From IMG/VR virus record IMGVR_UViG_3300035698_020838, positions 1-43,171 of that record: a stretch of DNA of 43,171 nucleotides. One strand, 5' to 3'. The notes beneath the pieces are model-generated. The model was not told the origin of the DNA, did not search any database, and saw only the letters and a program-made list of their open reading frames with translations. The DNA is from a virus. Positions 1-43,171 of this stretch are shown in pieces (positions within the stretch are counted from its first letter, which is position 1; each line of letters begins with the position of its first letter). The translations under genes were made by a program, and so were the position numbers.

Positions 1-108
1 GATACCCACTAATTTAAGCATTCTGACTGTCACCTCTTTTATTTATAGTTTTGAATAATTTAGCAATTTCTAATTCTCTATTAGAATAACCTTTATTCTT
101 ATTCTTTA
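1..108. repeat. Terminal direct repeat, copy 1
   Basis: Bases 1-108 are identical to 43064-43171. An exact repeat at both contig ends usually means a circular molecule, or a circularly permuted one, assembled with an overlap. Coding supports this: leftward reading frames run through the end copy into unique sequence at 43063 and, on the other side, out of copy 1 into 109-170. A true short terminal repeat cannot be excluded from sequence alone. Confidence 0.95.
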
Positions 109-170
109 ATCTTAATTTTATATATTCGTTAAGTAGTTATTTTACACCTCTCTTCTTTCAGTTTAACCAT
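14..170 (-). pseudogene. Small frame-interrupted ORF beside the circle junction
   Basis: From an ATG at 170 the frame reads 13 codons (MVKLKEERCKITT) and stops. If one A is skipped near codon 11, an open frame continues to a stop at 14-16 with a plausible charged sequence containing GYSNRELEIAKLFKT, which resembles a helix-turn-helix core. The second frame has no ATG, GTG or TTG of its own before that segment. It is either a +1 frameshift, an extra base in the assembly, or a decayed gene. It overlaps the 18-codon ORF upstream and the 12-codon ORF downstream. Function unknown. Confidence 0.4.
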
Positions 171-214
171 CCAATAAATATTATTGGTATAGGGATACAC
201 GTAATATTAATCAT
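158..214 (-). CDS. 18-residue hydrophobic micropeptide
   Basis: An ATG at 214 follows GAGGGATTGAA, a fair ribosome binding site, and encodes an Ile/Pro-rich hydrophobic peptide ending IIFIGWLN. It sits between the 67-residue gene and the frame-interrupted ORF and overlaps the latter by 13 nt. The tight spacing suggests translation, but at this length chance is possible. Confidence 0.35.
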   Translation of the reverse strand: MINITCIPIPIIFIGWLN

Positions 215-226
215 TTCAATCCCTCT

Positions 227-430
227 TTATATGTTCAGGGTTATTTGACTCTGAGCATAATCCCTCACAACCTTAGCAGCATCAACCTTTGCTTTAAACT
301 CGTCAGGCCTATCAAAACTACCATAGATCTTCACTGCTCCTCCTTTAGCTGGAGTGCCAATCTCTAATGAGTCTCCATTGTCATTAACCACTTTGTTTAC
401 TACTTTGTTTACTACTTCATTTATTTCCAT
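227..430 (-). CDS. Hypothetical 67-residue protein
   Basis: The ATG at 430 has GGAGG 11 nt upstream. The protein has an N-terminal repeat (NKVVNKVVN), a central Gly-rich segment and a C-terminal helix with KAKVDAAKVVRDYAQ. No cysteines, signal peptide or membrane segment are visible. It is one of the last genes of the leftward block before the circle junction. I do not recognise the family. Confidence 0.75.
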   Translation of the reverse strand: MEINEVVNKVVNKVVNDNGDSLEIGTPAKGGAVKIYGSFDRPDEFKAKVDAAKVVRDYAQSQITLNI

Positions 431-450
431 TTTATTTTATTCCTCCAAAA

Positions 451-1083
451 TTATTTTTTCACCTTTTTAACATGTAACGTGACAGGCTTAGACCAATCAA
501 CATCCTTCAACTGCTCAACCAACAAAAAATAGTTCACGTTGTAAATAGACTTATCAGAATAAAACAAGTGTTTAACATTTTTACCACTATACTCCTCCAA
601 CATCCGACGAGCCAAAGTATGACAAAAAATGTTAAGGAACTCACGATAAGCAGTATCATTATACACCAACTTCAAAAACAACTTTTTAATGACGAACAAA
701 GAGTTATCAGGCTTAGGCACAGGACCATTCTTACCAGTGTAACTCCTACTATTAGGGATAAACCATTTATGCCAGTTAAGAACTGTTTCATCATACGAAT
801 CACTGAAGATACGCATGTTAGCATCATACTCGCTATTGGTTATTGGACTGTCAAGATCGTTCTTATAAATAGTTTTTGCTATGAATATTAGTGGGTATAA
901 AAACTTCATTTTGAAGTAGTAATGTACTCTTACGTAGAGCTTTTTTCCTTCTCCGATTTCTTTTATCCCGTAGATGTTCCATTGGGTTTCTCGGTTATCT
1001 TTTAGTTCTTCTTTACTATACTTTTTTTTTACGTGTCTTCCTTTCTTGCAGCATTTTATGAAGTCGATTATCCACATACTCAT
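451..1083 (-). CDS. Hypothetical 210-residue protein
   Basis: I chose the ATG at 1083: it overlaps the upstream stop as ATGA and has GGAGG just in front, while the longer start at 1104 would place that site inside the gene. The protein is basic and aromatic-rich, with a hydrophobic stretch near residues 63-73 (KFLYPLIFIAKT) that could be a short membrane or buried helix. Third codon positions are A/C-rich in the first third and G/T-rich at the end. Its last residues (KPVTLHVK) resemble the end of the 215-residue protein at 5137-5784. Family not recognised. Confidence 0.75.
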   Translation of the reverse strand: MSMWIIDFIKCCKKGRHVKKKYSKEELKDNRETQWNIYGIKEIGEGKKLYVRVHYYFKMKFLYPLIFIAKTIYKNDLDSPITNSEYDANMRIFSDSYDETVLNWHKWFIPNSRSYTGKNGPVPKPDNSLFVIKKLFLKLVYNDTAYREFLNIFCHTLARRMLEEYSGKNVKHLFYSDKSIYNVNYFLLVEQLKDVDWSKPVTLHVKKVKK

Positions 1084-1448
1084 TTTTTCTTTCCTCCAAA
1101 ACATCTCTCAATAGTCCTAGCAGCACGCAACAATTCATCTTGTACTGGGTGTCTATGAGCCTCAATGTAACGAGCAGTATCATATAAACCAACCCTCTTC
1201 CAAACCCAACCAATACACACGAGTGAAACATACCCACCAATACACAAAGGCACAATCCAACTAGCAGGCACAATAACTCCTAATTTGTCAAGTATGATTA
1301 AGGCTCCTGCAATCTCAGGCAGTTTATTTGTTAGGTAACCTACTTCTTCCATCATCACGTTAAAGTAGAACTTGCTTTTATAGATTATATTCACTGCTGT
1401 GTTGTGTAGGATTTTGTGTTTGATGTTTCCTTGACTAGTATCTTTCAT
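1080..1448 (-). CDS. Small membrane protein, 122 residues
   Basis: It has two adjoining hydrophobic segments at about residues 46-85 (AGALIILDKLGVIVPASWIV, then VPLCIGGYVSLVCIGWVW), an amphipathic N-terminus and a charged C-terminal tail. A two-helix hairpin in the membrane is likely. It lies between another one-pass membrane protein and the 210-residue gene, overlapping both by 4 nt, so translation is probably coupled. A holin or envelope role is possible but unsupported by motifs. Codon choice changes from A/C-ending to G/T-ending midway. Confidence 0.7.
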   Translation of the reverse strand: MKDTSQGNIKHKILHNTAVNIIYKSKFYFNVMMEEVGYLTNKLPEIAGALIILDKLGVIVPASWIVPLCIGGYVSLVCIGWVWKRVGLYDTARYIEAHRHPVQDELLRAARTIERCFGGKKK

Positions 1449-1717
1449 TTGCAGCTCACCAAATCCAACAACGAATCCTTAACAAAACTCTTAACATAAG
1501 GGTACTGTTGATAAATATAATAAAACTCCTGCAAATCAGTAGTCAAAGAAACACCTAAAGGCAACTCCTCAGGATGAAGATTATACAACTCCAACTGCTC
1601 CTCTAACAACAATAAATCCACGCTACAATTAGGACTACGAAAAAACATTAATGCAACGAAGAAACCAATAAATAACCCTACCACTAACCACACATAAACC
1701 ATTTCTTCATCAATCAT
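1445..1717 (-). CDS. One-pass membrane protein, 90 residues
   Basis: The start at 1717 (MIDEEMVYVW) overlaps the preceding stop by 8 nt and gives an N-terminal transmembrane helix at about residues 6-27 (VYVWLVVGLFIGFFVALMFF). An acidic domain rich in Leu and Tyr follows. The 15-codon upstream extension lies wholly inside the preceding gene and is less likely. It forms a membrane-protein pair with the next gene. Family not recognised. Confidence 0.7.
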   Translation of the reverse strand: MIDEEMVYVWLVVGLFIGFFVALMFFRSPNCSVDLLLLEEQLELYNLHPEELPLGVSLTTDLQEFYYIYQQYPYVKSFVKDSLLDLVSCK

Positions 1718-2171
1718 TCTTCTTAAACCTCGCCAAACAAAGATCAGGCACAAACACCTCAAAATCCCCTTTACACAAACCAGTCAATTCAGAATAACCA
1801 TAACAAGCAAAAGGCTTCAAACCATCAGCGTGCAAACCACAAAGACCAGCAGAAGATAATTGAGTACAAACCTTGAAAAAAAACAATTTCTCACCCTTAA
1901 AAACCAACTCCCCAACTTTATAAGGAATGATAAGCTTACCACGAACATACTTACACCCATGAAGACGAAAATAACGTATTAAATCAAAAGATAAATTTGA
2001 ACTAACAATAACCCTGTCAAATAATACTTTGTGAGGTAAAACCTTATCCACCACGAAGAACCGACAACAACTAGCACTACACACAGGTAACCAATCAAGA
2101 CAATTATTACAATCTTGTGCTTTAACCTTCATATCGGCTCTGGTAACCTTCACTCTGTCTTTTACGACCAT
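1710..2171 (-). CDS. Cysteine-cluster protein resembling the YkgJ/CxxCxxCC family
   Basis: The protein has 153 residues with a cysteine cluster near residues 20-36 (CNNC, then CSASCC) and a second group near 102-130 (C..LSSAGLCGLH, then KPFACYGY). This order matches the zinc/iron-chelating CxxCxxCC family, whose later part reads C-x-L-x-x-x-G-x-C-x-x-x-x-x-x-RP-x-x-C. The family probably binds a metal or Fe-S cluster; its substrate is unclear. The first start (2171) has GGGGGTGG 6 nt upstream; an ATG at 2132 overlapping the previous stop is the alternative. Such a protein is unusual in a virus. Confidence 0.6.
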   Translation of the reverse strand: MVVKDRVKVTRADMKVKAQDCNNCLDWLPVCSASCCRFFVVDKVLPHKVLFDRVIVSSNLSFDLIRYFRLHGCKYVRGKLIIPYKVGELVFKGEKLFFFKVCTQLSSAGLCGLHADGLKPFACYGYSELTGLCKGDFEVFVPDLCLARFKKND

Positions 2172-2484
2172 CTAATTCCACCCCCTTATAAACTTTTTTT
2201 CTTCCTCTCTTAGGATTAACTTCGAATTCGAACTCTCGACTCATCATAGCTTGGAAGTATAATAGTTTCTCCCTGATACTCTCACCTAAGCATGACTCGA
2301 ATCCTTTCGAGTCGTATAAGTGGTATGCTTCGTAATTGTTAGGGGTGCATTCATTACAAAAACTTTTCTTCGCCTTTAACAACTTTGTGCCTGCTTTGTT
2401 CTCATAAGTTATTTGTTTGTAGAACAAGTTACTCACTGGTAGTTTTTGGTTGCATCCATAACAAAACCTTTTTATTATCAGCAT
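2122..2484 (-). CDS. Zinc-ribbon-like basic protein, 120 residues
   Basis: Two CxxC pairs (CYGC near residue 8 and CNEC near residue 43) should hold one zinc. The C-terminal third is strongly basic (NPKRGRKKVYKG, DGRKRQ), consistent with nucleic-acid binding. An ATG at 2565 is possible but has no ribosome binding site. The ATG at 2484 overlaps the stop of a better-initiated small ORF (2478-2582) as ATGCTGA, so I prefer it. Function unknown. Confidence 0.65.
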   Translation of the reverse strand: MLIIKRFCYGCNQKLPVSNLFYKQITYENKAGTKLLKAKKSFCNECTPNNYEAYHLYDSKGFESCLGESIREKLLYFQAMMSREFEFEVNPKRGRKKVYKGVELDGRKRQSEGYQSRYEG

Positions 2485-2582
2485 TTTGAGTTTTCTTCGT
2501 ATTCTTTTAAGGATTTGATTTTCTTCCTCACTTTTCTTAGTTCGGCTTTTTTTAGTTTTAACCATTCAGAATTATAAATCAT
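2478..2582 (-). CDS. 34-residue charged helical peptide
   Basis: The ATG at 2582 has GAGGT 9 nt upstream. The peptide is almost entirely Lys/Glu/Leu helix (WLKLKKAELRKVRKKIKSL), likely amphipathic or coiled-coil. It competes with the 5' extension of the zinc-ribbon gene in another frame. The ribosome binding site and the ATGCTGA overlap favour two separate genes. Confidence 0.5.
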   Translation of the reverse strand: MIYNSEWLKLKKAELRKVRKKIKSLKEYEENSKC

Positions 2583-2593
2583 TCTAATTTACC

Positions 2594-2731
2594 TCATTTC
2601 TCTTTCAACTCTTTCAAAGCCTCACGAACAGCCACAGTAATCAAAACCCTCAAACACAAAAACAACCCGAAAGAGACAACTACTAAACCCCAATACAACA
2701 AGTTCTCACCGAAAACCTTAGAACTACTCAC
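2594..2731 (-). CDS. 45-residue one-pass membrane peptide (GTG start)
   Basis: A GTG at 2731 overlaps the stop of the preceding gene as GTGA and has GGAAGG upstream. It encodes one transmembrane helix (about residues 11-34, LLYWGLVVVSFGLFLCLRVL) and a charged tail (REALKELKEK). It fills the gap between two well-supported genes in the same direction. Function unknown. Confidence 0.6.
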   Translation of the reverse strand: MSSSKVFGENLLYWGLVVVSFGLFLCLRVLITVAVREALKELKEK

Positions 2732-2949
2732 TTTGATCCTTCCAAAGAACGCTCTTTATCAAGCTTAATAGCCAAAAACTGAATCGCTACTTCCTCACGA
2801 ATAGTAGAGAACACAGTTCGAATCTTACCCTTAACCTCCTCCTCATTATCAGCTTCAATAACTGCTTCTAAGAAATCAATTTTAACTTTGTTGTAATTCT
2901 CTACGAGTTCTAAACCCAGATTAACCTTTTGAACAATTTTTTCTGTCAT
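2728..2949 (-). CDS. Hypothetical 73-residue helical protein, leaderless
   Basis: I place the start at 2949 (MTEKIVQK) rather than 2994, because a TATA box at 2971-2980 lies about 26 nt upstream, as expected for a leaderless archaeal transcript. The protein is acidic and helical with several Glu/Lys-rich turns (ADNEEEVKGKIRT). It begins a leftward transcription unit. Family not recognised. Confidence 0.7.
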   Translation of the reverse strand: MTEKIVQKVNLGLELVENYNKVKIDFLEAVIEADNEEEVKGKIRTVFSTIREEVAIQFLAIKLDKERSLEGSK

Positions 2950-2970
2950 AAACAAAGTAAAGATTAACAG

Positions 2971-2980
2971 ACTATATAAA
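2971..2980 (-). promoter_or_regulatory. TATA box of a leaderless promoter
   Basis: The minus strand reads TTTATATAGT here. Its centre is about 26 nt from the ATG at 2949, the usual archaeal TATA-to-start distance, and no ribosome binding site precedes that ATG. A T9 terminator for the upstream unit lies just beyond at 3078-3086. Confidence 0.65.
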
Positions 2981-3077
2981 CTAAACCAATACAAAGAATC
3001 ACATAAAAGTGAAGGTAGTATTTATTTATAGAAAGAATCTATTAAAATATTATAGCTTTAAAGTATTATAGAAATAG

Positions 3078-3086
3078 AAAAAAAAA
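3078..3086 (-). terminator. T-tract terminator
   Basis: Nine consecutive A on the plus strand give T9 at the 3' side of the leftward gene ending at 3095. Archaeal RNA polymerase ends transcription at such T-tracts. The next leftward promoter follows about 100 nt later. Confidence 0.55.
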
Positions 3087-3094
3087 TTAATTAT

Positions 3095-3292
3095 TTATTG
3101 TTTAGAAGGAGTTATACCTTCTTCTTTCATAGAATCATATAAAGCGTCAGCACGACTTTGCTCTTGTCCATCAAAACTATCAACGCAGAACTCGTGAAAA
3201 CTATCACTATGATACTGCTCAATGAACTCACCCATTAACTCACACTCATTACTTTCTATGAACTCAACTAACCTATTCTTATATCTTCCCAT
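3095..3292 (-). CDS. Hypothetical 65-residue acidic protein
   Basis: The ATG at 3292 has GGGAGGT 7 nt upstream, inside the end of the preceding gene. The protein is acidic and aromatic (HSDSFHEFCVDSFDG), mostly helical. It is followed by a T-tract terminator, so it ends its transcription unit. Family not recognised. Confidence 0.7.
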   Translation of the reverse strand: MGRYKNRLVEFIESNECELMGEFIEQYHSDSFHEFCVDSFDGQEQSRADALYDSMKEEGITPSKQ

Positions 3293-3488
3293 TCATTTTA
3301 CCTCCCTTCTCAAGCAAAGCCAAATCAAGATAATACTGAATCCGACTCTGAACATAATCCCTTTGAAACTCCCACTCACGATACTTAGATTCATAATAAC
3401 GCATACGACAATTCTTCTCATCCAACTTACGCCTCAAAGCCACTACTTCAAGCTTATAACGACCATAAACAAACTTTTGGAAAACCAC
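3279..3488 (-). CDS. Hypothetical 69-residue coiled-coil protein (GTG start)
   Basis: GTG start at 3488 overlapping the upstream TAG by one base, with GAGAGGGA upstream. The sequence is rich in Arg, Lys, Glu and Tyr with few breakers, suggesting a long helix. Its last codons contain the ribosome binding site of the next gene. Function unknown; the link to the ATPase next door is positional only. Confidence 0.65.
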   Translation of the reverse strand: MVFQKFVYGRYKLEVVALRRKLDEKNCRMRYYESKYREWEFQRDYVQSRIQYYLDLALLEKGGKMNGKI

Positions 3489-4147
3489 TATGAAATCCCT
3501 CTCTCATCCTTTTCTTTGACCTTTTTCTTAGACAATTTACTCTGACAAAAAATGTCGAGATTACCAAGCTTAAAATCCACCTCCTCAACATAATCACAAC
3601 TAACAAACAAACACACAACACCTAAAACCAATATCTCACCCTTACCAACAACCAAACGATCAAGAACCATACGAGAACCAGCATAACCATCAAGCTTAAC
3701 CTTAGCATCAGAACCATTAACCAAATCAGGAAGATAAACCTCCTTAAAACAAAACACATCAACCTTACGACAAACATCCTTAGTAAAACAAGCCATGTTA
3801 GGAGAACACAACAAAACCCAATTATTATTATGATAAATGAAATCAAAGAACTCATCCGTCAACTCACGATAACGACGATCACCAATCCGAAGCCTTTGAA
3901 ACTCATCCATAACAATCAAAGAATCACGGATCAAAGACAACTCCCTAAGACTAGCAACCACCACGACGCCAGCCTTCTCAACCAAGAAAGCCGACACTTT
4001 ATCATTAAAACCATAAACCACAATCTGAGACTGAGAATACCTACGAAAATCAAGAATTAAATGTACTAAGTTATTAGTCTTACCACAATTAGTCGTACCC
4101 AATAAGCCTGCTACTCTCTCCCCTTGAAACAATTGTTTAATCTTCAT
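3488..4147 (-). CDS. P-loop ATPase, possibly A32/HerA-like or Zot-like
   Basis: From the ATG at 4147 the protein has 219 residues. Walker A is GTTNCGKT at residues 17-24 and Walker B is LIVMDE at 77-82, followed by a strand ending LLCSPN that fits a sensor position. The compact layout, with the P-loop near the N-terminus and one acidic Walker B, resembles small viral ATPases such as A32-like or Zot-like proteins; I infer the group from shape only. The genome also has a standard terminase, so a second DNA motor would be odd. The start overlaps a micro-ORF stop as ATGA. Codons are G/T-ending throughout. Confidence 0.65.
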   Translation of the reverse strand: MKIKQLFQGERVAGLLGTTNCGKTNNLVHLILDFRRYSQSQIVVYGFNDKVSAFLVEKAGVVVVASLRELSLIRDSLIVMDEFQRLRIGDRRYRELTDEFFDFIYHNNNWVLLCSPNMACFTKDVCRKVDVFCFKEVYLPDLVNGSDAKVKLDGYAGSRMVLDRLVVGKGEILVLGVVCLFVSCDYVEEVDFKLGNLDIFCQSKLSKKKVKEKDERGIS

Positions 4148-4233
4148 TTTACCACTCCAACAGCAAGGAAAAATCCTAAAACCAATGCTATAACAATATA
4201 TACCCAAACCTCAAATTCTTCATAAATTCTCAT
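4144..4233 (-). CDS. 29-residue one-pass membrane micropeptide
   Basis: The ATG at 4233 follows GAGGTG by 6 nt. The peptide is nearly all one helix (VWVYIVIALVLGFFLAVGVV) and overlaps the ATPase start as ATGA. It may anchor a partner or simply couple translation to the ATPase. Confidence 0.55.
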   Translation of the reverse strand: MRIYEEFEVWVYIVIALVLGFFLAVGVVK

Positions 4234-4241
4234 TTTACACC

Positions 4242-4397
4242 TCACTTATTATTCTTATTAGTATAATAAACCCTCGCATACTTACCATTAACAAACGCAA
4301 CCCAAACCCAACCATTAAAGATTAGGTTGTCACGCTTCTTAAGACTAAAAGTATGCTTCAAAACCCCTCCCTTCAACAACAAAAAAATGTTACTCAA
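4242..4397 (-). CDS. 51-residue protein, TTG start
   Basis: A TTG at 4397 overlaps the upstream stop as TTGA and has GAGGT 8 nt upstream. The sequence begins hydrophobic (SNIFLLLKGG) and continues as a basic, aromatic beta-like segment (FNGWVWVAFVNGKYARVYYT). Function unknown. Confidence 0.5.
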   Translation of the reverse strand: MSNIFLLLKGGVLKHTFSLKKRDNLIFNGWVWVAFVNGKYARVYYTNKNNK

Positions 4398-4513
4398 TTT
4401 TTTAACCTCGATAATTCTTCATCAACCATTTCCATACCTATAAAAAAAATGCAGCAATCACAGCCACTTTGACCATGACACTTATTTCTTGATTCATCCA
4501 TTGACATACTCAT
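4394..4513 (-). CDS. 39-residue cysteine-rich micropeptide
   Basis: The ATG at 4513 overlaps the upstream stop as ATGA. Residues 12-21 read CHGQSGCDCC, a compact C-x5-C-x-C-C cluster likely to bind a metal, followed by an acidic helix. It belongs to a run of six overlapping microgenes. No family recognised. Confidence 0.5.
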   Translation of the reverse strand: MSMSMDESRNKCHGQSGCDCCIFFIGMEMVDEELSRLKN

Positions 4514-4599
4514 ATTAACATCAACTCCTTAAACAGTTTAACTAAAACAACCGTTTCAACCAAGCCAACACTATTACGATCCTTAAAAGTCTTAAACAT
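4510..4599 (-). CDS. 29-residue microgene, duplicate copy B
   Basis: It is preceded by a very strong ribosome binding site (GGAGGAGGTTTGAAGG). It starts MFKTFKDRNSVG and is clearly paralogous to the 26-residue ORF at 4740-4820; the nucleotide similarity includes the ribosome binding site. The ends of the two copies diverge. Function unknown. Confidence 0.55.
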   Translation of the reverse strand: MFKTFKDRNSVGLVETVVLVKLFKELMLI

Positions 4600-4602
4600 C
4601 CT

Positions 4603-4743
4603 TCAAACCTCCTCCTTTTCTAATAGGTGCTTACAATCTTTATTAATTATATCAATAACACCATTTAACTGAAGCTTCAATTTATGTTGATCTTCTTCAC
4701 TCAAATCCCCAAAACAATCATTAAAAATAGAAGAAGCCATCAT
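4603..4743 (-). CDS. 46-residue helical protein
   Basis: ATG at 4743 overlapping the upstream stop. The sequence is charged and helical (DLSEEDQHKLKLQLNGVIDI) with two cysteines. It sits between the two copies of the duplicated microgene, and its last codons form the ribosome binding site of copy B. Confidence 0.5.
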   Translation of the reverse strand: MMASSIFNDCFGDLSEEDQHKLKLQLNGVIDIINKDCKHLLEKEEV

Positions 4744-4820
4744 AAACACCCCCTCAAACCTAAGAAAACAACCGTTTCAAACTCACCTAAAGCATTCCTA
4801 TCTTTAAAAGTTTTAAACAT
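4740..4820 (-). CDS. 26-residue microgene, duplicate copy A
   Basis: The ATG at 4820 follows GAGGAGGTTTGAAGG. The start MFKTFKDRNALG and the later ETVV match copy B at 4510-4599. Keeping both frame and ribosome binding site after duplication argues that these tiny peptides are translated. Confidence 0.55.
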   Translation of the reverse strand: MFKTFKDRNALGEFETVVFLGLRGCL

Positions 4821-5046
4821 CCTTCAAACCTCCTCTAAACCTTTTAATCTTAGAATAAACAATTTTATCCTTAAACTTAGATTCCAAAAACTTAACTTTT
4901 TTATTAGCCAAACGCAAACGCATAAGCAACAAACGAACCTCACCCCTATAATCATAAATCAAATTACTTTGATAACTAATACAACCCTTAGAACTAACCA
5001 ACTTTAAAACTAACTCCTTCTTAGACAAACCCTTTAATGAAACCAT
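4813..5046 (-). CDS. Hypothetical 77-residue basic protein
   Basis: I use the ATG at 5046, with GGAGG 13 nt and AAAGGTT 4 nt upstream; the longer TTG start would overlap that site. The protein is Lys/Leu-rich (GLSKKELVLKLV, RLRLANKKVKFLESKF) and could bind nucleic acid. It is first in the microgene run. Family not recognised. Confidence 0.65.
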   Translation of the reverse strand: MVSLKGLSKKELVLKLVSSKGCISYQSNLIYDYRGEVRLLLMRLRLANKKVKFLESKFKDKIVYSKIKRFRGGLKDV

Positions 5047-5078
5047 TTTAACCTTTAAACCTCCTAACAAATACTAAT

Positions 5079-5100
5079 AAAAAAATATAACAAAAAAAAA
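5079..5100 (-). terminator. Double T-tract terminator
   Basis: Two runs of A on the plus strand (7 and 9 long) give T-tracts downstream of the leftward 215-residue gene. The stretch also contains TTTATA on the minus strand and may hold the promoter of the next unit. Confidence 0.45.
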
Positions 5101-5120
5101 TATAAATTAATTATTGCTTT

Positions 5121-5170
5121 GAAACAATATAAACATTTATTTTAAAGAAACAATATAAACATTTATTTTA
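5121..5170. repeat. 24-bp tandem direct repeat with 2-bp spacer
   Basis: The same 24 bases occupy 5121-5144 and 5147-5170. One copy codes for the last residues of the 215-residue protein and the other lies mostly in its 3' untranslated region. A recent slippage duplication that moved the stop codon is a simple explanation. Confidence 0.85.
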
Positions 5171-5784
5171 TAGTTTAACGTGACAGGCTTAATAGTATTA
5201 GTATCAGACACACAACGCATTTTTAAACCTACACCTAGACAAATACCTTCGTGAGAACTAACACCCACACCACCCTCAAAATGAGGGATTAAACCATCGC
5301 CAGAACCATAACCAAGTAAAGTACGATTATCTTTGTTTATACTTTTATTCTTCTTAGAATACAACAACTTCAAAACAGATAAATCACTATTCAAAGCTTC
5401 AGCCGTAGCAGTAGAAAGCTTACAATAACCACAACCACCAATCGAAGAACCAACAAAACCATAATTAGTAGAAGCAGTAGGATTCATACCCCCCATATAA
5501 GATTTCTTCCACTCAACAGTGATTATTAACTCTCGACCTTTACCGAAATCATCGGCTTTTTCAACTAAGTCTATTTGAGCCAGATCTTCACTAATCCTTT
5601 TATCTTGGCATTTCTCAAAGTGTTTAATCAACTTAGTTTTTTGTTGGTCAGCAGTTCCTTTATACTGCTTTCCTTCCCACTCTAAACACTTAACTAAATC
5701 ATCGTTCATCTTATTAATGTTACTTCTGAACGCTTCACTATGTTTTTTTATTACTGCTATTCGCAGATTCTTAAATTCAACCAT
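5137..5784 (-). CDS. Conserved-looking hypothetical protein, 215 residues
   Basis: ATG at 5784 with GAGGT 7 nt upstream. The N-terminal half is charged and helical. The C-terminal half holds a Gly/Ser-rich section with SSIGGCGYCKLSTATAEALN and LGYGSGDGLIPHFEGGVG. Similar GGCGY-K-x-S-x-A-x-A-x-AL-N stretches occur in uncharacterised phage and bacterial proteins as I recall, so this may be a shared unknown domain. The last residues lie in a tandem repeat. Third positions move from A-ending to T-ending codons along the gene. Confidence 0.7.
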   Translation of the reverse strand: MVEFKNLRIAVIKKHSEAFRSNINKMNDDLVKCLEWEGKQYKGTADQQKTKLIKHFEKCQDKRISEDLAQIDLVEKADDFGKGRELIITVEWKKSYMGGMNPTASTNYGFVGSSIGGCGYCKLSTATAEALNSDLSVLKLLYSKKNKSINKDNRTLLGYGSGDGLIPHFEGGVGVSSHEGICLGVGLKMRCVSDTNTIKPVTLNYKINVYIVSLK

Positions 5785-5785
5785 T

Positions 5786-5854
5786 TTATACCTCGTTTAA
5801 TTTTTTAAGCAACCTTTTATTTAAAGCGTTTATTTGTTCTTGTGTTATGTTCAT
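5786..5854 (-). CDS. 22-residue micropeptide
   Basis: The ATG at 5854 follows GAGGTTGAAAA, a strong site, although that site lies within the preceding gene. The peptide (MNITQEQINALNKRLLKKLN) is one amphipathic helix, and its end carries the site for the 215-residue gene. It overlaps the preceding gene by 38 nt in another frame. Confidence 0.4.
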   Translation of the reverse strand: MNITQEQINALNKRLLKKLNEV

Positions 5855-6035
5855 TTTTCAACCTCACTATAAACCTATAAACCTTTTCCGCGAAAACCAT
5901 AAATTCGTCGCTAACAAGTTTAATAAATTCCGCTTCTAAGCTGGACCGGTTTTCTGAAATCCAAATATGTAAAGGTTCCCGCCTTATTTCGTCGCGCTCT
6001 TCTTGCATCAATTCGTTTTTTCTTTCTTGATCCAT
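5817..6035 (-). CDS. Hypothetical 72-residue charged protein
   Basis: ATG at 6035 with AGAGGTT 7 nt upstream. Highly charged helix (ERKNELMQEERDEIRREP), then an aromatic segment (EFMVFAEKVYRFIVRL). No motif recognised. Its 3' end overlaps a 22-codon ORF that has its own ribosome binding site. Confidence 0.65.
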   Translation of the reverse strand: MDQERKNELMQEERDEIRREPLHIWISENRSSLEAEFIKLVSDEFMVFAEKVYRFIVRLKNEHNTRTNKRFK

Positions 6036-6038
6036 TTT

Positions 6039-6129
6039 TTAACCTCTGATTTTGGTTTTATCATAATTTAAACCATAATCCATTTTTAAAGTTTCTAAAG
6101 CATCCTCAAAATTCTTTTTTATTATTCAT
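6039..6129 (-). pseudogene. Frame-interrupted 29-residue ORF at an A6 run
   Basis: ATG at 6129 is preceded by AAGGAGG, yet the frame stops after 7 codons (MNNKKEF). Removing one A from the AAAAAA run joins it to an open frame, NFEDALETLKMDYGLNYDKTKIRG, that ends exactly at the next gene's ribosome binding site. It may be a homopolymer error, a +1 frameshift or a decayed gene. Confidence 0.45.
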
Positions 6130-6131
6130 TT

Positions 6132-6311
6132 TTAAACCTCCTTAAAATTATTTATATTTGTTATTGTATTATTTTCTATTAAATACATTAATAAATATAT
6201 TTCTTTAATACTTAAATTAAAGCTTTGTTGTTCTCCCCTATTACAATTATTTTTTAAATTAAATTTATGTTGTCTTAATTTATAATATAGTTTACTTTCG
6301 TTTAAATTCAT
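6132..6311 (-). CDS. Hypothetical 59-residue Asn-rich protein
   Basis: ATG at 6311 overlaps the upstream stop as ATGA with GGAGGTT in front. The gene is extremely A+T-rich (AAT, TTA and ATA codons), and the protein is Asn/Leu-rich with one cysteine (NESKLYYKLRQHKFNLKNN). The final KEV codons form the next ribosome binding site. Family not recognised. Confidence 0.6.
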   Translation of the reverse strand: MNLNESKLYYKLRQHKFNLKNNCNRGEQQSFNLSIKEIYLLMYLIENNTITNINNFKEV

Positions 6312-6520
6312 TTATAACCTCCTAAAGTATCATTATGAACTAACACTATAAAACAAGTAAAAGGCAAAGACCTTTGCTTTAATAACCAATAATATTGCTT
6401 AAGCAAAGATTCTTTAAAAGAAGCAACAGTATATTTAATGTTACCAGCGACATCTTCGTAAATCAAAGCATAATCATTATAATGATTCTCTAACAAATAA
6501 GTTTTTAATTCTTGATTCAT
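6308..6520 (-). CDS. Hypothetical 70-residue protein
   Basis: ATG at 6520, with GGAGGTTATAAATAA upstream in the end of the preceding gene. It contains aromatic helices (YNDYALIYEDVAGNIKY) and a hydrophobic stretch (FTCFIVLV). It ends with LGGYK, like the preceding gene's VGGYK, because both encode a GGAGGTTATAAA ribosome binding site for their neighbour. Confidence 0.65.
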   Translation of the reverse strand: MNQELKTYLLENHYNDYALIYEDVAGNIKYTVASFKESLLKQYYWLLKQRSLPFTCFIVLVHNDTLGGYK

Positions 6521-6521
6521 T

Positions 6522-6734
6522 TTATTTATAACCTCCTACAGTAGTCTTATTAAACTTTCTAGGCATAGACCAAACCAAACCAGAACAACCATAAAAAAAT
6601 ATGAACGTAGCAAGATCACAGAAGAACAAAGCTAAATAAACCTCACTACAAGCCTTCTTAGAGCAAAGACTACCTAAATCACTAACAGATAATAAAGGCT
6701 CTTGCAAGCCTAGATCCTTACGAAAAACTACCAT
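6522..6734 (-). CDS. First early gene: 70-residue protein, leaderless
   Basis: I set the start at the ATG at 6734, about 27 nt from a TATA box at 6758-6765, as in leaderless archaeal messages; a GTG two codons earlier is possible. There is a hydrophobic segment at about residues 32-53 (VYLALFFCDLATFIFFYGCS) that could span the membrane, and four cysteines. As the first gene behind a palindromic operator-like site, it may be the immediate-early product. Family not recognised. Confidence 0.65.
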   Translation of the reverse strand: MVVFRKDLGLQEPLLSVSDLGSLCSKKACSEVYLALFFCDLATFIFFYGCSGLVWSMPRKFNKTTVGGYK

Positions 6735-6753
6735 AATCACTATAATGTGATTA
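6734..6753. promoter_or_regulatory. Palindromic operator candidate
   Basis: TAATCAC, six bases, then GTGATTA: a perfect 7-bp inverted repeat between the early TATA box and the start codon, where a bound repressor would block transcription start. Matching half-sites recur at 7041-7057. The binder is unknown; the AbrB-like or winged-helix proteins encoded here are candidates. Confidence 0.55.
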
Positions 6754-6757
6754 CTAC

Positions 6758-6765
6758 TATATAAA
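6758..6765 (-). promoter_or_regulatory. TATA box of the main leftward promoter
   Basis: The minus strand reads TTTATATA. The distance to the ATG at 6734 (about 27 nt) fits a leaderless archaeal promoter that would drive the long leftward microgene block. Confidence 0.65.
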
Positions 6766-7040
6766 TACTATGGTGATAAAACACACATATAAACAAAAAA
6801 AAAGTTACTACTAGTAAGTAAAAGTGACAAAAACAAAGAAACAAAGAAACACAAAGAAACAACAAACACACAGCCACACACAAAAACACAAATACTACTA
6901 ATAAGTACTAACACTCTGTAACCCTACTATGGAAGACAAGTTATAATGTTAGTTATGGTTAGCTATATATATATAGTGTGTTACATAAGCGAGATACAGA
7001 AATATACTACTGTATAAGTACACATCACACATATACAGTA

Positions 7041-7057
7041 GTGATTATAACAATCAC
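7041..7057. promoter_or_regulatory. Inverted repeat with the same half-site as the early operator
   Basis: GTGATT, five bases, AATCAC. The half-site equals that of the palindrome at 6734-6753, with the arms in the opposite order. TAGTGATTAT is present at both places on opposite strands. It suggests one regulator acting at both edges of the region. Confidence 0.45.
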
Positions 7058-7248
7058 AACCAAAGATCATAATACTGCAAGCAAAACACACAAAGATACT
7101 AACACTGCCAAAAGGTTTTAAGCAAAGACAACAACTATTAGGGGGTAGAGGAGAAAAAAACATAGTACAGTTATAAGAGACTACTTCACATTTATTTTTT
7201 TTTGTGTTTTTGTGTGTTATATACTTTCTTTGTGTGTTTTTTTTCCGA

Positions 7249-7260
7249 TATATTTATATA
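7249..7260 (+). promoter_or_regulatory. TATA box for the rightward late block
   Basis: The plus strand ends TTTATATA at 7253-7260, giving a predicted start near 7282, just before the first small ORFs. A second TATA-like stretch (GTATATAC) lies at 7264-7271. No other rightward promoter is evident before the terminase genes. Confidence 0.5.
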
Positions 7261-7287
7261 TGAGTATATACTTTAGTGTTTTGTGAT

Positions 7288-7344
7288 ATGTTTTGGTCGA
7301 TTGATGGTGATGGCTTCCTTTATGAGGAAGAGGATGACGATTAG
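7288..7344 (+). CDS. 18-residue acidic micropeptide (doubtful)
   Basis: An ATG just after the predicted transcript start encodes MFWSIDGDGFLYEEEDDD and stops. It could be a leaderless leader peptide or chance. No ribosome binding site. Confidence 0.25.
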   Translation: MFWSIDGDGFLYEEEDDD

Positions 7345-7358
7345 TGGGTTGTTGTTTT

Positions 7359-7511
7359 ATGGGTAAGCTTCAGTGTATTAGACGTAGTAATGGTACTTGT
7401 GTTTTCTTGGTTTATATTCCTGTTGAAGCGGTTGAAAGGGCTTGTTTGGTTAAGGGTGATGAATTGTTTTTTGAGGTTAAGGGTGTTCGGAGGATTGAGT
7501 TTCATGGATGA
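7359..7511 (+). CDS. AbrB/SpoVT-like swapped-hairpin DNA-binding protein
   Basis: A 50-residue protein matching the AbrB/MazE fold pattern: a polar start, VFLVYIPVEAVERACLVKGD in the centre (strand, IP-x-x-x, helix, then KGD turn) and a last strand FFEVKGVRRIEF. Such proteins bind DNA as dimers and often regulate transcription. It is the first recognisable gene of the rightward block and overlaps the next by 8 nt, so it may control its own promoter region. No strong ribosome binding site. I infer the family from motif shape. Confidence 0.55.
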   Translation: MGKLQCIRRSNGTCVFLVYIPVEAVERACLVKGDELFFEVKGVRRIEFHG

Positions 7512-7902
7512 GATTACGGTTGATGAGTTGGATGGGGTTGATGGGGATGTTTCGGTTAGGTCTGATAAGGCGATTGTTTTGTCTGAGGAGAAGTTGGCTT
7601 GTTTGGAGAAGGATTTGTCTTTGCCTGTTAATGCTCAGAAGCAGTTAGCTGCTAAGGTGAAGTTGTTTTTGGATGCTGGTATTACTCGTGAGTTGGCTGA
7701 TAAGGGTTATTTGTCTGATTATACTCGTCGTTGGGTTCATCTTTATAATTCTTTGTTGGATTCTATTCAGAAGTCTTTGTTTGGTGATAAGTCTGTTTCT
7801 CTTCATTTGCATAAGGTTTCTCATGCTCATATTGCTTCTAAGATTAAGGAGTTTGCTTCTGATGAGATTTTGGATGTTGAGGATTTTAAAGGGAAAAAAT
7901 AA
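7504..7902 (+). CDS. Candidate small terminase subunit, 132 residues
   Basis: The start is the ATG at 7504 (MDEITVDELDG), overlapping the AbrB-like stop, with GGAGG 12 nt upstream. The 38-codon upstream extension is in the AbrB-like gene and should be dropped. The protein is acidic at the start and then helical, with KQLAAKVKLFLDAGITRELA and YLSDYTRRWVHLYNSLLD, which could form a helix-turn-helix and oligomer core. Position directly before the large terminase, overlapping by one base, is the main reason for the call. Confidence 0.5.
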   Translation: MDEITVDELDGVDGDVSVRSDKAIVLSEEKLACLEKDLSLPVNAQKQLAAKVKLFLDAGITRELADKGYLSDYTRRWVHLYNSLLDSIQKSLFGDKSVSLHLHKVSHAHIASKIKEFASDEILDVEDFKGKK

Positions 7903-9446
7903 TGGTTCATCATTTAGTTAATAAGATTACGCCTGAAATGGTTCAATCAACTAATGATAAGTTTAACGCTTGGGACAGAGTTATAAGAGAAGAATTATTT
8001 GATAAGGAAGGTTGTGAGCGAGAAGTTTATTCTTTGTTGAAAGATCCGACTATTTACATGTATGCTTTCTTTAAGAATAAGGATGGGGGTGCTATGCGTC
8101 TTTACACTTATCAGGATATCATCATTAACGATGTTCATAAGAAGATTATCTTCGCTGCGGCTAATCAGATTGGTAAGTCGGTGACTCTTTGTTGTAAGGC
8201 GTTACATTTTGCTTTGTTGAACCCTGGTAAAACTGTTTTGATGACTTCTAAGACTATGCCTCAGTCAAAAGACTTGTTACGTGAGATTAAGCGTTTATTA
8301 CAGTCTTCGGTGTTGGATTATAAGGCTCAGATTGGTGATTCTGAGAATAAGACTGAGATTTATTTTAAGCATTATGATTCTAATGGTTTAGAGTTGTCTC
8401 AGTCTAGGATTATCTGTGTTCCTGCTACTGAGGCTGCTCTTGGTTACCCTGCTGATTTGTTGTTGGAGGATGAGTTGGCGTTCTATGATAATGGTCATTA
8501 CTTCCATTTCCAGATTGCTCAGCCTCGGACTTATACTACTAAAGGTCAGATTATGACTTTTAGTAATCCTAATGGTCGTCAGGGGATTTATTGGGAGTTG
8601 TGGGGTGATGAGGATTATAATCGTTACAACTTTAACTTCTTGGATTGTCCTACTAACACTGTGGAAGAGTATGATAAGCTTAAGGCTAAGCTTACGCAGG
8701 AGGAGTTTGATTCGACTGTCGCAGGTGTTTTCACTGCTCCTGCGAGAGGGTATTTTTCTCGTTCTGAGATTGATGGTAGTTTGGATGAGGATTTGTCTGA
8801 GTTAAAAATGGTTGGTAAGCAACCGTTCTTCTTCTTGGATGTGGGTGCTAAGCATGATCAGTGCGTGTTAATAGGTGGTTTTGTTGAGAAGCATCAGGAT
8901 TGGGAGTTGAACGAGTTAATGGAGGCGTTCATACCTATAATAAAGGTTTATCCTGTTGGTTATCCTATTAGTCGGGTTGCTGGAGTGGATGTGGATGAGG
9001 GTGATGGTTGGCACTTTGAGAAGCCGGTAAAAGATTATTTGTCTGAGTGGCAGACTGAAGGGGTTCAACCAATCTTTGGTTATGATATCACTGGTAATGA
9101 GGGTATGAGGGCTTTGTTTGAGGCGATGAAGATTTATGCTTTGGACATAAACTTTGCTGGGCCTAATAAGTCTGGTTATTATCAGCGGTTCAAGTATTTC
9201 ATGGAGAAAGGACTTTTACACAGGGTTAAGTGTGATGATTGGGTTGCTCAGGCTTCCACGTTGATTGTGACTAAGAGTGCTCGTGGGTACTTGTTGATTA
9301 ACGCTGCTAGTAAGAGTGCTAGTGGTGGAGCTGCTAAGGATGCTAAGTTGAAGAAGATTCCTGATGATTGCATGGATGCGACTGCTGGGTTCATTCATTT
9401 GGCTGATGATCCTGATTACATTCCTTATAGTATCAAAATAATATAG
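7902..9446 (+). CDS. terL: Terminase large subunit (DNA packaging ATPase/nuclease)
   Basis: A 514-residue protein with the standard two-domain layout. The ATPase has Walker A AAANQIGKS (85-93), Walker B LLLEDE (186-191) and coupling motif TFSNPNG (219-225). The RNase H-like nuclease has FFLDVGAKHD (D313), DITGNEG and DDCMDATAG near the C-terminus, where the three acidic residues would bind metal. It docks on the portal and pumps DNA into the capsid. Length is normal for the family. The start ATG shares one base with the previous stop. Confidence 0.93.
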   Translation: MVHHLVNKITPEMVQSTNDKFNAWDRVIREELFDKEGCEREVYSLLKDPTIYMYAFFKNKDGGAMRLYTYQDIIINDVHKKIIFAAANQIGKSVTLCCKALHFALLNPGKTVLMTSKTMPQSKDLLREIKRLLQSSVLDYKAQIGDSENKTEIYFKHYDSNGLELSQSRIICVPATEAALGYPADLLLEDELAFYDNGHYFHFQIAQPRTYTTKGQIMTFSNPNGRQGIYWELWGDEDYNRYNFNFLDCPTNTVEEYDKLKAKLTQEEFDSTVAGVFTAPARGYFSRSEIDGSLDEDLSELKMVGKQPFFFLDVGAKHDQCVLIGGFVEKHQDWELNELMEAFIPIIKVYPVGYPISRVAGVDVDEGDGWHFEKPVKDYLSEWQTEGVQPIFGYDITGNEGMRALFEAMKIYALDINFAGPNKSGYYQRFKYFMEKGLLHRVKCDDWVAQASTLIVTKSARGYLLINAASKSASGGAAKDAKLKKIPDDCMDATAGFIHLADDPDYIPYSIKII

Positions 9447-9461
9447 TTGGAGGCGGTTTAA

Positions 9462-9884
9462 ATGGATAAGAAGAGTTTGAAAGGAGTTAAGAGTGTTAAA
9501 AAAGTAGGGGTTAATGATAAGGTGTTGTCATCTGATGAACACATGGGTTTACAAGAGTTTTTGAAGTTGCAGCGTAGTTATAAGCGTCAATTCTTGACTC
9601 GTTTGTACACTGGGGCTGAGTTAAAAGAGATTCGTCGGCAGTTAGCTGCTAAGCCACAAAACATTTCTATGTTGTGGTATGGTCAGCCTTTCAACAATGA
9701 GTTGTTGTCGATGGAGCATGCGTTGAAGGAGAACGCTTACTTCGAGTTATTAACGGAGGAGGAGCGTATGAAGGCTGGTTTAGTTGCAGCTGGTTACACT
9801 AAAAAGGATTTTGAGCTTTTAATGATTAAGAATCGTTTTAAAAGGGTTTTTAAAAAGGTGGATATTCCTTCTTATCTAGGATGA
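9462..9884 (+). CDS. Hypothetical 140-residue protein of the packaging module
   Basis: ATG at 9462 with GGAGG 11 nt upstream. Basic N-terminus, then helices containing EFLKLQRSYKRQFLTRLYTG and a C-terminal basic helix (NRFKRVFKKVD). It lies between terminase and portal, so a packaging or portal-associated role is likely from position only. Confidence 0.7.
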   Translation: MDKKSLKGVKSVKKVGVNDKVLSSDEHMGLQEFLKLQRSYKRQFLTRLYTGAELKEIRRQLAAKPQNISMLWYGQPFNNELLSMEHALKENAYFELLTEEERMKAGLVAAGYTKKDFELLMIKNRFKRVFKKVDIPSYLG

Positions 9885-9894
9885 GGTTTCAAAA

Positions 9895-10194
9895 ATGAAA
9901 AAATATTTATATGCGTTGTGTCATAAAGCTTATCAATTGCTGAAGAGTCCTCTTAATAGGGTTAAGAATACTCATCAGTTATTCGTGCAGATTGAAAGTC
10001 CTTTGAATCCTTACAGGGTTTTTAAGACTTGGTGTTTGGATGTTTTACAGTATGGTTTTGTAGCTGAAATCATTAGGCTTTCCTTACTTGGTTATAAGGG
10101 TTTTGGGTATTCTATAGTTATGATTATTTGTTTTGGTTTGATGCGATGGTTTTGGCTTGACATCATTAAAGAAACAAGGCATGCAATAAAATGA
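9895..10194 (+). CDS. Small membrane protein, 99 residues
   Basis: It has a basic N-terminus and a hydrophobic C-terminal part (about residues 70-90, FGYSIVMIICFGLMRWFWL) likely to span the membrane once, with a weaker hydrophobic stretch before it (YGFVAEIIRLSLLGY). Its place between terminase and portal is unusual for a membrane protein. Function unknown. Confidence 0.65.
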   Translation: MKKYLYALCHKAYQLLKSPLNRVKNTHQLFVQIESPLNPYRVFKTWCLDVLQYGFVAEIIRLSLLGYKGFGYSIVMIICFGLMRWFWLDIIKETRHAIK

Positions 10195-10218
10195 TTTCAC
10201 TAACGAGAGGCAATTAAT

Positions 10219-12081
10219 ATGACTGGTTATCTTTCACAACTATTTAATCAGGTTACAACTGATCCGACTCAAGACAAGAATAAGCATCTTCCGATGCTTA
10301 ACACTATCACTAAGACTTTCGCTAATTATTTCTCTGCTTTCGGGCAGGTTCGTAAGAAGATGTCTTTGATGCGTTGGGCTAAGGCTACGCCTGAGTTAAT
10401 GGCTCTTACGTCTAAAGTTTCGAAGGATATTGTTTATCGTTATCACTTCGAAAACGTTGCTCCTAATACGAGTGGTCGTAATAAGTTGATGGCTGCAGAG
10501 CGGTTCGCATCCATGGTTGGTTTGAAGAGGGTTATGTTATCTCAGGCTCAAGACGTGTTGATTACTGGTGAGGGTTATGGTTGGCTTGGAAAAGTCAAGG
10601 ATGAGGTCGTTGAGAAAGAGGTTCAGAAGCTTATTCGTAAGGAAATGTCTTTGAATCGGTCTGAACAAAAAATTGTTAGTTCTAAAATCTTAGAGGGTTT
10701 AAAGGCTCAGATAGGTTTCACTCCTGGTGAGGGGTTTGATGAGGATGTTTTGAAGCCTCGTAAGTATCGTTACGTTGCATCTAGCACGATGGAGATTATC
10801 CACGACCAATACGATGTGTTAGAGTACTTTCAAGTAGTGGGTATGAATCGTGAGAAGTTTAGCACTAATGAAATTGTTCGTTTCTCATTCATGGACTTGG
10901 ACGGTAAGATTAATGGTTTCACACCTGTGGAGTCTATCTTGGTTCAATTAGAGTTATTACGTCAAATGTGGCAGAATCAGTTGGCTTATTATAATAATGG
11001 TGGGGCTCCTGACATGGCTTTCATCTTGAAGAATGGTAAGGTGGGTGATCCTGCTTATACTAGGATTGAGGAGACTTTGCAGAAGTACAAGGTCGTGGAG
11101 AATAAGCATGGGAACTTGTTATTCACTGGTGACTTGGATATTAAAGAGTTGCAGCAATTAGATAAGATGCAGTTCATGGACTCAGGCCTTTACATAACTG
11201 GTTTGTTGGCTATGCAGTGGGAAGTTCCAAGGAGTAGTATTCCGTTCATAGTGGGTGGGGCTAACACGAAGGATGATACTGGTGGTAATTCTGAGAAGGG
11301 TTATTGGCGTAACATCGAGTTTGCTCAAGAGGTGTTCTCTGAGATTATGAATACTCAGTTATGGATCCCTTATTTCGGCGTTAAAATCGTCTTTGAGAAT
11401 TCTTATGTTCAACAAGACGTACAAGTAGAAACTGCTCTTAATTTGAAGTACAACAACATTTTAAATGTTGATAACATTTTGTCTAAGAGTGGGGTGAAGT
11501 TGAATAAGGATAAGCGTATGAAGTTGTTAAACATTAACTCTGAAGACGTGGAAGACCTTGAACCATTAGAAGATCCTCTTAGCATGGATAATCCTATTAA
11601 TCAGCAAGATGATTTATCTAACGCTGATGTGAATGATACAACTGAAAAAGCTAATGTTTCTAAGCGTAAGAAGGCTGAGCAAACAGCTACTAATAATAGT
11701 CGTGGTAAACCTACTGGTGTGGGTAAAGAGAAGTCTCAGAAGTTGGTTGAAGAGAAACCAGTTGTTAAACCTGAGGTTGTGCCTCCGCCTAAAGCTGAAG
11801 TGGTCACAGAACTCACTTCTGAAGCGGAAAGTGATTATAAGGAAGACATCATTGGTATTGACGCTTTAAAAGTTGATTTCAAGGATTTCGTGAAGTTCTA
11901 TGCGACTGATAAGGGGTTTAATAATAATCCTCCGAAAATTTTTATGCGTAGTAATGATAAGAAGACGACTTTTGTGTATAAGTCATCTGACTTTGTTTAT
12001 AAGACTACTATTACTAACGAGGTTTTAAATCAGAAGAGGGCGTTGTTGATGAATTTGTCTAACAACGTATTTCAATTATGA
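10219..12081 (+). CDS. Portal protein
   Basis: A 620-residue protein directly after the terminase region. Features include AQDVLITGEGYGWLG in the wing region, VGMNREKFSTNEIVRFSF, and a helical stem segment with PVESILVQLELLRQMWQNQLAYYNNGGAPD, a pattern typical of HK97/SPP1-type portals. A low-complexity Lys/Glu/Pro linker (about 455-560) and a small C-terminal domain follow. The portal ring sits at one capsid vertex and is the DNA gate. GAGAGGCAATTAAT precedes the ATG. Confidence 0.88.
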   Translation: MTGYLSQLFNQVTTDPTQDKNKHLPMLNTITKTFANYFSAFGQVRKKMSLMRWAKATPELMALTSKVSKDIVYRYHFENVAPNTSGRNKLMAAERFASMVGLKRVMLSQAQDVLITGEGYGWLGKVKDEVVEKEVQKLIRKEMSLNRSEQKIVSSKILEGLKAQIGFTPGEGFDEDVLKPRKYRYVASSTMEIIHDQYDVLEYFQVVGMNREKFSTNEIVRFSFMDLDGKINGFTPVESILVQLELLRQMWQNQLAYYNNGGAPDMAFILKNGKVGDPAYTRIEETLQKYKVVENKHGNLLFTGDLDIKELQQLDKMQFMDSGLYITGLLAMQWEVPRSSIPFIVGGANTKDDTGGNSEKGYWRNIEFAQEVFSEIMNTQLWIPYFGVKIVFENSYVQQDVQVETALNLKYNNILNVDNILSKSGVKLNKDKRMKLLNINSEDVEDLEPLEDPLSMDNPINQQDDLSNADVNDTTEKANVSKRKKAEQTATNNSRGKPTGVGKEKSQKLVEEKPVVKPEVVPPPKAEVVTELTSEAESDYKEDIIGIDALKVDFKDFVKFYATDKGFNNNPPKIFMRSNDKKTTFVYKSSDFVYKTTITNEVLNQKRALLMNLSNNVFQL

Positions 12082-12308
12082 GTGATTTATTCAGCATATT
12101 TGGTTATACGATGGTTGTGGAGAATGATTCTCAGGGTAAGGCTATATACGTTGGAGAGGCGGTTCCTGGTTCTGATAAGGGTGAGTTGGTTTGGCGTATT
12201 AGGAAGCATACTTATAGTGGTAGTTTCTTAACTGATATTCAGTGGGCTGAGGGTAACACTACTTTTAATAAGGAGTGGGATGAGCGTGCTACTTATAGTT
12301 ATAGTTAG
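12078..12308 (+). CDS. 76-residue protein, tail-fibre-associated type
   Basis: It overlaps the portal stop by 4 nt. The sequence pattern (KAIYVGEAVPG, ELVWRIRKHTYSG, TDIQWAEGNTTFNKEWDERATY) resembles small proteins found near fibre genes in many uncultured tailed phages; I recall the pattern, not a named family. It lies directly before the fibre-like giant protein, consistent with that link. Confidence 0.6.
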   Translation: MSDLFSIFGYTMVVENDSQGKAIYVGEAVPGSDKGELVWRIRKHTYSGSFLTDIQWAEGNTTFNKEWDERATYSYS

Positions 12309-12322
12309 GAGGATTTAAGAAA

Positions 12323-15300
12323 TTGAGAAAGTTAATCATTTCAATGTGGGTTTTACTGTTTTTGTTAGTTCCTATTACTTATGCTCTTGAGTTTAACACT
12401 GTTTGGAATCCTTGGACTCAAAAACTTGATTATTATGTTGGTAGTAATTTTTCTGGTAACAATATTTCTGCTGATTATATTTACGCTGATTACTTTATTG
12501 GTGATGGGAGTGGATTAACTAATGTTTCTGCTACTATGACTAGTGTTGATGATTGGATAATTATTTCTGGTAGTAATATTTCTTGGAATGAATCTAAGGG
12601 TAATGCTTCTTATATTAATTTTGATTCTAAGTCTAGTTGGAATAAAACTCAGTTTTTGAATGGCTTGGTTGCATCTATTAATAATACTTGGCTTAACACA
12701 TTATTTTATCTTAAATCTGAGATTAATACTATCATCTCTTCTGTTATAACTAATACTTCTGCTGATAACGTTACTCAAGGAGATCAAATTGATATTCTTG
12801 ACTCAGCTATACTTGACTTCGTTAATAAGTCTGGTGATACTATGACTGGAGCTTTAAACCTTAATTATAGTGGTTTAGAAAATGTTTATGAAAACAGCTT
12901 CGTCGTAGCTAAGAGTGGTGGAGATTACAGTACTATTCAAGGAGCAATAAATAGTATTTCTGATAATGCTGCGAATAAACCTTACGTAATACAAATTTAT
13001 CCTGGAACTTACACAGAAAACATTACGATGGAAGACTTTGTTTCTTTAGATGGTGTTGGTAAAAGAGGAGACGTAATTATAGATGGAACAATTACATTTG
13101 CTTCTGATGCAGGTGATGAAGCTCAAATAATAGATTTAACAGTGAAACACACCACTACAACTACAGGGCTTGATTTAATAACTTCTCCTGATAGTACAGG
13201 AAGACATTCTGCTTGGAATACTATTTTAAGTTTAACTAATACAGACGCAGGGGATGTTGGAACACTCATAGATGATAATGGTGGGACTTTTAGGATAAAA
13301 AATAGTAAATTAGTTTATAACTTTGATGGGAATGCAAGTGGAACAAATACTCATTACATCATAGATTTTGCTGGAACTATGAATTATGATATTTTAGATA
13401 GTGAATTTGATTTCGACGTGGATGATGTTGATGATACAGTTGTGGGAATAAACGAAGCAATAGCTGGAACTATAACAGAAAGTCATATGATAAATTCTAT
13501 TGTTCATATAAGTTTAAATGATGCAGGTTATTCTGGTCTTTGTGGATTTTTATATTTACATGGTGCAGGTGCAGAAAAATATTATCAATCAAATCATATT
13601 CATTTGGAAAGTTTAGGTGGTGGAACAGCTTACGGTATTTACATTGATACATCAGGAAATAATGGTGAAGTCCATACGACTGCTAACGCAATAGAAATTA
13701 TTGGCTTTACTAATAATTATGGTATAAATACAGGTATAGGTGACAAAGTATTTTCTCATTTTGATGATGTTGTAGCAGATGGTAATACTGGAACTGGAAC
13801 TGTTACAGCTGTTCAGAGTCCTAGCGACGGAAATTTATTGGTTACAGGAAACATATCTACTACAAACTTAGTTTCCATTAATCTTGAAGGAGACCTTGAT
13901 GGAACAGGTTTTAATATTACTGCCAATACTTTTATTGGTTCTTTAACAGGTGCTTCTAGTGTTGCTACAACTGATAATAATACTCAAGGAACTCAGATAT
14001 CTACTGAGGTGGCGTTACAGTTAGCGAATAACAATACTCTTGCTGGTGAGACTGATGAAAACCTTGTTAGAATAGAAATAGTTAATGCTTCTCAGATTGC
14101 TGATAACAATACTCTTGCTGGTGAGACTGATGAAAACCTTGCTAGAATAGAAATAGTTAATTCTACTGAGAATACTAATAATGGCACTCAAGGAACACAG
14201 ATTTCTACTCTTGACACAAAAGTTGATGGTGTTAATGCTTCAAAGGCTGGAACTGGTTCTAAGACTTGTAGTGGAACAGAGTTATTACAAAATGCTTCGA
14301 CTAATATTAGTGGTATTTTTGGTGATTGTCTTGCTCCTGCTGGTGGTGGAACAGTTACAAGCATTGGAACGCCTGATGCATATTTAGTTGGAGGTCCAAT
14401 TACTAGTGCAGGAAATATAACTTTTAATGATACTAAATTAAATGCTACGATTGATGCTAGGAGTAGTTCTTTTACTTATTCTGATTACTTTGATCAAGCT
14501 CTTAACATTTCTAGTGATGTGACTCATGCAGAATTTGATTTGGCTGATAACAGTGACTCGATGAAGTTCAGGTTAGATGGAACTAACATATTGGTTAATT
14601 GGACTGATGGAATACTCATACTTAAAAGTGAGGAAGCAAACACTATCGTTCAGATTGGTAAGAATGATGCAAGTGGAAGTGGAACTGGCACTCTAAGAAT
14701 TTATGATGATAGCGGTGCTTATTACACTGATTTCACACAAGATGATAGTACTATGAGTATTAATCCTGAGACTAGTGCAGCTCACGTTCAGTTCGTAATG
14801 GCAGCAGGAGACTTTTCTATTACAACTACTGATGATGCTAATATGCTTCACATGGAGGGTAGCACTCAAAAACTCGGTATAGGTGACTCTACTCCTGATG
14901 AAAAGTTGAGCATTGTTGGTGGTAACATTGATTTAAACACTGGTAACATCACAGCTATAGATATCGCTACTGCTAACACTTTTATTGGTGCTTTAACTGG
15001 CACTGCTAGTATTGCTACTCTTTGGGCTAGTGTTAGTTCATTTCAAGCGTTATGGTTTTCAGATGCCTCTGATGTTTTAACTTTTAATGAAGCAAAGTTA
15101 AACACTACTATTGACGCTAGAGACACAGATACTACTTATACTGCAGGTGGAACTTTATTACAATTAACTGGAACAGAGTTTAGTTTCGATGAAGGAACAC
15201 TTACAGACGAAAACCTTTGTAACTATGAAAGTACAGGCACACAACTCGACTGTGATAACACTCTTGATGCTAGTGGTCAATGTACAGGTGATGTTTGTGG

Positions 15301-15571
15301 TGGTGGTCATACTCATCCTGCAAGTGAAGTAACAGCAGGAACTTTTGCTGCTGGTAACTATGTTTTTACTAGTGGAACTCTTGACGCTGATACTCTTAAC
15401 ACTGGTGAAGGTGATAATGAATTATTTAATATGAATCAAGACGTAGAAAGCACTGATGCAGTAGTATTTTTAGATATTACTTTTAATGATGGTGGAGAAA
15501 TAAACGATAATTCTACTTGTACGATAATAGAGAGTCCAGATGGGGGAACGATTATAGAGGTATGTAATTAA
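12323..15571 (+). CDS. Secreted fibre/adhesin-like protein with beta-helix, 1082 residues
   Basis: TTG start with AGGAGG 10 nt upstream. Residues 1-21 form a clear Sec-type signal peptide (basic start, then MWVLLFLLVPITYA). Fibre-like repeats with GDGSGLTNV follow, then a pectate-lyase-like right-handed beta-helix (about 190-510; VVAKSGGDYSTIQGAI, IYPGTYTENITM), more shaft repeats, and a Cys-rich end (C-x5-C...HTHPASEVTAG). Sequons (NFS, NIS, NVT, NKS and others) are frequent, so glycosylation is likely. The beta-helix part uses A-ending codons unlike its flanks, suggesting acquisition as a unit. Either a virion adhesin or a protein displayed on the host. Confidence 0.8.
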   Translation: MRKLIISMWVLLFLLVPITYALEFNTVWNPWTQKLDYYVGSNFSGNNISADYIYADYFIGDGSGLTNVSATMTSVDDWIIISGSNISWNESKGNASYINFDSKSSWNKTQFLNGLVASINNTWLNTLFYLKSEINTIISSVITNTSADNVTQGDQIDILDSAILDFVNKSGDTMTGALNLNYSGLENVYENSFVVAKSGGDYSTIQGAINSISDNAANKPYVIQIYPGTYTENITMEDFVSLDGVGKRGDVIIDGTITFASDAGDEAQIIDLTVKHTTTTTGLDLITSPDSTGRHSAWNTILSLTNTDAGDVGTLIDDNGGTFRIKNSKLVYNFDGNASGTNTHYIIDFAGTMNYDILDSEFDFDVDDVDDTVVGINEAIAGTITESHMINSIVHISLNDAGYSGLCGFLYLHGAGAEKYYQSNHIHLESLGGGTAYGIYIDTSGNNGEVHTTANAIEIIGFTNNYGINTGIGDKVFSHFDDVVADGNTGTGTVTAVQSPSDGNLLVTGNISTTNLVSINLEGDLDGTGFNITANTFIGSLTGASSVATTDNNTQGTQISTEVALQLANNNTLAGETDENLVRIEIVNASQIADNNTLAGETDENLARIEIVNSTENTNNGTQGTQISTLDTKVDGVNASKAGTGSKTCSGTELLQNASTNISGIFGDCLAPAGGGTVTSIGTPDAYLVGGPITSAGNITFNDTKLNATIDARSSSFTYSDYFDQALNISSDVTHAEFDLADNSDSMKFRLDGTNILVNWTDGILILKSEEANTIVQIGKNDASGSGTGTLRIYDDSGAYYTDFTQDDSTMSINPETSAAHVQFVMAAGDFSITTTDDANMLHMEGSTQKLGIGDSTPDEKLSIVGGNIDLNTGNITAIDIATANTFIGALTGTASIATLWASVSSFQALWFSDASDVLTFNEAKLNTTIDARDTDTTYTAGGTLLQLTGTEFSFDEGTLTDENLCNYESTGTQLDCDNTLDASGQCTGDVCGGGHTHPASEVTAGTFAAGNYVFTSGTLDADTLNTGEGDNELFNMNQDVESTDAVVFLDITFNDGGEINDNSTCTIIESPDGGTIIEVCN
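14028..14161 (+). repeat. In-frame 75-bp period repeat in the fibre gene
   Basis: Bases 14028-14086 recur at 14103-14161 with one mismatch over 59 bases. The copies encode the shaft unit NNTLAGETDENLxRIEIVN. The 25-codon period keeps frame. Confidence 0.85.
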
Positions 15572-18500
15572 TGAAATGGCCTTGGAAAACTATTATAGGG
15601 ATAATAATAATTGTTCTTAGTACTGGTACAACTCTTTATTTAACCTCTGAAAGTTTTGAATTACAAGTAAATAATGATACAGTTGCTAAATACAAGCAAG
15701 GTATTTTTAAGAATTATGTTAATAGTTCTTTAGCTTTCACAGATGAGATACGTCCTTTTTATTTGAAGAGTGGTTCTTATAAGAAGATGTATAAGAGTTC
15801 TAAGTGTGACTTCGGAAAATATTCTAATCTCAGTTATTATGAAGAAGGAGAGTATGTTTATGTTAAGCAGAGTATTTGTTATAGTCAAGGAGTTTTAACT
15901 CGTTATTTTGACATTGCTGAATCAGTTGAAAAAGAGAACTTTGAATTTGTTCCTTTTGATAGTTCTACTAAAACTTATTTTACTTGGAGATACAGCGACA
16001 TGGACTCTTTAGATAACAAAGTGGTTTATTTAGATAAGAATGTTAAGAATCTTTCTGCAACTATAGATTTTGGTATAACTGTTGATTGGAGGAAGGAACT
16101 TGATAGAACTGTTAGAGTGGAACGATTTGGTAATGGAGTGTTACAACTTCGAACAAAAGTTTTTATAGGTAATATGAGTTATGACCCTGCAATCTTTCTT
16201 AATGATGAAATGAGTACGAAATTAATTTATATTAATATTACTTCAGAGCGTAATGATACTTATCTTAAACCAATATATTTTGGTACTAGCAAAGATTATG
16301 ATATCTACGTTGATTATAACCCTGTTTGTGTGGTTAACAATGTTTCTTCAGGTGATAGAGATTGTAGTTTAGCTGTGAGAGTGGATTATAAAAATGTTAA
16401 GAAAGCTTCTTATGATAAAACTTCTTTGAAACCAATATTTAAAACTAAAGATAAAATTAAAAATGTTTCTTATAATAGTGAGAAAGTTGTTGTGGATAAA
16501 AAGAAAGATTTAGTTTTTGGATATAATAATTTCACTATTGATTTTAAAGCTCCTATGAATTTTCAAGAAAAGTTTAATGTATCTGTTCTGGGATTTGAGA
16601 TTGACCCTGTTCTGAGTGCTTGCGCAGTTATTAATGATTCCGGGGTTTATAATTTAACTGGTAACATTAATGATTATACTACTAATAATTGTTTTGAGTT
16701 CAAAGCTAATAACACTGTGTTTGATTGTAAAGGATTCACAATCGATTCAATTACTGGTTCTGGAACTTTGACTACTTTTAATTTATTTGATAGTGTGGCT
16801 CACAAAAATGTTACTATTAAAAATTGTGCTTTAAATAATATTACCGGAGCATTTTTATCAGGTTCATTCAAGGATATTAATATTACTAATATTAATATTA
16901 CTGGTGCAGGAGATAATAAAGGTACGGTGATAGTTTTAGCTGATTTAACTGATAATGCAATTATTGAAAACATAACATTCATCAATGTGGGAAATTATAT
17001 TGCTGTTGAATCAGAATCTTTTGTTAGTAATATTACTTTTAAGAATTCTAATGTTTTAAGTAGCAAATTTGGAGGGATTTTTGCAGGTTTCACTTCTATA
17101 ATTGAAAATATTATTATACAAAAATTTCTTATTAATCAAGGGAATTTTGCCTATATTACTTTTACAAATATGTTTGTTAATGCAAACCAAAATATTTTTA
17201 GGAATAATTTCATTAATGAATCTGATTCAATACTTATTTCATGTGAATTAGTGGGTGCAGAGAATGATACTTATTATAATAATAGACTTGTAGAAGTAGT
17301 TATAACTGGTCCTGCCTGTTCTGGAACTGTTACTAGTTGTTTTGAACTCGGAGAATATTGGAATACTGCTGAGGGTGATGCTTCTATATGCGAGGATTAT
17401 GCAGGTTGTACTTATAATATTGGTAATGATAGTTGCACAGGAACTTCTTCTGCTATTTGTGCAAGCGATGACTTAGATTGTTTTGAAATAAGTTCTCTGA
17501 GCGAATGTACTTATGGTTGTATTGGCACCATTACTAGTTGTTTTGAACTCGGAGAATATTGGAATACTGCTGAGGGTGATGCTTCTATATGCGAGGATTA
17601 TGCAGGTTGTACTTATAATATTGGTAATGATAGTTGCACAGGTACAACTTCAAGTTCCTGTGCAGATGACTTTTATTGTCAAGGAATATATTTTTTTGAT
17701 GAATGCAGTTACACTGATGTTTCTAAGAATTATTGGAATACTTCTAAACAATTAGGTCAAAGAATTGTTTCTAATGGAACTCATATTGGAGGGAATTATT
17801 GGACTAATAATCTTAGTAATGGTTACTCTGATAATTGTACTGATAGTAACACTGATGGGTTCTGTGATTTTCCTTATGATGTTGAGACTAGAACTAATTG
17901 TACTGTAGGAGTTAATTGTGGTAATAACACTGATTTTCTTCCTTTAAGTGATGAGTTTAAGATTAATTATTCTTTAAATGTTTTTGAGCCTTCAAGCATT
18001 AGCACTGTTTCAACTGCTGAAGGGAATTCTTTATCGGTGAATTTCACTTTTGCAAAAGATAATGTTAATTTAACAACTAATGTCGAACATTTGAATACAA
18101 CTATTGGAGGAACTACTTGTCCAACGATTAACACAACTATATCTCAGTTCTGCAATGGAACAGCGGCAGTTTGTTCAACTTATGATAATAATGAAACCCG
18201 ATGTGATTGGGATAGTGGATGTAGTTATACAGGTGGCGGGGGAACATCTTTTACAGGTTGGGGGTTGTTCAATGGAACAGTTACGACTAATGGAGCAGAC
18301 TTAAACCCTACAACGTTATACGGATTTGTTTGGGGCACACAAGCATACGACACAGATACTTTCACTTACAACGTAGGTACACCAAGCAGAATATATTTTA
18401 ATGAGACTGGACAATACATGGTTACTTACAGCTTACCAGTGCATGACTCAGATTATACAGGTGTGAATAATCACCGATACAACATTTATTCTGAGTTCAG

Positions 18501-20100
18501 AATAGATGGGGCTAAAGAAGATATTGGTTTCACAGCGAGTTCTTATACTAGAGGGAATGGTGGAACACAACAAGCATACGAAACATCTAATACATATATA
18601 GGATTACTCAATGTGACTGACGGAGAATACTTAGAAGTATTCGTTGGAAACGAAGGTGGTGACAGTGTAGAACTTGCTTGGACAGAAGGAGGAATATTAT
18701 ACTTAGAAAAAATACCTGTTGCAGAACAAATATTTTATGGAATAGGAACACAATCAACTAGTGCTTCTACAGCGACAGATTTAAACCAAGGAGCACTTAA
18801 TAGTTGGACTTATGACATGGAATGGACTGAACAAATCAAAGATAGTAATTATACTCACTCAGATGCATCAGGGCAAAATAATATAACTATATCTGAGACT
18901 GGTAACTATTATGTAGCAGTTAATATTCCTCTTGGAGGACCAGCTACAACTGTAAGAAGTGCCGTAGGTGTAAGGTTAGAGTTAGATGGAACAGAGGTGC
19001 CTGGCACGAGAGGAATGTCAGGTTATATGAGGAGAGACGCTAATGAAGGAAATTGGCAGGCATCAATTCACACTGCTACAATAGTTCAAATCGTTGCAGG
19101 GGAAGTATTAACTGCAGGTATTAGTCCAATGGGAGCTGCTTCAACCGCGGTAACTGTTGATAGTAACAAAGCAACTATTATGGTTAGAAAGCTTAGTTCT
19201 AACACTGGTTTGTTTAAAGCTAATATGACTACTCTTGTTTCAGGTACTAGTTGGAATCCTGCTACACCTATAAATATTACTTATGAAGACGCAGATGTTA
19301 AAGATACTACTTATTTTACTCATTCAGCCGATAGTCATCTTATAACTATCGCTCAGAATGGTATTTACTTATTCTCAATCCAAACACCTGAAATATCTGG
19401 TTCAACTATTAGACAGGCAAATCAATACGAAGTTTCTATTAATGGTGTGCATGACTCAAGGTTAAGGATAGGTAATACTTATGACCGACAAAGTGGTGTT
19501 GATGAAACTACTGGTAGTGGAACTTTTGCTTTAAATCTTTCTTCAGGAGACGTTATATCTATGTCTGTGAGAGAAGAAGTGAGTGGAACTACTAGTGGTA
19601 CTGGAACATATTTATCTCAGGGAACAATGTCTATACTTTTCAGAGGGGACTCTACAGCTACTGCTAGTACTTGTACTGGTACAGCTGATGCTTGTGGGAC
19701 TTATAATGTTAGTCAAACTAATTGTGAGAGGGTTAGTTGTAGTTTTAATGCTGAGAGTAATACTCCTCAGTTTGCTTACACTGGTAGTTTCTGGCAGGTT
19801 AATTGTACTGTGCCTGTTTGTAGTGGTGCTAGTGATTTAGTGTTATTCGCTAATTACACTACTGACGTGGTGATTGGTAATGATACTCAGACAGGAGCAG
19901 TTGTTTGTTCTGCAGCTGATACTTGTACCTATTCAAGTGGTAATCATGTTTATCAATGTAGTGATAATTGTAAGATAGGATTAATAGATGTTAGTAGTAA
20001 TAACATCACGATTAATGGTACAGGTAATTTTAGTTGGGTGAGAAACATTACTAACGCTGAGAGGATAAGAGTTCAAGGTGGATGCTTAGCCACTGCTTAA
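15571..20100 (+). CDS. Giant surface glycoprotein: NosD-like beta-helix plus C1q/TNF-like domains, 1509 residues
   Basis: An N-terminal membrane segment (about 6-25, TIIGIIIIVLSTGTTLYLTS) serves as signal or anchor. An extracellular domain, a beta-helix starting near residue 350 (CFEFKANNTVFDCKGFTI) and a NosD-type end (GGNYWTNN, DFPYDV, DFLPL) follow. Two identical Cys-rich inserts lie within. Three tandem jelly-roll domains (about 890-1050, 1060-1215, 1220-1365) contain patterns such as ISETGNYYVAVNIPL and IAQNGIYLFSIQTP. The end has more disulfide modules. Sequons are abundant. It overlaps the fibre gene by one base. The architecture resembles DPANN surface proteins, so recruitment from a host is likely. 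Role in adsorption is inferred. Confidence 0.8.
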   Translation: MKWPWKTIIGIIIIVLSTGTTLYLTSESFELQVNNDTVAKYKQGIFKNYVNSSLAFTDEIRPFYLKSGSYKKMYKSSKCDFGKYSNLSYYEEGEYVYVKQSICYSQGVLTRYFDIAESVEKENFEFVPFDSSTKTYFTWRYSDMDSLDNKVVYLDKNVKNLSATIDFGITVDWRKELDRTVRVERFGNGVLQLRTKVFIGNMSYDPAIFLNDEMSTKLIYINITSERNDTYLKPIYFGTSKDYDIYVDYNPVCVVNNVSSGDRDCSLAVRVDYKNVKKASYDKTSLKPIFKTKDKIKNVSYNSEKVVVDKKKDLVFGYNNFTIDFKAPMNFQEKFNVSVLGFEIDPVLSACAVINDSGVYNLTGNINDYTTNNCFEFKANNTVFDCKGFTIDSITGSGTLTTFNLFDSVAHKNVTIKNCALNNITGAFLSGSFKDINITNINITGAGDNKGTVIVLADLTDNAIIENITFINVGNYIAVESESFVSNITFKNSNVLSSKFGGIFAGFTSIIENIIIQKFLINQGNFAYITFTNMFVNANQNIFRNNFINESDSILISCELVGAENDTYYNNRLVEVVITGPACSGTVTSCFELGEYWNTAEGDASICEDYAGCTYNIGNDSCTGTSSAICASDDLDCFEISSLSECTYGCIGTITSCFELGEYWNTAEGDASICEDYAGCTYNIGNDSCTGTTSSSCADDFYCQGIYFFDECSYTDVSKNYWNTSKQLGQRIVSNGTHIGGNYWTNNLSNGYSDNCTDSNTDGFCDFPYDVETRTNCTVGVNCGNNTDFLPLSDEFKINYSLNVFEPSSISTVSTAEGNSLSVNFTFAKDNVNLTTNVEHLNTTIGGTTCPTINTTISQFCNGTAAVCSTYDNNETRCDWDSGCSYTGGGGTSFTGWGLFNGTVTTNGADLNPTTLYGFVWGTQAYDTDTFTYNVGTPSRIYFNETGQYMVTYSLPVHDSDYTGVNNHRYNIYSEFRIDGAKEDIGFTASSYTRGNGGTQQAYETSNTYIGLLNVTDGEYLEVFVGNEGGDSVELAWTEGGILYLEKIPVAEQIFYGIGTQSTSASTATDLNQGALNSWTYDMEWTEQIKDSNYTHSDASGQNNITISETGNYYVAVNIPLGGPATTVRSAVGVRLELDGTEVPGTRGMSGYMRRDANEGNWQASIHTATIVQIVAGEVLTAGISPMGAASTAVTVDSNKATIMVRKLSSNTGLFKANMTTLVSGTSWNPATPINITYEDADVKDTTYFTHSADSHLITIAQNGIYLFSIQTPEISGSTIRQANQYEVSINGVHDSRLRIGNTYDRQSGVDETTGSGTFALNLSSGDVISMSVREEVSGTTSGTGTYLSQGTMSILFRGDSTATASTCTGTADACGTYNVSQTNCERVSCSFNAESNTPQFAYTGSFWQVNCTVPVCSGASDLVLFANYTTDVVIGNDTQTGAVVCSAADTCTYSSGNHVYQCSDNCKIGLIDVSSNNITINGTGNFSWVRNITNAERIRVQGGCLATA
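17330..17642 (+). repeat. 112-bp perfect direct repeat, 201-bp period
   Basis: Bases 17330-17441 equal 17531-17642 exactly. Each encodes a Cys-rich unit (CFELGEYWNTAEGDASICED then GCTYNIGNDSC). The lack of even silent differences points to a very recent duplication or gene conversion. Confidence 0.95.
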
Positions 20101-20111
20101 AAGCTTTAAGC
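20095..20111. other. Stem-loop at the stop codon of the giant gene
   Basis: GCTTAAA, AGC, TTTAAGC: a 7-bp perfect hairpin covering the TAA stop. No T-tract follows, so it is not a standard terminator; it could mark an mRNA end or processing site before the capsid promoter. Confidence 0.4.
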
Positions 20112-20120
20112 AAAAACGAA

Positions 20121-20132
20121 AAGTATTTATAA
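20121..20132 (+). promoter_or_regulatory. Capsid promoter candidate (TATA box with purine-rich BRE)
   Basis: TATTTATAA at 20124-20132 is preceded by CGAAAAG, a fair BRE. The start would fall near 20154, giving a short leader with AGGTGAT (20161-20167). A separate promoter for the capsid gene would fit its high expression need. Confidence 0.5.
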
Positions 20133-20175
20133 TTGCACACATATATGAATACTGCTTAGTAGGTGATACACTATC

Positions 20176-22251
20176 ATAAACAAGAAAAAACCAGTGATTA
20201 AAAGTAAAGAAAAATTATTCTCAAAGATAAGTGGTTATGAAACTAAAGAAAGCGATTCTGACTTAATAAAAGGAGGCTACATAGCAACAACCCACCTTGA
20301 CAGTGGATGGTATGATTACCAACGAGAAACATGGGTTAAAGATCAGATAGCTTATGAAACACTAGTTAATTGGGCTGAAGAAATAAATTCAGGCAACCCA
20401 AGAACAAACAAGGTAAGCGTAAATCATGAGCGAGAACCACACGTGACAGGCGTAGCAGTTAAAGGCTCAGCCAGAGTAGATAATCTTAGTGACGGAGAAT
20501 ACGGTTTATACACCGACACACTCATAGATAAAACTAAAGAATCATTTGAAGACGTATCATACAGGATAGATAAAGGCTTACTAGACTCATACTCAATCGA
20601 GTTCGACACAGGATTTCATTCTGACAGTGGGTACTATGAAGGTGCAGTGATAGAAAAAGAGATTGATAGTGGTCTTATCAGGACTTTACTACCAGGAACA
20701 CACTTAGAAGGTTACACTTTAGCTGCTCAACCAATGAACGAACACGCAATCATGATTAAAGAAATCACTACTAACAAAAAAGTTTTATGTTCAAACAATA
20801 ATTTGAAAATCAAGGAGGTCAAAACAATGACTGACAAAGAAGTAAAAGAAGAGGCTCCTGAAGAGCCAGTTGAAGAGGTTAAAGAACCTGAAGCAACACC
20901 AGCACCAGAACCAGTTGTGGAAGAAGAAAAACTATCTTCAGATGATAAAGCTTTGCTGAAAGAGTTCAAAGATATGAGGGCTAAAGAAGCAAAAGAAAAA
21001 GAGTACAAAGAGATTACTAAGAGAGTAACCACTGAGTTAAAAGAATCTTTAAAAGATGTTAAAGTCGAAACAAAAGTTAAAGTTACACCTGACAAAGTAG
21101 AAATCAAAGAAATCTCAGAGTTCAAAGAAGCACTAGCAAAAGATAGTGTTGATAAACAATTCTCTATGGCTGGAAAAGTCTCAGATAAACTTGGCTTGAC
21201 AGGCGAAGGTTTCGTTAAAGAAACAAAAGTTGCAGAGGCAAGACAATACAAAAACTTTTCTACTAATGGAACAAAGTTAGAGTATAAAGGACTTGGAATT
21301 ACAACCAACCAAAACAGTGATACAGATTACTTGTTATCAGGTGCTGAGTTAAGTGACGTGTTTGATCCAGTAATATATTCTTTGCTTAACCAGAAAACTA
21401 ATACTTGGAATATCTTGGTGAAAGATGATTTTAGTGGTAAAGGAAACAACCAAGTTCAATTCACTGCTAAGATTGCTGCTAACACAACTGCACGTGCTTA
21501 TACAGGTAACGCAGTTAGCACAGGTAATGTTGGAAGACTAAAATACATGACTAAGTTTAAGAAGTATCAAGTCGGTGTTGAAGTTGATGGAGACATGATT
21601 GCTGCTGCAAGAGGAGGTCCAATAGGTGACGTTTTCGCTCAAGAAGTTAAGGATTCAACAGATGATTTAATGGCTGTTATTAACGCAGCATTATTCGGAA
21701 TTGTAGGAGCTGAAACTGCTGCAGGAATAATTGGTTTTCAATACATTTGTGAGAGTGCAACTTATACTAGTTTGTATAATTTGACTAGAAGCACAACTAA
21801 TCTTTTATCACCTGCAAGTGCAGGAGATACATTTATTGATGGTGCAAGTGCAGATGTTAGTATTGCTAATTTAAGAACTGCTATTAGACAACCTATCGAA
21901 GAAGGTGGAGACTTAAACAACTTAGTATTCATTGTAAGTCCAATCCAGTATGATAAAATCAAAGGAATTTATGATGCTGCACAGAGACTTATACCTACAA
22001 GTGCAAGGTTTGGATTTGAAGGTCGAATGGAGTTTGATGGAGTACCTATATTTTATGATAAAGATTGCAACGATGACGATATATTCTTGGTCGATTTGGA
22101 AACACATAGAGTAGCTGTCTGGGTTCCTCCAACATTAGAAATGCTTGGAAAAGACGCTGATAGTCAGAAAGGGTTTATTAAAACTTATTTCGCTACATAC
22201 AACCGAGCTCCAAGAAGAATGGTTCAAATACATAGTAATGCAACTAGTTAA
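20176..22251 (+). CDS. Fused prohead protease - scaffold - HK97-fold major capsid protein
   Basis: From GTG 20194 the protein has 685 residues. Residues 1-190 look like an S78-type prohead protease: VNHEREPHVTG (His78) and DSYSIEF (Ser132/134). Residues about 212-350 are an acidic/basic helical scaffold-like domain (EEAPEEPVEEVKEPEATP). Residues about 355-685 are the capsid subunit. AGGTGAT sits 26 nt before the GTG but only 8 nt before an in-frame ATA at 20176, so I list the longer start as possible. An internal ATG (residue 212) has a perfect ribosome binding site. The protease would cut off the scaffold during shell maturation. Confidence 0.87.
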   Translation: MNKKKPVIKSKEKLFSKISGYETKESDSDLIKGGYIATTHLDSGWYDYQRETWVKDQIAYETLVNWAEEINSGNPRTNKVSVNHEREPHVTGVAVKGSARVDNLSDGEYGLYTDTLIDKTKESFEDVSYRIDKGLLDSYSIEFDTGFHSDSGYYEGAVIEKEIDSGLIRTLLPGTHLEGYTLAAQPMNEHAIMIKEITTNKKVLCSNNNLKIKEVKTMTDKEVKEEAPEEPVEEVKEPEATPAPEPVVEEEKLSSDDKALLKEFKDMRAKEAKEKEYKEITKRVTTELKESLKDVKVETKVKVTPDKVEIKEISEFKEALAKDSVDKQFSMAGKVSDKLGLTGEGFVKETKVAEARQYKNFSTNGTKLEYKGLGITTNQNSDTDYLLSGAELSDVFDPVIYSLLNQKTNTWNILVKDDFSGKGNNQVQFTAKIAANTTARAYTGNAVSTGNVGRLKYMTKFKKYQVGVEVDGDMIAAARGGPIGDVFAQEVKDSTDDLMAVINAALFGIVGAETAAGIIGFQYICESATYTSLYNLTRSTTNLLSPASAGDTFIDGASADVSIANLRTAIRQPIEEGGDLNNLVFIVSPIQYDKIKGIYDAAQRLIPTSARFGFEGRMEFDGVPIFYDKDCNDDDIFLVDLETHRVAVWVPPTLEMLGKDADSQKGFIKTYFATYNRAPRRMVQIHSNATS
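20813..20829 (+). promoter_or_regulatory. Internal ribosome binding site and ATG inside the protease-capsid fusion
   Basis: AGGAGGTC at 20813-20820 is followed after 6 nt by an in-frame ATG at 20827-20829. This is the best ribosome binding site in the gene and would yield a 474-residue scaffold-capsid protein without the protease, in line with the excess of capsid over protease a virion needs. Confidence 0.7.
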
Positions 22252-22266
22252 GGAGGATGATGAAGA

Positions 22267-22566
22267 ATGACTGCAATAACACCAACTGAAGTATCATACG
22301 TGGACCAACCAATGGTTTTAGCTTATGGAACTTCTAAGAGGAGAGCATTGGTTTATGTTAGAATAACTACTGCAGGTACAGGTGATACCTTGGACTTATC
22401 AACTTATGTGCCAAACATAGCAGACCTTGAAGGTATCTCTTATGAGACTCTTGATGGGGCTGACGTAGTAACTTCTGCTAATACCTGGAGTACCAGTACA
22501 ATAACTTATGCAGGTCACGCAGGTAGTGGCGTTTGGGAAACTGCGTACATAGTGAATTTCACATAG
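22267..22566 (+). CDS. 99-residue capsid-module protein
   Basis: AGGAGG lies 11 nt before the ATG. The sequence is beta-rich with Thr/Ala/Gly (RALVYVRITTAGTGDTLDL, GHAGSGVWETAYIVNF). Position directly after the capsid gene and before a terminator suggests a capsid decoration or stabilising protein. Not recognised by family. Confidence 0.6.
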   Translation: MTAITPTEVSYVDQPMVLAYGTSKRRALVYVRITTAGTGDTLDLSTYVPNIADLEGISYETLDGADVVTSANTWSTSTITYAGHAGSGVWETAYIVNFT

Positions 22567-22582
22567 TTAAGTGAAACAATAA

Positions 22583-22600
22583 TTTTTTTTATTTTTTTTT
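22583..22600 (+). terminator. T8-A-T9 terminator after the capsid pair
   Basis: Two T-tracts directly follow the 99-residue gene. They would partly end transcription after the capsid genes, consistent with separate control of capsid and downstream genes. Confidence 0.55.
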
Positions 22601-22619
22601 ATGTTTATTAAAGTTAAAA

Positions 22620-22640
22620 TTAGGGAACAACCCTAAGGAG
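22620..22640 (+). promoter_or_regulatory. Hairpin overlapping a ribosome binding site
   Basis: TTAGGG, AACAA, CCCTAA forms a 6-bp stem whose last bases begin the AAGGAG site of the next gene. It could modulate translation of the following paralogous pair. Confidence 0.4.
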
Positions 22641-22653
22641 AAGATGATAAAAA

Positions 22654-22905
22654 ATGACAGCTGCAACTGTTACAAGTAGATTCCCTCACAAACAAGCTGA
22701 GGAAAGAGTAGTATTAACCGTTACTGATGGTGAAACATTTGTGAGTAAATTATCAACGGTGGAAATGTGTCAAATCACATGTGCTGAAGATATGACTTCT
22801 GAAACTAATTCCCCTTCATACACTATAAGTGGGCGAACTGTTACAATATATGCTGATGGCGTATCAGATAAATTAATGGCTGTTACATGCCAAGGTAAAT
22901 TATAA
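22654..22905 (+). CDS. Capsid accessory protein, paralogue 1 (83 residues)
   Basis: Beta-rich small protein starting TAATVTSRFPHKQAEE and ending SGRTVTIYADGVSDKLMAVT. Clearly paralogous to the next gene, with the same length and matching start, centre and end. Its position after the capsid gene suggests decoration of the shell; this is inference. Confidence 0.7.
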   Translation: MTAATVTSRFPHKQAEERVVLTVTDGETFVSKLSTVEMCQITCAEDMTSETNSPSYTISGRTVTIYADGVSDKLMAVTCQGKL

Positions 22906-23156
22906 TGGCTGCCGCAACCGTGACAACGAGGTTTCCTCACAAGCAAGCTGAGGAGCACTTAGTTCTAACAATCACTGATGAATACACTCATGATAGTAGG
23001 TTATCTAAGCCTGAGATGTGTCAGATAACTGAAGCAGAAGATATGGGTTCAGAAACTAATTCTACTTCTTACAGTATTAGTGGTAGAACAATATCTTTTC
23101 ATGCTGCAGGAGTTTCATCTAAGAAGATAGGTGTTATAGTGTATGGGAAATTATAG
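22905..23156 (+). CDS. Capsid accessory protein, paralogue 2 (83 residues)
   Basis: It overlaps paralogue 1 by one base (TAATG). It shares AATVT-x-RFPHKQAEE, EMCQIT-x-AEDM, SETNS and SGRT with it, while surface-like positions differ. Keeping two diverged copies suggests different sites or partners on the virion. Confidence 0.7.
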   Translation: MAAATVTTRFPHKQAEEHLVLTITDEYTHDSRLSKPEMCQITEAEDMGSETNSTSYSISGRTISFHAAGVSSKKIGVIVYGKL

Positions 23157-23165
23157 GAGGAATTA

Positions 23166-23423
23166 ATGATGAAAGCAATAAAAGAATTTTTATGGTATCA
23201 AGAAGGAGATGAAATCAAAGAAGCTGATAAAGAACATTTTAAAGCTTGGAAAGAATCAGGTTTAATATCAGGAGATATATCTGTTGAACCTGTAGTTGAA
23301 AAAGAAAAATTAGATTTAGATGTTAATAATGATGGGAAAGTTGATGCTAAAGACATTAGTATAATGGCTAAAGAAGTTGGTAAAAGAGGCGGAAGACCTA
23401 AAAAGGTTAGAGGTAAGAGATGA
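23166..23423 (+). CDS. Protein with a dockerin-like calcium loop, 85 residues
   Basis: AGGAGG is 5 nt before the ATG. Residues 52-63 (DVNNDGKVDAKD) fit the D-x-N-x-D-G loop of dockerin/EF-hand repeats, followed by the usual helix (ISIMAKEVG). Only one loop is present, whereas dockerins have two. The N-terminal half is a charged helix and the tail is basic (KRGGRPKKVRGKR). It may bind calcium at the virion surface. Confidence 0.65.
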   Translation: MMKAIKEFLWYQEGDEIKEADKEHFKAWKESGLISGDISVEPVVEKEKLDLDVNNDGKVDAKDISIMAKEVGKRGGRPKKVRGKR

Positions 23424-30627: not shown

Positions 30628-33415
30628 AATGGATAAAGCTGGTAAGATTGTGAAGTATCTTAGTTCGTTCTTAATCTTAGTAGTTTTATCTTCATCTATT
30701 TATGTTATGATGCCTGAAAAAGTTAAACTCATAGTGGAGAATACTAACACTAAGTTTTATGTTTGGGAAGAAGATTCTTGGGTTCTCGGTGCAACTGAGT
30801 ACGTGAATCTGTTTGATGGAACAGTTAAGATGAGAGCTAAAGAAAGACAAGTCTATACAATCACCACTGATGATACGACTAAGATTATTCGTCGTTCAGA
30901 ATGGAAAGATAACATTACCACGACTGACACTTACACTTTTAACAGTTTAATATCTGACGTTAAAAAAGTTCCTTTAAACCACACAGTTCAATGCGTTAAT
31001 TGTCAGGGTAAAATAGTTCATTTCGAGTATCGAGACATAGAATACCTCGGTGTTACTAGGGCTGCTATTAGTCCTGAAAGCTTTGGTCATAACATGATGG
31101 TTGAATGGACTAAGAATAATGGTTTTATGTGGGCTAAGCTTTACCAACAAAAAGTTGCTAGTGATAAACTAATCATTCGTTACAGAGCTTTAACTAGTGA
31201 TGAGACTTATGCTGTGAGGTTATTTGATCCTCCTGATTTAATACTAGCAAATTTTAATAAGAGTATATTCGTTGAGCTTGGAAGCATAATCAATGTTACA
31301 GCTAATTTATCTGGTGAAACTATATGTGTGGATGTGGATCATCCTTTGTACGGTGTGAATTATAGTTGTGCATCTGATAGTACGAGTTTTAATTTGAATG
31401 TGACTTACTTTCAAAAAATTGTTTTCAATGATTCAACTAGCGAGATTAACAAATCTTTCGTTGGACCTCAAAACCAAACTGTTTGGATTAATAGTCATCA
31501 ATACGATGGATTGGTTAATGCCACTATTAACTTGACAGGTCATTCTTACAGTGGAACTTTCCCTGAAGGAGTAAAGATTTATATTAATGGTAGTCTTAGC
31601 AACAATGTAGGGTTATTGTTTAATAGTAGTGGAGGACAACTTAGCGAGTTTAATGATTCAACTACTTCTAAGAGGATTAATTGGAGTAGTGCTAGTAGTA
31701 AAGAAATAGCTTATCTTAGACTTCCTTCAACAGCTAATATTACTGGTGTTGTTATGAGTTTGAATGGTTCGAACAATTATGCAGAAACTTTTGGTTTCCC
31801 TGATAATCCTTTCGTAGTAATAGGTGCTGACGCAATAAATATTCATGAGTTAGAAATAACTAATCATAATTCTACTATCCTTAATTTCACTAATCCTTTT
31901 AATGAAGAGGAACAATGGGTTTTATACACTAGTAATTCCTCTAATTATGATACTGATAGAGCATTAATTTATAAGACTCTTTTCTATGGAACTATAGGGG
32001 CTAATTACACTGCTAATTCTACTAACTTAGAAAACGTATCTGATTGGAGAACTAGTGATTTAAGAGATATTCATAAGAGTGGACATCTAAGAAAATGGAG
32101 TGCTTCAGGAAACGTTTTTAACGATAATGCTACAACCGTTGGAACTTTTAGTAATACTTCAAGTCAAAACACTGATGTTTCTGTGTGGTCATGGGTGGAT
32201 GGAGGAACTCAAACCACTGGTGATAATACTTATTGGAAAGGAGAACTATCTTTTCCTGTTGGAACAATTGTTAATACTGCTACAGGTGATAGTGGTGGTG
32301 GAGTTACGATTAGTGAAATGGGTACTAATACTACTGCTGACCAACAAGATTTTCCTGTGAATATTCGAGCTCTAGCTATATGTACTAATAGTGGTGATGT
32401 TGCAACTAGTGGAAGTGTTCGTGCAGTGATATTGTATGATGGAACTATTAGTTGGGATTATGTTGGTAATAAAGCTCCAGGAGTAAATACTTCTACAGAT
32501 TTCTTAGTTGATGAATCTATACCTGTGTTTAGTCTTTGGAGTAATTTCTCTGTTCAAGATGCTTGGATTGAAGTTGGACAAGTGGATGGTACTCGTGAGT
32601 GGAATTATACTGGTAGCTTTGATGGTCAAACTACTACCATGAATAATTTTTCAACTCAAATTAATACTTACCTTGCTAGTTGTGTGGCTGATGAAGATGG
32701 GTTCTGCGATGTGCCTATCACTGGTTATAGTAGTGCTTATGGTGAATTAGAAATGTATGAGTTAGAGGTTAATTATACTTATAGTCCTAACCCAATAGTT
32801 TTATCTAACAGTTTAATATCTAGCTTCTTAAACAGTTCTGTTAATGAATCAAATATTCCTATCACTCTTGAAACCACTAGTAATGGAACAATTCAAATTA
32901 ATGGTTTAGATTATCGTTATGCAGGAGGAAATGACACTATACTCATAACTGCTCATAAACCTGATTATTCTACTAATACTTCTTGGTACATTTATTATCG
33001 TTATAGCTTTTGGGATTATAGTTTCCCTAACAACGTGGATTACTTAGAAGTTATACCTCGTTCTCCAACTGCTAAGAACGTGACTCCTTTCGGTCAAACA
33101 ACTACTAGGCCAATCTTAAACTTATCATTCCTAAACTATGATAGTGGCACTGCTAACTTCAGCATTTACACTAATGAGTCTAATAGCTGTATAAACATTA
33201 CTTTCAGCACTGATAGTTCTAAAGCTAATGGATCATTATTAGTTAATAGTTCTTGGATTAATTATCTTTCAAGCGTGGATTACTTGGAGGAAAAAGGTTT
33301 ATGGTTATGGGCAGACTTTAACTGTAATTATACTACTTGGCGTTGGTGGAGTCCAGACTGGAGTTTTAGAGCTTGTTGTGAAGGATGTGATGTTTGTGAT
33401 ACAGGGGTGACATAA
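30620..33415 (+). CDS. Sequon-rich surface glycoprotein in the tail module, 931 residues
   Basis: Start MFKMDK, then one hydrophobic segment (about 11-30, YLSSFLILVVLSSSIYVMM) that reads as signal peptide or anchor. The rest is extracellular-type beta sequence with many NxS/T sites (NLS, NDS, NKS, NGS, NHS) and few Cys until the end (CCEGCDVCDTG). It resembles DPANN secreted proteins. It sits between the distal tail and hub genes, where a receptor-binding or baseplate protein is expected, but the Sec signal implies export. It may coat the tail tip from outside or mark the host surface. Confidence 0.75.
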   Translation: MFKMDKAGKIVKYLSSFLILVVLSSSIYVMMPEKVKLIVENTNTKFYVWEEDSWVLGATEYVNLFDGTVKMRAKERQVYTITTDDTTKIIRRSEWKDNITTTDTYTFNSLISDVKKVPLNHTVQCVNCQGKIVHFEYRDIEYLGVTRAAISPESFGHNMMVEWTKNNGFMWAKLYQQKVASDKLIIRYRALTSDETYAVRLFDPPDLILANFNKSIFVELGSIINVTANLSGETICVDVDHPLYGVNYSCASDSTSFNLNVTYFQKIVFNDSTSEINKSFVGPQNQTVWINSHQYDGLVNATINLTGHSYSGTFPEGVKIYINGSLSNNVGLLFNSSGGQLSEFNDSTTSKRINWSSASSKEIAYLRLPSTANITGVVMSLNGSNNYAETFGFPDNPFVVIGADAINIHELEITNHNSTILNFTNPFNEEEQWVLYTSNSSNYDTDRALIYKTLFYGTIGANYTANSTNLENVSDWRTSDLRDIHKSGHLRKWSASGNVFNDNATTVGTFSNTSSQNTDVSVWSWVDGGTQTTGDNTYWKGELSFPVGTIVNTATGDSGGGVTISEMGTNTTADQQDFPVNIRALAICTNSGDVATSGSVRAVILYDGTISWDYVGNKAPGVNTSTDFLVDESIPVFSLWSNFSVQDAWIEVGQVDGTREWNYTGSFDGQTTTMNNFSTQINTYLASCVADEDGFCDVPITGYSSAYGELEMYELEVNYTYSPNPIVLSNSLISSFLNSSVNESNIPITLETTSNGTIQINGLDYRYAGGNDTILITAHKPDYSTNTSWYIYYRYSFWDYSFPNNVDYLEVIPRSPTAKNVTPFGQTTTRPILNLSFLNYDSGTANFSIYTNESNSCINITFSTDSSKANGSLLVNSSWINYLSSVDYLEEKGLWLWADFNCNYTTWRWWSPDWSFRACCEGCDVCDTGVT

Positions 33416-33417
33416 AT

Positions 33418-34887
33418 TTGGTTGTAAGAAATCTTAGAGGTATAACACCTGTAATATGGATTCCTCCTATTTACAGTGCTAATTGGAAGTTACAAGTAGT
33501 TAGGAGTGATGACACAGTTGATGATGTAACCGATAACATTATGAGCTTGGAGATTGAAGATGGTGTGACAGAACACATTGGACGGTTTGAATTCATAATC
33601 CCTAATAGTAGTGAGGGTTACACAGACCTTTGGACTGGTATGGAAGTAGTAAATTTTTATTCTGATTATAGTTCTACAGCTTCCACTCTACGTTTTAGAG
33701 GTCGAATAGAAAAAGTTTCTTATGTTAATAACACTGTCAGGGTTAAAGGTAGAACTGATTCTTTAAAGTTCTTAGAGATAACTGTTACTAAGAACTACGC
33801 TGCTATTGACACAGCAGTTATAGTGAAAGCTTTAGTGGATGCTTACGGTGAAAGTGGCTTTACTTACACTGATGTGCCTGCGACTAGTGGCACTACTCTA
33901 ACAGTTAATTGGTATCAGAAACCTTTCTGGGATTGTATCACTGAGCTGTGCACTGCTTCAGGCTATGATTGTTATGTTGATAACGCTTTAAACTTTCATT
34001 TCTTTGAACAAGGAAGCGTGGTTAATGGTGCTGAAGGAATTGTTCATGAGTATAACTTGTTAGCGATAGGTGACTTCGCTGAAGACATCTTACAAGTTAA
34101 GAATAGGATTATCGTTTATGGTGCTCAAGTGGATGGAATACAAATAATTTATACTGCAGAAGATTCTACTAGTCAAACTAGTTATGGTGTGAGAGAAGAA
34201 ATTCTTAACGATGATAACATGACTAATTATACTCAAGCTCAAGAATACGCTGATTACTTGTTAGCAGATAAAAAGGATCCTCCAATAGTGGGAGAGGTTC
34301 AAGGAACATTACTCGCAACTATTCAGCCTGGGGAAAAGATACGTTTGAGCAGTCCTGAGAATAACCTTCCACCTGCAGAGTACTTGATTATCAGTCATAA
34401 ACACGTCATCAATCAAACTAATTGGGTTACAACCGTTAATGTTCAGAAGGAGACTCGTAAGTTTAGTCATTCTTTAAAGAAGATTATTGAGAGTAATAGT
34501 GATAAGGATGCTACTAGTATTAACCCTGAAGAGATGAGGTTTAGCTACAACTTTTATTATAATTCTGATAGTGGAACTCACTCTGACACTGAGATAACTG
34601 ATGGAGTGTTAAAACTTGCTAGTGGTCAAAGTAGTGGTACTTGGACTAGTGCTACTAGAACTGTTAGCAGTAACCTTAATAGTGCTTACCTAAAACTAAT
34701 CGGTGAAACACTCACAGGAGCAACCATATATGTTTCAGCTGATGATGGTAATAACTGGGAGCTTATAAGTAATAATTCTAAGACTACTTTCAGCTCTAGT
34801 ATAGGATTAAATTTAAAGGTTAAAGTCGAGTTAAGTGATACTAAAACTCAGATTGATAGTCTTGGATTATTGTATAAAACGAATTGA
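33418..34887 (+). CDS. Baseplate hub-like protein, 489 residues
   Basis: TTG start. The first 350 residues resemble hub proteins (gp27/gpD type): KLQVVRSDDTVDDVTDNI, GRFEFIIPNSSEGYTDLW, FRGRIEKVSYVNN, and late YLIISHKHVINQTNWVTTV. A C-terminal module (about 380-485) with DSGTHSDTEITDGVLKLA and ATIYVSADDGNNWELIS looks like a carbohydrate-binding-type sandwich. The hub forms the tail tip around which the baseplate assembles. Confidence 0.68.
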   Translation: MVVRNLRGITPVIWIPPIYSANWKLQVVRSDDTVDDVTDNIMSLEIEDGVTEHIGRFEFIIPNSSEGYTDLWTGMEVVNFYSDYSSTASTLRFRGRIEKVSYVNNTVRVKGRTDSLKFLEITVTKNYAAIDTAVIVKALVDAYGESGFTYTDVPATSGTTLTVNWYQKPFWDCITELCTASGYDCYVDNALNFHFFEQGSVVNGAEGIVHEYNLLAIGDFAEDILQVKNRIIVYGAQVDGIQIIYTAEDSTSQTSYGVREEILNDDNMTNYTQAQEYADYLLADKKDPPIVGEVQGTLLATIQPGEKIRLSSPENNLPPAEYLIISHKHVINQTNWVTTVNVQKETRKFSHSLKKIIESNSDKDATSINPEEMRFSYNFYYNSDSGTHSDTEITDGVLKLASGQSSGTWTSATRTVSSNLNSAYLKLIGETLTGATIYVSADDGNNWELISNNSKTTFSSSIGLNLKVKVELSDTKTQIDSLGLLYKTN

Positions 34888-34902
34888 ACAGGTGATATAA
34901 CT

Positions 34903-35907
34903 ATGGATGAAGTTAAAAAACAAGTATTAATTAATCGTTTGAAGAACCACAAAGAAACATTGGAAGAATTAGCTTCTAAAGTTAAGGTTAAACCTGAAGA
35001 AGTGTTTGAAGCATTACAAGAGTTTCACAATAATAATATCCCTGTCATCACTGGCACATTTAAGAAGCGAATGGAGACTTATTATCATATAAACGTGTTG
35101 CCTGAGATTGGAAATGTTTATACTGTCTCGGAGAAAGATAATAAGATTAGACGTGCAACTATTGGTGCTGCAAGTGACTTTCATTTCGCAAGTTCTTTTC
35201 ATTTACCTCAAGTGTTTCATGATACTATGAACAAGTTGGAGGATAAAGGTATTAACCGAGTGTTCGTTGCTGGTGACGTGGTTGATGGAGTGAATATTTA
35301 CAGGGGCCACTTAGAGAATCTTTTGACTTATAGTATTGAAGGTCAGACTGATATGGCTGCAGAAGCACTTGCTAAACATCCTAACTTGGAGTTTTGGAGT
35401 GTGGCTGGTAACCATGATTATTCTTTTACTAAGATGAATGGTGCAAAACCATTAAGCATCTTGGAGGCTAAGTGTGATAATTTTAAGAACCTTGGCGACT
35501 TAAGGGCTGACGTGGAGATTCATGGTGTTAAGATTAGGTTGATTCATGGTGGGAGTGGTCGGACTTATGCTCGTAGTTATCCTAGTCAAGTGTATCTACG
35601 TGATTTGTTTGGTGGAAGTGAGAAGGAAGAGATTCTTAATATGCCTGACATAATTATTCTTGGACATTACCACACAGTTTATAATGGTAAGGATCATGGT
35701 ATTCACATCATTCAACCTGGTTCTTTTCAGGATGGGGATAATGAGTTTTGTATTCGTAGAGGTTTAACTGGACCGAATGGTTGTTATGCTTTGTCTTTTA
35801 AGTATCAGAATGGTTTGATTGATGAGTTCAGTGCAACTTATTTTCAGCCTAAGAGTAGAGGTTTAGAGAAGGGAAAAGCTTTCCAGGAGACAACGAAGAA
35901 TTATTGA
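34903..35907 (+). CDS. Calcineurin-like metallophosphoesterase with N-terminal helical domain, 334 residues
   Basis: The phosphoesterase motifs are complete: SDFH (D92, H94), AGDVVDG (D125), AGNHD (N170-H171), IHGG and GHYHT. Residues 1-60 form a separate helix-turn-helix-like domain (EELASKVKVKPEEVFEALQE). Family members cleave phosphodiesters in DNA, RNA or nucleotides using two metals; SbcD/Mre11-type nucleases share the motifs. Its place after the hub is unusual. It may process DNA ends or degrade a signalling nucleotide; neither is shown. Confidence 0.82.
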   Translation: MDEVKKQVLINRLKNHKETLEELASKVKVKPEEVFEALQEFHNNNIPVITGTFKKRMETYYHINVLPEIGNVYTVSEKDNKIRRATIGAASDFHFASSFHLPQVFHDTMNKLEDKGINRVFVAGDVVDGVNIYRGHLENLLTYSIEGQTDMAAEALAKHPNLEFWSVAGNHDYSFTKMNGAKPLSILEAKCDNFKNLGDLRADVEIHGVKIRLIHGGSGRTYARSYPSQVYLRDLFGGSEKEEILNMPDIIILGHYHTVYNGKDHGIHIIQPGSFQDGDNEFCIRRGLTGPNGCYALSFKYQNGLIDEFSATYFQPKSRGLEKGKAFQETTKNY

Positions 35908-35909
35908 AG

Positions 35910-36230
35910 ATGACTAAAGTTAGTAATGGTTTGCACAGTAAAGGAATAGAGATGATAGTGAATAAACTAATCAAATCAAAGAAGTACAAACAAATACTCA
36001 CAGAACACAAATACAGTTTTAATGGTGCAGGCGAGATAGATGTACTAGCATTTCATAAGAATGGTTCCGCACACATCTTTGAGTATAAGTGTAATAAGAA
36101 TCTAGGTTGGTTTTTGAAAGCGCATCATCAACTAGTTAGAGCAGAAGAATATGTTCGAAAGTGTTATCCTGTGGATAAAGTGTTAAAGTTTTATGTTGCA
36201 GGTAAAGGTTATTATCAAAAAATAAATTGA
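35910..36230 (+). CDS. PD-(D/E)XK nuclease, resolvase-like, 106 residues
   Basis: The core GEIDVLAFHKNGSAHIFEYK supplies the acidic pair and the E-x-K of the PD-(D/E)XK fold, preceded by a helix with conserved acidic position (KGIEMIVNKLIKSK). Archaeal Holliday junction resolvases and restriction-type enzymes share this layout. A TTG at 35904 overlapping the previous stop is the alternative start. It could resolve replication junctions before packaging, working with the phosphoesterase beside it. Confidence 0.7.
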   Translation: MTKVSNGLHSKGIEMIVNKLIKSKKYKQILTEHKYSFNGAGEIDVLAFHKNGSAHIFEYKCNKNLGWFLKAHHQLVRAEEYVRKCYPVDKVLKFYVAGKGYYQKIN

Positions 36231-36246
36231 TATGGAGGAAAAATAG

Positions 36247-36420
36247 ATGGTTAAAAAAGTTAAATACAATTTTTGGGTTGGTTTGAAGAAGACTGCTAAG
36301 AACGCAGCAATATTTTTGTTGCCTAGCTTGGTTGCTTGGCAGGCTAGTTTGCCTCAAGAGTATGCAGGGTTGGTATCAGTAGTGATTTATTTGATTAAGA
36401 ACTATTGGCAGAATAAGTAG
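36247..36420 (+). CDS. Holin-like two-helix membrane peptide, 57 residues
   Basis: GGAGG is 9 nt before the ATG. A basic N-terminus (MVKKVKYNFWVGLKK) is followed by two hydrophobic segments (about 18-34 and 40-53, YAGLVSVVIYLIKNYW) and a short polar end, the shape of small phage holins. As the last gene of the late block it fits a host-exit role, though archaeal virus lysis factors are poorly known. Confidence 0.55.
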   Translation: MVKKVKYNFWVGLKKTAKNAAIFLLPSLVAWQASLPQEYAGLVSVVIYLIKNYWQNK

Positions 36421-36432
36421 TTGATAGTTTTA

Positions 36433-36442
36433 TTTTTTTTTT
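36433..36442 (+). terminator. T10 terminator of the late block
   Basis: A run of ten T follows the last rightward gene and precedes the converging leftward gene at 36524. It ends the late transcription unit. Confidence 0.65.
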
Positions 36443-36523
36443 ATGCTTATTAGTTTGTTAGGCTTTTGGCGGAGAGAAGCGTGTTTTTTTCTCTTTAATC
36501 CACCCTCCCCCTACGAGAAATCT

Positions 36524-36742
36524 TCATTTTTTTGGTTTTTCTTCGCCAGGGTTTAACTTTTTATCCTCAACTTCTGATTGTTTCTTCTTTTTTTCTTCTG
36601 CAGCATTCAAATGCACATCTATTTGGCTTCTTAAGCTTTGTTCGGAGCTGCTTTTGAATTCCACATCTCCTTTCTTTGTTCCTGTAAATTGTCCGTCTTG
36701 ATAGACTATTTTAAATCCTTTATGTATCCCTATTTTTACCAT
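36524..36742 (-). CDS. Hypothetical 72-residue protein with charged tail
   Basis: CGGAG upstream of the ATG at 36742. A compact N-terminal part (KIGIHKGFKIVYQDGQFTG) looks beta-stranded, and the C-terminal half is Lys/Glu low complexity (AAEEKKKKQSEVEDKK). It is last in the leftward replication block, facing the late block. Family not recognised. Confidence 0.65.
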   Translation of the reverse strand: MVKIGIHKGFKIVYQDGQFTGTKKGDVEFKSSSEQSLRSQIDVHLNAAEEKKKKQSEVEDKKLNPGEEKPKK

Positions 36743-36787
36743 TTTTATTCTTTGTTCTCCGATTTTGTATTTCTAAAAATATTATTA

Positions 36788-36895
36788 CTAAATTATTCTC
36801 TTTTTCAAATAAGTTTCAATATCATATAATCCTTGTAATTCATTAGCATATTTGTTTTTCATAAACAAACTATATTCAAAATCTTGTTTTCTCAT
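36788..36895 (-). CDS. 35-residue hypothetical peptide
   Basis: ATG overlaps the stop of the preceding small ORF as ATGA. Charged/aromatic helix (MRKQDFEYSLFMKNKYANEL). No family seen; the tight overlap is the main support. Confidence 0.4.
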   Translation of the reverse strand: MRKQDFEYSLFMKNKYANELQGLYDIETYLKKRII

Positions 36896-36999
36896 TCTTT
36901 CTTCACTTCCATATATTTATTATGTTCTTCGATATCTTTATCAACATCAACAACCTTACTAAATGATTTAGTTCCACAATAAACTTCAAGTATTTTCAT
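36892..36999 (-). CDS. 35-residue ORF resembling a DNA-methyltransferase N-terminus
   Basis: It begins MKILEVYCGTKSFSKV followed by DVDKDIEEHNKY. The first part resembles the SAM-binding motif at the start of cytosine DNA methyltransferases (L-D/E-L-F-x-G-x-x-S-x-x-K). The rest of such an enzyme is absent. It may be a remnant, or a short protein that only looks similar. Confidence 0.4.
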   Translation of the reverse strand: MKILEVYCGTKSFSKVVDVDKDIEEHNKYMEVKKE

Positions 37000-37084
37000 T
37001 TTAATTCTTTCTTAACTTCCGTTTTTATCTTGTCTTGTTAATTTAAAACCTCTTCTGCAAGACTAACAAAGGAGGATTATTAGT

Positions 37085-37312
37085 TTATAAAGCAACCTGA
37101 TAAACATAGTTACCCTTAAAATCCTTATCACTAAAAATCACTAACCCCTTACGCTTCAAACCAGCCAACACGTTAGCCACATTAGTATAAGACAAACAAA
37201 GCTTTCCTGCTAAGCCAACACAAGTATCACTCTTAAAACATAAAGCTAACACCACCTTCACTTCACGCATAGACAAATGGTTTTCCACTACGAAAGACAA
37301 ACCCTTAATCAT
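37085..37312 (-). CDS. Winged-helix DNA-binding protein, 75 residues
   Basis: I place the start at 37312 (MIKGLSFVV), overlapping the upstream stop as ATGATTAA; a longer start at 37339 is possible. HLSMREVKVVLALCFK, then AGKLCLSYTNVANVLAGLKR (turn and recognition helix), then KGLVIFSDKDFKGNYVYQVA (wing) make a MarR/ArsR-like winged helix. It likely regulates viral promoters such as the palindromes at 6734 or 42852. Confidence 0.7.
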   Translation of the reverse strand: MIKGLSFVVENHLSMREVKVVLALCFKSDTCVGLAGKLCLSYTNVANVLAGLKRKGLVIFSDKDFKGNYVYQVAL

Positions 37313-38090
37313 TTTCTTTGTATTTCTCCAATGACTCACAAGCCATCACGTAACCACCCTCAGATATTAAACCCTCATCAAGCATGCCCTTAACCTTAGC
37401 TAAACGCTCATCCACCTCAGAAGCACTCATAGTCTTAGAAACAGTTACAGGCTTAGTTCGCTCAAACGACTCTTCAACCTTAGAAGAAAAAGGAGAAGGG
37501 GTTCCCCCCTCAAACTTATTCACATCTTTAATAACAGATGCCTTGTAAGCTTCCTTAACATTCTTTTCGTTCTCCCACTCAAACTCAGCGTCATCAATGT
37601 TTAACTCTGCAAAATTACCCACGTAATCCTCAGGGTTAATGTTTTTTGTGGCGTCAAACTTCCACCCTAGTGCTTTGAACACTTCAGTGATCCTACTATT
37701 AGGGGTGAATGCAGACCTCAAAGTTTTATCTTCTTGTCTGTATTGGTCGTTTAACACTACTGGTAAGAACAAGTCTGTAGTACCATTTTCTCCTTTCGGA
37801 ACGGTTACTACTTCTCCGACTGATAAGGTTTTATCAGCTGCTTTACCTGCTGTTTCATACACTGCGAACATCAAAATTATTTGTGTTCCGTATTTTCCTT
37901 CTGTTTTCTTAGGCTTTATTTCTAGAAGTTTTCCTGCGTAGTAGCCTTTTTCTATCAGGGGTTTCTTGTCGAATGTTGCGATTTTATCGCTTACTGGGTA
38001 TTCCATTGTAGGTGTTCCTCCGTCCATTGTAGGACTATAATTTTTTTTGTTGAACATAATAGGCAGTTTATATAGGTGATTGCCCAGCAC
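37305..38090 (-). CDS. Single-stranded DNA-binding-like protein with SHOCT-like tail, 261 residues
   Basis: GTG start at 38090 with AGGAGG exactly 7 nt upstream. The central part (EKGYYAGKLLEIKPKKTEGK, TQIILMFAVYE) fits an OB-fold-type replication protein, and a long Gly/acidic-rich linker follows. The last 40 residues (EVDERLAKVKGMLDEGLISE, GYVMACESLEKY) match the pattern of a SHOCT domain, which mediates oligomer contacts. Placement next to primase supports a replication role. Codons shift from A/C-ending at the 5' end to G/T-ending at the 3' end. SSB identity is inferred. Confidence 0.55.
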   Translation of the reverse strand: MLGNHLYKLPIMFNKKNYSPTMDGGTPTMEYPVSDKIATFDKKPLIEKGYYAGKLLEIKPKKTEGKYGTQIILMFAVYETAGKAADKTLSVGEVVTVPKGENGTTDLFLPVVLNDQYRQEDKTLRSAFTPNSRITEVFKALGWKFDATKNINPEDYVGNFAELNIDDAEFEWENEKNVKEAYKASVIKDVNKFEGGTPSPFSSKVEESFERTKPVTVSKTMSASEVDERLAKVKGMLDEGLISEGGYVMACESLEKYKEND

Positions 38091-38097
38091 CTTTTAA

Positions 38098-38209
38098 CCT
38101 CCTAAAACTACTGACAGGGTGTCCCCATCGAACACACATCTGTGTTCCCAGCAACCACTGGTACAATACGTCCTAAGGCTAATGGTGTAGCCCTTATAAG
38201 CATCAAATT
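38098..38209 (-). promoter_or_regulatory. Structured GC-rich leader of the SSB-like gene
   Basis: Four short hairpins lie at 38113-38123, 38130-38147 (7-bp stem), 38148-38161 and 38177-38192. GC is 42 of 80 bases at 38113-38192 in a clearly AT-rich genome. It ends directly before the AGGAGG of the SSB-like gene, so it is a candidate regulatory 5' leader. Confidence 0.5.
38108..38203 (-). CDS. 31-residue ORF inside the SSB leader (uncertain)
   Basis: ATG at 38203 reads MLIRATPLALGRIVPVVAGN and eleven more residues with two Cys to a TAG. It could be a leader peptide. High GC and hairpins make an RNA role equally likely. Confidence 0.3.
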   Translation of the reverse strand: MLIRATPLALGRIVPVVAGNTDVCSMGTPCQ

Positions 38210-38230
38210 TTTTTTCTTATAATACTATTA

Positions 38231-38240
38231 GTATATACTT
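38231..38240 (-). promoter_or_regulatory. TATA box upstream of the SSB leader
   Basis: The minus strand reads AAGTATATAC, placing the transcript start near 38209, just before the structured leader. A second TATA-like ATTATAAG lies at about 38218-38225. Confidence 0.45.
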
Positions 38241-38259
38241 ATTTAAATACTTTGTGATT

Positions 38260-39390
38260 TCACTGTCTAGTGCAACCATTACACACACTAATCAAACCAG
38301 TCTCCTTCAAGAAACCCTTAATGTAATCACAACCAAGACGATAATCACGGTTCATCTTATAACGATACTCTATCTCAGTCTCACGAACCTTCAAGCCAGT
38401 TCGAACATTCCAATCCTTAACCATCTCTAATGATCGATCATTACCATAAACCCTTTTAAGCTCATTAAGTAAGATGAACATCGCTCTGTTATGACCATCA
38501 GGCAAATCAGCCTCCAACAATTTTTCTACGCAAGGCTTAACTGTTTGAGGGTTATCACCGTTCAACCACATCTTCAAACTCACTTCTTTCCTCCTAGCTT
38601 TAGCCACACACTTAGAATCATCCAGCCTGGATAAGAACTCTGTTATGAGTTCTTCACAGTTATGAGGCTTGCTTAGATTGATAGGTCCTATCTTAGGGTA
38701 TATCCTGTTCTCCTTGGTTTCATTACAAATATATGGTATAGGTGGTAAGTCTTTAAAACTACTACCTAGATAAGTTTTATATCCTTTCTTGTTCCGACTC
38801 ATCTCACTTCTAATTAGGTGTCTTCCTTTGGCTAGTCCTTCGTCGAATTCTCTTAGCTTCATATCCCAGCAGCTAATCATCTTTCGTCGTAGGTAGGTCA
38901 TAAACTTCTTTACGAACAAAGTTTTATATTTGAATCGTCGTAAGATTTCTTCTTGTAGCTTCATAGGTATGTTTAATAGGCTTTTAAAGTCTAATAAGAC
39001 GTGTATGTGAATACTTTTGCTTCCAGAGTAGTAGTAAGAGGGTTTGAACCCTTTACCTTCTAATATGGCTCCTATGAGCCTTGTGGCTTCATAGTTTTCT
39101 TCGTAGGTAGGGTAATCGCTTTCAACTATTACCTCGTTAGGCAAGATAGATCTGTGGATGTCGTAGGCATACATTATGTCTTCTCCTGTTAGTTTATCGA
39201 AGGAAGTCCATTTAGTCCATTTATCACTGTCGTCCTTGTCTTTGAAGCTTAGTACTAGTTCTAATCCACATAACTGGTTTAGTGTCCATAGGTGTTTGTA
39301 TCGTTGCACACTTATGCCTAGTTCGTTGTTTCCTTTTCCTAGGATGTAGTCGTAGCTTTCCCAGTCTTTGTGTGGTGTTGCTTGAAACAT
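38260..39390 (-). CDS. Archaeo-eukaryotic primase (PriS-like), 376 residues
   Basis: I use the ATG at 39390 (MFQATPHKDW). Likely catalytic motifs are IVESDYP (E90, D92; metal binding), the histidine motif SGSKSIHIH (122-130) and the later LIRSEMSRNKKGYK segment that matches the third AEP motif. The last residues hold CNGC, half of a possible zinc site. It would make RNA or DNA primers with the MCM-like helicase and SSB-like protein around it. Codons run from A/C-ending to G/T-ending along the gene. Confidence 0.82.
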   Translation of the reverse strand: MFQATPHKDWESYDYILGKGNNELGISVQRYKHLWTLNQLCGLELVLSFKDKDDSDKWTKWTSFDKLTGEDIMYAYDIHRSILPNEVIVESDYPTYEENYEATRLIGAILEGKGFKPSYYYSGSKSIHIHVLLDFKSLLNIPMKLQEEILRRFKYKTLFVKKFMTYLRRKMISCWDMKLREFDEGLAKGRHLIRSEMSRNKKGYKTYLGSSFKDLPPIPYICNETKENRIYPKIGPINLSKPHNCEELITEFLSRLDDSKCVAKARRKEVSLKMWLNGDNPQTVKPCVEKLLEADLPDGHNRAMFILLNELKRVYGNDRSLEMVKDWNVRTGLKVRETEIEYRYKMNRDYRLGCDYIKGFLKETGLISVCNGCTRQ

Positions 39391-39392
39391 TT

Positions 39393-39479
39393 TTATCTTT
39401 CTTTTGGTGGGTTGTCTAAGCAATCAGCACAATCCCTACACTTTTGTTCAGGATTAAATATACAGTTATATTCGCTCAT
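39393..39479 (-). CDS. 28-residue four-cysteine peptide beside primase
   Basis: ATG at 39479 overlaps the stop of the transglutaminase-like gene by 14 nt and ends 2 nt before the primase start. Sequence MSEYNCIFNPEQKCRDCADC plus eight residues gives C-x7-C-x2-C-x2-C, a zinc-binding arrangement. It might supply the zinc knob that is reduced in the primase, but that is speculation. Confidence 0.55.
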   Translation of the reverse strand: MSEYNCIFNPEQKCRDCADCLDNPPKER

Positions 39480-40311
39480 ATTCTTGTTCCTCATCAAAAC
39501 TATACCTCACAGAGTAAAGCATCTGGTCACGTATAACAAAGTTGTTATTCCAAATATCACTCTGCTTATCATCATAAAAAGTTGTTTCTATCGGAACCCA
39601 ATCATTCACACCACTTTTAACCCAACCCAATAAAGCGTGTCCTCCACCAGTCCAAATATCCACTATGAACCCTCTAAGTCTCCATAAGTCATCAGGGAAA
39701 TGGTCTTCTAACAAGTAGAATAGGCAACTGTATCTTAATACCATGCTGTCATCACAATCAAAAGCTTTACCTCTCTTTCTAATCTTAAGAATTGTTTCTG
39801 CTGCAGTAGCCCAATATTCTACTAGTCCATATAATTCAAAGTCAGTAGAATAGTAGAATCTTGTAGGGTAAGCTTTGCTTAAAGCTTTGTTAAACCAGAA
39901 CACTAATTGGTCTGCAGTCCAAGAGTCTTTCACTTCAAATTTTAAATCTTCTTCTATGAATGCTCTTATTAGTGCTTCGTCTTTCAAGCTTTCTTTGAAG
40001 ATTGTATGCACTCTCTTTTTTCCTTTGCCAAAGTTGTAGTATTTAGCTTTAGGTTTAATGTTATCGAGCATCCATATATAAAATTTACTTAAGCTACTAT
40101 GCTTATTATCACTATAAATTGCTACTAATTCTTTTCTTAAAACATTTAATCTACTATCTCTTAAATCTAACATGGCAGATAGTTCTTTGATTTTATCTGT
40201 TTGAATTCTTATCTGGTCTTCATAAATTATTAGGTCTTCTGACATTATTTGTTTTGCTCTCATGTATTGGTATGCTTCTAATTTTTCTTTTATCTTATTT
40301 ATCCATTCCAT
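39466..40311 (-). CDS. Transglutaminase-like cysteine protease-fold protein, 281 residues
   Basis: GGAGG lies 9 nt before the ATG at 40311. The N-terminal 85 residues are helical or coiled-coil. The C-terminal part has the transglutaminase-like triad: AFDCDDSM (C186), GGGHALLGW (H225) and WVPIETTF (acidic E242 where the family usually has Asp). The family includes proteases, crosslinkers and amidases. Lying between helicase and primase it may modify a host or replication protein; substrate unknown. Codon shift as in the neighbours. Confidence 0.7.
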   Translation of the reverse strand: MEWINKIKEKLEAYQYMRAKQIMSEDLIIYEDQIRIQTDKIKELSAMLDLRDSRLNVLRKELVAIYSDNKHSSLSKFYIWMLDNIKPKAKYYNFGKGKKRVHTIFKESLKDEALIRAFIEEDLKFEVKDSWTADQLVFWFNKALSKAYPTRFYYSTDFELYGLVEYWATAAETILKIRKRGKAFDCDDSMVLRYSCLFYLLEDHFPDDLWRLRGFIVDIWTGGGHALLGWVKSGVNDWVPIETTFYDDKQSDIWNNNFVIRDQMLYSVRYSFDEEQEYERI

Positions 40312-40387
40312 TTATTTGTTCCTCCACTAACTTTACTTTAACTGTTTTATCCCAGTTAATATGTCCTTGTTTCACTATTTCTGCCAT
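40295..40387 (-). CDS. 30-residue micro-ORF
   Basis: ATG at 40387 overlaps the stop of the preceding gene, and its end overlaps the next start by 17 nt. Reads MAEIVKQGHINWDKTVKVKL and ten more. It contains the ribosome binding site of the transglutaminase-like gene, so it may only be a coupling device. Confidence 0.35.
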   Translation of the reverse strand: MAEIVKQGHINWDKTVKVKLVEEQINGMDK

Positions 40388-40566
40388 AAAATCTTGTGTT
40401 GTTTTTCGCATAGTTCTATCACCTTATACTTTATTTTATTCCAATTCTCTCTCATACTTATACCGTCATCTACTTCTGCTTCTAGGTCTATTAGGTCTGT
40501 TGGTACGTCATAGTTTTTTTTTATCAGGTTTTTGATTCCTGCTATCTTAAACGCTTTATTCTCCAT
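40375..40566 (-). CDS. Hypothetical 63-residue protein
   Basis: The ATG at 40566 overlaps the helicase stop by 11 nt, and the longer upstream extension lies inside the helicase gene and is not real. Acidic/Lys-rich helix (MENKAFKIAGIKNLIKKNYD, DLIDLEAEVDDG). Its A/C-ending codons contrast sharply with the G/T-ending end of the helicase. Family not recognised. Confidence 0.6.
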   Translation of the reverse strand: MENKAFKIAGIKNLIKKNYDVPTDLIDLEAEVDDGISMRENWNKIKYKVIELCEKQHKILWQK

Positions 40567-42649
40567 TCTTTTTTCCTTCCATGTAATGGGGCTTAGTAAA
40601 ACCCTTATCATTCTGAACCAACAAACCATTATCCAACAACAACTGCACAACAGTGTAATACTCCTGCTTATCCAACTCCTGCAAAGCCAACTCCTCCAAC
40701 TCAAAACGATTCAAAGGAATCTTACAAGCACAAATCTTCTCGAACAACCACTGAGCATTCTCAGGCAAAAAATCCTTTCGACTAATCAAAGGCAAATCCT
40801 TCAAGACAGAAGCATTAAGCCAAGAAGAAATTACTTTCCGCCAAACCAATCCTAACAACTCATAATCCTCCTCTTTAGCACGAAACTTCACTTCACGGTC
40901 AAACAAACAACGAGTCTTAATCAACCCATCCATTAAACACATCAAATGATGTGTATGCCGAGACTTATAATGATTCAATAAATCTGAGGGTAAAAGTTTA
41001 ACCAAAGAATGATAGATCTCCATCACCCTTGATTGGTCGAACTCAGCCTTAAAACTATGTAAGAAATCCACTATGGAAATCCAATCATTAACCGTCATCC
41101 CACCATTAAACTCTTGTAAAGAACCAGTATGATTCTTAATCATATCAACGTGTTCAGGAGTCTGATAATATATTAGCCAACGAGACAAAAAACTTTTATC
41201 TAGTTTTAATAATAGGTCTGACACATTATTCACTTCCCTAATAGGATTAGTCGCAGCCAACACTCGAGCAGTCATATTAACATAAACACTGCTCACTCCA
41301 CTGCCTGCTTCACGTTTCTGATGTTCAAGTAAATCATTCATTAGTGCCACGCTTTCATCACGATTACTAGCACCATTATTGTTGGTGGGAGTATTAACTA
41401 TGCACCGAAGCAACTCATCCAAGAACCCAAAACGATTAGACTCAGCCAAATAACCAATCTTCGCAGGGTTATTCTTAAAACTAGGGATTAAACGCTTCAA
41501 AGTACTGCTACTACCACTAAAAATGTCTTTAGTCTCCTTAGACTTCTCATGCAACACGTTTAAAATACTGCTTTTACCACTGCTTTGAGGTCCAAGCATC
41601 AATATGTGTAGTGGGTAAGCGTGAAACCCAGTGTTCCCTGTGTTACAATGCAGTAACCAAGCCCAAACCATGTGCTTAAACCATTTAGGATGCTTCAAAA
41701 TATATCTTTTACCCTCAAACTTAGATGTGAAGGGGTATTCGAACAATCCTTTACGACTAATATTAAGTAGTGCGAGCCTGGTTTGGAACTCTTCAGGGTT
41801 CTTAAACTGGATTATACGATTCTTAATGCTGTGAACGAATATGTAAGGCATCTTAGTGTTCAACTTTAAACTATCGGTGACTTTACGAATATCCATCACC
41901 TTCGTAATAGTGCCTTTAACGATGTATTCTCCCACGTTTAATCGTTCTTTTGATAACAACATGAACTCTTGGTTGTGCTCAGATATGAACCGATACACAC
42001 GAAAATGTACTGGTATCTCTTTTATTAGGCTCCAGCTCTTAGCGTCTGCTCGGTCACCGAATAAGAAAACCTTTTTTTCTTCAGGTATAGCTCCTTCCTC
42101 ATCTTTTTTCCGCTTCAAATACAGGCTTGCAACTGGTATCTCTACTGGTGTCTCGTATATCTCTGCGACTATTTGTCCTTGAAAGGTTTTCTCTGGACTA
42201 ATGAAAAATTTTATTAAAGAATTCGTTTGGTATATACTATTGGTTAGTCTTTTTAGTTGTTCGTAGTTGTATGCTTGACCAATAGCTATTACTCCTTCCT
42301 TCAAATGAGATAGTTGTGCGTATTGGTTTATGATGTCAGGTGGCAGGGTGTCATCTGTTTCATCGTACAAAGATATTTGTTTTGTTCGTTGATAAGTCTT
42401 AATCTCATCATCGATGAATCTTAGATCTTCAGGATTAACTTGTTGTTCCACTAGGTAAGTTTTAATTCTTCCTAGCTGTGTTACGAATAATTCTTTTGTC
42501 TCTTCGTTATAAACGCTTGGTATGTCGCTGCATAGGATTGCTATCTCTGATTCTATCCTCATCCACATGATTGTGCCGCTGAACTTGGTTCTTATCAGGT
42601 CCATTATTAGTTCTTGTGGGCTGGAGGTTTTGAATTCACCATTACTCAT
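40556..42649 (-). CDS. MCM-like AAA+ replicative helicase, 697 residues
   Basis: GAGGTG lies 7 nt before the ATG. Walker A GPQSSGKSS (353-361), Walker B FGFLDE (407-412), sensor 1 AATNP (466-470) and arginine finger FLSRW (R490) follow the MCM order, including a long insert between Walker A and B. The first 320 residues are divergent, with an OB-like section near 225-255. The C-terminal end is helical and could be a winged helix. It would unwind DNA at the fork with the primase encoded downstream. The codon shift is strong: A/C-ending at the start, G/T-ending at the end. Confidence 0.82.
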   Translation of the reverse strand: MSNGEFKTSSPQELIMDLIRTKFSGTIMWMRIESEIAILCSDIPSVYNEETKELFVTQLGRIKTYLVEQQVNPEDLRFIDDEIKTYQRTKQISLYDETDDTLPPDIINQYAQLSHLKEGVIAIGQAYNYEQLKRLTNSIYQTNSLIKFFISPEKTFQGQIVAEIYETPVEIPVASLYLKRKKDEEGAIPEEKKVFLFGDRADAKSWSLIKEIPVHFRVYRFISEHNQEFMLLSKERLNVGEYIVKGTITKVMDIRKVTDSLKLNTKMPYIFVHSIKNRIIQFKNPEEFQTRLALLNISRKGLFEYPFTSKFEGKRYILKHPKWFKHMVWAWLLHCNTGNTGFHAYPLHILMLGPQSSGKSSILNVLHEKSKETKDIFSGSSSTLKRLIPSFKNNPAKIGYLAESNRFGFLDELLRCIVNTPTNNNGASNRDESVALMNDLLEHQKREAGSGVSSVYVNMTARVLAATNPIREVNNVSDLLLKLDKSFLSRWLIYYQTPEHVDMIKNHTGSLQEFNGGMTVNDWISIVDFLHSFKAEFDQSRVMEIYHSLVKLLPSDLLNHYKSRHTHHLMCLMDGLIKTRCLFDREVKFRAKEEDYELLGLVWRKVISSWLNASVLKDLPLISRKDFLPENAQWLFEKICACKIPLNRFELEELALQELDKQEYYTVVQLLLDNGLLVQNDKGFTKPHYMEGKKNGE

Positions 42650-42833
42650 CTGACAACACCTCTAGTTTCTCTATCGCTGCAGCAGAGATATAGACGTTTT
42701 TACCTTTAAAAGTGTTTATGTGAATAGTTTTAATTTCATCATCGTACTCTGAGAGAATTCCTTCTGTCACTGATATGTGACTGCCATCTTTATGGACTAC
42801 TTTCACTTCTTTTCCAACTAACTTTTCATACAT
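42642..42833 (-). CDS. Sm-like (LSm/Hfq-type) small protein, 63 residues
   Basis: GAGGT precedes the ATG at 42833. LVGKEVKVVHKDGSHISVTE, GILSEYDDEIKTIHIN and KNVYISAAAIEKLEVL follow the strand order of Sm folds (G-x-x-V-x-V...DG...G-x-L-x-x-x-D, then I). Sm-type proteins form rings on RNA. It overlaps the helicase start by 8 nt. Family inferred from pattern. Confidence 0.5.
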   Translation of the reverse strand: MYEKLVGKEVKVVHKDGSHISVTEGILSEYDDEIKTIHINTFKGKNVYISAAAIEKLEVLSDE

Positions 42834-42851
42834 TCTAACGTACCTCTTCTA

Positions 42852-42868
42852 ACTAACAAAATGTTAGT
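42852..42868. promoter_or_regulatory. Palindromic operator candidate upstream of the helicase operon
   Basis: ACTAACA, AAA, TGTTAGT: a perfect 7-bp inverted repeat placed between a TATA box and the predicted transcript start. It differs in sequence from the early operator at 6734. Confidence 0.5.
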
Positions 42869-42873
42869 ATATA
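42868..42873 (-). promoter_or_regulatory. TATA box of the Sm-like/helicase operon
   Basis: Minus strand GTATATAC; the start would be near 42844, giving a short leader that includes GAGGT. Confidence 0.5.
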
Positions 42874-42890
42874 CCTACTCTTATTTAAAA

Positions 42891-43049
42891 TTATTTATTT
42901 GATGTCTTGTGTTTCTTTAATCCTCTCTTAGACTTACAACGAACCTTATCATTATCGTGCTCGGTGCAGAAACGACTCTTAACACTGCAAATAAGTTTAT
43001 TACATCTATCTGCTTGACAAATATTGCTATTCCTAAATAATCGCTTCAT
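42891..43049 (-). CDS. Small zinc-finger-like basic protein, 52 residues
   Basis: ATG at 43049 overlaps the upstream 12-codon ORF stop as ATGA. Cysteines and a histidine (CQADRCNKLIC, then FCTEHD, then RC) form a likely zinc site, with a basic tail (KSKRGLKKHKTSNK). Possible nucleic-acid binder. Missed by length-limited gene finders. Confidence 0.6.
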   Translation of the reverse strand: MKRLFRNSNICQADRCNKLICSVKSRFCTEHDNDKVRCKSKRGLKKHKTSNK

Positions 43050-43084
43050 AATCTTTTAGGCAGGATACCCACTAATTTAAGCAT
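43046..43084 (-). CDS. 12-codon ORF across the repeat edge (uncertain)
   Basis: MLKLVGILPKRL, with GAGGTGA 8 nt upstream in the repeat. It overlaps the frame-interrupted ORF upstream and the zinc-finger gene downstream. It may only couple translation. Confidence 0.3.
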   Translation of the reverse strand: MLKLVGILPKRL

Positions 43085-43171
43085 TCTGACTGTCACCTCT
43101 TTTATTTATAGTTTTGAATAATTTAGCAATTTCTAATTCTCTATTAGAATAACCTTTATTCTTATTCTTTA
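43064..43171. repeat. Terminal direct repeat, copy 2
   Basis: Exact second copy of bases 1-108, ending the contig. If the genome is circular this copy is redundant and the unit length is 43,063 bp. Confidence 0.95.

Follow-up and report, generated by a model that had tools for sequence, protein, structure and literature searches.

A conserved internal Shine-Dalgarno start at the protease/scaffold junction of a viral gene joining prohead protease, scaffold and capsid suggests two products from one reading frame

Results

The open reading frame (ORF) at 20194-22251 comes from a 43 kb virus record (the window, meaning the whole stretch of 43,171 nucleotides that was analysed). It opens with GTG, the preceding in-frame stop being at 20164-20166, and encodes a diverged prohead protease of the HK97 family, a charged helical scaffold and a capsid subunit of the SU10/HK97 fold. 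The features of the locus are as follows.

20126-20133, + strand: TATA-like box TTTATAAT, judging from its sequence a possible archaeal promoter of the gene
20161-20167, + strand: Shine-Dalgarno (SD)-like AGGTGAT, with no ATG, GTG or TTG at normal spacing downstream
20194-22251, + strand: single ORF for protease, scaffold and capsid (685 aa, 76.0 kDa); its start is possibly slightly upstream (ATC 20173 or ATA 20176)
20263-20757, + strand: prohead protease domain, residues 24-188, a diverged member of the HK97 gp4 / Peptidase_S78 family (profiles and hhalign)
20425-20427, + strand: codon of His78, predicted catalytic, aligning with HK97 gp4 His65
20593-20595, + strand: codon of Ser134, predicted catalytic, aligning with HK97 gp4 Ser114
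20813-20819, + strand: internal SD AGGAGGT (sequence, duplex energy and conservation)
20827-20829, + strand: internal in-frame ATG, residue 212; each of the 24 fused contigs has an ATG at the homologous junction, 23 of them behind a ribosome-binding site (RBS)
20827-22251, + strand: predicted major product, a scaffold-capsid precursor (474 aa, 52.2 kDa)
20827-21279, + strand: scaffold (delta-like) region, an acidic linker and then long predicted helices (structure prediction, charge count and alignment)
21280-22248, + strand: capsid domain, SU10_MCP, HK97 fold (PF17236 and Foldseek)

The order protease, scaffold, capsid within one ORF, first proposed in a sequence-only reading of the locus, holds, the capsid being identified by PF17236 and by fold and the protease through relatives. 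The capsid part of the ORF matches PF17236 at E 4.5e-8, above the cut-off of that family, and a low-confidence AlphaFold model of the short product (mean pLDDT 51) matched HK97 Head II (E 1.8e-9) and the SU10 capsid (E 6.3e-9) in a Foldseek search of the PDB, with a probability of 1.00 for both; the earlier description of the capsid as HK97-type is therefore right as to fold, whereas the family is SU10_MCP. The proposed protease stands on its relatives and not on the window sequence by itself. No protease match to the window protein was obtained in Pfam or NCBIfam, and we assign the family because the relatives are recognised: of the 18 that were aligned, 12 are hit by TIGR01543 (HK97 prohead protease; best E 9e-6) and nine by PF04586 (best 0.0022), the scores lying under the curated cut-offs where shown, and hhalign of the protease region against HK97 gp4 gave E 7.8e-5 with a probability of 61%. 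His78 and Ser134, which align with what we take to be the catalytic residues of HK97 gp4, are invariant across the 18 relatives. A Foldseek search of the PDB with the AlphaFold model of the protease (pLDDT 75) returned no significant match, and a profile of the protease alignment found no meaningful match among PDB sequences. The acidic stretch and long predicted helix between protease and capsid (the helix at residues 38-75 of the short product) are as would be expected for a scaffold.

At the protease/scaffold junction, AGGAGGTC (20813-20820) is followed by 6 nt and then by ATG 20827, which is where the sequence-only reading had placed an internal RBS and start; the register-corrected spacing from AGGAGGT to the ATG is 8 nt. 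The predicted duplex of this site with the anti-SD has an energy of -11.2 kcal/mol, and none of the remaining in-frame ATGs of the ORF falls below -6.4. SD-led starts are usual in this virus, with 17 of 26 neighbouring starts in the window at -6.5 kcal/mol or lower, and the internal site ranks among the stronger of them; for comparison, the known nested starts of lambda Nu3 and Mu Z are predicted to pair less strongly, at -6.8 and -7.1. The predicted mRNA fold around 20813 pairs the SD in part, with the stability of shuffled sequence (z -0.13), and no special RNA structure was found at the internal start (z-scores from -1.3 to +0.8).

When viral contigs were searched with alignments of capsid, protease and portal, 23 were found to have a fused ORF in addition to the window, making 24 in all; among these, the ORFs of L013 and L014 seem identical (judged by shared words) and L023 is truncated at the 3' end. 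The conservation of the internal ATG and RBS among relatives, which had been proposed as a check of the original claim, is extensive: the junction ATG is present in all 24 contigs, and it is accompanied by an RBS in 22 of the 23 relatives (23 of 24 with the window included). Of 22 scored sites, 21 have a register-corrected spacing of 8 nt; the remaining one, AGGTGAT in L011, lies in the same register and has a spacing of 7 nt. In L007 the protease and the scaffold are separated by an inserted DUF6582 domain (PF20223; 4648-5547) flanked by two candidate internal starts, of which the second, after the insertion (position 5548), matches best and was chosen for scoring. A fusion lacking the internal site, the arrangement named beforehand as evidence against two starts, occurs once in the 24, in L058, whose junction ATG (11683) has no SD; L060, its sister in the capsid tree, has AGGAGGT. 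By eye, ORFs resembling HNH homing endonucleases flank the fused gene of L058 (10478-11092 and 13169-13804).

A chance SD is ruled out by comparison with other in-frame ATGs and by synonymous reshuffling. Among the first 20 ORFs, 18 of 20 junction ATGs have GGAGG 4-16 nt before them versus none of 278 other in-frame ATGs, and when a site is defined as a run of five or more complementary bases at normal spacing, nine of 283 other in-frame ATGs pass. The residues preceding the methionine vary (KEVKK, SEENH, EENK, SEETK, MEVSD, QEVLT, KEEPT) while the GGAGG core is kept, and what is conserved is therefore the DNA motif; likewise, all 10 Lys-Glu pairs at the junction are encoded as AAGGAG, versus 23 of 310 elsewhere in the same AT-rich ORFs. 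When synonymous codons were reshuffled under the codon usage of each gene, with the same definition of a site and with junction ATGs picked by homology, 4.2 of 19 lineages were expected to carry a site and 18 were observed to do so (the formal tail probability of ~1e-17 assumes independent lineages, though they are related, and is not to be taken literally).

Another in-frame methionine within the scaffold ('KMEVKEKVL'), preceded by an SD of varying quality, is seen in one clade (L012 5761, L018 3938, L020 5770 and similar contigs). We considered a second conserved internal start at this position and rejected it: the methionine is common, but SD strength (dG from about -3.3 to -9.6) and spacing vary.

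The start of the long product is less distinct. GTG 20194 has no SD, and within usable distance of AGGTGAT 20161-20167 the protease frame offers only ATC 20173 or ATA 20176, so that in the window the start remains uncertain between the GTG and these upstream codons. The absence of an RBS at the GTG favours the idea that the arrangement sets a protease:capsid ratio; an ATC or ATA after the AGGTGAT (window 20161-20176) is a possible non-standard start that would itself hold protease low. In most relatives the long start has no good SD, but L021, L007 and L011 have one; as far as sequence can tell, a weak long start is thus frequent without being general. In one clade this start comes 1-17 nt past the portal stop, mostly without an SD, which suggests that ribosomes re-initiate there once they have translated the portal gene; in the other clade it is preceded by a short leader that contains TATA-like boxes, and TTTAAATA-type boxes occur upstream of the fused gene in L006-L009.

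The weakness of both upstream candidates, the GTG without an SD and the AGGTGAT without a standard start codon, could also be taken to mean that only the internal start is productive, the upstream region being rarely translated or degenerate and the protease without a role. However, neither the histidine nor the serine changes in any of 18 relatives, even at 31% identity to the window, and all 24 contigs keep the frame open; the protease is therefore under selection, and we regard an idle protease as highly improbable.

Two viruses with a separate capsid gene bear on the history of the site. In L059 (2700-4795) the capsid has an ORF apart from that of protease and scaffold; each of the two ORFs is led by a strong SD, and the nested start (GAGGTGA, dG -11.7, aligned spacing 11) is kept. 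In the cultured archaeal virus psiM2 (L081, NC_001902), ORF12 (4906-5961), annotated as a head maturation protease, contains an ATG at residue 227 behind GAGGTGAT (dG -12.8), likely an unannotated nested scaffold start; its capsid gene, ORF13, is separate, which rules out psiM2 as a cultured example of the protease-capsid fusion. On these layouts the nested start goes with the protease/scaffold junction whether or not a capsid is attached, and they suggest that it belongs to the scaffold and survives fusion or fission of the capsid. The capsid tree is poorly resolved, with L059, L079 and L061 on long branches, and the change may have gone in either direction, by fusion or by fission.

The host is probably archaeal, to judge from the TATA-like boxes, a weak match to an MCM-like helicase and a primase-like motif seen by eye. 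A provirus/host search of bacterial and archaeal genomes with the capsid alignment returned no relative, and tblastn against INPHARED phages gave no match for the window ORF and insignificant matches only for the ORF of L021.

Discussion

We consider it very likely that the fused gene is translated from two starts, giving a minor fusion that bears the protease and a major scaffold-capsid product that shares its C-terminus. Use of both starts, their ratio, co-assembly and the cleavages are what we infer, start use and ratio from conservation. Under this model a single mRNA would give rise to two proteins with a common C-terminus: the weak start of the long ORF would yield a minor 76 kDa protease-scaffold-capsid fusion, and the strong internal SD with ATG 20827 a major 52 kDa scaffold-capsid precursor. 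By means of the scaffold and capsid domains that it contains, the fusion would join the procapsid, thereby carrying the protease inside at a low ratio, and at maturation the protease would excise the scaffold and presumably also itself.

HK97 has 415 capsid subunits versus about 60 proteases, and D3 has about 90 proteases per prohead (PMC12749128); the need for far fewer proteases than shell subunits supports a model with two products. One could instead envision that the full-length fusion alone is made, with the protease cleaving itself away after assembly and the internal site left as a relic of a separate scaffold-capsid gene. Such a protease could process itself, bacterial fusions of a like kind exist, and L058 provides a fusion without the site. 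However, a relic should decay, whereas this site, with its fixed spacing and biased codons, persists in relatives that have diverged deeply and in which the surrounding protein sequence has changed; in addition, most relatives have no SD at the long start, and a 1:1 ratio of protease to capsid would be unusual beside that of HK97. We therefore think it improbable that the fusion is the sole product.

A further route to the short product would be a transcript of its own begun within the protease region, as occurs in herpesviruses, where UL26.5 begins in the middle of UL26 and yields most of the scaffold (PMC12474303); in herpes simplex virus, about 10% of the scaffold derives from the precursor that bears the protease (PMC12474303). 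No TATA-like box was seen by eye close upstream of the internal SD, and the SD, the element that is conserved, would be required under either model; we hold a separate transcript to be unlikely.

The arrangement had been likened to lambda C/Nu3 with the capsid inside, and the comparison is apt. In lambda, initiation at a nested in-frame start releases the scaffold from an ORF that also encodes the protease, and C and Nu3 share a stop; the window has the corresponding in-frame start and RBS at the junction. In contrast, the lambda capsid gene E is separate and its protease is of the S49 family, whereas the window has its capsid within the ORF and a protease of the HK97/S78 type. Among the relatives a separate capsid gene is found only in L059, which has the exact C/Nu3 layout, and a lambda-like layout is also that of ORF12 in the Methanobacterium phage psiM2. 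The protease gene I of Mu similarly holds a nested start for Z, but its capsid gene, T, is separate, and UL26/UL26.5 of herpesviruses pairs a protease-scaffold with a more abundant C-terminal scaffold product (PMC12474303), but there too the capsid protein has its own gene. HK97 gp4/gp5, like D3, shares the type of protease and an HK97-fold capsid with an N-terminal scaffold domain, although in HK97 the protease and the scaffold-capsid are two adjoining genes.

Similar in gene content are the bacterial prohead protease/major capsid fusions (NF045541; plasmid-borne L085-L089), in which an HK97-family protease and an HK97-fold capsid occupy one ORF, but the capsid is of another family (TIGR01554). 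NF045541 (curated cut-off 525 bits) was not matched in NCBIfam scans of the relatives, the protease ORF of L059 reaching only 15 bits, nor in a six-frame search of the fused records L058, L061, L079 and L040. Four of the five plasmid-borne fusions have a junction ATG with a weak SD-like sequence of the AGGA/GAGG type (dG from -4.0 to -6.2), and the fifth lacks a junction ATG. Nested starts are thus possible in these genes as well, and the four (L086, L087, L088 and L089) may indicate that such starts are more general. Protease-capsid fusions (NF045541) and nested protease-scaffold starts (lambda, Mu, herpesviruses) are each already known; for the two combined, a nested start within a protease-capsid fusion, we found no earlier report in the literature searched, which was mainly open-access.

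We offer more tentatively, as a possibility that falls a little short of even, the view that the junction SD start is an ancient and portable means by which HK97-fold viruses set the protease:capsid ratio, staying in place as the capsid gene fuses or splits, and that it defines an uncultivated, probably archaeal lineage with a single two-start shell gene. Capsid assembly wants few proteases among hundreds of shell subunits, and gene fusion would seem to impose a ratio of 1:1; the conserved nested start shows how viruses with the fused gene can escape it, and it allows the question of the ratio to be tested on a single gene. Where a nested start of this kind is present, the main capsid product will escape gene callers, and the junction SD provides a marker for re-examining the known protease-capsid fusions.
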